The position numbers and the translations under genes are program-made. From positions 1-64,000 of the forward strand of contig JAFYHY010000097.1 in assembly GCA_017538895.1 (NCBI GenBank): a DNA stretch of 64,000 nt, read 5' to 3'. The stretch's first letter is position 1; each line of letters starts with the position of its first letter. Below, in pieces: positions 1 to 64,000 of this stretch. The stretch is from Aeriscardovia sp. Lineage in GTDB: Bacteria; Actinomycetota; Actinomycetes; Actinomycetales; Bifidobacteriaceae. The notes beneath the pieces are model-generated. The model worked only from the letters and a program-made list of their open reading frames with translations, ran no database searches and was not told the DNA's origin.

Positions 1-1186
<1,186 letters not shown>

Positions 1187-1290
1187 TGAGGCTATACTTC
1201 GAGTACTATTTGTGACATTATCACGACGAACTTATTGTTGCTAATGATTTATCGTCTTCTACACTGACAGCGCAAATTTTTTCATTGATA

Positions 1291-1320
1291 CAAAAAACGG
1301 GAGATAAGAATATCTCCCGT
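1291..1320 (-). terminator. Rho-independent terminator of cspA
   Basis: Perfect 10-bp stem (1297-1306 paired with 1311-1320) with a four-base AGAA loop, followed on the minus strand by six T residues. It lies 20 bp past the cspA stop codon and separates cspA from groEL. Confidence 0.85.
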
Positions 1321-1340
1321 ATTGTTAAAGTCGAAGAATC

Positions 1341-1547
1341 TCAGTCGAGTTTCTTAACGCTTGTTGCCTGGAAACCTTTTGCACCACGCTCTGCTTCGTA
1401 CTCAACCTTATCACCTTCGTTAAGAGTGCGATATCCATCAGCTTGAATCGCAGAGTAGTGAACGAAGATATCTTCATCTCCTTCTTCAGGAGTAATGAAA
1501 CCATATCCTTTGGTTGCGTTAAAGAACTTAACGATACCAGTTGCCAT
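1341..1547 (-). CDS. cspA: Cold-shock domain protein (CspA family)
   Basis: A 68-residue single cold-shock (OB-fold) domain that binds single-stranded nucleic acid and acts as an RNA chaperone. RNP-1 is seen as KGYGFI and RNP-2 as DIFVHYSAI; length and start ([10 protein letters not shown]) fit the family. An in-frame extension of 16 residues upstream is possible but unlike the family, so the ATG at 1547 is preferred; GGAAG lies about 10 bases upstream of it. The mRNA probably has a leader of roughly 90 nt, as a TATGAT box lies near 1635 (rc), which would suit cold-shock control. A terminator follows directly. Confidence 0.95.
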
Positions 1548-1700
1548 ATTTTCCCAACTTCCTTTAAACCGCCGTGCAAGAGAAACACCGTTCATTTCAT
1601 AAAACCACTCGGCGGATGTCTTAAATCATACCGTGCAGAATGTAGCAACACACGCATTTTTAATAGTTTCAATGGAATCTTCAATTTCTATGCAAGAATC

Positions 1701-2339
1701 TCATTGAGAAACATAAATTACTTCGATTGTTGCTGCCAATGATGTTGATTGTTGGATAACTGTTGAGATACCTAATTGACTAGCAATTGCTTTTGCTGTG
1801 GCGGCGTTACTAGCACCGGTATACCAAATTGCGTTTGTTTCTGGTCGTGGTTGATCAGGATAATTTTCGGCAGAAACATTGGTATAGCCAGCAGACTTTA
1901 AAATTGATGCTTTATTTCCTGCGAAGCCGCTAATACCGTTATCGTTATACACAATGATCTGTGCAGAATAATTAATCGATGCAGTTGATGCGGAAGATGA
2001 TTTAGCTGCTGAAGTAGTATTGGAAGACTGTCCTGAAGCAGTTGTACCTGATGTGGTTGATGTTGATGAGCTAGATGATGCACTGTTTATTGAGGAGCTT
2101 GTCGTAGAAGAAGCACTAGTACTTGTACTATTACTATGTGAAGAAAAGAGCGTTTTCATTTCTCCACTCCAGATACCCCATACGCATAACGCTAATAGGA
2201 CAGTAACGATTGCTGCAGCAAGATAAGGGTATAAACGCGCAAGAGCCGATTTTTTACCACGGTGTAAACCAACTGGACCATTGGATGCATTTTCGAATTC
2301 GTCTGTAAAACTTGTTGGCTCTGTTTGCTTTTTAGACAT
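1701..2339 (-). CDS. LytR C-terminal-domain (LytR_C) membrane protein
   Basis: A 212-residue protein with a short cytoplasmic N-terminus, one membrane helix (about residues 35-57), a long Ser/Thr-rich linker of low complexity (about 65-120) and an extracellular C-terminal domain (about 122-212). That domain resembles LytR_C: a strand [10 protein letters not shown], then [15 protein letters not shown], and an alternating [12 protein letters not shown] helix. LytR_C usually sits at the end of LCP wall-polymer ligases or, as here, alone on a membrane stalk; the LCP catalytic domain is absent. The start has a GAAGG ribosome site. It diverges from ung with 128 bp between them. A cell-envelope role is likely, but the ligand is unknown. 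Confidence 0.75.
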
Positions 2340-2467
2340 TTCTACCCTTCTGCATATCTGTTTATGAGCTTAGTAGCAACGATAACAGTACCATTCTTTT
2401 AAGACTGAACAGAGAAAAGAGAAAATATAGCTTTGATATGTTCATTCTTTTTATTACTTTGTTATGT

Positions 2468-3211
2468 ATGACTACACGAACATCATTGCAGCAGTTAATG
2501 GATCCATCATGGGCAGAGGCGCTTCATGACGTTGAACCAGATATTCGTCATATGGGAGATTTTCTCCGTGATGAGATACGGCATAATCGCCCTTATTTGC
2601 CTGCCAATAATAATATTTTTCGCGCGTTTAGTATTCCTGTAAATCAAGTAAAAGTTCTTCTTGTGGGTCAAGATCCGTATCCGACTCCGGGTAATCCAAT
2701 AGGATTAGCCTTTGCTGTGGATCCGTCAACGCATCCTTTACCAGCTAGCTTACGTAATATATATAAGGAATTAATTGATGATGTTCATGTTCCTTTACCA
2801 GCCAATGGTGATCTTCGACCATGGCTACAACAAGGAGTAATGCTTCTGAACAGGTGTTTAACAGTTCAAGCTGGTCAAGCAGGAAGTCATCGTGGTCATG
2901 GATGGGAAAAAATAACAGAGAAAGCTATTTGTGTTCTTAATCAAAGGACACGAGAGGATGGTTCAGCTCAACCACTTGTAGCTATCTTATGGGGTCGTGA
3001 CGCTCGATCTCTTAAACCGCTCCTTACCCATGCATACGTTATTGAGTCTGCACATCCTTCACCTTTATCAGCACATCGAGGATTCTTCGGTTCTCATCCT
3101 TTTTCACGAACAAACTCAGCTCTTATTCGTATGGGTGCTACGCCAATTGACTGGTCTCTTCCAGCATTACAAGAGAATTTGCCTATGCCTCAAGATGATC
3201 CAGAATTTTAG
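2468..3211 (+). CDS. ung: Uracil-DNA glycosylase, family 1
   Basis: Removes uracil from DNA as the first step of base-excision repair. The water-activating motif reads GQDPYPTPG, the usual actinobacterial form of GQDPYHGPG, with the catalytic Asp in it. The DNA-intercalation motif [11 protein letters not shown] is present near the C-terminus, as are LLNRCLTV and the WGRDA segment. From the ATG at 2468 it has 247 residues. An ATG ten codons upstream (2438) is in frame, but the added residues are hydrophobic and unlike the family. Neither start has a strong ribosome site, so the start is uncertain. moxR follows after 42 bp on the same strand. Confidence 0.95.
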
Positions 3212-3253
3212 TTAATTCGCTTCTTTTCATGACTCATTTGTAAAATTAATCTT

Positions 3254-4306
3254 ATGGCTTTATTCCCACCAACGCCCGAAGCGGCAAATGAACAAATAGT
3301 AGATCAGAATCAGCCTGGGTTGACAAGTGCTGATACTGAACGTGCCCAAGCATTGACAGCAGAGCTCCGCCAACGGTTCTCTGCTCAAGTTATTGGCCAG
3401 ACAATGCTTCGAGAATCATTAATTACTTCTCTAATTGCTGGCGGTCACGTTCTGGTTGAATCTGTCCCTGGTTTGGCAAAAACAACAGCTGCTCAGACAT
3501 TAGCTCAAGCAGTATCAGGTACTTTTAAGCGCGTTCAATGCACTCCTGATTTAATGCCATCTGACCTTGTCGGTATGCAGATTTTCGACTTCCAAAGTCA
3601 AAAGCTCATCACACAGATCGGTCCTATCAATGCTAATTTCGTCCTTCTTGACGAAATTAACCGTTCTAGTGCAAAGACACAGTCAGCAATGTTGGAAGCA
3701 ATGAGCGAAGGTGCTGTCACCATCGGTGGTCAACGAATCGAATTACCACAACCATTCATGGTCATTGCTACACAAAATCCAATTGAAGAAGAAGGAACCT
3801 ATAATCTTCCAGAAGCTCAAATGGATCGATTCTTCATGAAAACAATCATGACCTATCCAAGTGAAGAGGAAGAAGAAGATATTCTTCGCTTACTGGCAAC
3901 ACGTGGCACTGATAAAGTTCAAGAAACTCCATTAGAACAGCGTATTGATATTGATGATATTCAATTCCTTCGTATCTGCGCTCGTCGCGTTCATGTTAGT
4001 GACCAGATTATTAAATATGCTGTTGATCTCACCACAACGACTCGTGGTGTCGGACCGAAACCAATTAAGGGACTGGCGCAATTAGTTCGTTTAGGCGCTT
4101 CTCCTCGTGCCTCGATTGCTCTCATTCGTGTTGGTCAAGCGTTCGCTCTTATGAATGGCCGGAAGTTTGTTATCCCTGAAGATATCAAAATGTTCGCACA
4201 TGAGATTCTTCGCCATCGTGTTCTTCTTACTTTTGAAGCTCTTGCCGATAATCTCACCAGCGACGAAGTCATTGATAAAGTTCTTGAGGTGGTTCCTGCC
4301 CCATGA
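3254..4306 (+). CDS. MoxR-family AAA+ ATPase
   Basis: A 350-residue AAA+ ATPase of the MoxR branch. Walker A (about residues 70-77, SVPGLAKTT) has the MoxR-typical Ala in place of Gly, Walker B is FVLLDEINR (about 129-137), and sensor-1 lies in MVIATQNPIEEEGTY, followed by the PEAQMDRF segment. MoxR proteins act as chaperone-like machines that load or remodel VWA-domain partners. Here two VWA proteins and a DUF58 protein follow in the same operon: the next gene overlaps by 4 bp (ATGA). The start is the first ATG, 42 bp after ung. The client of this system is not evident from sequence. Confidence 0.92.
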   Translation: MALFPPTPEAANEQIVDQNQPGLTSADTERAQALTAELRQRFSAQVIGQTMLRESLITSLIAGGHVLVESVPGLAKTTAAQTLAQAVSGTFKRVQCTPDLMPSDLVGMQIFDFQSQKLITQIGPINANFVLLDEINRSSAKTQSAMLEAMSEGAVTIGGQRIELPQPFMVIATQNPIEEEGTYNLPEAQMDRFFMKTIMTYPSEEEEEDILRLLATRGTDKVQETPLEQRIDIDDIQFLRICARRVHVSDQIIKYAVDLTTTTRGVGPKPIKGLAQLVRLGASPRASIALIRVGQAFALMNGRKFVIPEDIKMFAHEILRHRVLLTFEALADNLTSDEVIDKVLEVVPAP

Positions 4307-5238
4307 TCAAAGATCCTATTCACGCTAAGATCGAAGCATTTGGTTCACATCTAACGTTGCCAATCGTTCAAAAAGCATTAGGTAATCTCAAAGGTGAGCA
4401 TATTTCAAATCAGTATGGTCATGGATATGACTATCTTGATTTACGTCCCTATGAACCAGGCGATGAAGCGCAATTAATTGATTGGAAAGCAAGTGGACGT
4501 GCAGGCCGACCAATCATTATTAATAAGCAACGTGAGGTTAATAGCACTATTTGGCTAATGTTAGATGTGAGCTCACAAATGAGTGCATCTGCGCGTAGTG
4601 GTGAAACTCTACTAACGGTAGCGGCCAATGCTCTTCGCATGTTCGCGTTACTCAGCTTAAAACGATCAGATAATATTTCTTTAGTTTTAGCTGACTCTAA
4701 AACAATTACTCGTATACCGTTTACTGGCGGATACCCAAAGTTTGATCACACGCTAACGGACGCATTATCAAGCTTGCATCCTGCACCACGTGATATGGCT
4801 TCATTATTAAGGTATGCAGAAAGTATCCATTCGCGACATAGTCTCGTCGTCATTGCAACAGATGATAGTGCAATGGATGCACGACATGAAAAGATGATTT
4901 CAGCTATTGCTCAAGATCATCCATTTGTCTTTATTTCTGTAGAACCAGTAAATCCTTTTGATCCAGCCAATACGCGTGTTCAAGATGCTCGTAATGGTAA
5001 GTATATGCCAGCATTCTTGAAAAGTAATTCTCGGGCTGCTGAGATTGATGCCCGTTCTGAGGTTTTAGCTCTCGCTTTTGATAAAGCTTTAACTCGCGAA
5101 GGAGCAACATTGCTCCGTGGTAGTTCTAGCGACGATATGCTCAACCATTTCATTCGTCTTGTTTCTACTCGTCAGAACAGTCCTCACCCTCACCAGGCTA
5201 GTCTTCTTCCACGATTAGGAGATTCTCTTAGAAAATGA
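4303..5238 (+). CDS. DUF58 domain protein
   Basis: A 311-residue soluble protein. The DUF58 signature is clear (YDYLDLRPYEPGDEAQLIDWKASGRAG, given here as YDYLDLRPYEPGDE then IDWKASGR), and a VWA-like fold with LMLDVSSQMS follows; the MIDAS-like DxSxQM is close to, but not, a perfect DxSxS. DUF58 proteins are almost always encoded beside MoxR and are thought to be its adaptor or substrate. It overlaps moxR by 4 bp and the next gene by 4 bp, indicating translational coupling. Confidence 0.88.
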   Translation: MIKDPIHAKIEAFGSHLTLPIVQKALGNLKGEHISNQYGHGYDYLDLRPYEPGDEAQLIDWKASGRAGRPIIINKQREVNSTIWLMLDVSSQMSASARSGETLLTVAANALRMFALLSLKRSDNISLVLADSKTITRIPFTGGYPKFDHTLTDALSSLHPAPRDMASLLRYAESIHSRHSLVVIATDDSAMDARHEKMISAIAQDHPFVFISVEPVNPFDPANTRVQDARNGKYMPAFLKSNSRAAEIDARSEVLALAFDKALTREGATLLRGSSSDDMLNHFIRLVSTRQNSPHPHQASLLPRLGDSLRK

Positions 5239-5720
5239 CAGTCCCACATATTGATAATGTGAATCTTTACCTTTACTATGCTGTTATTTTGGTAATTTTT
5301 GCGGTTGTAGCAGTCCTGCTCATCTTATTCATTCCGCATAAGAAGCCAAAAAAGATACGTACTATGAAGCATGGTATTAACCGTCCTATTGATCGTTGGA
5401 CAGAACAAGCTGAAAAGATTCGTTCTGATTATCAAGTGGGTTCTATTACTGAGAACGAAGCCTATGCTCAACTAGCACGATTAGCACGATCTTTTGCTTC
5501 TGACCGTTTAGGAACCGATTTAAGTTCTAATACTCTTCTTGACTTAAATCGACGTCATCAAATAAGTAGTAAAGAACATTTCGAAATATTCAAACAAACT
5601 ATTGCTGCCTTATATCCACCAGAGTTTGCAAAATCTGATCAGAATCGTGCTGCAAACGAAGCTGATGTTGATACAGCAGCTGACTGGGTTGAATCATTGA
5701 TTGGCAGGTGGGCTGCGTGA
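5235..5720 (+). CDS. Single-span membrane protein of the MoxR operon
   Basis: A 161-residue protein with one N-terminal membrane helix (about residues 9-32) followed by a basic stop-transfer stretch (HKKPKK) and a helical cytosolic domain. Position and shape match the small DUF4381-like proteins found between DUF58 and VWA genes in other MoxR operons, though I cannot confirm that family from sequence alone. It is coupled at both ends: ATGA overlap with the DUF58 gene and GTGA overlap with the VWA gene. Confidence 0.7.
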   Translation: MTVPHIDNVNLYLYYAVILVIFAVVAVLLILFIPHKKPKKIRTMKHGINRPIDRWTEQAEKIRSDYQVGSITENEAYAQLARLARSFASDRLGTDLSSNTLLDLNRRHQISSKEHFEIFKQTIAALYPPEFAKSDQNRAANEADVDTAADWVESLIGRWAA

Positions 5721-6889
5721 CAGGATTTACATGGAAATGGCCAATAGCATTAGTACTTGGCGCAGTCCTCACTATTTTGCTCATTCTTTCTGTTCTGTGG
5801 TTAACACGAGCTTCTCGTAGTAAACCAGATCCAGCAAAATTATTGGATCCAGAAGAACGGCAACGAGCTTCAGAATACGCACACAATCATGAGAAACATA
5901 GGTCATCATTCAAACGAGGAAAACGTAATGATACGGAGCCAACTTTATTTGCGTGGAATCTGAAGGATCGTATTACCTCATCCCCTATTTATGCACGATA
6001 CCGTATTTATAAAATTGGTGTTTTAGTAACCAGTGTGCTCTCATGCCTTGCTTTAGCTATTTCAGTCTGCTTGGTAGCTCGTCCAAGCGCTATCGAAAAT
6101 TTAAATGAAACCTCATCATCACGTGATATTGTCTTATGTCTTGATGTTTCTGGTTCTGCTTTACCATTTGATCAACAAGTTATTGCCAGTTACCTTGAAT
6201 TGATACAAAAGTTCAAAACAGAACGTATCGGCATGAGTATTTTTAACTCCACTTCTAAGATGGTTTTCCCATTGACTAATGATTATTCCTTAGTCAAGCA
6301 GGAATTAACTTCCGCGTTAACTGCTTTGGATGGTGTTTCCTCACCAACAAGCATTAATAATATGACTCCAAAACAGTATCAGGAGATTTCCAATTTCTTG
6401 TCTGGCACGGAGGAACGTCCTAACGCAACGAGTTTGATTGGTGATGGTTTGGTCAGTTGTGAAGCAATGTTCCCTGGTTTCTCTGCTTCAGCTCAAACAA
6501 TACAACCTCGTGTCGCGCCAGCATCCATTGTGCTTGCTACTGATAATGTGCTTGCAGGTACACCAATTTATACCCTTCATCAAGCCATGCAGCTCGCAAA
6601 AATGAATTCCATTCGTGTAGATGGTCTCTATACAGGTGATAACGAATCTCTGGATTCCGCAACAACTGCAGAATTCCGTCAACAAGTCCAGTGGGAAGGT
6701 GGAACTTTCTTAACACGACAAAATGGTCAATCAGTTGATGACCTTGTTAAAAGCATTGAGGCTCAAAAGATTACTGAAGCTTCAAAAGAACGTATGGTTA
6801 ATCTCAGTGATCAACCAGATCCATGGATTATTGCACTGGGCATTCTGTTAGCAGCATTCTTTATTATGCTGGGATGGGTGAAGCGATAA
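5717..6889 (+). CDS. VWA-domain membrane protein 1 (BatA-like)
   Basis: A membrane protein of about 390 residues: N-terminal helix (about residues 7-30), a basic cytosolic loop, a second helix (about 97-120), a von Willebrand A domain and a C-terminal helix just before the end. The MIDAS motif is intact as DVSGS, with a later TSLIGDG loop. GTG at 5717, overlapping the previous stop as GTGA, fits the coupling seen along the operon; an in-frame GTG at 5708 is possible. VWA proteins paired with MoxR are candidate substrates or effectors acting at the membrane. Confidence 0.87.
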   Translation: MTGFTWKWPIALVLGAVLTILLILSVLWLTRASRSKPDPAKLLDPEERQRASEYAHNHEKHRSSFKRGKRNDTEPTLFAWNLKDRITSSPIYARYRIYKIGVLVTSVLSCLALAISVCLVARPSAIENLNETSSSRDIVLCLDVSGSALPFDQQVIASYLELIQKFKTERIGMSIFNSTSKMVFPLTNDYSLVKQELTSALTALDGVSSPTSINNMTPKQYQEISNFLSGTEERPNATSLIGDGLVSCEAMFPGFSASAQTIQPRVAPASIVLATDNVLAGTPIYTLHQAMQLAKMNSIRVDGLYTGDNESLDSATTAEFRQQVQWEGGTFLTRQNGQSVDDLVKSIEAQKITEASKERMVNLSDQPDPWIIALGILLAAFFIMLGWVKR

Positions 6890-7914
6890 TGGGATTTGTT
6901 TTTATTCCACTTCTTCATAGCTGGCTTGCCACTATTATCTTTGATGTTATTCTTCTTGGTAGTTTTGTCATTGGACTGTCGCTTTTTATACGAGCACACC
7001 ACAATACTGATGGTAAGCCACTAGATTGGATTCGTCGTGGTATTATCGCTCTTATTACTGTGATTATGAGTTTAGGGCCAACTGTTTTAGTATCTAATTC
7101 AACACAAGCAACCAATGGTACTGATGTCTTTTTCGCTGTTGATATTACTGGATCAATGGCAGTAAAAGATGCTACGTATGGGTCAGATACAAAAATCACT
7201 CGTATTAATGCTGCAAAAGATGCTATTAAAGGTTTGATGTCTATGTATTCAGGGGCTAATTTTGCTGCTGTTAGTTTCGGTGCGTCAGCTGATTTAGCTG
7301 TTCCTCCAACTTCTGATGTCAGTGCTATGAATAATTGGCTGAATGATTTGCAGGTTGAACCAACTGCTGTTTCTAATGGAACACTTTTAAGTGAGCCAGT
7401 GAATACATTATTGACTGCTATGCAAACAGTACATAAAGAGCATCCGAATAATATTATTGTCTTGTACTATATTTCTGATGGTAACGAGACCTCGAAGCAA
7501 ACTTTGCAATCTTTCAGCTCATTACGTCAATTTGTCGATGCAGGTGCTGCCCTAGGTGTTGGTTCTACTGATGGTGGGAAAATACCATATGTCACCGCTA
7601 CGATGATGAACAGTTCAGATTACGGCACAAACTGGATTGTTGATCCAACTACTCATAAAGATGCAATTTCAAAAGAAGATCCTAAAGCTCTTGAACAAAT
7701 TGCAGATCAGTTTGGTGGAACTTCTCTCATGTTGAGCTCCACTTCTACTGTTAAGAAGTTATCTGCAGATACCTCTCACACATATCTTGTACGACAAACA
7801 AAACGAAAGCATATGCAACGGAACATTGCTGTATGGCCGTATGCCATTGTTCTGGTCATTCTCTGCCTATGGGAATTAGGGGTTGATCTCTATCGACAAA
7901 GGAGATTCCAGTGA
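6889..7914 (+). CDS. VWA-domain membrane protein 2 (BatB-like)
   Basis: A membrane protein of 341 residues with two N-terminal helices (about residues 10-30 and 48-66), a VWA domain and a C-terminal helix near 315-335. The MIDAS motif is DITGS, with Thr replacing the first Ser; this should still bind metal. A second metal loop may be SDGNETS. The ATG at 6889 overlaps the preceding stop by one base (TAATG); an extended reading frame upstream would lie inside the previous gene and was not used. It is paired with VWA protein 1, as BatA and BatB are in other bacteria. Confidence 0.87.
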   Translation: MGFVFIPLLHSWLATIIFDVILLGSFVIGLSLFIRAHHNTDGKPLDWIRRGIIALITVIMSLGPTVLVSNSTQATNGTDVFFAVDITGSMAVKDATYGSDTKITRINAAKDAIKGLMSMYSGANFAAVSFGASADLAVPPTSDVSAMNNWLNDLQVEPTAVSNGTLLSEPVNTLLTAMQTVHKEHPNNIIVLYYISDGNETSKQTLQSFSSLRQFVDAGAALGVGSTDGGKIPYVTATMMNSSDYGTNWIVDPTTHKDAISKEDPKALEQIADQFGGTSLMLSSTSTVKKLSADTSHTYLVRQTKRKHMQRNIAVWPYAIVLVILCLWELGVDLYRQRRFQ

Positions 7915-8468
7915 CAAAACACAAACATTCTGTTCGGCGTCTGATTATTGCTCTTGTCTTAGGCGTTGTTTTTCTTGCTGGAGCTGCTATAGCAATTCTG
8001 AACTGGTCTGTCGCACGTTCATATAATGCAACGGCTGCACTTCTTCGCGATGATTTAATTGCTGCTTCAGCAACGAATCCAAATTTTGATTCATTGCAAA
8101 AATCACAATCACAAGTGACGCAACAATTAAAGAGTGAGAGTTCTACTCATTTCATTCAGTTCCCTCGTGTCCGAAAAACTATTGCTCAAGGGCAACGTAT
8201 TAATGATGATCTCAATAAGAATATCGCTCAGATGAAAGCTGCTGCAGATGCACGCTTAAATCAGTTGACGAAGCAGGCAGAAAAGAATAAGCAAAATCAG
8301 TCTCAATCAACTGATACGAAAAATGATGAAGCACAACGTACTGCTGAGTCAAATGATCAATCAAAACTGAATTCCCTTCTAAATGAGAATACCGTGAATA
8401 ATTCATCAACGGCTGACTCAACGACAGCAACGTCTAATTCCAGTTCTAATGCGACGGAACCATGGTGA
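7911..8468 (+). CDS. Small membrane-anchored coiled-coil protein closing the MoxR operon
   Basis: A 185-residue protein with a basic N-terminus, one membrane helix (about residues 12-32), then a charged, Gln/Asn/Lys-rich helical region likely to form a coiled coil (about 85-140), and a Ser/Thr/Asn-rich tail. It starts with GTG at 7911, overlapping the previous stop, with GGAGA ten bases upstream. I believe bifidobacteria carry a similar protein at this place (DUF6466 as I recall, unverified). No catalytic motif is visible. A strong terminator follows within 10 bp. Confidence 0.7.
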   Translation: MTKHKHSVRRLIIALVLGVVFLAGAAIAILNWSVARSYNATAALLRDDLIAASATNPNFDSLQKSQSQVTQQLKSESSTHFIQFPRVRKTIAQGQRINDDLNKNIAQMKAAADARLNQLTKQAEKNKQNQSQSTDTKNDEAQRTAESNDQSKLNSLLNENTVNNSSTADSTTATSNSSSNATEPW

Positions 8469-8475
8469 GTTTGCA

Positions 8476-8540
8476 AGAGTTTTATGTGCAGGAGAAAGAG
8501 TAAATTTCTCCTGCACATAAAACTCTTTAATTTCTTTTTT
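8476..8540 (+). terminator. Terminator of the MoxR/VWA operon
   Basis: Perfect 22-bp stem (8476-8497 with 8505-8526) and a 7-base loop, followed by a T-rich tract. It starts 8 bp after the last operon gene. The length of perfect pairing is unusual for a simple terminator. Confidence 0.85.
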
Positions 8541-8592
8541 AGAGCAATATAAACTAAAAATAAATAATTTAAGTTCTAGTGAAAGTACAAAA

Positions 8593-11055
8593 GTGAAATC
8601 CGCAGAACACCAACAAGAGGATATGCCAACAGTAGATAAAAGCAATACCTCAATTGTGATTCACGATTCAGCTGCTAAGCAAGTCAGAGACTGGAGCGAT
8701 ATCATCAAGCTTGTTTTTTCACTCCTTTTTACTGTCGGGATTCTTTTTGTTGCAGTCTGGTTCCGCAGTACAACTGAAGGTGCTGAACAAGATATGCAGC
8801 ATGCGAGTAATCGGTTCCATTGGCTTGTTCAGCTTCCATTATCATTCTTATTGTCATTAACCTTGATTATTATTGTTGCCATTGTTCTTACACAATTGCT
8901 TCTTGCTCGAATGTGGATTCAATCGGTCGTTGCCACGGTAGGGTTATTTGTTGGTTTTATTGTGTCATCTATCTTTGGTCAAATCATTGTTACGTATTTT
9001 AATGACAAATTAGGTGAAGTGATCACTCAAGCAAGTAACTGGTTTGGTGCAGGACCTTTCGAACTTTTCACGACAATCTTTGCGTTTCTTACGGCAGCAA
9101 ATAATCGTGGTATTCGTTCACGTATTAAATGGTCATGGGAGACATTCTATATACTCTCCTTCATTGTTCTTGCTGCCAATACTATTACGATTACAGGGTT
9201 ATTAGTATCAATTGGTCTTGGATATTGCCTTGGTCTTGCTGTACGTTTCTTAATCGGTTCACCGGGAAGTGGTGTTTGGGGTGAACAGTTAGTATCTGCA
9301 GTACAGTCATCAACTGGTATTTGCTTAACCTCTTTAAAACGTCTTCCAGATGATGAGACGTTTACAACGGAACATTTTGCGAGTGATTGCACTGAATTAA
9401 CTCGTTTGTATGAAGCAACTGATACTGATGGTAGAGAGTTAATTATTGCGGTTAATGACGCGCAACAGCATGCTATTGATTACCTCGTACAGTTATGGAA
9501 AACAATCAAGCTAGAGGGACTCACATTCCATCGGTATCGTTCTGTTCATGATATGACAGAACATCACTTTACTGTTCTCTTGAGGTTGAATCAATTAAAT
9601 CTCGCAACAAATACTCCTATTGCTATTGGAGAAACAACAGAATCTAATTTCTTTATTTATCAGAAACCAGACGCTACTTTTCATCCTGTTCAGTTTGATA
9701 CCTGTACTGATGATCAAATTATTCATTTAATGTCTGACTTAGAAATAGCACATCAGCATGGATTAACACATCGTAATATCATGATGGATTATATCGGTCA
9801 ACGTGATGATCATTCACTGATCTTAACTGGTTGGTCGAATGGTGACGTTATTTCTAATAGTGCGCATGAGCAGATTGATCGCGTGCAATTATTAGCTTTA
9901 TTAAGTGCAGTGATTGGGTTAGACCGTACGATTAAGCTTGCACACCGTGTCATGGATGATAAACAATTATCCTCTATTGCTCCGTATACACAGGCTGTGA
10001 TTATTCCTCTAAGTACTAAGCAGCTACCGCAATGGGATAAACATCTCATTAAAAATTTGCGTACTCGTTTAGCTGGTCTCAGCCAAGCTGAAAACCTTGA
10101 ATCTGCTCAGCCTGTTCAATTATCACGTTTCAGCGTACGACGCTTTATTACAGGATTACTTGTTGTTCTTGCCTTGATTGTTGTGTTTACACAACTTAAT
10201 TTTGACCAAGTTATTAAAGCAGTCCAGAATGCAGATCCATGGTGGGCTTTAGCTGGCTTTGTTATCGGTATTATTTCCTGGGCTGGATCTGGTATTGCAT
10301 TCGGTTCGTTTATTGATAAAGAACAACGCAAAGGACATTATCTTGGTATTCTTGGCACACAGGCTGCTGCTAGCTTCGCTGCTGTTTCCATGCCAGCTCT
10401 CGCAGGGCCAGTTGCTGTCAATATTACCTTCCTACGTAAAATCGGCTACAAGGCTTCTCGAGCTACTGCTATCGCATCTGCTGATATGGTAGCTGAGTTT
10501 ACGACAACCTTCTTAATGTTCATTGTCTTTGGAATTTTCACAGGTCAGAATGCATTACAAAATGTCTTACCTGGGAAAATGGTCATCATTGTTATCGGTA
10601 TTATTGGTGCTGCATGTGCTATTGCTATGCTGATCCCAGCTGTACGTCGTTGGATTCAAAAAACCTTAATTCCTATTCTGCGATCATATGGTCAACAACT
10701 GATTGAGCTCTTTTCTCATCCAAGCACCTTAATTATTTCAATGCTTGGTTCTGTTGGTCAAAATATGACTCTTGCGATGGCATTCTGGTTCTCTTTGATT
10801 GCTTTCGGCTATCATGCTGACTTTATCGAGACAATTTTTCTTTTCCTCCTTGCAAATGCAATCGGACAAGCTGTACCAACTCCTGGCGGTCTTGGTGCTA
10901 TTGAAACAGTTCTTTCAGCAGCATTTATCGGTATCGGTGTACCATCTGCTATTGCTGTTTCTGCTACGCTTCTCTTCCGCGTTGAAACCTACTGGTTACG
11001 TATGGTTCTTGGTGGGTTCTACATGAAATGGATGGAAAAGAAAAAACTACTGTAA
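8593..11055 (+). CDS. Kinase-like domain fused to flippase-like (UPF0104/LPG synthase TM) domain
   Basis: An 820-residue membrane protein in three parts. Residues about 35-240 hold five or six membrane helices. Residues about 250-490 are soluble and look like a worn protein-kinase/aminoglycoside-kinase fold; HGLTHRNIMMD stands where HGDLHxxNxL(x)D catalytic loops occur, but the catalytic Asp is replaced by Thr. Residues about 510-820 contain six or seven helices of the lysylphosphatidylglycerol-synthase membrane region, including PTPGGLGAIE near the end. The aminoacyl-transferase domain of MprF is absent, so lysylation of lipids is not expected. Lipid or polyprenyl flipping is an inference. 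The GTG start at 8593 is tentative; an ATG at 8623 is the alternative. It stands alone between terminators. Confidence 0.75.
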   Translation: MKSAEHQQEDMPTVDKSNTSIVIHDSAAKQVRDWSDIIKLVFSLLFTVGILFVAVWFRSTTEGAEQDMQHASNRFHWLVQLPLSFLLSLTLIIIVAIVLTQLLLARMWIQSVVATVGLFVGFIVSSIFGQIIVTYFNDKLGEVITQASNWFGAGPFELFTTIFAFLTAANNRGIRSRIKWSWETFYILSFIVLAANTITITGLLVSIGLGYCLGLAVRFLIGSPGSGVWGEQLVSAVQSSTGICLTSLKRLPDDETFTTEHFASDCTELTRLYEATDTDGRELIIAVNDAQQHAIDYLVQLWKTIKLEGLTFHRYRSVHDMTEHHFTVLLRLNQLNLATNTPIAIGETTESNFFIYQKPDATFHPVQFDTCTDDQIIHLMSDLEIAHQHGLTHRNIMMDYIGQRDDHSLILTGWSNGDVISNSAHEQIDRVQLLALLSAVIGLDRTIKLAHRVMDDKQLSSIAPYTQAVIIPLSTKQLPQWDKHLIKNLRTRLAGLSQAENLESAQPVQLSRFSVRRFITGLLVVLALIVVFTQLNFDQVIKAVQNADPWWALAGFVIGIISWAGSGIAFGSFIDKEQRKGHYLGILGTQAAASFAAVSMPALAGPVAVNITFLRKIGYKASRATAIASADMVAEFTTTFLMFIVFGIFTGQNALQNVLPGKMVIIVIGIIGAACAIAMLIPAVRRWIQKTLIPILRSYGQQLIELFSHPSTLIISMLGSVGQNMTLAMAFWFSLIAFGYHADFIETIFLFLLANAIGQAVPTPGGLGAIETVLSAAFIGIGVPSAIAVSATLLFRVETYWLRMVLGGFYMKWMEKKKLL

Positions 11056-11149
11056 TTGTAATATATTGTAAATAGATTGAAAGCTAAAGTAATTTTCTAC
11101 TAATTTCAATATATTAGGCAATATATAGCGCTATTATTTTAAAGATATT

Positions 11150-11189
11150 GTGTGATAGGGATTATTATTTTTAAGTATCATTATCACAC
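11150..11189 (+). promoter_or_regulatory. Possible HU promoter flanked by an inverted repeat
   Basis: Arms GTGTGATA (11150-11157) and TATCACAC (11182-11189) form a perfect inverted repeat with a 24-base spacer. A TATCAT box (11176-11181) lies between them about 30 bp before the HU start, and a weak -35 (GTGATA) coincides with the left arm. The layout would suit a repressor or HU autoregulation, but this is inference. Confidence 0.3.
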
Positions 11190-11209
11190 TTGGAAAGTAA
11201 GGAATAATT

Positions 11210-11491
11210 ATGGCATATAATAAAGCTGATCTTATTTCTAAGATCGCACAAAAGTCTAACCTCACTAAGGCACAGTCTGAAGCAGCGATTAATGCCTTCC
11301 AAGAAGTACTTATTGAGTCTTTAAAGACTGGTGAAGGACTAAAGCTTACTGGTATTCTTTCTGTAGAACGTGTCAAGCGTGCAGAGCGTACCGGACGTAA
11401 CCCACGTACTAATGAAATCATTAAGATTCCTGCACGTTATGGTGTTAAGCTCCAAGCAGGTAGCCTGTTAAAGAAGGCCGTTAGCGAGTGA
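11210..11491 (+). CDS. hup: DNA-binding protein HU
   Basis: A 93-residue HU/IHF-family nucleoid protein that bends and compacts DNA as a dimer. It begins with the typical NKADLISKIAQKSNL, has the beta-arm signature GRNPRTNEIIKIPA, and ends with the usual LKKAV segment. The length is standard and there is no actinobacterial Lys/Ala-rich tail. An AAGGA ribosome site precedes the ATG. It is monocistronic, with its own upstream region and a strong terminator 18 bp downstream. Confidence 0.97.
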   Translation: MAYNKADLISKIAQKSNLTKAQSEAAINAFQEVLIESLKTGEGLKLTGILSVERVKRAERTGRNPRTNEIIKIPARYGVKLQAGSLLKKAVSE

Positions 11492-11509
11492 TAATTTCAT
11501 TCTTATTAT

Positions 11510-11556
11510 AAGAGGGTGGAGATATTCCGTTGAATATCTCCACCCTCTTTTTTAAT
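11510..11556 (+). terminator. Terminator of HU gene
   Basis: Perfect 18-bp stem (11510-11527 with 11532-11549), CGTT loop, then a run of T. It lies between the convergent HU and dedA genes; the minus-strand side lacks a clear T run, so it mainly serves HU. Confidence 0.88.
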
Positions 11557-11569
11557 TTCTTTATGATCT

Positions 11570-12283
11570 TTACTTGGTTTTAAAGAATGCGCATAGCAAT
11601 TTTATGAGAGCAATGATTAAGAAGAAAACACATAAGAAAAAGACAATAATTTCGGCAGTAACAACCATATGCAAGACTAGACACCAGGATGCACCTGCCC
11701 ATCTTCCAAAACCAATCAGCACTGAATCCCAAATGAGAGCATCACCTAACGTAATAAGAGTCAGCTTTAAAAAATTAACTTTTGAAAAACCTGCAGGAAT
11801 AATAACAAGAGATCGAATGACAGGAATAAGACGACCAAATATAAGCAGTATGGTGTGATGTCGTGTAAACCGTGCTAAAGACTGTTCCATACGTCGTGTC
11901 TTTAAGCCAGGCATATATTTACGCATTTCTAATAAACGGTCAGCACCAATAGCACGGCATATCAAGTAAATAAACCATACGCCAAGCATAGAGCCTATCA
12001 TTGCCCATATTATTGAGGTGATATATGATAATCCACCAGAGCGAGAAGCATAACCGGCCATCGGCAAAATAACTTCACTGCTACTTAATGGGAAGACATT
12101 CTCGACAAGTTCACCAAAACCGACTGCTGGTGCTCCCGCAATAGTAAAGAGGTGGAAAATCCATATCACGATTTTAGCGATAAAACCATTATCAAGTGTT
12201 CCACAAGGTACAGTACCTGCAAGAAATGTCAATGATGAAACCATATTTAAATTATCGCGTATTTTATGAGTTGAGATACCCAT
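11570..12283 (-). CDS. DedA/SNARE-associated (VTT) membrane protein
   Basis: A 237-residue DedA-family protein, a group linked to lipid (undecaprenyl-phosphate or phosphatidylethanolamine) translocation. It shows the re-entrant loop ENVFPLSSSEVILPMAGY and the second loop GRLIPVIRSLVIIPAGF with the conserved Arg, plus four or more further helices. The ATG at 12283 gives a 13-residue N-terminal extension relative to the ATG at 12244; neither has a visible ribosome site, so the start is open. The upstream start codon sits in the loop of a 14-bp hairpin. It is the last gene of the minus-strand run that begins at metK. Confidence 0.88.
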   Translation of the reverse strand: MGISTHKIRDNLNMVSSLTFLAGTVPCGTLDNGFIAKIVIWIFHLFTIAGAPAVGFGELVENVFPLSSSEVILPMAGYASRSGGLSYITSIIWAMIGSMLGVWFIYLICRAIGADRLLEMRKYMPGLKTRRMEQSLARFTRHHTILLIFGRLIPVIRSLVIIPAGFSKVNFLKLTLITLGDALIWDSVLIGFGRWAGASWCLVLHMVVTAEIIVFFLCVFFLIIALIKLLCAFFKTK

Positions 12284-12313
12284 TTTATTAAAAAAGAGAG
12301 TATCTCAACTCAT
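12266..12313 (-). promoter_or_regulatory. 14-bp inverted repeat enclosing a dedA start codon
   Basis: Perfect 14-bp arms (12266-12279 and 12300-12313) surround a 20-base AT-rich loop that contains the ATG at 12283. No T run follows on the minus strand, so it is unlikely to be a normal rsmB terminator. It could hide or expose the dedA start, or mark an RNA end. Confidence 0.35.
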
Positions 12314-12315
12314 TT

Positions 12316-13770
12316 TTATGCATGTCGTGTTAATAAGCTGATAAACATCATGTCAGTATGATGAGGCTCTGTAAAGAGTTGGACATCACCATGCGATGCT
12401 ACAGGAATATGAGGGCATACTCGGTGTAATGCTTGAACGGTATCATATCGTTCTATCTGTTGATGACGATGGCAAACAGAATCAACAATAGTAACTGTCT
12501 CCTCTAGTACTGGGGAGCAGGTTACATAGGCAAGAAGGCCACCTGGTTTCAGCAGTGTGATTGCTGTTTCTAATAACTGTTGTTGGAGAAGAGTAAGTTC
12601 ATGAACGTCCTCCTCTGTTTTTGTCCATCGTGCTTCAGGACGGCGTCTTAAGACTCCAAGGCCAGAGCATGGGGCATCAACAAGAATACGATCAAAAAGT
12701 CCGTCTTTTTCTGGAGAATAGTCTCGTCCATCACGAACAGTAATTTGTGTAATCGTTTCGCGTAGTTGTCGGATGTTTTGTCGTACGAGGTCAGCACGAT
12801 GAGCTGAAATTTCGTTTGCAGTCACGGTGATGCCACGTTGACGTGCAATTGACGCGAGAATAGCAGTTTTGCCTCCCGGCCCAGCGCATAGATCTAACCA
12901 ACGATCTTCATGCATTGGAACTGGAAGTGGAGCGCATGCTAAGGTTAATGCTGCGAGTTGACTACCTTCATCTTCAACGCCAATAGAACCATTAGTAATA
13001 CCAGGCAGAAGGTTTGGAGAAATTCCTTTAACGTGATAAGCGTATGGAGACCACTCCCCTTTTTGAATCTTAGCACGATGAGGTATTTGTTGATGCAAAT
13101 CTTTTTCAGATAATATTCCAGGACGTAAGGCTAGTGATACTGTCGGCGGCTGATTATCCATTGCTAGAATATCTGGCAATGATAATAATGGTGTGTTTTT
13201 TTCCTGCTGAAGACGTTGATTTATATAGTTGACTGATTCTGATAGTTTATTAACGATCCACAGTGGATGTGAATATCGGACAGCTAATCGTTCATTGGAA
13301 TGGTCTTTTGGAATACGAGAAACAAGAATAGATTCCCATTCTTGTCGTGATCTCATAACTATTTTTCGCAAGATGGCGTTAATAAACTTCGCTTGCCGTG
13401 ATAATCCTTGTTTTTTAGCAAGAAGAACATATGTGGAAGCAACAGCATAATCAGGTGTTGCCATGAAAAGTGCTTGATATGTCGCTAATCGTAAGATGAT
13501 TAGTACTGGAGTATCAAGTTGTGATAGTGATCTTTTCATGTTCGCTGCAATAACAGCATCACAAAATCCTTGCCAACGTAATGTACCGTACACTAAATCA
13601 GTGATATAAGCTTTTTCATGAGCAGTGCATGATGATTTTTCTAATACTGCTGGGAGAAGAAGATTAGAAAAAGCATGATCTTTCTGTACTTTTAAACAGA
13701 CAGCGAAAGCAATGTCACGTGTTTGAACGGAATGTTGTTGTGATACTACTTTTTGATCGTGTTTAGTCAC
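12316..13770 (-). CDS. rsmB: 16S rRNA m5C967 methyltransferase RsmB
   Basis: A 484-residue RsmB (Fmu/Sun): N-terminal NusB-like RNA-binding domain (about residues 15-150) and C-terminal SAM-dependent m5C methyltransferase (about 255-480). The SAM site is DLCAGPGGKTAIL, the catalytic Cys motifs are DAPCSGLGVLRR and VTCSPVLEET. It methylates C967 of 16S rRNA in E. coli numbering. Its start overlaps the end of fmt by 8 bp, the usual fmt-rsmB coupling. Confidence 0.95.
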   Translation of the reverse strand: MTKHDQKVVSQQHSVQTRDIAFAVCLKVQKDHAFSNLLLPAVLEKSSCTAHEKAYITDLVYGTLRWQGFCDAVIAANMKRSLSQLDTPVLIILRLATYQALFMATPDYAVASTYVLLAKKQGLSRQAKFINAILRKIVMRSRQEWESILVSRIPKDHSNERLAVRYSHPLWIVNKLSESVNYINQRLQQEKNTPLLSLPDILAMDNQPPTVSLALRPGILSEKDLHQQIPHRAKIQKGEWSPYAYHVKGISPNLLPGITNGSIGVEDEGSQLAALTLACAPLPVPMHEDRWLDLCAGPGGKTAILASIARQRGITVTANEISAHRADLVRQNIRQLRETITQITVRDGRDYSPEKDGLFDRILVDAPCSGLGVLRRRPEARWTKTEEDVHELTLLQQQLLETAITLLKPGGLLAYVTCSPVLEETVTIVDSVCHRHQQIERYDTVQALHRVCPHIPVASHGDVQLFTEPHHTDMMFISLLTRHA

Positions 13771-14764
13771 AATACGCCTGGTTTCCTAGACGAGCACCAC
13801 GCGCCCAATCAGCTGCAGTCATTTTCTTTTTCCCTTGCGCTGTTACTTGACGTAACTCTAAGACTGTAAATGGTATCGCTTGTTCTCCTCCGCAAAGCAC
13901 CCATACACGTTTTTTAGAAACGATAAGGCTACCACATTGTGGATTTTGAACAGTTGTATACGCAGTTTGGAATGCTGGATCATCCCATGGTGTCAGATCA
14001 ATATCATTTAGATGAAGTATATAGGGTTCTTTAGTATCGGTATGAAGTGTGCACCATGCTCCTGGATCTGGGTTGCAAGCACGAATATGACCATCAAGAA
14101 TAGATGCTGGAAGAGTAAAGTCAGCATGTGCATCTTCAGCAGTAATTTTTTCTGCACGACGATGATCTTGTGGAACTGATTCAATATCATCTTGTTCATA
14201 AAATGTGTATTGATTTGTTTCAATTTGGTTAACTGCTTGAACAAGTAATTGTGCTCCGCATGCTGATAATTGCATCATTAATTCTTCAGTATTAGGACGA
14301 TTACTGATGGTTACTTCTTTCTGAAGTAACAAGGGGCCTTCATCCATGCCTGCTGTCAGTTGGAAAATACTAACGCCTGTTTTTGGATCATTAGCCCAGA
14401 TTGTTCGTTGTACTGGTGCAGCTCCTCTCCAGGTTGGTAAAAGTGAGAAGTGAAGGTTATACCACCCGTATGGGATTGCATCAAGGATTGGTTGACGAAG
14501 TAATCGTCCATAAGCGACGACGATAGCAAGATCGATATGCTCTTTTTTAACTTTTTCTAAGAATTCAGGACTATTTGGATTATCTTCCCATACAGGCAGC
14601 TGTAGATCTAATGCGGCTTCTTTAACAGGGCTTGGCGTAAGTTTTCGTCCGCGTGAACGAATTGCATCTGGTCGTGTTAAGACAGCAACAACATTATGTG
14701 ATTCGCATAAGGTGCGTAATGGTGCTACTGCTACTTCCGGTGTTCCTGCAAAAAGAATACGCAT
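13763..14764 (-). CDS. fmt: Methionyl-tRNA formyltransferase
   Basis: A 333-residue enzyme that formylates the initiator Met-tRNA with 10-formyl-THF. The N-terminal Rossmann domain begins MRILFAGTPEVAVAPL. The catalytic Asn-His-Asp region reads NLHFSLLPTWRGAAP and, later, AGMDEGPLL; a C-terminal OB-like tRNA-binding domain follows from about residue 215. Length is normal. It follows the HAD gene by 35 bp and overlaps rsmB. Confidence 0.95.
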   Translation of the reverse strand: MRILFAGTPEVAVAPLRTLCESHNVVAVLTRPDAIRSRGRKLTPSPVKEAALDLQLPVWEDNPNSPEFLEKVKKEHIDLAIVVAYGRLLRQPILDAIPYGWYNLHFSLLPTWRGAAPVQRTIWANDPKTGVSIFQLTAGMDEGPLLLQKEVTISNRPNTEELMMQLSACGAQLLVQAVNQIETNQYTFYEQDDIESVPQDHRRAEKITAEDAHADFTLPASILDGHIRACNPDPGAWCTLHTDTKEPYILHLNDIDLTPWDDPAFQTAYTTVQNPQCGSLIVSKKRVWVLCGGEQAIPFTVLELRQVTAQGKKKMTAADWARGARLGNQAYCD

Positions 14765-14799
14765 AATAGTCCTTTCTCTATTTTTAGTTAAAACTCTCT

Positions 14800-15459
14800 T
14801 TATTGAAGATCTTGTGGGGTGATCAGTCGTGGAATATTCACACCTAATTGAATTAAATCAGTACGTACTTGTTCTGGACTAACGAATTGGATAGTGTGCA
14901 TTCCGACAGCGAGTGCGCCGTCGATATTGTCGCGGCGATCGTCGAGGAATGCGGTTTCGTTTGCGGTAATTCCGAAGCGTGAGAGGGCTAATTCGTAGAT
15001 GTTGCGGTTTGGTTTTACGCAGTGTACATCTCCAGAGATAATGAGGTCTTCGAGAAGGTGGAAGATTGGATATCGTTGTGGGTTGTTCCAGACGAGTTTG
15101 AATGTTTCTGCTGACCAGTTGGAGAGGCCGTAGACGTGGTATCCAGCTTCTTTGAGGTCAAGGATGAGTTGTTGTGATCCTTCTAATTGTCCGGAGACGG
15201 CATCGGTGAAGTGATCGATATACCATTGCATCATGTCTGCCCAGATGTCTCCGTGTTGTTGGCGCATGAGTTGAATGCATTCGGAGAGTGGTTTTCCCAT
15301 GTCACAGAGGACGTTGATGTCTTCGAATCCGGAGTTTTCGTTGTCTCTAAACATGCTGATAAGGTCGTGGGAGTAGCGGCTGATCATTGCGCCTTCAATA
15401 TCCCAGTGGACGAGGACATTACCAAAATCAAAAACTATGTTGTGGATATCAGAATTCAT
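14800..15459 (-). CDS. HAD-superfamily hydrolase (subfamily IA)
   Basis: A 219-residue HAD phosphatase-like enzyme. Motif I is VFDFGNVLVHWD: the nucleophile Asp is present, and the residue two further on is Gly rather than the general-acid Asp, with Asn after it, as in the FGNV variants of this subfamily. Motif II is GLSNWS, the Lys is in VKPN, and motif IV is FLDDRRDN. The alpha-helical cap lies between motifs I and II (about residues 20-95). The substrate cannot be told. Most of the gene uses C-ending codons, unlike fmt and priA beside it. Confidence 0.85.
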   Translation of the reverse strand: MNSDIHNIVFDFGNVLVHWDIEGAMISRYSHDLISMFRDNENSGFEDINVLCDMGKPLSECIQLMRQQHGDIWADMMQWYIDHFTDAVSGQLEGSQQLILDLKEAGYHVYGLSNWSAETFKLVWNNPQRYPIFHLLEDLIISGDVHCVKPNRNIYELALSRFGITANETAFLDDRRDNIDGALAVGMHTIQFVSPEQVRTDLIQLGVNIPRLITPQDLQ

Positions 15460-15484
15460 TAGTATTAATATCCTTTACTGTCTT

Positions 15485-17677
15485 TTATCGTTGAACTAAA
15501 TTTTTAGAATGTATACAAAAGCGTAATTCGCCTGACTTTTTTTGACGGCTGTGTTTTTGGATAACGTGCCGTAAACGTTGTGTCAGTGACATTTGTTGTG
15601 TGTGTTTTGCTCGAACTATTACACGAACTCGATCATTAGTACCATCTAAAACGTATGTATCATTTCTATCTACTGCGATGGGAATAGGACCCATTATGCT
15701 TGGCATATCACCAATGTGGGAGAGATCGCCAGAAAGAGCACCAATTTCTTGCAAGCATTCCATAACAGTAGTCTGTGTACCCCATACTACAGCAGTACTG
15801 ACATAGGGTGGAAGGGAAAGCTCTTTTCTTTCCTTATTATCGACACGTGCCATGAGTCGACCATCCCATGTTATCAAAGATCTTGCTAATGAGGGGTCGC
15901 ATTGGCCGATGAGAAAAACTTCTCCTTGTTGTGTCATTGGGCTGATATGTGCTGCGATAGACATCCATTGATCTAATATATCTTCGCGAGCATCAAGTGC
16001 TGTTGCAGATAGTGATGACCATGCGTCTAAGATAACGCAACTGTGATAACTATGAATTTCACCGTGCTGAGATTGAATCATTGGTGGGCATTTATCCCCT
16101 GTGATGAGAACAATTGATGGGGATTGAGAAATCATATGCTGTGTCTGGCGAGTGTTCTCGCTGATAACAGTAATAGGTATATCTTTAAAGAGATTTTGAA
16201 GATCACGGATTGTGCTCTGTATGCTGATACGAGCCATTTGAATCGTTGTTTGATGGCAGCTTTGGCATGTCCATTGATGTATCACTGTATGACACCAAAG
16301 ACAGCTATAGTTTTTCTGGTTCGGATTCCATTGTAATGGTCCCATACATCGGTTGCATCGCGCTTGTTTATGACAGTGTTGGCAGAAAAAGAGATCAGTA
16401 GAATGTGGTGGTATCACAAACAAGACTGGACCTTTTTGGAGAGCTTTGTGTACAGTAGCGACAACCAGGTGTGGAATACGGCTGGTAGGAGCGATTTCTC
16501 CTTTTTGCATCAGGATTTCAGGAGTGAGCCATGTAATTTTTGGGAGACGTGTCATCATGAAGCGTGGCGTTATTTGAATGCTATGACAGGTATCAACATG
16601 ATATTGAAGATCTGCGCTTGGAGCATAATTCATAAAAATAGTGACACCATGATGCTGTTGGGCTCGAAGACGTGCCACATCTGTCACATTGGCATAGGGA
16701 GCAAACCCGTCAGTATTCTGATAACAATTATCAGTGAGTGTGATAAAAAGGAGTTTCCCATTCAGGGGAGCATACATCGCTGACCGCGTTCCAATAGCAC
16801 AGGTCACAATTTCACTGGCACACGCACAATATGATCGGTATCGTACTTCTAGTGAATCTGCTGAATCGAATATAGCATAATAGCCAAAAGATAAACGCAT
16901 GAGTTCACATTTGAGTGTTTGGACAGCATCATGTGTTGGGAGTACAACGATTACTGAGAACCCGGAATTTTGTGCAGTAATCAGAGTCCATGCAATATCT
17001 TTAGCCCACTGATGATATCCAGCTTGTATATTCCATGAATATTCATGATATGACTGTGATGATTGTGTTAATGCCTGATAAACATTCTGTATATTCGTAT
17101 AAAGATTGTCTTCTTCAGTACTTTGTTGTTGATAAATCTGTTGAAACTGTGGCTTGTGGAGCCATTGTTGTTCTAAGCATGCTTGTCGACTAGCGTGACC
17201 AATTCGAGTCCAGTCACGTTCTATGTCTACTTTCGCTACACGTGTTGGTAAAGCAAGTCTGAGAAGGTTGGCGCGAGTGCCACCAAAATAGTTAGCGATG
17301 GCAGTGATATCTTGTCGATAGTCGTGGTTGCAAAGCGGGAATGGTGATAGGATACGATCAATAAAACGTAAGGTATGTGTTGTGTTACTTTTGTCAACTC
17401 GTTCCCAAACAATTCCATTGACTTGTTGATTTCCAAAATGGACGCGTACTCGAACACCTGGTTGAATGAGCGCATCGAATTTTTCTGGGATAAGGTAATC
17501 GAAAACTGTATCAAAATGTTCTGCTTGAAGATTCAGAATGATACGTGCGATTGGTAATGAGGACGCTGCTTGTAGTGGGTGTGCTTGCTTTTTTTTGCGA
17601 CGGACTTTTGGTGCTATTCCATCGAGCGTTGGCTGTGTGTTAGCTACGTCTAATGGAATAGCACTGTTTTTAGTCAT
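15485..17677 (-). CDS. priA: PriA-like primosomal protein without helicase motifs
   Basis: A 730-residue PriA homologue of the actinobacterial type. The N-terminal DNA-binding domain is clear (HFDTVFDYLIPE, RVRVHFGNQQVNGIVW). The zinc-binding module keeps four CxxC pairs (CQHC, CNRC, CLWC, CQSC; about residues 445-485). The ATPase core is dead: where Walker A should be there is no GxGKT, and the DEEH box after GTRSAMYAP reads LTDN. It may recognise stalled forks without unwinding. It starts 18 bp after metK and is followed by the HAD gene after 25 bp. Confidence 0.88.
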   Translation of the reverse strand: MTKNSAIPLDVANTQPTLDGIAPKVRRKKKQAHPLQAASSLPIARIILNLQAEHFDTVFDYLIPEKFDALIQPGVRVRVHFGNQQVNGIVWERVDKSNTTHTLRFIDRILSPFPLCNHDYRQDITAIANYFGGTRANLLRLALPTRVAKVDIERDWTRIGHASRQACLEQQWLHKPQFQQIYQQQSTEEDNLYTNIQNVYQALTQSSQSYHEYSWNIQAGYHQWAKDIAWTLITAQNSGFSVIVVLPTHDAVQTLKCELMRLSFGYYAIFDSADSLEVRYRSYCACASEIVTCAIGTRSAMYAPLNGKLLFITLTDNCYQNTDGFAPYANVTDVARLRAQQHHGVTIFMNYAPSADLQYHVDTCHSIQITPRFMMTRLPKITWLTPEILMQKGEIAPTSRIPHLVVATVHKALQKGPVLFVIPPHSTDLFFCQHCHKQARCNRCMGPLQWNPNQKNYSCLWCHTVIHQWTCQSCHQTTIQMARISIQSTIRDLQNLFKDIPITVISENTRQTQHMISQSPSIVLITGDKCPPMIQSQHGEIHSYHSCVILDAWSSLSATALDAREDILDQWMSIAAHISPMTQQGEVFLIGQCDPSLARSLITWDGRLMARVDNKERKELSLPPYVSTAVVWGTQTTVMECLQEIGALSGDLSHIGDMPSIMGPIPIAVDRNDTYVLDGTNDRVRVIVRAKHTQQMSLTQRLRHVIQKHSRQKKSGELRFCIHSKNLVQR

Positions 17678-17695
17678 GGTCGTGATACTCTCCTA

Positions 17696-18913
17696 TCAGC
17701 GAAGAGCAGCTCGTAATTCGTTAACCTTGTTGGTTTGTTCCCATGTGAAATCAGCATCATCGCGACCAAAATGACCATAAGCAGCTGTCTTACGGTAGAT
17801 TGGTCGTAGTAAATCGAGTTCGTCGATGATTGCTGCTGGACGTAGATCGAAGACCGAGCGGACAGCGCTTTCGATTTGAGATCGTGTAATGCCATCACGT
17901 TCAGTTCCAAAGGTTTCTACGTTAATGGCAACTGGATTTGCAACACCAATTGCGTACGCAATTTGGACTTCGGCAACATGAGCGAGTCCAGCGGCCACAA
18001 TATTTTTTGCTACCCATCGTGCGGCATATGCTCCAGAACGGTCTACCTTTGATGGGTCTTTTCCTGAAAAGGCTCCACCACCGTGGTGGGCTGCACCACC
18101 GTAGGTGTCGACAATAATTTTTCGTCCTGTCAAGCCTGCGTCAGCGGCAGGACCACCCAGAATAAAGGAACCTGTTGGGTTCACAAGAAGGCGATAAGAA
18201 TCATGTTTGACTGTATCACCGCACCATTCATCAAGTATTGGTGTAACGACATGTTCTTTAATTAAGGTCTTTAGGGTTGATTGGTCAAGATCATCATCGT
18301 GTTGTGCAGAAACAATGACTGTGTCAACGCGAACTGGTCGTCCTTCAGCATTGTATTCTAATGTAACTTGAGTTTTACCATCAGGACGTAAACCACTGAT
18401 AATGTTCTTCTTACGTACTTCAGCTAGTCGGTATGCCATGCGGCTCGCGATTGTGATTGGCATTGGCATATAGACTGGAGTTTCATCACAGGCGTAACCG
18501 AACATGACGCCCTGATCTCCTGCTCCTTGCTGTTCGTATAAATATTCTTTTTGTTCTGCTGTCATTTCGCTAGCGCGTTGAACACGGTTAACACCTTGTT
18601 CAATTTCTGGACTTTGTTGTCCGATTGCAACAAGGACACCGCAGGAATCAGCATCGAGTCCAATATGTGAACTGGTATATCCAATTTCTCGTACTACATT
18701 GCGAACAACTTGTTGTACTTCGCTATAGCCTTGGGAATCTATTTCACCAAAAACGAAGAATTGTCCTCGTGTTGCTGAGGTTTCGACAGCGACGTGGGAC
18801 GCTTTATCTTGTGCTAAAAGGTCGTCGAGAATAGCATCAGAAATTTGATCACAAATCTTATCTGGATGCCCTTCAGTTACTGATTCTGCAGTTATCAAAC
18901 GCGGTTCCGCCAT
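17696..18913 (-). CDS. metK: S-adenosylmethionine synthetase
   Basis: A 405-residue MetK that makes SAM from methionine and ATP. Family signatures seen: [16 protein letters not shown] at the N-terminus, [12 protein letters not shown], and the P-loop-like [19 protein letters not shown]. Length is standard. A ribosome site (AAGGAG) precedes the ATG. No SAM riboswitch fits in the 106 bp upstream, which instead hold the rpoZ terminator. It heads a run of six minus-strand genes (metK, priA, HAD, fmt, rsmB, dedA). Confidence 0.97.
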
Positions 18914-18960
18914 GATTCTCCTTTATCTTGTTGCATGCAGCGGAGCAAATGGAATTTAAT

Positions 18961-19005
18961 ATAATAAAAGTCTCCCGCAGACAATGAGATAATCTGAGGG
19001 AGACT
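18961..19005 (-). terminator. Terminator of rpoZ
   Basis: Near-perfect stem with outer 8 bp (18969-18976 with 18998-19005) and inner CAGA/TCTG, one mismatch, followed on the minus strand by a T-rich tract. It lies 15 bp past the rpoZ stop and separates it from metK. Confidence 0.75.
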
Positions 19006-19019
19006 CTTCGTGAGTTTAA

Positions 19020-19514
19020 TCAGTCATCTTCTTCTTCGTCATCATCTATGTCGAGGAAGCCCATGTCAATGTCATCTTCTTCTGATTCGTCATCACGATC
19101 AACGATGTCATCATCGTCATCATCATCGGTATCGTTAGAATCTTCTGCATCATCAGCAGCATCAACTGCAGCAGCAGAATCGACATCGGCAGCAGAAACT
19201 GGAATGCTGGTTGTAGCATTCATTAATGGAGTACGCTCATTCTCTTTTTCATCAGAACCAAGTGTCTCCTCAAGCAAACCTTCATTAATTTCTCGGAATG
19301 CGATTGATAAAGGCTTCTCATCATTTTCATATTCAACCAGAGGACCAACGTTTTGTAATAATCCTTCATTTAACTGATTGAAATATGAGTTAATCTGGCG
19401 TGCTCGTTTTGCAGCAAAAATAGACAACGCATACTTGGAATCCGCATGCTTCATAAGCTCATCAATTGGCGGATTTCCTAATCCCTGCGGTTCAGGGGTA
19501 GTGCCTAATGGCAT
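19020..19514 (-). CDS. rpoZ: RNA polymerase omega subunit with long acidic tail
   Basis: A 164-residue omega, the small subunit that holds the beta' C-terminus during assembly. The core is recognisable: [28 protein letters not shown], and a second block [13 protein letters not shown]. Typical omega has about 70-110 residues; here about 60 more follow, mostly Asp and Glu (about residues 117-164). The gene lies between gmk and metK, the standard actinobacterial place. The acidic tail matches a similar tail on RpoC in this genome. Confidence 0.9.
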
Positions 19515-19645
19515 ACTTTCACTCCCTCAGACTCGATCCGATGGGTTACGATGTTACGGCTGAGCTGACAGTCTTCTCATCGAAACTGTGTATAGTTTAC
19601 AGTATCACGACGGATGTATGTGTATATTCTTAATACTTAGTTGTT

Positions 19646-20233
19646 TTATATCGTTTCAATACCAGATGCAATAGCATCCCATAGTTCATCTGCAGCAGAA
19701 TCAACTGTTTGGTTTACAATAACGCAATCAAATTCGTCTTGCGCTGCAAGCTCTGTGCGTGCAGTTTGTAAGCGTGCTTTTTTCTGTTCTTCTGATTCGG
19801 TTCCACGTTCACTTAAACGACTAATCAGATCATCAAAACTTGGTGGCGCAAGGAAGATAGAAAGGATTTCTAATCCTAATTCAGCTGCATGTTTTTTAAC
19901 GCGGCGAGCTCCTTGCAAATCAATTTCCAATACTGGTGGTAATGCATCATTGGTTAAATGATCTAGTACAGGTTGTAATGGTGTTCCATATTGAGCCATA
20001 CCGTGTACAACTGCTGTTTCAAGGAAATCCCCTGCTTCTTTCATCTGGTTGAATGAATCATTAGATAAGAAAATATAATCTTTACCATTTTCTTCTCCAG
20101 GTCTTGGAGCTCGTGTCGTTGCTGATACTGAGACCCAAATCTCTGGATGTTTTGCTCGTAATGCAGCTTCAACTGTTCCTTTACCAACAGCAGTTGGTCC
20201 AGTCAGAATAATTAAACGACGTGAATGACTCAT
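19646..20233 (-). CDS. gmk: Guanylate kinase
   Basis: A 195-residue GMP kinase. The P-loop is GPTAVGKGT, the GMP-binding segment is SVSATTRAPRPGEENGKDYIF, and the lid region with ISRLSERGTES is present. Start is ATG at 20233 with AAAGGAC upstream. It stands only 19 bp after the tyrS terminator hairpin, leaving almost no room for its own promoter. Confidence 0.96.
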   Translation of the reverse strand: MSHSRRLIILTGPTAVGKGTVEAALRAKHPEIWVSVSATTRAPRPGEENGKDYIFLSNDSFNQMKEAGDFLETAVVHGMAQYGTPLQPVLDHLTNDALPPVLEIDLQGARRVKKHAAELGLEILSIFLAPPSFDDLISRLSERGTESEEQKKARLQTARTELAAQDEFDCVIVNQTVDSAADELWDAIASGIETI

Positions 20234-20252
20234 ATGAAGAACTGTCCTTTCG

Positions 20253-20295
20253 AAAAAGCAGTATGACTTCTAGGATTAGAGAGTCATACTGCTTT
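20253..20295 (-). terminator. Terminator downstream of tyrS
   Basis: Perfect 14-bp stem (20255-20268 with 20282-20295), 13-base loop, then five T on the minus strand. It closes the tdc-tyrS unit and lies 19 bp upstream of the gmk start. Confidence 0.82.
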
Positions 20296-20313
20296 CAATC
20301 TACTCTTCTTTTT

Positions 20314-21576
20314 TTACTCTTGTGTTTCATCGAGCACATGAGCAAGAGTATATTTTTTCTTTCCTCGACGGATGACAACAAAACGGCCATCAAAGGACGT
20401 ATGAGGATCAATCATGCTAGTAATATTAGTAATCTTTTCCCCATTGATCGTGATAGCACCATGTATGATATCTTCTCGTGCTTGACGCTTTGATGATTCA
20501 ATACCTGAGGTGACGAGCAAGTCAACAATATTAGCACTATCTGATGTAATGGTGACAGATGGTACTTTCTCGAATGCTTGTTCCACTTCATCAGCTGTCA
20601 AGTTGCTAATACACCCATTAAACAATACTTGTGAAATTTTCTCAGCTTCAAGCATTGCTTTTTCACCATGGACAAAGGTAGTTACTTCTTGTGCAAGACG
20701 ACGTTGTGCTTCACGCTCTTCTGGATGTTCTTGTACTTTTGCTTCAAGTTCTTCAATTTCTTCTTTACTTAAGAAGGTAAAGTACTTGAGGTATTTCACC
20801 ACATCACGATCATCTTGATTAATCCAGAATTGATAGAACTCATATGGAGAAGTTTTCTTTGGATCAAGCCAAACAGCACCACCAGCAGACTTACCAAACT
20901 TAGTTCCATCAGCTTTCAGCATTAATGGGATAGTGAGACCATAAACATTTGCTGTGTTGTGCTTACGATGAATAAGATCAACACCGTCAGTAAGATTACC
21001 CCATTGATCAGCACCACCGATCTGTAATTGAACATTATTATTCTCATACAGATGAAGAAAATCAATGGATTGAAGAATTTGATAACTGAATTCTGTAAAG
21101 GAAATACCGTTTGCCATACGTGAGGAAACAGCTTCCTTTGAGAGCATTGAGTTGACGCTGAAATCTTTTCCGTAGTTACGTAGGAAATCTAAGAGTGATA
21201 ACTTATTTAACCAATCATAATTATCAACAATATGGAAATCTTCAGTTCCGAAAAGATGGATCATCTGTTCGGTTAACGCAGCCTCATTTTTCCGTACTTG
21301 CTCTCGGGTTTGTAGAACACGTTCAGTGGAACGTCCTGATGGGTCACCAATTGCTCCCGTTCCTCCGCCAATGAGGATGTATGGATGATGTCCTGCAAGT
21401 TGGAATCGTTTGAGGACAATAAAAGGAATAAGATGCCCGACGTGAAGAGAATCTCCTGTTGGATCAGTTCCACAATAGAGAGAAATTGGTCCTTTTTCAA
21501 GCAGAGCTTTAAGTCCTTCAGCATCAGTTTGTTGGTTGATTGCGCCACGCCATTCCAACTCTTCAAGAATATCCAT
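20314..21576 (-). CDS. tyrS: Tyrosyl-tRNA synthetase, Firmicute-like
   Basis: A 420-residue class I TyrRS that charges tRNA-Tyr. The HIGH motif is HVGHL (residues 45-48), the KMSKS equivalent is KFGKS (near 233), and an S4 RNA-binding domain forms the C-terminus. Core segments such as GGGTGAIGDPSGRSTERVLQ and QLQIGGADQWGN look, from memory, like the enzyme of lactobacilli and enterococci rather than that of actinobacteria, where the first block is usually FDPTAPSLHVGHL. It is 114 bp downstream of a tyrosine decarboxylase on the same strand, and tdc clusters of lactic acid bacteria also carry a tyrS. Whether the genome holds a second, native tyrS cannot be seen here. Confidence 0.95.
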   Translation of the reverse strand: MDILEELEWRGAINQQTDAEGLKALLEKGPISLYCGTDPTGDSLHVGHLIPFIVLKRFQLAGHHPYILIGGGTGAIGDPSGRSTERVLQTREQVRKNEAALTEQMIHLFGTEDFHIVDNYDWLNKLSLLDFLRNYGKDFSVNSMLSKEAVSSRMANGISFTEFSYQILQSIDFLHLYENNNVQLQIGGADQWGNLTDGVDLIHRKHNTANVYGLTIPLMLKADGTKFGKSAGGAVWLDPKKTSPYEFYQFWINQDDRDVVKYLKYFTFLSKEEIEELEAKVQEHPEEREAQRRLAQEVTTFVHGEKAMLEAEKISQVLFNGCISNLTADEVEQAFEKVPSVTITSDSANIVDLLVTSGIESSKRQAREDIIHGAITINGEKITNITSMIDPHTSFDGRFVVIRRGKKKYTLAHVLDETQE

Positions 21577-21642
21577 CAGCTGAAAATCCCTTCTATTTCG
21601 TATATATACTTGTTCATTAATTTACGTTTGTACACAGTGATG

Positions 21643-21679
21643 GGGATAGGAATACTTATTTTTCGTATATCACTATCCC
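21643..21679 (-). other. Hairpin between tdc and tyrS
   Basis: GGGATAG (21643-21649) pairs with CTATCCC (21673-21679), with an inner ATAC/GTAT pair around an AT-rich loop. No T run follows on the minus strand, so it is probably not a terminator; an RNA processing or stability site in a tdc-tyrS transcript is possible. Confidence 0.35.
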
Positions 21680-21690
21680 ACATGTGATGT

Positions 21691-23550
21691 TTATTGTTCT
21701 GTTTGAATGCGTTGTAATGCTTGAGTAAGATACTTCTCCATTGCTGTTTTAATTTCGCCAGCATAACGAGCAAAATTATCTTTATCATACATAAATGGCG
21801 TTAAAATGCAGGCACGGAGTATTGTTACTTTTTGAGCTTTTTGCCATTCTTCTCCGGTGAATCCGCAGGATTCTACAAAGTGAAGTGGGCTATCACCATA
21901 ATCTGGTTTAGCAAAATCAGTGTGTGAAGTCAGGAATTCTTTATCGTAGGCTGATCCTGTATAGATAGAAGTTTCATCAAAGAAGGTATGATTCAATCGA
22001 TTCATATCATCAATATTCTGGTTATTTTCTATATTGAATGCCCAGTCCACGATATTGAAATCTGGTGTAACAAGTGGATGCGCTATAATATGGACGCCAT
22101 TAATGGTGAAATCAAGTGTCTTAAGGAAATCGTAGAAGCGGTTGGCTGCTTCAATGGATTGGCCAATTAATTTTCCGTATCCTGTAATATTTAATGGCAA
22201 GACATGATGTGCTACCCAGACACTTGCTGCTGTAGCACCTGCTTTAGATCCTTCGAGGATATAAGCACCAAGGAGTGCTGGGGCTTCTGTTCCTTTTTCA
22301 AAGACATATGTTGCAAAGTAAGAAATGACATTACGCATTCTGATATCACGAATTGCGATTCCACCTGCTGCATATGGAACATATCCCATTTTATGCGGAT
22401 CGACAGTGACAGAATCTGCACGTGAGATGTGAACTAATGCATTATATACATCTTGAGATAAGTATTCTTTATTTTCTTGGAAGACATGATACTCGTAATG
22501 CATTTCTTTGAGGTGATCATATGGGATAACGTCATTGTGTGAATCAAGAACCAGTGATCGTGCATATCCACCATAAGCTGCATCAACATGGAAATAGAAA
22601 TCAATGCCTTCTTGCTTTAATGTATCTCGTAGATCCGCTATTTTATCAACATAATCGATAGCGCCTTCCTCTGTTGATCCTACAACAGCGACGACACCAA
22701 GAATTGGAATATGCTGATCAGTAAGAGAACGGATAATTTCTTCTAATGCGCTGACATCCATATGGTAGTGATCATCAACTGGTACAGCAATAACTTGGTC
22801 AAGACCGATACCAATAATATCTGCTGCTTTCAGCCAACTATAATGCTTTGTTTGTGGGACGATCCATTTACCAAGTTTAGAGAGATCTCCTCCAGCGCGT
22901 GCAGATTTCTCTTTAATACGATCGATCATTTCTTCATCGCATTGTTCTAGACAATCCATAATATCTGAAACAGACATATTTAATAATTGCCAGTCTGTTT
23001 TGTCAGCGACTAATTCAGGTTTTACTTCTTTCATTGCTAATGGTAAAGACTTGATATTACGGGCGTACCATAATCCTTCTAAATTAGCTAAGGAACCATC
23101 AGCAACAATATGACCCCACCCTTTATCGAAACCAAAGAGGCATGCAAAATCATGGCCAACTTCTTCTTCCATCTGGCTAGTCGCTGGAGAAGATTCATAG
23201 GCAACGTTATTACCATTCCATAACATTGCATATGAGTATGCTAAGAGAGATGGCATCAATGTTTCAGAATTCATTTGGCCCCAGTATCGTGGTGAATGCC
23301 ATGGAATAGAAGAAGCTTGTAATCTATCAGATAGTTCTTGAAGAACAGACTTCATTTTTTGTTCAGTAGCTTTGAAACTCTCAGAAACTTGATCGTCATG
23401 ACTAATTAAAGGCGCATCCTGTACCATATAATTTTTACGCCACTCTAAATGCTCTGTGACCATATGATCTAGCAAATCTTTATAAAGATCACCATTTTCT
23501 GCTTTATCTCCAATAAATAAAGCATCGAGATTTAAATCATCATTAGCCAT
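21691..23550 (-). CDS. tdc: Tyrosine decarboxylase (PLP-dependent, group II)
   Basis: A 619-residue PLP enzyme that very probably converts tyrosine to tyramine and CO2. The PLP lysine lies in [15 protein letters not shown] (about residue 387), the cofactor Asp-x-Ala in [10 protein letters not shown], and long segments ([55 protein letters not shown]) match, from memory, TyrDC of enterococci and lactobacilli almost word for word; length (about 620) fits too. It is not the 460-residue GadB type. Bacterial TyrDC gives acid resistance and energy through tyrosine/tyramine exchange, but no tyrosine/tyramine antiporter lies within the window. It has its own upstream region with two palindromes. Low homology to actinobacterial decarboxylases suggests transfer from Lactobacillales. 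Confidence 0.93.
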
Positions 23551-23574
23551 TTTCTTCTCTTTTACCTATTACGA

Positions 23575-23640
23575 GACCTTCTGATACAACATCGAAGGTC
23601 ATACGTTCATTTCAGTAGAATTGATAAAATTCCTTATCAA
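23575..23640 (-). promoter_or_regulatory. Two palindromes upstream of tdc
   Basis: GACCTTC (23575-23581) pairs with GAAGGTC (23594-23600) across 12 bases, and TTGATAA (23621-23627) pairs with TTATCAA (23634-23640) across 6 bases; both are perfect. They lie 25-90 bp upstream of the tdc start, where promoter, operator or leader elements are expected. No T-box signature was recognised. Function is inferred from position. Confidence 0.4.
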
Positions 23641-23724
23641 TGGTAAGTCTATTTTGCTTCATTCCTAAAATTTTTCATGCTTATCTCAGTGTTTGTGAAA
23701 CAAAAAATTGATTTAGATGAATGG

Positions 23725-23768
23725 AAAAAGGGGTTCCTTTCTTTTTTATTAGAAAGGAACCCCTTTTT
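23725..23768. terminator. Terminator between nusB and tdc
   Basis: Perfect 18-bp stem (23725-23742 with 23751-23768), 8-base T-rich loop; the A5/T5 ends allow function on either strand. It lies 43 bp past the nusB stop and isolates the tdc-tyrS unit from efp-nusB. Confidence 0.88.
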
Positions 23769-23810
23769 TACATTTATCAGTAAGAAAATATTCATCATTA
23801 GTAGAATATT

Positions 23811-24314
23811 TTATTCTGCGTCTAATTCACTATTTTCTTCTTGAATGGATGATGAAGCATCTATTTCTGTTTCATCATCGGTAGAAACTGAATTATCCGT
23901 TGTGGTAGAAGAGACTAGAGTCTTATCATCGGCAATAGAGCTTAATACACCGTGTATAAAAGCTGGTGAATCTGCATCAGAATATTGTTCTGCAAGCTGT
24001 ACTGCTTCGTGAATAGCAATTGCTGATGAGATCTCTGGGTTATAAAGGATTTCCCAGGCAGCAATACGCATAATGTTACGATCGACAACAGCCATACGAT
24101 TGATGGACCAGCTGGAATGGTCGTTTAAAATGCGATTCAATTCGAATCGATGTTCTGCAACACCTTCAACGATTTCAATAGCATATGCTGGTAAAGGCGT
24201 CTGGGTTCCAGGCATAGCAATACGCTCTTGTAAAAGAGATTTGAAATCTTGCCTTTTCTCATCAGCTTCATACAGTGTACTTAAAGCTCGTCGACGAGCA
24301 GTAAATCGGGCCAT
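23811..24314 (-). CDS. nusB: Transcription antitermination factor NusB
   Basis: A 167-residue NusB, the RNA-binding antitermination factor for rRNA transcription. The N-terminus MARFTARRRALSTLYEADEKRQ, the central MRIAAWEILYNPEISSAIAIHEAVQLAEQYSD region (seen as AAWEIL and AIHEAVQLA) and GVLSSI are typical. About 40 extra, Ser/Thr/Asp/Glu-rich residues follow the fold, as in several actinobacteria. It follows efp by 23 bp and is probably co-transcribed with it. Confidence 0.95.
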   Translation of the reverse strand: MARFTARRRALSTLYEADEKRQDFKSLLQERIAMPGTQTPLPAYAIEIVEGVAEHRFELNRILNDHSSWSINRMAVVDRNIMRIAAWEILYNPEISSAIAIHEAVQLAEQYSDADSPAFIHGVLSSIADDKTLVSSTTTDNSVSTDDETEIDASSSIQEENSELDAE

Positions 24315-24337
24315 ATTATTAGTCTCTGCTCACGTTC

Positions 24338-24901
24338 TCAGTTCTCACGGCCAAGGTAGGAACCATCACGAGTATCTACCTTTACGCGTTCACCTTCATT
24401 AACGAATAATGGAACTTGGATTTCTGCTCCAGTTTCAACAGTTGCTGGCTTAGTACCGGCATTAGAACGATTGCCCTGAAGACCTGGCTCAGTATGAGTA
24501 ATTGTCAAAACGACAGAAGCTGGAAGCTGAACGCTTAATGCATTTCCATCATGGAATGAAACAACACAATCGGTTCCTTCAATCAAATACTTAGCTTGAT
24601 CTCCAAGAAGAGCTTCTGAGATAGTGACTTGATCATATGTAGTCATATCCATGAAGACGTAATCATTACCATCTTTATAAGAATATTGAAGGTTACGATT
24701 ATCGACGGTTTCAAAATCAACCTTTACGCCTGCGTTAAAGGTACGTTCAACCTGCTTGCCAGAAAGAACATCCTTGATAGTGGTACGGACGAAAGCTGGT
24801 CCTTTACCTGGCTTGACATGCTGGAACTTAATGACTGTCCATAACTTACCGTCGAGGTTTAAAACGGATCCATTCTTAATATCATTGGTTGTTTGTGCCA
24901 T
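24338..24901 (-). CDS. efp: Translation elongation factor P
   Basis: A 187-residue EF-P, which relieves ribosomes stalled on proline runs. It begins [21 protein letters not shown]. The tip loop of the KOW domain reads [15 protein letters not shown], with Lys at the usual modification site; two OB-like domains follow, ending with the [16 protein letters not shown] signature. A GGAGGAT ribosome site precedes the ATG. Confidence 0.97.
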
Positions 24902-25009
24902 GTGATCCTCCTCTGCTCATCCTTGAAGATTTATGAAATTTAAAAATAATCGCATTTTATTATGCCATATACCTATGTCATACTAGCGATTTTTAAGTGT
25001 TGACATACA

Positions 25010-25046
25010 AAAATAGGAAAAGCCCGGGTTTGTCCGGGCTTTTCCT
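25010..25046 (-). terminator. Terminator of tuf / str operon
   Basis: Perfect 13-bp GC-rich stem (25015-25027 with 25034-25046), 6-base loop, then TATTTTTG on the minus strand. It lies 29 bp past the tuf stop codon. Confidence 0.9.
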
Positions 25047-25074
25047 TTCTGTCAGTTAGTTGACACTAACAAAC

Positions 25075-26274
25075 TCACTTGATGATTTCGGTAACACGAC
25101 CAGAACCAACAGTACGTCCGCCTTCACGGATTGCGAAGGTCTGACCCTTTTCAAGAGCAACTGCCTGAAGAAGGTTGACGGTGAAGTTTGCGTGATCGCC
25201 AGGCTGAACCATTTCAACGCCTTCTGGGAGGGAAATGGTACCAGTTACATCAGTGGTACGAATGTAGAACTGTGGACGATAGTTGGTGAAGAATGGAGTG
25301 TGACGTCCGCCTTCATCCTTGGTAAGAACGTAAACTTCTGCCTTGAAGTCGGTGTGTGGGGTGACGCTGCCTGGAAGAGCGAGGACCTGACCACGCTCAA
25401 CCTGATCACGGTTGACACCACGGAGAAGAAGACCAGTGTTATCGCCTGCTTCTGCCTCATCCATCTGCTTGTGGAAGGTTTCGATGGAGGTAACAGTTGT
25501 CTTCTGGGTTGGACGAATACCAACGATCTCGACTTCGGTTCCTGGAGTGATCTTACCGCGCTCAATACGGCCGGTAACAACGGTTCCACGACCGGAGATG
25601 GTGAAGACATCCTCGATTGGCATGAGGAATGGCTTATCAAGATCATGGGTTGGGGTTGGGATGTATTCGTCAACAGCATCCATAAGCTTCTTGACGGATT
25701 CAACCCACTTGTCATGATCCTTGAAGTCATCATGAAGTGCGCCGTATGCAGAAGTCTGGATGATTGGGCAGTCACGATCGAAACCGTTTTCTTCAAGAAG
25801 ATCACGGGTTTCTTCTTCGACAAGCTCGATCATTTCTGGATCGTCAACCATATCGCACTTGTTCAAAGCAACGAGAATACGTGGGACACCGACCTGCTTT
25901 GCAAGAAGAACGTGTTCGCGGGTCTGAGCCATAGGACCATCGTTAGCAGCGACAACAAGAATTGCACCATCCATCTGTGCAGCGCCGGTAATCATGTTCT
26001 TAACATAATCGGCGTGGCCTGGAGCATCGATGTGAGCATAGTGACGCTTATCGGTCTCATACTCAATGTGGGCAATATTGATGGTGATACCACGGGTCTT
26101 CTCTTCTGGAGCAGAATCGATCTGATCGAAATCATACTCTGGGTTGAGATCTGGGTATTCCTCATGCAAAACCTTAGAGATTGCTGCAGTGAGGGTAGTC
26201 TTGCCGTGATCGATGTGGCCGATGGTACCGACGTTTACGTGCGGCTTGGTGCGCTCATATTTGGCCTTTGCCAT
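25075..26274 (-). CDS. tuf: Elongation factor Tu
   Basis: A 399-residue EF-Tu that delivers aminoacyl-tRNA to the ribosome. G1 is [10 protein letters not shown], the switch region holds RGITI, G3 DAPGHADY, G4 NKCDMVDD; domains 2 and 3 are complete through [12 protein letters not shown]. Ribosome site AGGAGG precedes the ATG. It is the last gene of the rpsL-rpsG-fusA-tuf string, 193 bp from fusA, with its own likely promoter in the gap. A 452-residue frame on the opposite strand is only a shadow of this gene. Confidence 0.98.
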
Positions 26275-26379
26275 GTGCAGTCCTCCTGGACAATTAGTAG
26301 ATACTTCCCCATTGGAAGCACTAACTACACTTTATACCTTTATTTTTATTCGTGTACCGACGTGCGGTCATTGGTACTG

Positions 26380-26408
26380 ATTTTACCGATGACCGACGAC
26401 CGATACAA
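26380..26408 (-). promoter_or_regulatory. Probable tuf promoter overlapped by an inverted repeat
   Basis: On the minus strand TTGTAT (26403-26408) and TAAAAT (26380-26385) are 17 bp apart, a good sigma-A pair about 105 bp upstream of tuf. A 12-bp inverted repeat with one mismatch (26365-26376 with 26384-26395) overlaps the -10 box and could be an operator or a leader hairpin. Confidence 0.5.
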
Positions 26409-26467
26409 AAGAAAATAGCACGCTTTAAGTAACTATATTTTTAATATTAGCTACTTAGTTTAGCGAA

Positions 26468-28612
26468 TCACTCGCCACGCTGTGCTTTGATGATTTCGTC
26501 AGAAACGTTCTTTGGAACCTCTGAGTAAGAATCCATCTGCATGCTGTAGACAGCACGTCCCTGTGTCTTGGAACGAAGATCGCCGATGTAACCGAACATC
26601 TCTGCCAGTGGTACCTTAGCGTCAATGACCTTGACACCAGCTGCATCAGTCATCTGATCGATACGACCACGACGAGAGTTCAAATCACCAATAACATCAC
26701 CCATGTACTCTTCTGGAGTACGAACTTCAACAGCCATGATTGGCTCAAGAATAACTGGGGATGCCTTTGGTGCTGCTTCCTTGAAGGCCATAGATCCTGC
26801 GACCTTGAAGGCCATTTCAGAAGAATCAACTGGGTGCATCTGACCATCGATAAGTTCGGCTTTAACACCGACAACTGGGTATCCAGCTAAGATACCAGAC
26901 TCCATAGCTTCCTTGACACCAGCCTCAACGGATGGAATGAATTCGCCAGAAATAGCGCCACCGGTAATCTTGTCAATGAAGACAAAGTCTTTACCTGCTT
27001 CTTCTGGGTTGGATTCATCAATTGGCATGAAGTTCATTTGGACTTTAGCGAACTGACCAGAACCACCAGTCTGCTTCTTGTGAGTATAAGTGTATTCCAT
27101 CACTGGCTTACGAATAGTCTCACGGTAGGCAACCTGTGGCTTACCAACGTTGCATTCAACGTGGAATTCACGACGCATACGATCAACGATGATATCGAGC
27201 TGGAGCTCACCCATACCAGAAATGAGGGTTTGGCCAGATTCTTGATCGGTCTTAACCTGGAAGGTTGGATCTTCATCAGCAAGACGAGCTAATGCGATAC
27301 CCATCTTTTCCTGATCAGCCTTGGACTTTGGCTCAACTGCGATCTGAATAACTGGATCTGGGAAGGTCATGGATTCAAGGCAAATTGGGTTAGCAACATC
27401 GCACAAGGTATCGCCTGTGCTGACATTCTTCAAACCGACAAATGCGTAGATGTTACCAGCGGTAGCTACATCGACTGGGATTTCCTTAGATGAATGCATC
27501 TGGAAGAGCTTACCAACGCGTTCACGCTTATCCTTGTTTGCATTGAGAATGGTGTCGCCTGGCTTGATAGAACCAGAGTAAACACGAACATAAATAAGCT
27601 TTCCATAGAATGGGTGTACTGCAATCTTGAAAGCAAGCGCGCTGAATGGATCTTCAGCAGTTGGCTTACGATCAATTTCGACAGACTCATTGCCTGGTTC
27701 GTAACCGCGAATTGCTGGAACATCCTCTGGGCTTGGAAGATAATCGACAACAGCATCCAACATTGGCTGAACACCCTTGTCCTTGAAAGCAGATCCGCAG
27801 AAGACTGGGTAAGCTTGGGAAGTAATGGTGAGTTGACGTACACCGTTACGGATTTCTTCTTCGCTTAATTCGCCAGTTTCGAAGTACTTGTTCATTAAGT
27901 CTTCAGAAGTTTCTGCAACAGCTTCAACAAGTTCAGTACGATATTTCTCGGAGATTTCTTTTAAGTCTTCAGGAATATCAGTGACGTCGTAGTGAGCACC
28001 TTGATCAGACTTCTTGACGTCTCCTGCCCAGACGTAGGCCTTCATACGAACAAGATCAACAACACCATTGAAGTCGTTCTCAGATCCGATTGGGATTTGC
28101 ATAACAAGTGGGCGTGCGCCTAACTTTTCCTTAATGGTATTAACAGAATAGAAGAAGTTAGCACCAAGCTTATCCATCTTGTTAATAAAGCAAATGCGTG
28201 GAACGTTGTACTTATCAGCCTGACGCCAAACGGTTTCAGACTGTGGCTCAACGCCTTCCTTTGCATCGAATACTGCAACAGCACCATCGAGAACACGAAG
28301 AGAACGTTCTACTTCTGCAGTGAAGTCGACGTGGCCTGGGGTATCAATGATGTTGATCTGATAACGATCTTCTGGATCATGAGACTGACGGTTCCAGAAG
28401 CAGGTAATAGCAGCGGAGGTAATAGTAATACCGCGTTCCTTTTCCTGATCCATCCAGTCCATGGTGGAATCACCATCATGGGTTTCGCCAATCTTGTAGT
28501 TGACGCCCGTGTAGAACAGAATTCGTTCGGTCGTCGTTGTCTTTCCAGCATCGATGTGTGCCATGATGCCGATATTGCGAATTTGGTTCAAATCCGTAAG
28601 CACATCTGCCAT
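26468..28612 (-). CDS. fusA: Elongation factor G
   Basis: A 714-residue EF-G, the translocation GTPase. G1 [20 protein letters not shown]3 DTPGHVDF, G4 NKMDKLGA, and the five-domain layout through the C-terminal [14 protein letters not shown] are complete. Length is typical. It starts 27 bp after rpsG. A second EF-G copy cannot be excluded outside the window. Confidence 0.98.
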
Positions 28613-28639
28613 AGTTAATCCCCTAATTTACCGAACGAA

Positions 28640-29110
28640 TTACCAACGATAGTGAGCGAAGGCGCGGTTAGCCTCAGCCATCTTGTGGGTATCTTCACGA
28701 CGCTTAACTGCTGCACCTAAGCCATTGGAAGCATCGAGGATCTCGTTGGCGAGACGCTCTGCCATGGTCTTTTCACGACGAAGACGGCTGTAGTCAGTGA
28801 GCCAACGAAGAGAGAGGGTGTTTGCACGGGATGGGCGAACTTCAACAGGAACCTGATAAGTTGCGCCACCAACACGGCGGGAACGAACCTCAAGAGTTGG
28901 GCGGATGTTCTCAAGAGCACGCTTGAGAACTGCTACTGGTTCTTGATCAGTCTTAGCTTTGACTTGGTCAAGAGCGGTATAAACGATCTTTTCTGCGACG
29001 GACTTCTTGCCATCGAGAAGAATCTTGTTGATCAGCTGGGCGACAACGGTAGAACCGTAGATCGGATCAGGCTGAACGATATGTTTCTTTGCTGGTCCTT
29101 TACGCGACAT
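28640..29110 (-). CDS. rpsG: 30S ribosomal protein S7
   Basis: A 156-residue S7, the primary binder of the 16S 3' domain. It begins [20 protein letters not shown] and has the basic arm region [17 protein letters not shown] with [19 protein letters not shown]. Its ATG overlaps the rpsL stop by one base (TAATG), so the two are translationally coupled. Confidence 0.98.
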
Positions 29111-29481
29111 TACTTAGCCTTCTTTGCTCCGTAGAGGGAACGACCCTGCTTACGATCTTTAACACCTTGTGTATCAAGTGCACCACGAACGACGTGATAA
29201 CGTACACCTGGGAGATCCTTAACACGACCACCACGAACAAGAACGATGGAGTGTTCCTGAAGATTGTGGCCTTCACCTGGGATATATGCAGTTACTTCGA
29301 TGCCAGAACTAAGCCTGACACGAGCAACCTTACGTAATGCGGAATTTGGCTTCTTAGGTGTGGTGGTATAAACACGTGTGCACACACCGCGGCGCAGAGG
29401 GCTTCCCTTGAGCGCCAAAGTCTTGGACTTCTTGGTCTTCGGCTTACGTCCGAAACGGACAAGCTGCTGAATAGTTGGCAC
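29110..29481 (-). CDS. rpsL: 30S ribosomal protein S12
   Basis: A 123-residue S12, part of the decoding centre. The GTG start at 29481 gives the family N-terminus [14 protein letters not shown]; a longer frame exists but is unlikely. GGAG lies 7 bases upstream. The streptomycin-determining lysines are both wild type ([11 protein letters not shown] and [12 protein letters not shown]), so no S12-based resistance is predicted. It is the first gene of the str operon, behind a leader of about 200 nt. Confidence 0.97.
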
Positions 29482-29679
29482 TTTGTGACTCCGATTCAAA
29501 TAAATGTTTATCGATGTCCCGAACCGCTACGCTGCACGCTGGGACTCCTCGTCTATCGGAGTTCATCAGCCAACAGTCCACCGGCTCGATGGTCTGACAT
29601 TATTGCTAAATCTATAAATAACATCAAAATGTCTTACAGTTATGCAAATAGGCAACCCTTTTGCACTGTAAAACATACC
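29482..29679 (-). promoter_or_regulatory. Long 5' leader of the str operon
   Basis: About 200 nt lie between the predicted promoter and rpsL. The part nearest rpsL (29510-29600) is clearly more GC-rich than other intergenic DNA here and has short self-complementary stretches, for example around GACTCC/GGAGTT (29553-29574). This suggests a structured leader, perhaps for S7 or S12 feedback. The open frames inside it look accidental. Confidence 0.4.
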
Positions 29680-29685
29680 TTCAGT

Positions 29686-29714
29686 ATCATAGCATACCCT
29701 TTACCCATCACCAA
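29686..29714 (-). promoter_or_regulatory. Promoter of the rpsL-rpsG-fusA-tuf operon
   Basis: On the minus strand TTGGTG (29709-29714) is followed after 17 bp by an extended -10, TGCTATGAT (core 29686-29691). It is the best promoter in the 354-bp gap between rpsL and the divergent PP2C gene. The rest of the gap (29715-29835) is AT-rich and must hold the PP2C promoter, for which a weak TTCTTA-N16-TAAAAT pair near 29760-29787 is a candidate. Confidence 0.6.
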
Positions 29715-29835
29715 TTTCTGTACGTGTAATTCTTTATAACGAATTTTCTATAAAAATATTCTTAAATCTATTTACTTTTCTAAAATGGCGTAGAGTCAGT
29801 TATATAAATAACAGTCCAGAAATAATGGTGGCATT

Positions 29836-30807
29836 ATGACACAGGTAACAATCCAAAAATTTGAAGATACGACTATTGGTTTAAAACGTCGTGATAATCA
29901 AGATTCTTATCTATCAGAATCTGGGTTGTATCTTGTTGCTGATGGCATGGGCGGTGGCGTTGGTGGACAATTGGCTAGTTCAACAGCAATATCCTGTTTC
30001 CATCGTCTTCGTAATGCTCCTATCCGTAGCAGAGCAATGATTGAAAGTTGTATCCGTGAAGCACAACAACGTGTCGAAGCGATTGGTGAAGAAAAAGGTG
30101 CTATTGCAGGAACAACTCTTACTGGATTAATCCTCAAAGATATGGATTTAAATAACCAGGAAGATAATTCGTGGTATGTCATTAACATTGGTGATTCTCG
30201 AACTTATCATTTATCAAGCTTAACGAACGGATCTGGTTGGGATATGACAACCTTTTCCCAACTGACGCATGATCATTCTCAACGTCAGCAAGCTATTGAT
30301 TCAGGAAAGATGCTACCGAATGAAGCGAAACGTCTCATTCCACGTAATATCATTACGCAAGCTATTGGATCGCCAGATGGTGTACAGCCAGATTTCTTTA
30401 AAGCAGATTTAGAAGGTCGTTTCATCATGTGCTCAGATGGCATTTATGGAATGATTGATGAGACTCAAATGGCTCTTTTATGCAGCCAAAATGTGACACC
30501 GGAAACTGTTGTTAGGAATCTGATTGATGCGGCACTTGATGCTGGTGGAGATGATAATGCGACAGTCATCATTGTTGATATCAAAGAAGATCAAAATGCT
30601 ATTGATCCATTTACTGCTTTTCCTGAAGAGATAGAATCAACTGAGGAGATTCATGTTCCTCGTGAATGGCAAGCATCGCGTTTATCTCCAGAGGAAGATA
30701 TTGATTCGATGAATGACTATACCTTGGAAAATCTGCGTGTTCAGGCAGCTCTATCCACGCCAAACAATCAGACTGATGATGCCGATATAGTTGAAATAGA
30801 AGAATAA
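29836..30807 (+). CDS. PP2C-family Ser/Thr protein phosphatase
   Basis: A 323-residue metal-dependent phosphatase. Metal and phosphate residues are all in place: RRDNQDS, VADGMGG, NIGDSRTYHL, LTHDHS, MCSDGIYGMI and DDNATVI. The catalytic domain covers about residues 5-245; an acidic tail of about 75 residues with no membrane helix follows, so unlike mycobacterial PstP it is soluble. GGTGG precedes the ATG. It is followed by an LRV protein after 64 bp and faces an FHA gene, which suggests a small Ser/Thr phosphorylation module, but no kinase is adjacent. Confidence 0.92.
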   Translation: MTQVTIQKFEDTTIGLKRRDNQDSYLSESGLYLVADGMGGGVGGQLASSTAISCFHRLRNAPIRSRAMIESCIREAQQRVEAIGEEKGAIAGTTLTGLILKDMDLNNQEDNSWYVINIGDSRTYHLSSLTNGSGWDMTTFSQLTHDHSQRQQAIDSGKMLPNEAKRLIPRNIITQAIGSPDGVQPDFFKADLEGRFIMCSDGIYGMIDETQMALLCSQNVTPETVVRNLIDAALDAGGDDNATVIIVDIKEDQNAIDPFTAFPEEIESTEEIHVPREWQASRLSPEEDIDSMNDYTLENLRVQAALSTPNNQTDDADIVEIEE

Positions 30808-30871
30808 TTCTTTTATTTATAATTAATGTCAGAAGAACAATAATCAGCAACAATATAAGAAAGAGTAAATA

Positions 30872-31645
30872 ATGGTTGATTATGATTCTGCAGCTCAAGC
30901 AGTTCAAGATAAAAATGCTGATCCTGCATTTCTTGCATTAATTGCATATGAAAACCCTGACTTTGGTCCTAATGTTGCTGCACATCCACGTGCTTATCCA
31001 GGTCTTTTAGCATGGCTTGCTAAATTTGGTTCTCCTGAAGCAAAACGCATTGTAGCACAGCGTATTAGTGGTTTACCAATTAATGCATCAATACTTGAAC
31101 GTGAACCGCGAAATCCTTCTCAACTTGCTACTTTATCTTCTGAGATAAAAGAACAGTCATCATCATCATCACCTTCTCTTGAATCTGTTAAAAAGGATGA
31201 TGATGCAAAAAGTGATGTCAATGTCTCATTCCAGTCTTCTCAACCAGTAGAGCGGATAGAACCTGAAGAAAAAAATACTGTTCAACAATTATCTAATGTC
31301 AACAAGGAAACTGATAACGCAGCAACAAGTGAGAACTCTGATAAGAGAGAAGTATCATCAGATACCAATACTCGTGAGACCATTGATACGCCTCACGATA
31401 AGGAATCTACTGGCGATGATGCTTCACAGCAGCTTGTTGATTTGAATTCGATTGAAGTCAATGGGTATACCGCAGCACAAGCTATTGATCCTGATACTCC
31501 TTTAATGATGCAGCATGATATTGCGCAAGATGCGCCAGAGTTACGGCCATATCTTGCTCGTAATCCAAATTTGTATAGTGAATTACTTACATGGTTACAA
31601 TCATTGGACAATCCTCAAATTAATCAAGCTTTAAAAGAGCGATAA
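30872..31645 (+). CDS. Protein with two LRV (leucine-rich variant) modules
   Basis: A 257-residue protein with one helical module at each end, about residues 7-65 and 197-255. Both share AAQA at the start, IA..P...P..A..P..Y..LL.WL in the middle and a terminal Pro/Arg-containing helix, so they are an internal duplication. They resemble the leucine-rich variant repeats common in bifidobacterial proteins. The 125-residue linker is rich in Ser, Asp, Glu and Thr and looks disordered. No signal peptide or membrane helix is present. It is probably co-transcribed with the PP2C gene; its Ser/Thr-rich linker could be a phosphorylation target (inference). Confidence 0.7.
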   Translation: MVDYDSAAQAVQDKNADPAFLALIAYENPDFGPNVAAHPRAYPGLLAWLAKFGSPEAKRIVAQRISGLPINASILEREPRNPSQLATLSSEIKEQSSSSSPSLESVKKDDDAKSDVNVSFQSSQPVERIEPEEKNTVQQLSNVNKETDNAATSENSDKREVSSDTNTRETIDTPHDKESTGDDASQQLVDLNSIEVNGYTAAQAIDPDTPLMMQHDIAQDAPELRPYLARNPNLYSELLTWLQSLDNPQINQALKER

Positions 31646-31656
31646 GATCTTTCTGA

Positions 31657-32238
31657 TTAATTTCTTCTACGATGTAACACCGTCACATCGTAAAATTCGT
31701 CACCGATGCGTAGTAGATCATTGTTACGTAATTCTTGCGGGTTACCTGCAGAAGCTTGTATTTCATGATCTTTCTCGATGATATAGGTTCCGTTCATTGA
31801 ATTAAGATCTTCAACAAGTACGCGTCCTTGATCATCGAAATAAATAGCAGCATGGTTTCGTGATACTGTTCGTGTGGAATCAACTATTTTGATTATGTCA
31901 ATTGGTAATTCTGTATTAATACTTGGCTTACGACCAAGGATACAATCTTTGTGAACAGTAATTGTTTGTCCGCTGGTTCGATTGTGAAGTGTCAATATGG
32001 CAACTGATTGCTTAAGTTGATTAGATTCTCCTTGAGAAGATTCACCCAGCGTTTTAGTATGAGCATTATCACGCATCACTGGTGGTGCATATGAACGTAA
32101 TGGTTCACCAGCATCATCAAGACCATGTTCTCTGCCCCAAGCGAAATCTTCTAGATACCATCCAAAAATTGGGGGTTCTGGATAAGGATATGACTTTGTT
32201 TGATTGGCAGACGACTCTTCACTATCTTCAGAAACCAC
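31657..32238 (-). CDS. FHA-domain protein
   Basis: A 193-residue soluble protein. The C-terminal FHA domain (about residues 90-190) keeps the phosphothreonine-binding set: LGRKP, SRNHA and NSMNGT. The N-terminal 80 residues are Pro/Tyr/acid-rich (PYPEPPIFGWYLEDFAWG) and of unknown role. FHA domains read phospho-Thr marks, so the PP2C gene encoded opposite may act on the same marks. It converges with the LRV gene with only 11 bp between the stops and no obvious terminator. Confidence 0.88.
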   Translation of the reverse strand: MVSEDSEESSANQTKSYPYPEPPIFGWYLEDFAWGREHGLDDAGEPLRSYAPPVMRDNAHTKTLGESSQGESNQLKQSVAILTLHNRTSGQTITVHKDCILGRKPSINTELPIDIIKIVDSTRTVSRNHAAIYFDDQGRVLVEDLNSMNGTYIIEKDHEIQASAGNPQELRNNDLLRIGDEFYDVTVLHRRRN

Positions 32239-32301
32239 TGTGAACCTACTTCATCGAAAATTTTCTTTATTTCAGGAGAAATAACTTATTTTCCATTGTA
32301 A

Positions 32302-32339
32302 GCAAAAAGGCCTAACCATAATTCATGGTTAGGCCTTTT
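32302..32339 (-). terminator. Terminator of rpoB-rpoC
   Basis: Perfect 15-bp stem (32305-32319 with 32325-32339), 5-base loop, then five T on the minus strand. It begins 18 bp after the rpoC stop. Confidence 0.9.
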
Positions 32340-32357
32340 CTACTGACTATTTTCTAA

Positions 32358-35300
32358 TCATTCTGTTTCTTGAGAAGAATCGTCAGATCCATCGATATCG
32401 TCAAGATTGATGGAATCAATGTCATCAGTCAAGAAATCATTGTCTTCAAGATCATCACCAAGGCTGAGGTCACCGAAGTCAATTTGGCTGAAATCAACAT
32501 TGGACAAATCTTGATCGCTAATATCGTTCAAACCATCGGAGTTATCACCCAGACCGAAGCTTGGATAGATTGTTTCGCGAATGACTTTATCAGGTTCAAC
32601 CTTAGCGTCACGATAACGAGCTAAACCAGTACCAGCTGGAATGATCTTACCGATAATGACGTTCTCTTTAAGACCACGAAGTCCATCTTCTTTGCTTTCA
32701 AGTGCAGCTTCAGTGAGGACACGTGTTGTCTCCTGGAAGGAAGCAGCAGAAAGCCAAGAATCAGTAGCCAGAGATGCTTTGGTAATACCAAGAAGTTCTG
32801 GACGTCCAGCAGCTGGCTTGAGATGCTTGGAAACCATTTCCTTGTTCAAGCGTGAGAATTCATTGCGATCAACAAGTTCTCCTGGTAACAAGGAGGTGTC
32901 GCCAGAGTCGATCACAGTAACACGGCGAATCATCTGGTGAACAATAACTTCGATGTGCTTATCGTGAATACCAACGCCCTGTGAACGGTAAACATCGTGA
33001 ACACCGTTAACAATGTTCAATTCAGCAGCATGAACTCCGAGAATGCGGAGAACTTTCTTTGGATCGACAGAACCTTCAACCAATTGTGTACCGGCTTCAA
33101 TATGGTCACCATTGTGAACCACAAGTGGAGCACGACGTGTAGTGAGATAGGTAATTGGTTTAACAGTTTGGTCATCTGGGATCAGTGTGACAGCGCGTCC
33201 GCTCTCAGAATCGTCAACTTGAACCAAACCTGGATACTCTGCAATTGGAGCTTCACCCTTTGGTGTGCGTGCTTCAAAAAGCTCGGTAACACGTGGAAGA
33301 CCTTGTGTAATATCCGATGCAGAAGCAACACCACCGGAATGGAAGGAACGAAGAGTCAACTGTGTACCAGGTTCACCAATGGATTGTGCAGCGACAATAC
33401 CGACTGCTTCACCAATATCGACCAAGGTATTTGTTGCCAGTGACCATCCATAGCATAATGCGCAAACACCGTTCTTGGATTCGCAGGTAAGAACAGAACG
33501 AACTTTAACCTGTTCAATACCATGTTCTACTAAGAAGGCGATGTCTTCCATGCTTAGTGCGTCATCACGATGCATAAGGACTTCATCTGGATGTGTAGGA
33601 TCCATAATGTCTTCAGCAAGCATGCGTGAATAGGCAGATCCGTCAGCAAACTTTGCAACGGATAGGCTGCCATCTTCGTTACGCTCGCCAATGGTAATCA
33701 TGATACCGCGCTTGGTGCCACAATCATGTTCACGAACAATAACATCCTGAGATACATCAACAAGTCGCCGTGTCAGATAACCAGATTCAGCTGTACGTAA
33801 TGCAGTATCTGCAAGACCTTTACGTGCACCGTGCTGGGAGATGAAGTATTCCAGTGTAGATAAGCCATCATGATAGTTGGACTTAACTGGTCGAGGAATA
33901 ATTTCACCCTTAGGGTTAGACACTAAGCCTCGCATAGCGGCGATCTGACGAATCTGCATCCAGTTACCACGTGCACCAGAGCGAACCATGATGTTGAGGT
34001 CGTTATCTGGAGAGAAGTTCTCTTCCATGCGATCTGCAACAGCATCGGTGCATTCAGTCCACAAATTAATGGTTTCTTGACGACGCTCTTCATCAGTAAG
34101 AAGACCCATAGCATATTGCTGGGTAATAGCATCAGCTTGCTTCTCATAGTTGCGGATGATCTCTGTGCGCTCTGGTGGAATCTCAATATCAGAGAAGGCG
34201 ATGGTAACACCTGCCCATGGAGCGCGAGTGAAGCCCATGTCCTTCAACGCATCAAGGGTTGCTGTTGTCTGAGCTGTTGAGTAATGCAAAGCAATATTAT
34301 CAACGATCTTAGAAAGCAATCCCTTAGGAACTTGCTCGTTGATGAATGGATAATCAACTGGCAAGCATGAGTTGAATAAGAGACGTCCGTAGTTTGTTGC
34401 GAAGAGGTATCCGCCATCGGCAAGACGTTCTTCGTGAACAACAGAAGGTTGACCTGGTGCTGGGTTGACAACACGCAATTCTCCTGGTTCCCAATTCTTT
34501 GGAAGGACAAAGTCCTGTGGCATACGAATAAGAACCTTAGACTGCATATCAATCTCACCAAGGTCAAGTGCCATGCGAGCTTCTTCAACAGAGCTGAAGA
34601 CGCGGCCTTGTCCTTTGGCATCAGGAATTGTTGGGAAGTGGTGGTCTCCATTTGGATGCTCCGCATAGTAGACCTTCTTTGCCTCTTCAATTTCCTTTTG
34701 CTCTTCGTCAATGGTGACAGTTAACCAGTACAGACCCAAAATCATATCCTGGGATGGCATAGTAACTGTGTGACCATCAGCTGGCTTCAAGATGTTGTTT
34801 GAAGCGAGCATCAAGTTACGTGCTTCTGCTTGTGCCTCTACAGATAATGGTAGATGGACAGCCATCTGATCACCATCGAAATCTGCGTTGAATGGTGCGC
34901 AGGCTAATGGTGGGAGATGAATTGCGTTACCTTCAACCAACACTGGTTCAAATGCTTCGATAGAGAGACGGTGAAGTGTAGGAGCACGGTTCAAAAGAAC
35001 TGGGTGCTCTTTAATAACTTCTGCTAAAACGTCCCAAACATTTGAGTCTGCACGATCGATAAGACGCTTTGCACTGCGGATATTTTGAGCAAATCCTAAA
35101 TCAACCAAACGTTTAATGACGAATGGTTTGAAGAGCTCTAATGCCATTGGTTTTGGCAAACCGCACTGATGCATACGTAATTCAGGTCCGACAACAATAA
35201 CGGAACGGCCAGAGTAATCAACACGCTTACCTAAGAGGTTCTGACGGAAACGTCCCTGCTTACCTTTGAGCATGTCAGAAAGCGACTTTAATGGGCGGTT

Positions 35301-36485
35301 AGAAGCACCAGTTACAGGACGACCACGACGACCATTATCGAATAGTGCATCAACTGCTTCCTGAAGCATACGTTTTTCGTTGTTCAGCATAATCTCTGGA
35401 GCACCTAACTGGATTAAGCGCTTCAGACGGTTATTACGGTTAATAACACGACGATATAAATCGTTCAAATCAGAGGTAGCAAAGCGGCCACCATCCAACT
35501 GAATCATTGGTCGAAGGTCTGGTGGAATAACTGGAATTGCATCAAGAACCATAGCAACTGGTGAGTTACCTGTATTCAAGAATGCATCAACAACCTTCAA
35601 TCGCTTTAATGCACGAGCCTTACGTTGGCCTGTGCTGGTTTTAATGGTTTGACGCAATTCAGCATCTGCGGACTTCAGATCGAAGTCTTGTAAACGCTTC
35701 TTAATTGCTTCAGCGCCCATGGAGCCTTCGAAGTATTCACCATAGCGATCTTCCATTTCACGCCATAGATCAACATCACCTTCCATTTCACCAGGTTCAA
35801 GTGATTGGAAGCGGTCCCATACAGAATTCAGGCGCTGAATCTGTCCATCGTAACGCTTACGGATTTGTGCTTGATCACGTTCAGCTGACTTACGAACTTT
35901 GCTGAGCGCAGCACCTTTAATGCCTTCTTGCTCAAGTTCAGATAAATCAGCTTCGAGTTTCTTTGCACGCTCTTCGATCTCGTTATCGCGACGTCGAGCC
36001 AAACTGCTCAATTCGAGGTCTAATTCGCTACGAAGATCTGGAAGATCTTGGTGGCGTTGTTCTGCATTAACTCCAGTAACCATGTAGGCAGCGAAGTAAA
36101 TGACTTTCTCCAAATCTTTTGGAGAAATATCGAGCAGATATCCGAGACGTGATGGAACACCCTTGAAATACCAAATGTGAGTTACTGGAACAGCAAGTTC
36201 GATATGACCCATGCGTTCACGACGAACACGGGATCGTGTTACTTCTACTCCGCAACGTTCACACACAATGCCCTTGAAACGAACACGCTTATATTTACCG
36301 CATGCGCATTCCCAGTCACGTGTTGGTCCGAAGACCTGTTCGCTGAACAGACCTTCTTTCTCAGGTTTGAGAGTTCTGTAATTAATAGTTTCTGGCTTTT
36401 TGACCTCGCCATGGCTCCAACGATGAATATCGTCAGTTGTTGCCATGCCGATTCTCAGCTTATGGAATTGATTAACGTCGAGCAC
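32358..36485 (-). CDS. rpoC: RNA polymerase beta' subunit
   Basis: A 1375-residue beta'. The N-terminal zinc site is CACGKY...CERCG, the catalytic Mg motif [12 protein letters not shown], the second zinc site [17 protein letters not shown], and the trigger-loop and C-terminal clamp regions are complete. The GTG at 36485 gives the start [13 protein letters not shown], fitting actinobacterial beta'. After GTGLARYRD the protein continues for about 65 residues with mostly Asp, Ser and Leu (about 1310-1375), an acidic tail similar in nature to that of omega. It follows rpoB by 44 bp. Confidence 0.98.
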
Positions 36486-36529
36486 TATACCCTGCCTGTC
36501 GTTTGTCTTGATAAATCCTGCTGACCATG

Positions 36530-39500
36530 TCAGTACTGCATTTGATCGAATGATGCTGTGTCAGAACTTGCTTGATCTTGACGTGCACTGATGTTGAAGC
36601 CAAGTCCTTCAGTAGAATTTGCGCTATCTTCATCGTCGTATGTCAAGTCAATTGGTTGATCTTCAGCATTCAAAACTTCGACATTCAATGCGAGTGCTTG
36701 CATTTCCTTCAAGAGGACCTTGAAGGATTCTGGAATGCTTGGTGATGGTAAGTTTTCACCCTTAACGATTGCACCGTAGACGCGGACTCGACCGTCGACG
36801 TCATCGGATTTGACTGTCATCATTTCGTGCAATGTGTATGCAGCACCATAAGCTTCGAGTGCCCAGACTTCCATTTCGCCGAAGCGCTGTCCACCGAATT
36901 GTGCCTTACCACCTAATGGTTGTTGGGTAATCATTGAGTATGGTCCGGTTGCACGAGCATGGATCTTATCGTCAACAAGATGGTGAAGCTTAAGGATGTA
37001 CATCATACCCACAGAGATTGGCTTTGGATATGGTTCGCCAGTACGTCCATCGTAGAGGATGGCTTTACCACTGTCGTCGACGAGACGTTGACCGTCTTCG
37101 TTTGGTAGTGTGGTGCTGAGTAAGCCGGCTAATGCATCTTCTTTGACACCATCGAATACTGGTGTTGCGACTGGTGTATTAGGTTCTGCTTTTTCAGCGC
37201 CTGCAGGAATATGTTTCTTCCATTCGGATGCGAGAGCATCAAGATCGATATCCCATCCAGCGTGTGCGATCCAACCAAGGTGGAGTTCGAGGACCTGTCC
37301 GAGGTTCATTCGGCTTGGGACGCCTAATGGGTTCAACATAATATCGATTGGAGTACCATCAGCTAAGAATGGCATATCTTCTTCTGGAAGAATGCGGGAG
37401 ATGGTGCACTTGTTGCCGTGGCGGCCGGAAAGCTTATCGCCGACGCTGATCTTACGATGACGTGCAACATAAACTTTGATGATACGGTTAACGCCGCTTG
37501 GTAATTCTTCGTCTTCTTCGGATGCGGTTTCTTTTGTGATCTCTTTGACGGAGATGACAGTTCCCTTTTCTCCGTGAGGTAAGCGTAATGAGGTATCGCG
37601 TACTTCACGTGATTTTTCACCGAAGATAGCGCGGAGAAGACGTTCTTCTGGGGTGAGTTCTGTTTCACCTTTTGGAGTGACTTTACCGACCAGAATATCT
37701 CCAGCTTCGACTTCAGCACCAATACGAATGACGCCGCGTTCATCGAGATTGGCGACGGTTTCTTCGACGACGTTTGGAAGATCGCGGGTGATCTCTTCAG
37801 CGCCGAGTTTGGTATCGCGTGCATCAATTTCATATTCTTCAATATGAATAGAGCTGAGGGTATCGTCTTTGACAAGACGCTGTGAAATGATGGTTGCATC
37901 CTCGTAGTTGTAACCATTCCATGGCATGAATGCGACAAGAAGATTCTTACCGAGAGCTAATTCACCATCTTTGATTGCTGGACCATCAGCTAAGACAGAA
38001 CCGCGGTCGACACGTTCATCTTTGGAGACGATTGGCTTTTGGTTATAGCATGTCGTCTGGTTGGAACGGCTGAACTTGGTGAGTTTATAGCTTGATTGTG
38101 TTCCATCATCGTTCATCACGCGAATGATATCGGCAGACACGTAGGTAACAATACCTGGTTTTTCAGCAATAACGCAGTCACCAGAGTCATAGGCAGTACG
38201 CCATTCAGAACCTGTACCAACTAATGGGGCTTCAGATTCAATTAATGGGACAGCCTGACGCTGCATGTTTGCACCCATAAGGGCTCGGTGGCCTTCATCG
38301 TGTTCGAGGAATGGAATCAATGAGGATCCAACAGAGACCATCTCACGTGGGGAGACGTCCATGAAGTCAACATCATCAGTTGGAACATCGGTTGCTTCTT
38401 CAATTCCGTCTCGTGCAAGAGCAGTATCTGTAGCAATACGACCTTCTGCGTCGATTTCCTGGTTTGCCTGTGCGATAACGTGATTTGCTTCTTCGTCTGC
38501 AGTCATGTAGACGACTTCGTCAGTGACCTTGCGATCCACAACCTTGCGGTATGGAGCTTCAACGAAACCGAATGGGTTGACACGTCCGAAGCTTGCCAGA
38601 GAGCCAATCAAACCAATGTTTGGACCTTCTGGAGATTCGATTGGGCACATACGGCCGTAGTGGGATGGGTGAACATCACGGACTTCCATGGAAGCACGGT
38701 CACGAGTTAAACCACCAGGACCTAAAGCAGAAAGACGACGTTTGTTGGTGACGCCTGCCAAAGGATTGTTCTGGTCCATGAACTGTGACAGCTGTGATGT
38801 ACCGAAGAATTCTTTAATTGTTGCAGCTACAGGACGGATGTTAAGCAAAGACTGTGGTGTGATTGCTTCAGCATCTTGTGTTGTCATACGTTCGCGAACG
38901 ACGCGTTCCATATGAGACAAGCCTGTACGTAGCTGATTTTGAATCAATTCACCAACTTGACGAATACGTCGGTTAGCGAAGTGGTCAATATCATCGACTT
39001 CAACACGTAATTCAACTGGTTGACCATGACGAATTCCGTTAATGGTTTCATGTCCATCGTGAAGAGAGACAAGGTACTGGACAACAGCAATAATGTCTTC
39101 TTTAGTGAGTGAACGGTTTTCTGGATCGATATCGAGACCAAGCTTGCGGTTGATCTTGTATCGGCCGACACGTGCTAAATCATATCGACGATCGTTGAAA
39201 TAGAAGCTATCAAGTAATGTACGTCCAGCTTCTGGGGTTGGAGTATCATTTGGACGAATCTTACGATACAAATCAGTAAGAGCAGTATCCTGATCTGGGA
39301 CTGCTTCCTTGCTAATCAAGTCAAGGACTAATGGATAATCCTTGAAGGCATCGCGGATTTCTTCAATACTCATGCCAATAGCTTGAAGGAAAACAATAAC
39401 TGAGGTTTTGCGGCGACGATCAATACGTACAGCAAGTGAGTCTCGTTTATCGATTTCAAATTCGAGCCAAGCACCACGTGATGGAATAATACGTCCACCA

Positions 39501-40087
39501 TAGGTTTCTTTATCAGTTGTGCGATCAACTTCACGCTCAAAGTAAACGCCTGGAGAACGAACAAGCTGAGAAACAATTACACGTTCTGAACCACCAATGA
39601 TGAAAGTTCCATATGGTGTTTGGAGAGGAAAATCACCCATGAAAACGGTTTGTGATTTAATTTCTCCAGTATCAACATTAGTGAATTCGGCATTAACATA
39701 CAGTGGAGCTGAGAAAGTATAACCTTGTTCTTTGCATTCTTGCCATGTGTGGCTTGGTTCCTCGAAATAAGGATCTGAGAATGCAAGTTCCATCGTGTCA
39801 GCGAAGTTCTTGATTGGAGAGATCTCCTCAAAGACTTCTGCTAAACCACTTGTATGAGGCGTAGTGAAGGTGCCGTTCTTTTCGTCATCTGCTACGCGTG
39901 CTTTCCAGCGTTCATTGCCAACAAGCCAGTCAAAAGAATCAGTTTGAACACCAAGTAAATATGGTAACTGAATTGGTTCTCGAATGGAGGCAAAGTTGAC
40001 ACGCCTGGACGCTTTATGTAATTTGATGTCCTCTTCGTCGTTCCGAGCGAAGGTCTTTGTCGTGCTCTTTTCAGATGCAGCAGCCAA
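36530..40087 (-). CDS. rpoB: RNA polymerase beta subunit
   Basis: An 1185-residue beta. The rifampicin region is [17 protein letters not shown] followed by [14 protein letters not shown]. Against E. coli numbering, Asp516 and Ser531 are present but position 526, usually His, is Asn (codon 38744-38746, residue 448). Catalytic and flap segments ([42 protein letters not shown] split over the C-terminus) are intact. The first codon is TTG at 40087 with AAGGA nine bases upstream; no better ATG fits. It has its own leader of up to 185 bp and is not preceded by rplJ-rplL. Confidence 0.97.
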
Positions 40088-40175
40088 GTGATTCGTTCCT
40101 TACGTTGAGTAGTTATTCACAAAGGAAAAGGACGACCGTGATCATACGAATGCTGTTTTTCAGCGGCATGTATCG

Positions 40176-40206
40176 GCGGGCGTCTCCCTCGCTGCAGCAT
40201 GCCCGC
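40176..40206 (-). promoter_or_regulatory. GC-rich hairpin in the rpoB leader
   Basis: GCGGGC (40176-40181) pairs with GCCCGC (40201-40206); an overlapping alternative pairs AGCGG(G)CATG with CATGCCGCT further out (40162-40207). The GC-rich block stands in an AT-rich 185-bp gap about 90 bp before the rpoB start. A leader attenuator or promoter-near structure is possible. Confidence 0.35.
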
Positions 40207-40272
40207 TATATGACATACTTACAAGCAAAATATATAGTATTTCAAAATATAGACATTTTTGCAAGTTTTTAG

Positions 40273-41373
40273 CTAAATTTCAGCATGTTTTCCACATAAT
40301 TCACTTGTCTGTTGATAAGCAATGTCAGCATCTTGCTTGATTTGATCAATCAATGCTTGAATGGAATCAAACTTGATCTGTCCTCGGAGACGTTCCAAAA
40401 AGATAATATGAACATGATGCTGGTATAAATCAATCCAATCAGGGTGATGCAGAATATTTGCTTCAAGTAAGTAATCTCGTTTAATACCATCATCTGCGAA
40501 GGTTTCTTTTGTCCCGATAGAGATTGCTGCTGGATAGGTCTTCTCTTCACTATTCTTCTGTTGAGGTAAACCACAGTCGACAAGCCAACCGGAATAGACA
40601 CCTTCAGAAGGCATTAGGCCTTGAATATCTCCACCTAAATTAGCTGTTGGGAATCCAAGTTCACGTCCTCTTTGCTCACCATGAACCACTTCCCCTTCTA
40701 TCACATGATAATGACCGAGAAGCGATGTGGCGTAACTTATCTGTCCTTTTTGTAAAAGAGAACGAATATAAGTTGAGCTCCATGCACGCACCTGACGTGA
40801 AGAAGATAAAGTAACATACCCAGGTCCTTGATGGTATACAACCTCAAGTGAAAACAGACGAGTATCTTGAGCGAAAGAACGAATCGTTGGAATTGTCCCT
40901 TCCCTATTCTTTCCTAATTGAGCATCTTCCCCTAATACTAAAGAGGACATTTTAAGAGAAGTGACAAGATCATTGAGAAAATCTTGATAGGTATTGTTAG
41001 CAAACGCTAATGTGTATGTAATCACATACACCTCATCGATTTTGAGCTGTTCCAGATAATGTATTCTCTGTGAGATCGACATAATCTGATGTTTTAACGA
41101 ATCTTTTTTAACTTCTTCTGTACTAATTTGTTCCCTATGATGGGTCTTAGCATAATGATGTACTAATCCTGGTTGAGGAGAAAAAAGAATAACTATTGAG
41201 CGTAAATTCTCATGATCAGCTATTTCTGTCACACGATGAAGAATAGATTGATGTCCGCAATGTACACCATCGAAGCTACCAATAGTAACGACAGAACTCT
41301 TCATCTGTGTTAATGCTTCTGTTGGCCAATTAATCGTGCCATTTTCTTCAGGAATAATCGAAATAGTTCTCAT
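40273..41373 (-). CDS. ribF: Bifunctional riboflavin kinase / FAD synthetase
   Basis: A 366-residue RibF making FMN and FAD from riboflavin. The N-terminal nucleotidyltransferase has IGSFDGVHCGHQSIL and a later SSRQVRAWSSTYIRSLL segment; the C-terminal flavokinase domain has GHYHVIEGEVVHGEQRGRELGFPTANL (seen as GRELGFPTANL). The ATG at 41373 is preferred over 41409 since MRTISI starts a strand typical of the family and AGAAG lies close upstream. The gene is somewhat longer than usual. It ends the nusA-ribF string, 45 bp after truB. Confidence 0.94.
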   Translation of the reverse strand: MRTISIIPEENGTINWPTEALTQMKSSVVTIGSFDGVHCGHQSILHRVTEIADHENLRSIVILFSPQPGLVHHYAKTHHREQISTEEVKKDSLKHQIMSISQRIHYLEQLKIDEVYVITYTLAFANNTYQDFLNDLVTSLKMSSLVLGEDAQLGKNREGTIPTIRSFAQDTRLFSLEVVYHQGPGYVTLSSSRQVRAWSSTYIRSLLQKGQISYATSLLGHYHVIEGEVVHGEQRGRELGFPTANLGGDIQGLMPSEGVYSGWLVDCGLPQQKNSEEKTYPAAISIGTKETFADDGIKRDYLLEANILHHPDWIDLYQHHVHIIFLERLRGQIKFDSIQALIDQIKQDADIAYQQTSELCGKHAEI

Positions 41374-41418
41374 AAATATCTTCTCGTTTATGTCATGCTG
41401 TAACAGCATGAACTATTT

Positions 41419-42477
41419 TTATGACTGATCTAAAGGAAAGACCGTTATAGGTTTCACGATAGATGAAACCTGATCAGAACAAACAGGACTGCAAATCGCA
41501 ATAAGATTAGTTTTATCGACCACAGCGCATGGTGATTGCACAATAACAGGCACACAAATACGACGTCCACATCGGATATCTATTACCTGCATATCTGAAA
41601 TAGTTATTGTTGGTAAGACCTGCTTTGCCACATTATAAAGCGACATCACTGCATGCTGATCATACTCATCTAGCACCGCACGAGTACGAGCGATCTCTTG
41701 ATGAGTTTTACGATCTGTAATCATTATTTGTTCTTGATGCGCTGTACACGCTTGATTAACGGAAAAAGCGCCAACTTGTGTACGACGCAAAAAAGTCAAA
41801 TAACCGCCGACACCGAGACAATTACCTAGATCACGGCCAAGTGATCGAATATAAGTTCCTGTTGAACAGGTAATTTCTGCAGTCACATCTAAGAAATACT
41901 CAGATTCTTGTGCATGATTATGTGGATTAGCTGAGATAAGAAAATCGGTATTCGCTTCATTTGCAGTAACTAATTGGCATTTTTCGATAGTAAAAGAGTA
42001 AATAGTGACTGGTCGAGAAGGTAAAACAACATTCTCCCCTTTACGCGCTAAATCATAAGCACGCTGCCCATCAATATGGATAGCTGAATACGCGCTTGGC
42101 CTTTGATAAATCATGCCTAGAAAATGTTCTGATATTTCTCGTTGAATATCAGAAGGGGTAAGATGCTGAATCTTCTCTGTTTGCGATGCGGTTTGATATG
42201 AGCTTCGTTCCCCTTCAGCATCATCAGTAGTTGTTGTTGCGCCAAGACGAATAATTGTTCGATATGTTTTCTGTTGACCAGAAAGATATTGCAATAACCG
42301 TGTTCCTTGACCAAAAGCCAATAACAGCAGACCGCTAGCTTGCGGATCTAACGTTCCTGCATGTCCTACTTTACGAATATGTGATACACGGCGATAAGCC
42401 GCTACAATGTCAAAACTACTGACACCGAGCGGCTTATCAACACACAGAAAACCTGATTTTTGTGGTACTTCTGTCAC
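41419..42477 (-). CDS. truB: tRNA pseudouridine-55 synthase
   Basis: A 352-residue TruB that makes pseudouridine 55 in the T-loop of tRNA. The catalytic Asp lies in HAGTLDPQASGLL; KTYRTIIRLGATTTTDDAEGE and TGTYIRSLGRDLG follow. The C-terminal PUA-like region is present. Its start overlaps the rbfA stop by 4 bp. Confidence 0.95.
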   Translation of the reverse strand: MTEVPQKSGFLCVDKPLGVSSFDIVAAYRRVSHIRKVGHAGTLDPQASGLLLLAFGQGTRLLQYLSGQQKTYRTIIRLGATTTTDDAEGERSSYQTASQTEKIQHLTPSDIQREISEHFLGMIYQRPSAYSAIHIDGQRAYDLARKGENVVLPSRPVTIYSFTIEKCQLVTANEANTDFLISANPHNHAQESEYFLDVTAEITCSTGTYIRSLGRDLGNCLGVGGYLTFLRRTQVGAFSVNQACTAHQEQIMITDRKTHQEIARTRAVLDEYDQHAVMSLYNVAKQVLPTITISDMQVIDIRCGRRICVPVIVQSPCAVVDKTNLIAICSPVCSDQVSSIVKPITVFPLDQS

Positions 42478-42941
42478 TTATCTTCCTCAAAATCATCTAG
42501 GAAGTCTTCGTCATCATGTTTGTAAGGATCTGCATCTCCTGCATATTCCTTACCTTCACGTAAATGATCAAGTTCCTTATCACGGTTTGCTGCAAAGACA
42601 AGCATATCGTCTAAATCAGCTGCTGAAGCAGGAACTTCATCAAAAACGAATTCCAGAAGAGGAGTTAAACGCATATGAGCTTTTTGACCTACTTTAGAAC
42701 GTAAACGTCCTCGAGCTTGATCTAATGCACGTTGAGCGCGTTCACGTTCACCACGTTCTTTACCAGCATCACCTAACTGTGTCCAAAAGATTCGTGCAAT
42801 ATGCAAATCGTTTGTGACACGGACATCTGTAATAGTGACATTATGTAAACGAGGATCATGAAAGTCGCGTTCTAAGCTTGCTGCCACAATGCGTTGAACC
42901 ATTGCAGCAAGGCGACCAGCTTTAGGAGTCATCTCTGCCAT
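42474..42941 (-). CDS. rbfA: Ribosome-binding factor A
   Basis: A 155-residue RbfA, a 30S maturation factor for 16S rRNA. KH-like core: RIVAASLERDFHDPRL, VTITDVRVTNDLHIARIFW and LTPLLEFVFDEVPASA. A charged tail of about 35 residues ends in DDEDFLDDFEEDK. It begins 3 bp after infB and overlaps truB, as in the usual operon. Confidence 0.95.
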   Translation of the reverse strand: MAEMTPKAGRLAAMVQRIVAASLERDFHDPRLHNVTITDVRVTNDLHIARIFWTQLGDAGKERGERERAQRALDQARGRLRSKVGQKAHMRLTPLLEFVFDEVPASAADLDDMLVFAANRDKELDHLREGKEYAGDADPYKHDDEDFLDDFEEDK

Positions 42942-42944
42942 AAA

Positions 42945-45809
42945 TCAGTCCTCTTTCTTAGGAGCAAGACTTAAGGATGGGTTTTCTTCTTCTTTAGCTG
43001 CTGCTTCTGCCTTTGCTTTTTCTGCAGCAAGATCACGCTGAGTTTCTTGCATCTCATAGGTCTCAATGATGTCGCCTTCTTGAATATCATTGAAGGTTCC
43101 AAGGTTGATACCGGCTTCGTAACCAGCCTTAACCTCAGTAACATCATCTTTGAAACGACGCAATGAGGTAATAGTCAAATCGTTAACAGTAACGACACCA
43201 TTGCGTGTGATGCGAGCTTTTGTACCGCGTTTAACGGTTCCGTCTTGAACAAGAACACCAGCGATGTTGCCGAGCTTAGAAGAGCGGAAGATTTGTCGGA
43301 TCTCAGAATGAGATGTAACAACCTCTTCATAGATTGGCTTTAACATGCCTTCAAGAGCTGCCTGGATTTCTTCAACAGCTTTATAAATGACAGAGTAGAA
43401 CTTAATTTCGATTCCTTCATTTTCAGCCATATCAGCAACGTTCTTATTTGGACGAACATTGAATCCGACAATGACAGCTTTATCCACAGTAGCCAAGTTG
43501 ACATCGTTTTGGGTGATTGCACCAACACCACGATGGATAACTTGAATACCAACCTCTTCAGAGACTTTAATCTTCATTAACTCATCTTCAAGAGCTTCGA
43601 CAGATCCAGAAGAATCGCCCTTAATAACAAGGTTGAGCATATCAACTTCAGCCTTCTTGAACTGCTTTTGGAGGCTTTCAAGAGAGACAATCTTATGACG
43701 CTTTGCCAAGCTAGCTGCACGCTTTGTTGCTTCACGTTTTTCGGCAATCTGACGTGCAGCACGATCATCAGGAGCAACAAGGAACAAATCACCAGCAGTT
43801 GGAACAGAGGTAAGACCAAGAACTGCCACTGGGGTTGATGGTGTTGCTTCTTTAACTTGGCTTCCATCTTCGTCAAGCATAGCGCGAACACGACCGTAGG
43901 CTGTTCCTACAACGATAGGATCGCCAATATGCAAAGTACCTTGTTGAACGAGTACTGTGGTCATTGAACCACGACCTTTATCAAGACGTGCTTCGATGGT
44001 TGCACCACGAGCTGGCATATTTGGATTTGCACGCAAATCAAGATCTGCATCAGCAGTGAGCAAAACAGCGTCAAGTAATTCGTCTACATTAGTTCCGTTC
44101 TTTGCTGAGATATCAACAAACATGGTATCTCCACCATATTCTTCAGAAACGAGACCGAATTCCATCAGCTGGGAACGAACCTTCTGTGGATTAGCACCAG
44201 GTAAATCAATCTTGTTAACTGCGACCACAATTGGAACATGAGCTGCTTGAGCGTGATTAATTGCTTCTACAGTTTGTGGCATGACGCCATCATCTGCAGC
44301 AACAACCAAGATAGCAACATCAGTAATCTCAGCACCACGAGCACGCATAGCAGTGAATGCTTCGTGACCTGGAGTATCAAGGAAGGTGATTTCTCGGCTG
44401 CTTCCATTCAGATCGACAGTTACTCGATAAGCACCAATACGCTGAGTAATACCACCAGCCTCATGCTTGGCAACATGAGTTTGACGAATGGTATCCAATA
44501 AACGAGTCTTACCGTGATCCACGTGACCCATAACAGTAACGACAGGTGGGCGAGGCTTCAAATCTTCATCATCTTGTAATTGTTCTTCATCAAGATTGAT
44601 GTCAAACTGTTCAAGAATTTGCTTATCTTCTTCCTCGGCAGAAACAATTTCAATGTTCCAACCGATTTCTTCACCGAGGATCTTGAAGGTATCAGCATCG
44701 AGTGACTGTGTAGCTGTTGCTATCTGACCTAAATGGAATAAGACTGTTACCAATGCTGCTGTATTAATTTGGATCTTATCAGCTAAATCAGCTAATGAAG
44801 CACCTTGACGCAAACGAATTGTTTTACCGTTGCCCGTTGGAATACGTACTCCAGCAATTGTTGGTGCCTTTAACTCTAAGAACTCTTGACGCTTTTCACG
44901 ACGGTTCTTACGAGCCTTGGAAGAACGACTTCCTTGGTGTCCGAATGCGCCAGCTGCACCACCACGACCACGCGCTGGAGCAGAATTCTGGGGAGCGCTA
45001 TTAATGTTGTTATTGTTCCAACGACCAGAACCTGGGCGCGAAGAGGTAGTCGTGCTGGTTGTATTGTTCTTATTCCACTGATTATTTGGACGTGGTGATG
45101 CTGCGTTGCGTCCTGCTCCACCACGGTTACCACGACCATTAGCGTTGCGTCCTGCTCCACCACGGTTACCACGACCATTAGTGGCGGCAGAAGCTCCACC
45201 ATGAGATGACATTGGATGTGGATGAGGAATATCACCTGGAGTTGGGAATCTCATACCTTGCTGAGAAGCAAATGGATTATTTCCTGGACGTGGTCCTGAA
45301 AGATGAGCACCTGGCTTTGCATGGCTACTGCCAGTTGGTAAGCCACCTGTTTGTCCTGGGCGAGGTACACCTGGTTTACCTGGTTTACGAACTGGAGAAG
45401 ATTTACCTGCTTTATTACGCTTATCGAAACCTGCAAAATCACCTGGTTTTGCAGAGACACGTGGTCCTGGAGTCGGAGCACTAGAACGGCGTACTGCAGA
45501 AGGCATTGGTCGTGCGACTAATGACGATGGTTTTACTGATTCAGCATCAGCATGAGATACGAGAGTAGCGTGAGGTTTCGGAGTAGGGTTACTCAGCTTA
45601 TGTGGTGCTGAACTTGTAGTTGTTTTGTTTGCAGTTTTTATACCTGGGAATTGTTCTTGCAACTTATGTACTACAGGTGCTTCAACTGTAGACGAAGCAG
45701 ACTTAACAAACTCTCCCATATCTTTTAACTTATTCAGAATTGTCTTACTATCAACGTTGAATTTTTTTGCCAATTCATAAACGCGTGCTTTAGGCACAGA
45801 TTTCTCCAT
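42945..45809 (-). CDS. infB: Translation initiation factor IF-2
   Basis: A 954-residue IF-2. Residues 1-50 form the N-terminal IF2N domain ([24 protein letters not shown]), followed by a long Pro/Gly/Arg/Asn-rich linker (about 60-300) and a second IF2N-like module. The GTPase domain follows with [22 protein letters not shown] and NKIDLPGA; domains II-IV follow to the end. The linker holds a perfect 39-bp tandem duplication. The usual ylxR gene between nusA and infB is absent; only 130 bp separate them. Confidence 0.96.
45103..45180. repeat. Perfect 39-bp tandem duplication inside infB
   Basis: Two identical 39-base units, 45103-45141 and 45142-45180, encode two copies of a 13-residue Gly/Arg/Asn unit ([13 protein letters not shown]) in the flexible IF-2 linker. 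Being in frame and identical at the base level, it is recent or kept uniform by slippage, and copy number may vary among strains. Confidence 0.95.
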
Positions 45810-45939
45810 TCCTGACCACGTGGAATTGTGCGTGGTCGTTTAAAACTTCCAATACATCATTACATTTTTGCGACCATAGTCGTACCCATCTCTCGATGTG
45901 TGATCCGCTATAGAGCTGGATAATCTGAAGTGTCTAGGT

Positions 45940-47064
45940 TCACTCTTCAGAAGAATTATCGAATGATGTGTCTCCAGATAATGCAGATGTATCATCATTG
46001 CAGTCATCATTAGAATCAAGCTCTTCAGCAGCTAAGGTTTCCTGACGCTTCTTCAAAGCAGCTTCATGCTGTTCTTGTGACTCAACACCGATCTTCCAAC
46101 CAGTTAATTTAGCTGCAAGTCGAGCATTTTGTCCTTCTTTACCGATAGCAAGACTGAGTTGAGAATCTGGAACAAATGCAACTGCAGTCTTACTCTTTCG
46201 GCTAAGAACTTGTACTGAAGGAACATGTGCTGGTGATAATGCTGCTGCAATGAAGGCTGCTGGATCAGATGAATAATCGACAATATCAATTTTTTCATCA
46301 TTCAGGTTTTCCATTACGGCACGAACACGTGAACCACCAGGCCCAATTAATGCTCCTTTAGGATTGATGCCTTTCGCATTAGCTTTAACAGCGATCTTAG
46401 AACGCGCGCCGGCTTCACGAGCAATACCCATAATGGATACAACTCCAGAAGTTAATTCTGGGACTTCACGTTCAAAGAGTAAGCGAACAAGATCAGGGTG
46501 TGAGCGTGACACAATGATTTCTGGCCCGTGGATACCACGAGAAACAGAGACAACATAGACACGAAGACGTTCTCCATGACGGTAAACTTCTCCAGGTACT
46601 TGTTCACGTCGTGGTAGTAAGGCTTCAACGTCTCCTACCTTGATATGAACATTATGGAGATCACCATGATCTTGACGAATGACACCAGTAATGAGCTTTC
46701 CTTTACGTCCTGAGAAAGCACCAAAAATCTTGTCATCCTCTACCTGGCGGAAAAGCTGCTGGATAACTTGTCGTGCAGTATAGACAGCCTGACGACCAAA
46801 CTCTTTTGTTGTGTCGTCATACTCTTCGCTTAGTTGAATAGTTGGATAAGGATTTTCTTCAGTTGGTTCTTGCTTAATCTCATCTTGTACCCAAACTGTA
46901 AAAGATCCTGAACGATCGTCTAACTCTACACGAGCATGTTTAGCAGATCCTGGTGTTTTAAAATAAGCTTGAAGCAAGGCTTCCTGCAAAGCATCCGTCA
47001 ATGTTGCATCGTCAATGCCTTCAGTAGCAGCTAGTTGACGAATACTAGTTAAGTCTAAATCCAT
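45940..47064 (-). CDS. nusA: Transcription elongation/termination factor NusA
   Basis: A 374-residue NusA: N-terminal polymerase-binding domain (about 1-125), S1 domain with [21 protein letters not shown] (read as TGVIRQDHG), then two KH domains with [15 protein letters not shown] and [20 protein letters not shown] 45-residue charged tail (about 330-374) follows. It heads the nusA-infB-rbfA-truB-ribF string. The rimP gene that often precedes nusA is not here; a plus-strand secreted-protein gene begins 189 bp upstream. Confidence 0.95.
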
Positions 47065-47253
47065 CCTCGCCCTCTCGATATTAAGTTTTCAGCTCCGGTG
47101 TCGCTAATGCGATTGCTCCTTATATTTCGGTCTTTATCGACTATTAGTCTACTTATTCATACAGACACAAAACTAAAGTGGAGAGTCTCTACGATAATTA
47201 GGTATGTTATTAAAAAGAGGACGTCTTGTCTTTTCTAAAGTAGGAGAATATCA

Positions 47254-48132
47254 GTGAGAAAACTTCATTATGAGACATCAACCGTGTCCCATCAGGTTTT
47301 AAAACTATTAGCTTGTATAAGCCTCTGCATTGGTTTATTAATAACCGTTTGTATCGCACGACCTGCTTTAGCTGATACCGTTAGTCAGACGCCTATTGAA
47401 TCATGTTCAGTTACTTTGACAAATATTCGACGGAATATATCATTAGAAAATGCAGAATATCCATCAATCCTACGTTTCTTTGCTTATCAAAATAATGCAA
47501 ACCTTTGGCTTGATGCTGCTGCTCAATGTAGTGACCGTTATGAACAAAGTATCGTATATTCAGCTTACGATAGTTATGAAGCTCATCAGATTGCTCTTCA
47601 CAATGGTATTGCTTCTTCTGCAGTTGATACTGGTGCAGATCTCGATCATTTACGAACTGTTTCTCCTACAACATCTAATGATGTGATTACAGCTAGTATT
47701 TCTGTACCTACTGATTTAGGTGATTCAACAGAAACAGCTCTTGCTGGAGCACAGGATAAAGCTGCCTTTTCTATGGAAGTTCTTGGGGCACGAAGTAATC
47801 CTAAAAATGAGGATGATTTTGCACTCAGCTTCCGATCTCGAACTAATGCAGCACAATTTGCTGGAACATTATCAACTGATCCTCGCAAAAAAGTCTATTC
47901 TGTACAAACCTTATTAAAGAATCCAGTATCCATTATTGACCCATCGACAGGTCTGCTTGTCCCGACAAACTCTGCTGTGGAAATGGAACTAGGGTTGAGT
48001 GAAGTTACTGGTACAAAAACGCTGACATCTCCACAAAAGCGTTATGCAGCAGCCGCATTTATTCGTTCGGCATTTTATGATGCTTTTATTTTAGGGTATC
48101 CAACGAGCCCATTGCCATTACAAGAGAAATAA
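47254..48132 (+). CDS. Secreted protein of unknown function
   Basis: A 292-residue protein that I do not recognise. It has a long signal peptide: basic N-terminus, hydrophobic core about residues 17-34, and a likely cleavage after PALA (about residue 41). The mature part (about 250 residues) is mixed alpha/beta in look, with two Cys in the first half (SCSVTL and AAQCSD) that could form a disulphide, and no catalytic motif, repeat or sorting signal. GTG start with AGGAGA six bases upstream. It stands alone between nusA and proS, with a terminator 18 bp after the stop. Confidence 0.75.
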   Translation: MRKLHYETSTVSHQVLKLLACISLCIGLLITVCIARPALADTVSQTPIESCSVTLTNIRRNISLENAEYPSILRFFAYQNNANLWLDAAAQCSDRYEQSIVYSAYDSYEAHQIALHNGIASSAVDTGADLDHLRTVSPTTSNDVITASISVPTDLGDSTETALAGAQDKAAFSMEVLGARSNPKNEDDFALSFRSRTNAAQFAGTLSTDPRKKVYSVQTLLKNPVSIIDPSTGLLVPTNSAVEMELGLSEVTGTKTLTSPQKRYAAAAFIRSAFYDAFILGYPTSPLPLQEK

Positions 48133-48150
48133 TCATAACTAATAACTTCA

Positions 48151-48197
48151 AGGGAGAGACGTCTACTAGAAACTAGTAGCACCTCTCCCTTTTTTAC
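48151..48197 (+). terminator. Terminator of the secreted-protein gene
   Basis: Two-part stem: AGGGAGAG with CTCTCCCT (48151-48158 and 48183-48190) and inner CTACTAG with CTAGTAG around AAA, followed by six T on the plus strand. The minus side lacks a T run, so it does not obviously serve proS. Confidence 0.8.
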
Positions 48198-48213
48198 TGA
48201 TGTCAAAAGGATA

Positions 48214-50055
48214 TCAGTCTAATGTATACGGCTGTGACAGTTGTTGAATCATATCTTTCACTTGATCAACAGCTTGATCAGCTGGAACAGTCATTGACTG
48301 GCCTCCATCACGAACACGTAGTTCAATGGATCCATCTTTCGTAAAACTCTTACCGACAACAGCGATAATTGGCATACCTAGGAGTTCAGCGTCGTTGAAC
48401 TTAACACCTGGTGATACCTTTGCACGGTCATCAAGAATGACTTCAATATTTTCTTTAGCTAGCTTCTGGACAAAGTCTTCAGCAGCTTGAGAAATCTCAT
48501 TACCTTTTCCAGCAATGACAACATGCACTTGAGCTGGAGCAACGGTAATAGGCCACATAATGCCTTTATCATCGTGGTGGAATTCAGCGATGCAGGCAAG
48601 AACTCGTGAGACTCCAATACCATAAGAGCCCATCCATACTGGTACAGATTTTCCGTTCTCATTTAAGACATTGAAGCTTAATGCCTTTGAATACTTCAAG
48701 CCAAGTTGGAAGACTTGGCCGATTTCAACGCCGCGTTCGAAGGATAACGGTCCAGATCCATCAGGACTCATATCACCTGGGTTAAGTTGTGAAGCTTCGA
48801 TAACACCATCTGCAGTGAAATCGCGTCCGTATACAAGATTGATCGAGTGTGTATCAGCCTTGTTAGCTCCGCTGACCCATGCGCTACCAGAAGCAACATG
48901 CGCATCAATGTAGTATTCAACTGGATTTTCGATGCCTGCAGCTTGAGCTTGAGGACCAAGTACCATAGGTCCGATGAAGCCTTTAACTAATTCTGGGTGT
49001 TCGGCTAGTTCTTCATCAGTTGCCAAAGACATTTCTAATGGTGACAAGCATGCTTCAACACGTTTGAGATCGATTTGACGGTCACCTGGTAAACCTACAA
49101 CAATCAGCTTGGTCTTGCCATCAGGATAGTGAGCAGTCAATACAATGTTCTTTAAGGTATCAGCACTCTCCCATTGACGATCAGTACGTGAGGCTACTGA
49201 ATTCAATGTGTCAACAAGATCATCAATAGATCCTGCTTGTGGGGTATTAACATCGGATGATTGTGGGGTTGCTGAATAGTCAATACTGTCAAGAGCAGGC
49301 GTCTTTAAGGCTTCAACATTCCATGCTTTTCCAGCAGGTGATTGAGCAAATGTATCTTCACCAATTGGTAATGGTGCTAAGAATTCTTCAGATTCAGAGC
49401 CACCCATTGGTCCCGAGAAGGCATGAACGATCACATATTTCACGCCTAAACGTTGATAGACACGCTCATATGCTGCACGTTGGTCTGCATAACAGCGTCG
49501 TAATCCGTCTTCATCAAGTGTGAAGGAATAGGCATCTTTCATGATGAACTCACGGCCACGAATTAATCCTGCTCGCGGGCGTGCTTCATCACGGTACTTG
49601 GTTTGGATCTGATAGAGAGTAACTGGCAAATCTTTGTATGAAGAATACAAATCTTTTGCCAATAAAGTAAACATCTCTTCATGTGTTGGGGCAAGTAAGT
49701 AGTCAGCTTTATGACGATCTTTTAATTTAAAGATGTTATCGCCGTATTCTTCCCAACGGTTTGTAATTTCATATGGCTCACGAGGAAGTAAAGCAGGAAG
49801 ATGCACTTCCTGGGCACCAATCTTGGCCATTTCTTCGCGAACAATGCTTTCCACTTTATTTAAAACGCGAAGACCAAGAGGCAGCCAAGCAAATACACCT
49901 GGTGCTTCTTTGCGAATATAAGCAGCGCGAATTAATAATTTTGCGGAATCAATATCTTCGTCGGCTGGATTATCACGCAACGTGCGTAAAAAGAGAGTCG
50001 ACATACGTAATGGTTCTGAAGTCATATTTTCAAAGTTAGTCATGAAACATGACAT
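48214..50055 (-). CDS. proS: Prolyl-tRNA synthetase (bacterial type with insertion domain)
   Basis: A 613-residue class II ProRS. Motif 1 lies around the LPALLPREPYEITNRW segment, motif 2 is TKYRDEARPRAGLIRGREFIMKDAYSF (core RDEARPRAGLIRGRE), motif 3 is GSYGIGVSRVL. The long stretch between motifs 2 and 3 (about 230-430) is the editing (INS/YbaK-like) domain of bacterial ProRS. Several ATGs are possible at the start (50055, 50043, 50025, 50004); none has a clear ribosome site, and the conserved part begins at STLFLRTLRDNPAD, so the true start may be internal. Confidence 0.95.
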   Translation of the reverse strand: MSCFMTNFENMTSEPLRMSTLFLRTLRDNPADEDIDSAKLLIRAAYIRKEAPGVFAWLPLGLRVLNKVESIVREEMAKIGAQEVHLPALLPREPYEITNRWEEYGDNIFKLKDRHKADYLLAPTHEEMFTLLAKDLYSSYKDLPVTLYQIQTKYRDEARPRAGLIRGREFIMKDAYSFTLDEDGLRRCYADQRAAYERVYQRLGVKYVIVHAFSGPMGGSESEEFLAPLPIGEDTFAQSPAGKAWNVEALKTPALDSIDYSATPQSSDVNTPQAGSIDDLVDTLNSVASRTDRQWESADTLKNIVLTAHYPDGKTKLIVVGLPGDRQIDLKRVEACLSPLEMSLATDEELAEHPELVKGFIGPMVLGPQAQAAGIENPVEYYIDAHVASGSAWVSGANKADTHSINLVYGRDFTADGVIEASQLNPGDMSPDGSGPLSFERGVEIGQVFQLGLKYSKALSFNVLNENGKSVPVWMGSYGIGVSRVLACIAEFHHDDKGIMWPITVAPAQVHVVIAGKGNEISQAAEDFVQKLAKENIEVILDDRAKVSPGVKFNDAELLGMPIIAVVGKSFTKDGSIELRVRDGGQSMTVPADQAVDQVKDMIQQLSQPYTLD

Positions 50056-50060
50056 CTTTA

Positions 50061-51428
50061 TTAAAAGAGCGACGATCCGCTTGCAAATGAGAAAGAATCT
50101 ATTCCTTCTGTTTCTAATTGTTGTACTACTGCTTCTGATAAATCTTTAAGTTCTTGATCTAATTGTTGTGCATATGGAGAAATAAGAAAAGCTTTTTCGT
50201 TGATATCTTCTAAGAACAGCCCTTGAAGCGTTTCAACTCGTGACAGAGCAACATATCCCATTCCAGCTGTAAATGTCCGTCGGAGATCCATCATAGCTGC
50301 ATCAAGTGTCATACCCTGTGATTTATGGATGGTAATGCCCCATGCGCACCGTAAAGGTATTTGAGTTACTTCAGCAAGTGTGGTGTCACCATCTATCATT
50401 TTCCAACTTGCAGGACGTATAACAGTAATATAACCATTCTCGAACTCTACAAGCGGATAACCGCCTTTACTTTCTGGCAAAAAATCAATAACTGTTCCTA
50501 ATGATCCATTAACGTAATGGTGTTCTAAATCATTACGTAAGGCCATCACAGCTGCACCTTGTTTCAGTATAAGATGATCAGGCGCAAGAACACTTTGTTT
50601 CAATTTTTTAACTGTCACGCTTTGTCCAAATGACTCAGTTAAAAATACATGTTCTTCCCCAGCTAAATCAGCTAACCGCTGATCATTTAATCGGTCTGCT
50701 TGTACGTTTGTTGGGAATAAGCGAACAGCAACTTGATCTTCTAATGGTATCTGGTGGCAACGTGACAGAAGAATGTTCCGATCATGATCAGTAATCGTTC
50801 CCTGACGTATATCAGTAAGAACTGTTAACAGTTCCCCATTATTCTGACGATGTTGCTCAGTTAAATAGCAGATTTGTAATCCCATTTGTGACCAGACAAA
50901 TGACTCAGTAATAAAGCCATCTGGATTACGATCTTTATAACGGTTACGGAATTCTTCTGTTTTGACATCATGTTGTGATGAATGTTGCCACGCTTTGACT
51001 ACTGGAGGAAGCTGATAAAAATCACCTGAGAGAACTACTTGTAGCCCACCAAATGGTGTTGAATCATTCCTGATTTTTCGACACACTTGGTCAACAAGAT
51101 CAAAAAGCCATGCTGGGGTCATAGACACTTCGTCAATGATAAGGACATCAGCAGCATTAATTGCTTTTTTTCGACGTGTACGAATCTGCTTATACAAGTC
51201 ATCTGTCAGTGAAGTTGCAATACCTAGACCACTCCATGAATGAAGAGTTTGCCCGTTCAAATGAGTTGCAGCAATACCAGTCGAAGCTGTAATAGCAATG
51301 TTTTTACCGATGTTTTTTTCTTCAGCAATAAAGCGATTTAACAGATACGTTTTACCTGAACCTGGAGCTCCTGTAATAAAGGTACTAGCTCCACTTTGGA
51401 GAATCGCGAGTGCTTGATCCTGACGCAT
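50061..51428 (-). CDS. PIF1/RecD-like SF1B DNA helicase
   Basis: A 455-residue helicase. Motif I GAPGSGKT (residues 20-27), motif Ia ITASTGIAATHLNG, motif II LIIDEVSM, motif III LSGDFYQLPPV, and C-terminal motifs TIHKSQGMTLD and VALSRV are all intact and typical of PIF1 (5'-3' unwinding, including structured DNA) more than RecD2. It ends 6 bp before proS begins and is 43 bp downstream of orn. Confidence 0.9.
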   Translation of the reverse strand: MRQDQALAILQSGASTFITGAPGSGKTYLLNRFIAEEKNIGKNIAITASTGIAATHLNGQTLHSWSGLGIATSLTDDLYKQIRTRRKKAINAADVLIIDEVSMTPAWLFDLVDQVCRKIRNDSTPFGGLQVVLSGDFYQLPPVVKAWQHSSQHDVKTEEFRNRYKDRNPDGFITESFVWSQMGLQICYLTEQHRQNNGELLTVLTDIRQGTITDHDRNILLSRCHQIPLEDQVAVRLFPTNVQADRLNDQRLADLAGEEHVFLTESFGQSVTVKKLKQSVLAPDHLILKQGAAVMALRNDLEHHYVNGSLGTVIDFLPESKGGYPLVEFENGYITVIRPASWKMIDGDTTLAEVTQIPLRCAWGITIHKSQGMTLDAAMMDLRRTFTAGMGYVALSRVETLQGLFLEDINEKAFLISPYAQQLDQELKDLSEAVVQQLETEGIDSFSFASGSSLF

Positions 51429-51470
51429 AGTGTGCTTATATCTTTCTAATCAGTTGTGGGTTGCTGTAAT

Positions 51471-52172
51471 TTAGTAGTCTGCTTTTGGTGCTGTGAGTGG
51501 GTTAGAAACGATGTGTCCTTCTTGTTCGTAGGTGCGTAGAAGGCTGGTTTGTTCGATATGTTGTTCTATGGTGGCTGCTTCGTTGGCGGAGAGTCCTGGG
51601 CTTGGGAGGAACATAGTATCTTTGTAGTAGCGGAGTTCGTCGATGGATTCAATGATGTCGGCGAGTGCTCGGTCTCCTCCGTGTTTGATTGGTTTGTTGA
51701 TGTATGTTTGTGGGTACCATCTGCGGCAGAGTTCTTTGATGGTACTGACGTCAATGGTTCTGTAGTGTAGTTGTGACATGAGTGTTGGCATGAAGTGGTC
51801 TAGGAATTTTTTATCGGAGCCGATGGTGTTTCCAGCGAGGTGTGCTTTCCCGTTTTGTAGGAGGTATTGCTGGATGTAGTTGAGGACGCGTTGTTCTGCT
51901 TCTTGGTAGCTGATGCCGTTTTTCATTTGTTCGATGAGGCCGTTGTCTGTGTGCATTTTCCAGACGATGTCGTTATGGCGCATGTGTTCGAAGGCGTGGT
52001 CGCTTGGTTTGATGATGAATTCGATTCCTTTGTCGAGGATGTTGAGGTTGAAATCTGTTGGGACGACTGCGATTTCGCATAGTTCATCATTGAAGATGTC
52101 GAGTCCTGTCATTTCGCAATCAATCCAGATGAGTCGTGATTCTTCTGGGGTATAGGTTATGGTGTCTGCCAT
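51471..52172 (-). CDS. orn: Oligoribonuclease with altered catalytic histidine
   Basis: A 233-residue DEDDh 3'-5' exonuclease that normally degrades 2-5 nt RNA and pGpG. IDCEMTGLD gives the first Asp and Glu, NTIGSDKKFLDHFMP the third acid, and DVSTIKELCRRWYP is typical. The last motif, which in this family reads HRALADI or HQAMDDI (His-x4-Asp), here reads DRALADI: the general-base His is Asp167 (codon 51672-51674, GAC), with the metal Asp172 retained. A His lies three residues earlier (KHGGD). About 30 extra residues end the protein. Codon use is strongly C-ending, unlike the genes on either side. AAAGGA precedes the ATG. Confidence 0.92.
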   Translation of the reverse strand: MADTITYTPEESRLIWIDCEMTGLDIFNDELCEIAVVPTDFNLNILDKGIEFIIKPSDHAFEHMRHNDIVWKMHTDNGLIEQMKNGISYQEAEQRVLNYIQQYLLQNGKAHLAGNTIGSDKKFLDHFMPTLMSQLHYRTIDVSTIKELCRRWYPQTYINKPIKHGGDRALADIIESIDELRYYKDTMFLPSPGLSANEAATIEQHIEQTSLLRTYEQEGHIVSNPLTAPKADY

Positions 52173-52197
52173 TTTGTGTCCTTTCTAGGGGATGTGG

Positions 52198-52749
52198 TTA
52201 GTGTTTTTTGTTTATATTGTTGAGTTTATCTTCTGGTTTGATGGCAAGGTATGGTGCGAGATCTGAGTCATCATGTGCGTGTTTTGTTTTTCGTGGTTCG
52301 GTCATTTGCATGTGTGCGAATTTTTCTGGTGTGTTGATGAGTGGGATGTTGCTGGTGAGAACCAGAATTGATTCTATGAAGAGGATGAGGAGTGCGCCGA
52401 TGGCGAGGATCCATGCAAAGATAACGTGGTTGAACCAGGTGTAGTGTTTAAGAATGAGTAGAGCAATAAAAATGATCAGGATTTTAACGACCCATGATCC
52501 CATGGTAATGCCGATGAAGCTTCGTGGTGTGAGGTGCTTGTTTCCTAAGATGGCGAAGGTGATTGGTGTTGTTAGGCTGAAGAAAAGGAGAACAACAAAA
52601 GCAAGAATTGCGCCTATCAATCCTGCGTGTCCTGCATGCGCATTACCGATGATAGATCCGATGATAAGTAAAAGAATGAGTGCGCTGATACTGGCAAGTA
52701 CAATACGTTTCATTAAGAGTAATACTGCATTCTGCGATTGATTAATCAT
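52198..52749 (-). CDS. Four-helix membrane protein (AtpI-like by position)
   Basis: A 183-residue protein with four membrane helices (about residues 12-33, 40-66, 80-100, 105-130) and a hydrophilic tail. In many actinobacteria a protein of this shape lies between wecA/rfe and the ATP synthase operon and is classed as AtpI-like. Here it overlaps wecA by 8 bp, but the next gene is orn and no atp gene follows. The call rests on topology and neighbours, not on motifs. Its 3' half shares the odd C-ending codons of orn. Confidence 0.5.
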   Translation of the reverse strand: MINQSQNAVLLLMKRIVLASISALILLLIIGSIIGNAHAGHAGLIGAILAFVVLLFFSLTTPITFAILGNKHLTPRSFIGITMGSWVVKILIIFIALLILKHYTWFNHVIFAWILAIGALLILFIESILVLTSNIPLINTPEKFAHMQMTEPRKTKHAHDDSDLAPYLAIKPEDKLNNINKKH

Positions 52750-53893
52750 TTTTATGTTCTCCTTTCTGTTGCTGTGCTAATAAATTTTCTTGTCGTATTT
52801 CTCGTAGTCGTTGTCGATAATGTGGTACAAGGGTTAAGGCGCTAAGGATTGGAACAAGAATACATAGCATAGTGATAATGACTGAAGCGGTATAAAACAA
52901 AGTCATAATGGATGAGAAGGCGATCACAAAGGCCCATCCCCACATGATGAGTACGGCACCGCGTACAGTGTGACCGATACGAATCATGCGGTGGTGAAGA
53001 TGCATACGATCTGGATGCATTGGAGATTGTCCATGTGATGTTCGTCGGATAATAGCCATGCACATGTCCAGTACTGGTATGAAGAGGACGAGGATTGGAA
53101 GCAAAATTGGCATGAATACTGGCATTGCAATACCGGAATGCATTGTTGATGGGTCAAAGTGTCCAGTAAGAACAACAGAAGCGCAGGTTACTAAATATCC
53201 GAGAAGCATTGATCCAGAATCACCCATAAAGATGCTGGCTGGATGCCAATTATGAATAAGGAATCCAATACATACGCCAACGAGAATCATGTCGAGGAGC
53301 GTTGCCATTGAAGCAAAGCTTGGCTGTGATCGTGACAGAATATAACTATAGGTTGCAAATGCTAAGCCGCCTATAGCGACAATTCCAGCTGCCAAACCAT
53401 CTAAGCCATCAACAAAATTCACTGCATTAATTGACGTAACGATCAATAATGCGGTAATTGCCATTGATAATGATGGTGATGCTGTAATTAATGTTGTTCC
53501 CCATGGTAATGAAACGATTTGTACGCCTTTCCACGAGACAAAAACAGCAATGAGAATTTGCCCTGACATTTTGAGCATCCAGTCAAGGTCCCAAATATCA
53601 TCGCATACGCCTAAGGCGCAGATCATAGCTGCTCCAGCAAGAATAATCCATGACTGGTTATCACTACGAGGAAAAACACGTGAAATCCATGGTGCTGACC
53701 GTGCAAAGCATAAGGCTACAGCAAAACCAATCAGCATAGCGACTCCTCCCATACGAGGAGTCGGCGTCGTATGCATATCACGCGCACGAATCTGACCAAT
53801 AGCACCAACTTTGATTGCTAGTAATCGAATTGGAGGCGTGGCAATAAAGGTTACTACCGCAGCGATTAAGGCAATAAATAAGTAAACTCTCAT
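52742..53893 (-). CDS. wecA: Undecaprenyl-phosphate sugar-1-phosphate transferase (WecA/TagO family)
   Basis: A 383-residue polytopic enzyme (about 10-11 helices) that links a HexNAc-1-phosphate to undecaprenyl phosphate, the first step of teichoic-acid or arabinogalactan-type glycan synthesis. Seen: GVCDDIWDLDW (DDxxD), NFVDGLDGLAAG, GDSGSMLLG, and the cytosolic HHRMIRIGH. It begins at the last base of tsaC (1-bp overlap). Confidence 0.92.
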   Translation of the reverse strand: MRVYLFIALIAAVVTFIATPPIRLLAIKVGAIGQIRARDMHTTPTPRMGGVAMLIGFAVALCFARSAPWISRVFPRSDNQSWIILAGAAMICALGVCDDIWDLDWMLKMSGQILIAVFVSWKGVQIVSLPWGTTLITASPSLSMAITALLIVTSINAVNFVDGLDGLAAGIVAIGGLAFATYSYILSRSQPSFASMATLLDMILVGVCIGFLIHNWHPASIFMGDSGSMLLGYLVTCASVVLTGHFDPSTMHSGIAMPVFMPILLPILVLFIPVLDMCMAIIRRTSHGQSPMHPDRMHLHHRMIRIGHTVRGAVLIMWGWAFVIAFSSIMTLFYTASVIITMLCILVPILSALTLVPHYRQRLREIRQENLLAQQQKGEHKND

Positions 53894-54651
53894 TAGCTTT
53901 CCTGGTCAAACTGAGATGTATTCAAGACCGCTATTAACGCATCATTAAGTGTTTTGCCACCTTGTTGATCCATAAGTGACGCTGGCATGAAAAACGCATT
54001 AGCACGGATAGCATAGTGATGAATCACTGCTGATGGGATTACTCCTTCTCGAAGAATAATAATACCATCAGTAGCCTGTGGGTCAGCCGCTACAACAGTT
54101 GATCCGGTTGATCCTGGTGTTGGTCCTGCATCAAGATAAAGAGCCACATCATTACCCAAGGCTGTATAGGCTTCCATCACAGTTGAAGCAGAGGTTTCTC
54201 CTGATTTATTAGCACTAGTACAGGCTAATGGTCCTGTCATACGAACAATCGCATTTAGAGATGGGCAATCTGGGATACGTATTGCTTGTGTTTGTGTCCC
54301 ATCCTCTTCATGTTTCATGGTTACTAACGGTGATTCTTCTGTTTTCACTGTTGCTATAGGAGAAAAACCGCCAGGTAATAATCCTTCTGCAAGGATATCT
54401 AATGGCTGCGGTAATTCTAAACCAAGCTGCTGAAGATCATTAAGATCCGATATAATTACTTGGATTGATTTCGATAACGGGCGTTCTTTCACTGTAAATA
54501 ATTTTTTTACTGCTTCACTATTCGTTGGGTCACAAGCAATTCCATAAACAGTGTCTGTTGGGACAACAATGAGTTCTCCTGCTTTAATTAATTGTTGTGC
54601 GTACTGAATTGATTCGTCTGTGATGGCACAAATCTTATTCGGGCTCATCAT
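53893..54651 (-). CDS. tsaC: Threonylcarbamoyl-AMP synthase (Sua5/YrdC)
   Basis: A 252-residue YrdC/Sua5-type protein that makes threonylcarbamoyl-AMP for t6A37 in tRNA. The start of the fold reads GELIVVPTDTVYGIACD, followed by the substrate loop VKERPLSKSIQVII and, later, CTSANKSGETSA and GPTPGSTGSTVV. It ends soon after the YrdC domain, so it is the short form without a full Sua5 C-terminal domain. It lies between prmC and wecA in standard actinobacterial order. Confidence 0.93.
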   Translation of the reverse strand: MMSPNKICAITDESIQYAQQLIKAGELIVVPTDTVYGIACDPTNSEAVKKLFTVKERPLSKSIQVIISDLNDLQQLGLELPQPLDILAEGLLPGGFSPIATVKTEESPLVTMKHEEDGTQTQAIRIPDCPSLNAIVRMTGPLACTSANKSGETSASTVMEAYTALGNDVALYLDAGPTPGSTGSTVVAADPQATDGIIILREGVIPSAVIHHYAIRANAFFMPASLMDQQGGKTLNDALIAVLNTSQFDQES

Positions 54652-54670
54652 TAATTATCTCCTTTGTTGC

Positions 54671-55603
54671 TCACTGAACTTTGATACCTTCTGTCCATCG
54701 ATGTCGATGCGTCAGATCGCAGCAGGTGCGCACGTCAGAAAATCCAGATTGTTTAAAATATTGTTGGAGCGACTCGCCTTGTGTAATATCATGCTCCATG
54801 ATGAGGAAACCACCAGGTTTTAATAATCGATGTGCTTGATCGACAATGCCTTGTGGAATGGATAAACCATCTTGTGAGCCACCGTAGAGCGCGTCCTCTG
54901 GATCATATTGTGCTTCAGGTTGTGTCACTGGGCGAGCTAATGGTAGATATGGTGGGTTAGTAATCACGCAATCTACTACCCCATTCAATTCTTGTAGCGT
55001 TGTTACACTTAAAGCATCAGCATGTATAGGTGTAAAGGTTGATCCTGATGCATATGAGGAAGCAACATGATGGCTATTTTTTTGAAGCCACGTGTAAGCT
55101 GTATCGTTTTTTTCTACTCCATAAACCTGTGTCTGTGGTCGTTCTACTGCCAGCGATAGGCCAATAACGCCAGATCCTGAACAGAAATCAACAACGCGAC
55201 ATAGAGTATCCTGTTTTTCCTGTTGTAGCCACTGTAATCCTCGTTCAACGATAAGTTCAGTTTCTGGTCGTGGAATAAAAACACCAGGACCTACTGACAC
55301 AGTAATATAACGGAATACTGTTGATTGAACAATATATTGTAATGGTTCTCGTGCTGATCGTCGAACAATCATTTCATTAAAACGGTGTAGAGTATCCTGC
55401 GCCTGCAACCCAAAAGAATCACGGCATGTGTACCCTAAAAGAAGAAAGCGACGTAAATCACTAATAGAACAGTCAGCGGCATCTGCGCATAGTTCTAACG
55501 CATCATGCTCAGCATACTCGATATCATGATGATACAGTGTCTGCTGAGCATCAGCTAAGACATCTTTTAATAGTACGTTGGATATATCGTCATGAGTATC
55601 CAT
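54671..55603 (-). CDS. prmC: Release factor glutamine methyltransferase PrmC
   Basis: A 310-residue N5-glutamine methyltransferase acting on the Gln of the GGQ motif in release factors. It has an N-terminal helical domain (about 1-95) and a Rossmann MTase with VVDFCSGSGVIGL and the catalytic NPPY (VITNPPYLPLA). EPLQYIVQSTVF marks the family. It follows prfA, its substrate gene, by 11 bp. Confidence 0.95.
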   Translation of the reverse strand: MDTHDDISNVLLKDVLADAQQTLYHHDIEYAEHDALELCADAADCSISDLRRFLLLGYTCRDSFGLQAQDTLHRFNEMIVRRSAREPLQYIVQSTVFRYITVSVGPGVFIPRPETELIVERGLQWLQQEKQDTLCRVVDFCSGSGVIGLSLAVERPQTQVYGVEKNDTAYTWLQKNSHHVASSYASGSTFTPIHADALSVTTLQELNGVVDCVITNPPYLPLARPVTQPEAQYDPEDALYGGSQDGLSIPQGIVDQAHRLLKPGGFLIMEHDITQGESLQQYFKQSGFSDVRTCCDLTHRHRWTEGIKVQ

Positions 55604-55614
55604 AATGTTATGAC

Positions 55615-56724
55615 TTACTCTGCTGAATGAGAAAGGCGTGCTGCCTCATCAGCTTGAATATCTGAATCAATCACAGCTTGTAAATCTCCATCAAGAACCT
55701 GATCGAGATTGTATGCCTTATATCCTGTACGGTGGTCAACAATGCGATTTTCTGGGAAGTTATAGGTACGGACTCGTTCTGATCGATCAAGACTGCGTAC
55801 TTGAGAGTGACGGAGGTTTGCTGCTTCTTCTGCTTCTTTTTCATGTTTTAAAGCAAGTAAACGTGATTTTAAGACTCGTAATGCTGCAGCACGATTCTGA
55901 ATCTGTGATTTTTGATCCTGCATACTAATCACAATTCCAGTTGGAATATGAGTCATACGAACAGCGGAATATGTTGTATTAACTGATTGTCCTCCTGGAC
56001 CAGAGCTCATGAAAGTATCAATTTTAAGGTCTTTAGGATCAATGACAATTTCATCATCATCATCGTCTGCTTCTGGGAAGACAATAATTCCAGCAGCTGA
56101 TGTTTGGATACGTCCTTGAGATTCAGTAACTGGAACTCGTTGGACTCGATGGACACCGCCCTCATATTTTAAGCTTGCCCACACACCATCGGCTGGAGCG
56201 ACTGTTCCTTTTGTACGGAATACAATCTGCGCGTCTTTAATGCCTCCCAATTGTGTAGCGTTTTCGCTTTGAATTTCCATAGCCCAGCCACGACGTTGAG
56301 CATAACGCGCGTACATTCGCATCAGATCGCCAGCGAACAAGGCAGCTTCTTCACCACCAGTTCCAGCTTTAATCTCCATAATGGTATCGCGTGCATCATC
56401 TGGATCACGAGGAACTAAAGCAGTACGTAATGCGTCTTTAGCTGTTTCCAACTGAATTTCAAGATCTTTTGCTTCATCAGCAAATAAAGAATCAACTTCT
56501 GCTAATTCCTGAGCGGCTTCAAGATCACTGCGCAAGTGCTGTACTTGTGCATATCCGTCAACGATAGATTGTAAAGCAGCATGACGGCTGCCAAGTTTAC
56601 GAAGAGTAGTAGGATCAGCACTATTTTCTGGAAGACTCATTTGCTGCTCTAACTCTTTATATTCACGAGTTGCAGTTAACGCAACAGGAAATTCAGTTTC
56701 TTCAGCTTCTTCACTTTGACTCAT
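55615..56724 (-). CDS. prfA: Peptide chain release factor 1
   Basis: A 369-residue RF1 that terminates at UAA and UAG. The codon-reading tripeptide is PVT ([15 protein letters not shown]; PxT is the RF1 mark), and the catalytic GGQ is in [14 protein letters not shown]. The N-terminal and C-terminal helices have the usual length. prmC follows closely. Confidence 0.97.
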
Positions 56725-56793
56725 ATATATGCTTTACTCCCTCTGCAATAACAAATTATCTTTATCTCTATATCTATACCATCATCAAGATTG

Positions 56794-58425
56794 CTAAAGA
56801 GATGAATCACTATCTTTATTTCTTATCTCTTCAGAAAATTGAAGATCTTGCTGTACATGCTCTGTTTTATTAACGTTATCGTATTGATCATCATCTTTTA
56901 TTGTCATCTTGAAAGTTTCTTCTTGATGGTCTTTTGCGTCATTCGATAAGTTTTCTATGCGTTGTTCATCACGTCTCATTGCGCGATAACTGCTTAATCG
57001 ATCGCACATATTCGCAATAATGTATGCAATGATCGTAACAACACCGGTGACCATCAGGTTACTATATGACGTTACTTCAATAACAAGAACAACAGCGGTT
57101 AATGGACGTTTTACTGTTGCACCAAATAAACCTGACATGCACACGATAGCGAATAATGAATAGTAATGCAGTGTATGAGGACCTAAGTTTAAGAAAGCAA
57201 AAACTCGACCACAGAAGATTCCAAATACTGCTCCTAAGGCGCAAATAGGTAGGAAAATACCGCCTGGTACACCAGAACCATAAGAAATTTGAGCAAAGAT
57301 TAAACGGAGAACAATAAGCCCGAACAAAGCGATAATCGAGTATTGGGCGGTATGGGCTAAGCGTAAAACGATCAGAGAACCATCGCCAAGCGTGAATGGG
57401 AGATAGATACCGATTGGAATGACCATGACAAAGGGGACAAAAGCTCTCCAGTTCTGTGGGATATGAAGCTTGTCATAAATATTAACGCCCCATGCCAAAG
57501 TGGATTCATAGATCCATGCCAAGATACCACAAAGGATACCAACAGGAATTAATTGCCAGTACAAAGTGATTGGCAAATCAACTGGTCGTGGAAGTGAAAA
57601 ATCAGGTTCCCATCCAACTATCTGTACAGTAACGATACTTGCTGACACACTAGCAATAAATGATGCGGCAATTGTTCGGAGAGAATATTTGAATTCTCCT
57701 TTATTGAGGTAGTCACCTTCAACTAAGAATAAGGTTGCGGCGATTGGTGCAGTGAATGCAGCAGCTAAACCTGCAGCTGCGCCTGCAGCAACAAGTTCAC
57801 GACGGTCGCCTTTAGTTTCCTCATCAAGATAGGTTAAGCCGAGACCAACAGTAGCACCTAACTGAATAGATGGTCCTTCACGGCCGAGAAAGAGTCCAGG
57901 TGCGAAGGCGAGAACACCTCCGATGAACTTCCTCCAGAGTAATCGCCACCAACCCCACCATGATGGGTGGCTTGAATGTAAACGGGCTTCGACATCAGCT
58001 GCACCAGATCGTGAGGATAATGGTTCACTCCTTACTAATGCAGCTATAAAGAAGCTTAAACAAATACTGACAGCTACAACGATAGTGATAACCCACCAAT
58101 GTCCTGCACGAATATAATCATAAAGTTTCAGTAATGGGTCGAAAAGTTCTTCAATTACCCAACGGAATCCAGCAACAACAAAGCCAGCCACAATACCATC
58201 AATTACTGACCAAAAAAGTAACTTTGGTGAAATACCACCATGCAAAGCATCCGCTACCCATGTTTCCCATGTAGCACGTTTTTGCTTATGTCGATGATGA
58301 ATCAGAATTGGTGAATTCGTTAAATCTTGATGGTCTGGTGCGCTTGGATCTTTAAATCGTTTTTCCTTTTTAGAAGCGCTTGCAGCGAATTTTTTTGCAG
58401 TTGTATCAGAAGGTTCGCCGATCAT
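56794..58425 (-). CDS. CLC-family chloride channel/antiporter
   Basis: A 543-residue CLC protein with about 10-12 helices (about residues 65-450) and an 85-residue charged cytosolic tail without clear CBS domains. The gating-glutamate motif GREGPSIQLG is intact, and GSGVPGGIFLP is the third ion-site motif. The first ion-site motif, GSGIP in most members, is changed to SRSGAADVE: the Ser-Gly is kept while Ile-Pro becomes Ala-Ala. Selectivity may differ from standard chloride/proton exchangers. It lies upstream of prfA with 69 bp between. Confidence 0.88.
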   Translation of the reverse strand: MIGEPSDTTAKKFAASASKKEKRFKDPSAPDHQDLTNSPILIHHRHKQKRATWETWVADALHGGISPKLLFWSVIDGIVAGFVVAGFRWVIEELFDPLLKLYDYIRAGHWWVITIVVAVSICLSFFIAALVRSEPLSSRSGAADVEARLHSSHPSWWGWWRLLWRKFIGGVLAFAPGLFLGREGPSIQLGATVGLGLTYLDEETKGDRRELVAAGAAAGLAAAFTAPIAATLFLVEGDYLNKGEFKYSLRTIAASFIASVSASIVTVQIVGWEPDFSLPRPVDLPITLYWQLIPVGILCGILAWIYESTLAWGVNIYDKLHIPQNWRAFVPFVMVIPIGIYLPFTLGDGSLIVLRLAHTAQYSIIALFGLIVLRLIFAQISYGSGVPGGIFLPICALGAVFGIFCGRVFAFLNLGPHTLHYYSLFAIVCMSGLFGATVKRPLTAVVLVIEVTSYSNLMVTGVVTIIAYIIANMCDRLSSYRAMRRDEQRIENLSNDAKDHQEETFKMTIKDDDQYDNVNKTEHVQQDLQFSEEIRNKDSDSSL

Positions 58426-58524
58426 GCTTCATCGCCGCCCGTCCTTTTTTCGGTTGTTGGACTCGTATAGTCGTTGGTGGCTAACGAGATAATTTATTTA
58501 TACATTTTTAAGCATAATTAGATG

Positions 58525-58556
58525 AAAAAAGACCCGCCCAGATTTAGGCGGGTCTT
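58525..58556 (-). terminator. Terminator of groES
   Basis: GC-rich 10-bp stem (58529-58538 with 58547-58556), 8-base loop, then six T on the minus strand; 50 bp past the groES stop and before the CLC gene. Confidence 0.88.
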
Positions 58557-58605
58557 CAACTATTTTATGCAATCAGCACGTAATATGACGACATATACAG
58601 CTATC

Positions 58606-58899
58606 TCACAAAAGGATAGCGAGAATATCGCGAGCTGCAATGATGAGATAATCCTCACCCTTGTAATGTAATTCAGTTCCACCGTACTTAGAGAATAGAA
58701 CCTTGTCTCCTTCTTTAACATCCATAGGAAGACGGTTTCCATTATCATCTAAGCGTCCAGGACCTACAGCAAGAACTTCACCTTGCTGTGGCTTTTCTTT
58801 AGCAGAATCTGGAATAACAAGTCCAGATGCAGTTGTGGTCTCAGCTGGTGCTTGCTTAATGATGACTTTATCCTCTAATGGTTTTAATGAGATCGACAT
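58606..58899 (-). CDS. groES: Co-chaperonin GroES
   Basis: A 97-residue GroES, the lid of the GroEL chamber. It begins [15 protein letters not shown], has the mobile-loop region [13 protein letters not shown] and ends in the [21 protein letters not shown] strand set. The ATG at 58899 is chosen over an upstream one at 58920 because GGGGAGGG lies just before it and the family start fits. It is monocistronic and about 57 kb from groEL in this window. No CIRCE was found in the 123 bp upstream. Confidence 0.97.
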
Positions 58900-59022
58900 A
58901 AAGCCCTCCCCTATATGCAAAACAACATTTTTACGCTTTAAAACTAAAGCTCTTTCTCCTAGACTATCCTATTCTATGAAGTGGTAGTAAGGAAAAAGAG
59001 CTAATAGCGAAAAATCTTCTAC

Positions 59023-60009
59023 TTAATGTTGACGACGTGACAAAATCGAGTCAACATTCATTCCCAAAGACTCATCTGATGGTTCGGGAATATCAACTGA
59101 TTTCAGAGAGACAATACTTGGAGTAACGTCTTCAAAGATAGCTTGACGTTCAGCTGGTGATACTGGCTTTGCTTTTGCAACGCTACGGTACGACTTAATT
59201 TCCATGCTTTGTGGATAGTCTGCATCGTTATGTTGATCACCTAGTGAAAATGAAACAAGGTTTGATGCAGTAGCTTGCTTGAGCGATTTCTTTTGTTCGT
59301 TTCCACGACGGTTTACTGGAGTATCCTTCTTTACAGATTTTCTCTTTACTTGCTTAGAAGGAGTAGTAATACCCTGTTTCTTAAGAACAGCGCGAACATC
59401 ACTTACTGGGATGATATATGTTGGCGCATTATCCTCAGCGGGTGTATTCACTGCATTTTTCTTATCTGCTAAAGCTTTAGATTGAAGTGCAGATTTCTTT
59501 AATGGTGTGGTTAACCCTTTAGGATGATCAACTGAATGAGATGAAGATGGCAGGTTGGACGTGCGAGAGTTAAGATCTTGTTCCCATGCATGTGCTACTT
59601 GTGATGCACGGAAACCTAATCCTAAGACAATTGCTACAAAGCATAATGGAATAAGTGTATATAAAACACTGAACTGTAATATAAAGCTTAAAATAGCAAC
59701 AACCGCTGTTACAACAAGCAAAGAAATAACTAAGATCTGACGACGTTTAATAGCTGCACGCCGCAAAGCACGAGCACGATTAATTTGTTGTTGTGTTAGC
59801 TTCTTCTTTGGTGCTGGCTGTTCTGTCTGCTTTCCTTTTGTCTCACGTTCCACTGGTTCAGCCTCAATTTTTACTATATGCATTAATCCTTGATCGTTTT
59901 TATTCCTCTTTTTATCAATCGAGGATCGCATCCACCATGGCACAACTCCTACCAGTAACATTGCCACAATAATAACAAAACACAATGCACTGACAGAACT
60001 ATAACCCAT
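59023..60009 (-). CDS. SepX/GlpR-like membrane protein (putative divisome-associated)
   Basis: A 328-residue protein: N-terminal helix (about residues 6-24) followed by VPWWMRS, a charged cytosolic loop, a basic RARALRRAAIKRR stretch, two further helices (about 92-132) and a long hydrophilic, Lys/Ser-rich tail (about 140-328). This layout resembles SepX of Streptomyces and the GlpR receptor of Corynebacterium, which work with the Glp (MoeA-like) protein at the division site. The neighbours fmdB and mscL are also found near sepX in actinobacteria, which supports the call. The long tail is more than I expect for the family. Sequence similarity is short, so the call is tentative. Confidence 0.55.
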   Translation of the reverse strand: MGYSSVSALCFVIIVAMLLVGVVPWWMRSSIDKKRNKNDQGLMHIVKIEAEPVERETKGKQTEQPAPKKKLTQQQINRARALRRAAIKRRQILVISLLVVTAVVAILSFILQFSVLYTLIPLCFVAIVLGLGFRASQVAHAWEQDLNSRTSNLPSSSHSVDHPKGLTTPLKKSALQSKALADKKNAVNTPAEDNAPTYIIPVSDVRAVLKKQGITTPSKQVKRKSVKKDTPVNRRGNEQKKSLKQATASNLVSFSLGDQHNDADYPQSMEIKSYRSVAKAKPVSPAERQAIFEDVTPSIVSLKSVDIPEPSDESLGMNVDSILSRRQH

Positions 60010-60219
60010 ACAGTTTAGAATACATTAGTTTCCTTGCAATTCTATCAAAATAACCATAGAAAACACGCTTTCAGTTTTCTCATCGGTTCTCTGAAAAGAA
60101 ACTTTATTATTTCTATAAATAAGCTGTGTTTTAGGCTCATTTTTGCACTGTCATACAGTATTTATCGTTATTGATAGAATGAAGAATAGATTTAGATGAC
60201 TATTTGAAAGGTGTTCATC

Positions 60220-60414
60220 GTGCCTACATATCATTATCGTTGTAAAAATTGCGGATATGATTTTACTCTAGAACAATCTTTCTCTGATGATCCAATTACC
60301 TGCTGCCCTCAATGCCATAAGGAACAAGTACAGAAAGTTTATTCTATATCATCAATCCAATTTAAAGGTAATGGATTTTATCATACCGATCATTCCGCAT
60401 CATCTAAAAAATAA
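60220..60414 (+). CDS. FmdB-family zinc ribbon protein
   Basis: A small protein of 64 residues with an N-terminal zinc ribbon: PTYHYRCKNCGYDF then CPQCH, two CxxC pairs. FmdB-type ribbons are regulators or small zinc proteins of unknown target. GTG at 60220 is preferred over GTG at 60211 because the family starts P-x-Y and AAAGG lies about 7 bases upstream. It has its own terminator and precedes mscL, as often in actinobacteria. Confidence 0.88.
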   Translation: MPTYHYRCKNCGYDFTLEQSFSDDPITCCPQCHKEQVQKVYSISSIQFKGNGFYHTDHSASSKK

Positions 60415-60434
60415 ATTACTAAAATTAGTAGTAT

Positions 60435-60485
60435 AAAAGGGAAGAAGACTCGTATATTTACAAAGGTCTTCTTCCCTTTTTCATT
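60435..60485 (+). terminator. Terminator of fmdB
   Basis: Perfect 15-bp stem (60435-60449 with 60466-60480; both ends AT-rich) around a 16-base loop, then T5 on the plus strand. Confidence 0.82.
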
Positions 60486-60525
60486 ACCTTAAAATTTCTT
60501 GAAAAATTCATTAGGAAGTCATCGG

Positions 60526-60629
60526 TATAGAATAGCTATTCTATAAGGCAATGTATTCGTTATACGAATACACTTAGATGTACAAATAAAGAAAGGTGAA
60601 AGAGAACATAACGTTGTATTTTGTTCTCT
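60526..60629 (+). promoter_or_regulatory. Three palindromes in the mscL upstream region
   Basis: A perfect 20-bp palindrome with no spacer lies at 60526-60545, a perfect 9-3-9 inverted repeat at 60552-60572, and a perfect 8-bp inverted repeat (AGAGAACA with TGTTCTCT) at 60601-60629. A purine-rich AAAGGTGAAAG (60592-60602) precedes the last repeat, about 36-46 bases before the ATG, too far to act as a ribosome site unless the hairpin folds and brings them together. No closer Shine-Dalgarno is visible. Confidence 0.5.
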
Positions 60630-60637
60630 AAACAGTT

Positions 60638-61213
60638 ATGGCTGATTCTAAAGATACCATTTCTGATTATTCTGATAAAGGAATGATCGCTGGATTTAAA
60701 GAGTTCATTACACGCGGCAACATGATTGACATGGCAGTCGGTGTTGTCATGGGTACTGCTGTTACTACAGTTGTGACTGCAATTGTTAAGAACTTCATCA
60801 ATCCTTTGATTGCAATGATTTTTGGCAAACCAAATATGGGCAGCTTATTAGCATTTACTGTTCGTGGTGCAACCATTTCCTTTGGAGCTATTCTGAATGC
60901 ATTAATTAACTTCTTTGCTGTTGCTGCAGCTGTTTATTTCTGCATTATTATCCCAATCAATAAGCTTCATAAAGTAACTCACAAAATTATGCATGGTAAT
61001 GACACTGAGGAAGAAGCTGCAGCTGCAGAAGAAGCTATAGAAAAGGATGTTCTCAGCGCTGAAGAGCAAACTATTGCTTTATTATCAGAAATTCGTGATC
61101 AGTTAGCAGAAGCTAATGCACATCACCATGAATCTGATCATGATGAAGTATCATTAACTAATTTAACTATTCCATCTCTATCCAGTGATATATCACTTTC
61201 TCATCAAGAGTAA
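60638..61213 (+). CDS. mscL: Large-conductance mechanosensitive channel MscL
   Basis: A 191-residue MscL that releases solutes on hypo-osmotic shock. TM1 is GNMIDMAVGVVMGTAVTTVVTAIVKN (starts about residue 27), the periplasmic loop is short, TM2 is ILNALINFFAVAAAVYFCIII, and the C-terminal EIRDQL bundle helix follows. About 50 residues longer than E. coli MscL, owing to an Ala/Glu-rich linker after TM2 and a His/Asp/Ser-rich tail (about 155-191). Start ATG at 60638 has no near ribosome site. Confidence 0.95.
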   Translation: MADSKDTISDYSDKGMIAGFKEFITRGNMIDMAVGVVMGTAVTTVVTAIVKNFINPLIAMIFGKPNMGSLLAFTVRGATISFGAILNALINFFAVAAAVYFCIIIPINKLHKVTHKIMHGNDTEEEAAAAEEAIEKDVLSAEEQTIALLSEIRDQLAEANAHHHESDHDEVSLTNLTIPSLSSDISLSHQE

Positions 61214-61216
61214 TTG

Positions 61217-61273
61217 AGAATAGGTAAAGAAGGGGGAAGTACCATTGGTACTTCCCCCTTCTTTACCTATTCT
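61217..61273. terminator. Bidirectional terminator with 27-bp perfect stem
   Basis: Arms 61217-61243 and 61247-61273 pair perfectly over 27 bp with an ATT loop; CCCCCTTCTTT occurs on both strands. It separates the convergent mscL and 68-residue-protein genes, and its right arm covers the last codons and stop of the latter. Confidence 0.85.
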
Positions 61274-61469
61274 TCTCTAAATCAAAGGTACCCCAATGCG
61301 GCGGTAGTTCACGCAGAATGTATTCATCCTCTTTCTTTTCTGTATCAACTTCACGATCCCATTGCGGACTATAATCACCTTCAACAGTAAATCGTTCAGT
61401 TCCCTGACGAACAACACGGCGATGCTGTTTTCTTTTTGGTGAGTCCTGACTCTTATTATCTGTTGCCAT
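61263..61469 (-). CDS. Small conserved-looking basic protein of unknown function
   Basis: A 68-residue hydrophilic protein: Lys/Arg-rich N-terminus (PKRKQHRRVVRQ), then an acidic middle and an ending with ELPPHWGTFDL. No membrane helix or Cys pair. It begins 12 bp after the stop of the helicase-like gene on the same strand with GAAGG upstream (GGAATTT region), so the two are probably co-transcribed. I do not recognise the family; the PPHWG ending gives an impression of conservation. Its stop codon is inside the terminator stem. Confidence 0.6.
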   Translation of the reverse strand: MATDNKSQDSPKRKQHRRVVRQGTERFTVEGDYSPQWDREVDTEKKEDEYILRELPPHWGTFDLEKNR

Positions 61470-61481
61470 TAAATTCCTTCT

Positions 61482-64000
61482 CTATGATTCCGCAAAAAAT
61501 TGGCGTAGTCCCGGAGTCTGATTGCTTGATATCTCCTCTTTCGCTTGTGATGGAGCCTCAGTATGAGATGAGATCTGAGAGAGAATTCGATCAATTTCCT
61601 TTTCAGGGTCAACGAACAAGCCAACTGACCATACATGCGCTGCATACCATCCAGCTTTTGCTAGATTCATTGGTAAGAAACGATGACGTGTTCGTAATGA
61701 TGGAATACTCATGAAGTATGCATCATCAGTGAAAACAGTCAAATTATAGCTATGCTGCGCGGTACCAACAGCAAGAGGAAGTTTTCTTCCTTCGGTATAC
61801 CCGTAATTTAACGCTGTTGTATAACCACGATTTTGTAATCGCATAGCAAGATCCGTGAGCAACTCTCCCCGAGCTCCAGAGTGAGCGACGAGTGGAACAG
61901 GCGCATTGGTTAACTGTTCAGCCCATTGTAAAAGATCGCGAAGAAGTCGAGATCCTGCATGAACAAGACGTTGATCTTCTAAATCATGTGATGTAAAACC
62001 AGCAACAATACTGCAATTACCTTTAGCAAGAGCTAACGCATTGAGTAGCAGCTTATCACCCTCATTAGTATCAATAATGCCAAACTGTTGGAGAAGCTTA
62101 CCATGAACTGTTTTAGCAAAGCTTGTGGAAAGAATTAAATCCCCAGCTGGCATACCAGCAACATTTGAAATATCTGCGACACATACTTGAGGAAGCAAAG
62201 AAGCTACTTGTGTGTTACGAACAGCAAGATGGTTCAAAGCCTCTGATATCTGCGCAGCATGTGAACGTGTCAATGTCACTACTGACAAATGATATGTTGA
62301 CGGTACTCTATATTGGCCGAAACTCTCCGCACGTTTCTTAATCAGATTCAGAACCAGTGCCACTTCATCGCTTGTTGTATCAACTAATCCTGATCCACGC
62401 ATTGGTACACCTTTAGCATCAATATGGTGGAAATGAGCATGAAGATTCAACAAGTTACTTGGTGGGAGTGATTCAGTCTGATACCCATGCTGTTCTAAGA
62501 ATTGTGTGAGATACGCGTTGGTTGGTGCTAAATCACGTGGAATATTAATATTCTGTAAATAGCGTGAAGCTGCATCGATAATTGGCGAAGAAATAAAGTT
62601 TTTATCGGCAATAATCACAGAGATTGGTGCATAAGATAAAACACTAAGAACTTCTGCGCTTGGTGCATGAGAGCATGCATCAACGATAACAACATCAGCC
62701 AGCCGTTCATTACTAAATGACGCAGCTAAGTTAGCTGGAGATCCAATCAAAATTGGTTTAGCCGCATGAATCAATTCTGGGTGCTCACGTAGCAGAGCTG
62801 ACAATGATGGAGCCACGTCACCTGATAATTGTGTATGTAACTGGTTTGCTTCTTGCGAGTGCGAATAGAGTGCTTCTGCAAGTCGCTTTGACAGTTCTTT
62901 GGTGAGTAATGGTCCTATTGAACGGATATGTTCAAGGTCGAGTTCAACGAATCGTTCTGTGGTGTTGGCGAGGAGTTCTCCATCTTGGTTGGCGATCATT
63001 TGTGATGAGCGCACGATGAGTTCGAAAACTGTTGTCCACCATGCTAGTCGTAATTCGTCAGGAGCGTTTTCTGATCGGATGTGGCGTGCGGAAAGATCGT
63101 TGATTAATGGTGTTAAACCGATTTTTTTGAATTCTCGTTCGAGTCGTGCTCGTGCTGGAAGGTTTTCTAATGCTTTTTTATCGTCGTGTAAGCGTTGTAG
63201 ACGATCAGTGAGCATCTCGAAGGCTGCTCCTGAGAGTCCTGGTCCTTCTGGCGTGGTAGCAAGTACTGAATCAAGGGCGGTGATGTCGCTCATGACTGAT
63301 TCGAAGGTTTCAATGATTTGGTCTAGTTGGTCTGGAAGTGTTGGCCATCCATCGAGTGATGACATGGATTTCCAGATTTTAGCGTCGCGTCGTACGATGA
63401 TGAGTGCGCTATGGAGGTCTTCAACGTGTTGTCCTGGTCGGATGAGTGAGCGGATTTCTTTGATGTAGCGGCGTCGTTCCCAATATCCCATGTCGATGTG
63501 GACGTCTTCGCGTGCTTCTTTTGTCATGGTGGCATCAAGCATTGCTGTGATGTCGCGGCTGAAGATTTCAGGTTTAAAGACATCGAGTGTACGGCGCAGA
63601 TTTTGGAGTACTGAGACTTGGCGACCCCATTCTTCGATGGTAATTGGGGTTGGGAATCCACATTTTTCTTCAGTGCTGGTGATTTGCTGTTGGATTTTTG
63701 GTAGTGAGACATCTAGCAAGCGTGTAACGCGTTGATAAGTGTCTTTTGCATCTTCATCCGTAAAAATAGAAGCGCTGTACCATGGTGTATCGCCTGGTTC
63801 AACAGTAAATTCGCCTAGTTCTCCTGCTTCAATGAGTTTTTTGCTCCAGTCATCTAAATGATCTTTGAGAGCGCGTGCTGTTTGTGAGCCGAGACGGATA
63901 CGGTTACTTGGGTGTGTTGGTAGTGCAGCAATGCTAGCCAGTTCTTCGATTGTTTGGTAGGCGGATACACCCCATGGTTGTGCAATGGCGTGAAGATCAC
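61482..64000 (-). CDS. Large SF1-helicase-like protein with nuclease-derived C-terminus (5' part outside window)
   Basis: The frame is open from the window edge to 61482, about 839 residues, all C-terminal to an unseen start; the internal TTG near 63719 is not the start. The second RecA-like half is visible but worn: VVIVDACSHAPSAEVLS takes the place of Walker B plus motif III of UPF1/DUF4011-type helicases, with DEAS changed to DACS, and LLLNALALAKGNCSIVAGF stands where the VALTRAR motif VI would be, with its Arg missing. The last 110 residues follow the layout of the REase_MTES_1575 (Vsr-like) domain (AMRLQNRGYTTAL...KAGWYAAHVWSVGLFVDPEKEIDRIL), but the Asp and ExK-type acids look lost. It may be a structural relic or a DNA-binding protein. 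Mosaic codon use occurs at about 62.88-63.72 kb. Confidence 0.65.
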   Translation of the reverse strand, partial: DLHAIAQPWGVSAYQTIEELASIAALPTHPSNRIRLGSQTARALKDHLDDWSKKLIEAGELGEFTVEPGDTPWYSASIFTDEDAKDTYQRVTRLLDVSLPKIQQQITSTEEKCGFPTPITIEEWGRQVSVLQNLRRTLDVFKPEIFSRDITAMLDATMTKEAREDVHIDMGYWERRRYIKEIRSLIRPGQHVEDLHSALIIVRRDAKIWKSMSSLDGWPTLPDQLDQIIETFESVMSDITALDSVLATTPEGPGLSGAAFEMLTDRLQRLHDDKKALENLPARARLEREFKKIGLTPLINDLSARHIRSENAPDELRLAWWTTVFELIVRSSQMIANQDGELLANTTERFVELDLEHIRSIGPLLTKELSKRLAEALYSHSQEANQLHTQLSGDVAPSLSALLREHPELIHAAKPILIGSPANLAASFSNERLADVVIVDACSHAPSAEVLSVLSYAPISVIIADKNFISSPIIDAASRYLQNINIPRDLAPTNAYLTQFLEQHGYQTESLPPSNLLNLHAHFHHIDAKGVPMRGSGLVDTTSDEVALVLNLIKKRAESFGQYRVPSTYHLSVVTLTRSHAAQISEALNHLAVRNTQVASLLPQVCVADISNVAGMPAGDLILSTSFAKTVHGKLLQQFGIIDTNEGDKLLLNALALAKGNCSIVAGFTSHDLEDQRLVHAGSRLLRDLLQWAEQLTNAPVPLVAHSGARGELLTDLAMRLQNRGYTTALNYGYTEGRKLPLAVGTAQHSYNLTVFTDDAYFMSIPSLRTRHRFLPMNLAKAGWYAAHVWSVGLFVDPEKEIDRILSQISSHTEAPSQAKEEISSNQTPGLRQFFAES

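Follow-up and report, generated by a model that had tools for sequence, protein, structure and literature searches.

A helicase-nuclease-like gene of Actinomycetales that appears to have lost its active sites and is kept with a small partner protein

A long helicase-nuclease-like gene of an Aeriscardovia-like bifidobacterium has lost the sequence motifs of its helicase and nuclease active sites, is held under purifying selection and is accompanied by a small partner gene. We consider it probable, reading the loss of activity from sequence, that an ancient helicase-nuclease has become a non-catalytic platform that works with this partner and, in bifidobacteria, with an FHA protein as a phospho-reader. 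The gene crosses the edge of the window, by which we mean the whole stretch of DNA analyzed, the first 64,000 bases of a 166,125-base contig. The reading frame at 61482-63998 on the minus strand is open and extends past the window edge; the complete gene (contig 61482-65231, minus strand) has a GTG start and 1249 codons and encodes a protein of 1249 amino acids. The nearest named relatives of this protein come from two Aeriscardovia MAGs, at 65 and 66% identity, and the two other genomes of the window's own genus match it at these same values. The large gene is followed directly downstream by a 68-amino acid ORF, then by a stem-loop and the convergent mscL. Directly upstream, past the window, is a gene for a 475-amino acid protein with FHA and LRV_2 domains, and beyond it are genes which we take, by recognizing their sequences, to be the ribosomal protein genes rplL and rplJ. 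The features of the locus are the following.

61482..64000, minus strand: window part (residues 412-1249 of 1249) of the putative pseudo-helicase/pseudo-nuclease, from the ORF and its continuation on the contig
contig 64275-64313, beyond the window, minus strand: lost Walker A, residues 307-319, from alignment
62847..63995, minus strand: helical insert, residues 413-795, more conserved in 14 family rows than any other part
61887..62846, minus strand: remainder of the predicted SF1 helicase core, residues 796-1115, with motifs III and VI lost, from fold and motifs
62670..62681, minus strand: Walker B equivalent, DACS for DEAS, residues 851-854, from alignments
61554..61976, minus strand: predicted Vsr/MTES_1575-like nuclease-fold domain without catalytic residues, folded stretch 1086-1226, from model and Pfam
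61764..61781, minus strand: LPLAVG replacing the nuclease Asp strand IDLAVG, Asp to Pro at site 1152, from alignments
61680..61730, minus strand: family-wide conserved replacement signature T-D-D-x2-F-M-x3-S-x-R-x-R-(H/Y)-R in the nuclease-like domain, from alignments
61263..61469, minus strand: 68-amino acid partner, whose N-terminal arm RKQHRRVVR is basic and whose C-terminal ILRELPPHWG is conserved, from conservation and fusions
61222..61268, no strand assigned: strong 20-pair stem-loop between the genes for the partner and the convergent mscL; probably the operon end

A preliminary description of this locus had reported that DACS replaces DEAS and that LPLAV replaces a metal-binding strand, and both are real in alignments containing intact orthologs. 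At the Walker A site the window protein has DASANMESAH, which does not fit GxxxxGK[ST], and at Walker B it has IVDACS, without the DE pair. Motif III is ADKNFIS where the intact form reads GDERQLP, and motif VI is ALALAKGNC, with its arginines absent, versus VAVTRARSR in the intact ortholog L109; both motifs are also absent in the seven family rows shown. In the nuclease domain, LPLAV stands for IDLAV and VFTDD for VEADG, and we take the Asp of IDLAV and the Glu of VEADG to be the catalytic residues. Among the 80 named family loci, Walker B keeps its Asp in 80 and has Ala (70) or Ser (10) for Glu, while the nuclease Asp is Pro in 80 of 80 and the Glu, previously noted as missing, is Thr in 80 of 80. 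So uniform a replacement shows fixation of the losses across the examined family rows, with the substitutes themselves conserved. The preliminary description had named intact helicase motifs in the N-terminal half as evidence that would count against it; none were found there, and Walker A is lost as well. In a count that took near-copies separately (221 rows, 145 of them from the family), [AG]xxxxGK[ST] occurred at the Walker A site in none of the 145 family rows, and together with the alignments this excludes an intact P-loop concealed in the N-terminal half.

Homologs were identified in 181 of the 189 family genomes (159 of 161 good ones) and, counting any homolog at E 1e-3, in 295 of 297 genomes sampled from the order (292 of 294 good ones). 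The frame is open in most of the listed family genomes. No match was obtained in eight of the 189, two of which, G153 and G178, are nearly complete. In genus g13 the gene is kept by six of seven genomes, and these six are only 0.8-0.9 Mb in size; in one of them, G177, it is seen solely as a piece at a contig end. The supposition that full-length homologs look active holds for a minority only. In a first alignment 56 of 57 orthologs were without intact Walker A and B; after wider sampling of under-sampled families this was true of 79 of 88, and the nine with both motifs intact are all f4 and part of f16. These nine have G[AP]PGTGK[ST] and DEAS, a T/S-R-A/S-R/K motif VI and a motif III that keeps GD (GDxxQ in eight, GDERLLQ in L225); the nuclease Asp is kept in all nine and the Glu in eight, with Asp instead in L225. 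They likely show the ancestral state. The dead form is thus common to most orthologs examined in the order and is not particular to the window gene.

Intermediate forms were also detected. L103, L099 and L107 (f5, f6 and f18) keep the TRAR of motif VI and have Gln, Ala or Gly in place of the Walker Lys, and other intermediate P-loops read GPPGTGLTHT (L223), GPPGTGHTQT (L249) and TPPGTGASQT (L220). A tree without outgroup was built from 88 rows after dropping L241, L248, L110, L078 and L101 from 93 as short or near-copies; for a rooted tree L053, L054, L055 and L247 were also dropped for their long branches and eight rows were added, with three longer, apparently defence-type homologs as outgroup. 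In the rooted tree 69 dead rows, including the window protein, share one branch with support 100, and next to this branch stands a group of nine active and six dead rows. The number of state changes needed is at least four in the rooted tree and two in the tree without outgroup. If activity cannot return, we read five losses from the rooted tree: in L283, in three f37 rows, in the 69-row group, in L220 and in five f16 rows. Both trees are quick ones with SH-aLRT support only, from rows of uneven letter composition; the root is placed on three rows and some deep forks stay open.

The association with a 68-residue protein, proposed earlier, is confirmed by synteny and natural fusions, and the ORF at 61263-61469 is real and conserved. 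We counted identical proteins once and excluded truncated L052 and L056-L062 as well as defence-type L287-L289. A partner of the PPHW type then lies downstream of 159 of 196 distinct homologs and is fused to the C-terminus of 20 more. The partner pattern occurs in the first 650 bases downstream in 153 of 177 stretches, compared with 2 of 177 for the next 650 bases, 9 of 177 for reverse complements, 0 of 173 for stretches on the upstream side and 6 of 885 for shuffled sequences; these stretch, strand and shuffle controls exclude chance linkage. No partner was seen in 17 of the 196, seven of which are near an end of sequence; for L040, L047 and L051 it is present on separate fragments of their genomes (L058-L060), and for L285 and L286 an ORF with a matching end lies at another place in the locus. 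The bifidobacterial partner has an arginine-rich arm, RRxHRRVVRxGTExF, and ends in DDxRILxELPPHWGxF, and genomes of about 0.8-0.9 Mb (L039, L043-L045, L052) keep this end as LPPHF. The window's own partner matched no Pfam family. Active and dead large proteins are accompanied alike, and fusions are likewise found in active L216-L218 and in dead f5, f9, f12 and f17, the deep f1 rows L053 and L054 and one B. reuteri locus. Since the pairing spans the loss of catalysis, the selected function probably needs body and tail together.

Fold models bear out the helicase and Vsr-like layout described previously. The model of an ortholog (L116, residues 30-1228, from a 50-row alignment of named loci) has a pLDDT of 87.2 and matches UPF1, Ighmbp2, Dna2 and Sen1 with Z 16-18 over about 400-490 residues: UPF1 2wjv Z 18.4 (430 residues, rmsd 6.9), Ighmbp2 4b3g Z 18.2 (424, rmsd 4.8) and Dna2 5ean Z 17.6 (494, rmsd 6.2). 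Through this ortholog, the window protein is predicted to have an SF1 fold with two RecA-like domains. Its own C-terminal domain, modeled alone (pLDDT 82.2), resembles NGO0050 (Z 10.5), I-Bth0305I (Z 10.1) and Vsr 1cw0 (Z 8.2), which points to a Vsr-type restriction-endonuclease-like fold; Foldseek alone gave no match for this domain with E below 0.001. Two T. gondii mitoribosome chains rank among the matches of the same model (Z 9.2 and 8.1). In Pfam, MTES_1575 (PF18741) scores 32.5 bits on the domain, under the cut-off of 38.2, which order-mates L076 and L082 pass (45.7 and 47.4), and the whole window protein gives no match up to E 1 to DUF4011 (PF13195) or AAA. L109 passes the cut-offs of DUF4011 (26.9 versus 22.2), AAA_11, AAA_12 and MTES_1575 and is by Pfam a full DUF4011-helicase-MTES_1575 enzyme, which supports the DUF4011/MTES_1575 ancestry suggested earlier.

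Another possibility is that this is a phage-defence protein of the ProA, Hhe or PDC-S37 kind, which has been kept to serve without catalysis as a sensor, decoy or defence regulator. These families are indeed the best library matches of the window protein (147.6 bits for ProA, NF058533; 43.4 for Hhe, NF042953; 159.5 for PADLOC PDC-S37), and intact L109 scores 804 with ProA and 837 with PDC-S37. However, the window scores lie far under the NCBIfam cut-offs of 1500 for ProA and 2000 for Hhe, which rules out plain membership (PDC-S37 has no cut-off given), and longer, apparently defence-type homologs exist apart, some of them in the same genomes (G192, G477, G502). The gene is near-universal and its neighborhood conserved, unlike patchy defence islands. 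In the 80 named loci we identified rplJ in 74, fmdB in 78, groES in 69 and mscL in 15, and an mscL-like cluster occurs in 27 of 47 loci, where neighbor clusters were named by eye from example sequences; such neighbors point to housekeeping and away from defence. We therefore regard a defence function as rather unlikely.

Selection on the gene is strong. Among the 80 named loci, 34 close pairs (dN under 0.05 and dS over 0.05; 14 of the 34 are independent) have dN/dS of 0.018-0.125 with a median of 0.043, and the two Aeriscardovia form one of the independent pairs, with 0.10. The relaxed selection that would have marked a dying gene was looked for, and purifying selection was found instead. Pooled pN/pS over five domains is 0.055-0.080, so none is relaxed. 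In a larger set of 866 pairs, where dS was often saturated, domain medians were 0.27-0.37 and values for single domains reached 1.13; we left these out of account, since distant, GC-rich pairs probably yield too low a dS. Mean identity in 14 family rows is 53.0% for the helical insert versus 40.9% for the helicase core, a ratio of 1.30, whereas nine active rows show the reverse (45.1% versus 56.7%). The ratio is weakly above 1 in three other dead families (f5 1.15, f19 1.13, dead f16 1.11) and 0.81-0.97 in the remaining eight of the eleven, so the shift of conservation from core to insert is not a general mark of inactivation.

These patterns also bear on whether the protein is still an enzyme with unusual residues, in which ATP is bound by an altered P-loop and the metal by a different acidic residue, allowing weak unwinding or cutting. 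Residues such as D1169, R1180, R1182 and W1195 are kept in 87, 78, 77 and 87 of 87 rows, the f1 family signature TDDxxFM...SxRxRHR is strong, the first Walker B Asp is universal in the named loci, and in close pairs the RecA1 part is constrained as much as the insert (pooled pN/pS 0.055 each). This equal constraint could mean that something is still bound there. Yet sequences at the P-loop position differ freely between family members (DASANMESA, DLPGGRNSA, DGTQDTDTA, EQTGRHSAD), with the P-loop consensus in no family row, and the motif VI arginine and motif III GDxxQ are gone in the rows shown. Retained catalysis of this kind appears quite unlikely to us. That the gene is a decaying relic on its way out, as the lost catalytic residues and the eight family genomes without a match might suggest, is scarcely credible given the low dN/dS, the frame kept open in most listed genomes and its retention across families of the order and in 0.8-0.9 Mb genomes.

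The FHA protein was matched at all 80 named loci, and in a strict test its gene lies upstream of the large gene, on that gene's strand and no more than 2500 bases away, in 78 of 80. Six residues, which we take to be its phosphothreonine binding site, are invariant in the 65 readable loci. No FHA gene was found beside the large gene in 40 order-mate loci, nor in the deep family rows L053-L057, where flanks are limited, and the FHA protein therefore cannot belong to the core mechanism. In G153, which is 99% complete, the large gene is unmatched, the best partner match has E 0.48 and the best FHA match is weak (E 8.8e-4, 88 residues); large gene, partner and FHA gene seem to have been lost together there, with the weak FHA match remaining. 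G178 is also without the large gene, and G178 and G177 give similar weak FHA and LRV_2 matches. The partner profile used (A4) found the partner in G000, G183, G154 and G058 but not in G208 or G203, although both possess it; as it was built without the divergent g13 form, its miss in G178 says little. Because these partner and FHA controls are weak, we claim joint loss for G153 only. PMC11418510 lists an FHA gene (PRL2012_1613) along with a SAF-domain gene (PRL2012_1610) among the B. breve genes that respond to co-culture, a possible match to the FHA locus here.

Returning to the non-catalytic platform, the ancestor would have joined an SF1 helicase of the Upf1/Dna2 kind to a Vsr-type nuclease at its C-terminus, and its small partner would have had an end resembling [L/I]xxxxPPHW(G). 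This intact form would survive in one part of the order. The window lineage would have lost ATP binding and hydrolysis (Walker A, Walker B, motifs III and VI) together with the nuclease active site. It would have retained the fold of the body and the helical insert, along with the small partner and a large share of the locus. The body would most likely serve to hold a nucleic acid or protein complex, perhaps a ribonucleoprotein; the PPHW tail of the partner may dock on this body and its arginine-rich arm may contact nucleic acid or another partner. In Bifidobacteriaceae, the FHA protein encoded just upstream could recruit or regulate the complex through phosphothreonine. A bolder version, which we offer tentatively as a possibility, is that a core gene near-universal in most sampled families of the order began as a helicase-nuclease, lost catalysis early and several further times, is docked by a PPHW microprotein and gained a phosphothreonine reader in bifidobacteria. 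If so, this would be a cellular machine of a new type, in which an SF1 platform free of catalysis acts under phospho-regulation on nucleic acid, transcription or the ribosome. The new non-enzymatic role proposed in the preliminary description is thus supported, with its non-enzymatic nature being what we infer, and "new" is too narrow a word for a form shared by most orthologs examined in the order.

Pseudohelicases seem to be rarely described in the open-access literature, and no paper on this gene was found there. Intact and dead orthologs with the same partner in one order make it possible to ask directly what role a helicase has after losing its ATP and nuclease chemistry. There is also a warning for annotation, since homology would name this gene a helicase or a phage-defence gene when its active sites look gone and its neighbors are housekeeping genes.

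Like the Upf1, Ighmbp2, Dna2 and Sen1 SF1 helicases, the window protein has the predicted core fold; unlike them, it has no ATPase motifs and carries a helical insert of about 380 residues and a C-terminal nuclease-like domain. With ProA, Hhe and PDC-S37 it shares homologous C-terminal helicase and nuclease-like parts, and it differs from these systems, whose models span 1550-1911 positions, in that it is encoded by a core gene, is accompanied by a small partner and keeps none of its active sites intact. Utp25 and Deinococcus PriA belong to other helicase families. They are helicase relatives termed pseudohelicases in PMC9539457 and PMC4504706, and the available sections of these accounts make no mention of a nuclease-like domain or a small fused partner. 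According to PMC10250203, a large core DUF4011 gene of P. aeruginosa flanks the defence hotspot cDHS1 and adjoins a conserved small hypothetical gene. This combination of large core gene and small neighbor resembles the present pair in its description and hints by analogy that such pairs may be housekeeping elsewhere too. A further close counterpart is the DUF4011-SF1-REase_MTES_1575 protein L109, which aligns over the whole length, is of similar size and has a small PPHW partner; unlike L109, the window protein has no DUF4011 or AAA match and has lost Walker A and B, motifs III and VI and the nuclease residues. With the partner and the shared neighborhood both present, the window gene belongs to the orthologous group defined here, an Actinomycetales core helicase-like gene with a PPHW partner.

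The large pseudo-helicase/pseudo-nuclease protein and its small partner are encoded by two genes in most other Bifidobacterium loci, whereas in Bifidobacterium reuteri DSM 23975 (locus L171, 5890-9792) they form a single continuous protein, whose fused C-terminal end reads GELPPHWAVFNDKR. The large gene was not found in G153, a 99% complete Bifidobacteriaceae family genome of genus g7, which also seems to lack both the small partner and any clear copy of the FHA protein (encoded just upstream of the large gene in Bifidobacteriaceae loci), nor was the large gene found in genome G178.

Two further features lie near the locus in the window:

59023-60009 (-), 328-aa protein
61222-61268, stem-loop of 20 pairs, between the convergent small-partner gene and mscL

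The stem-loop is followed by a T-rich stretch. The 328-aa protein looks membrane-anchored and matched no Pfam family above the cut-off; of the 80 named Bifidobacteriaceae loci, 68 have it nearby.

Elsewhere in the window, two long open reading frames overlap on opposite strands, and likely at most one is a real gene:

25060-26418 (+), ORF of 452 aa
25075-26274 (-), ORF of 399 aa

Longer homologues of the large protein (L287, L288 and L289; 1690-2159 aa), which occur within the same taxonomic class and have intact helicase motifs, are apparently of the defence type; the nuclease part of L288 is unusual (AVLLDSPAWAA) despite its intact helicase.
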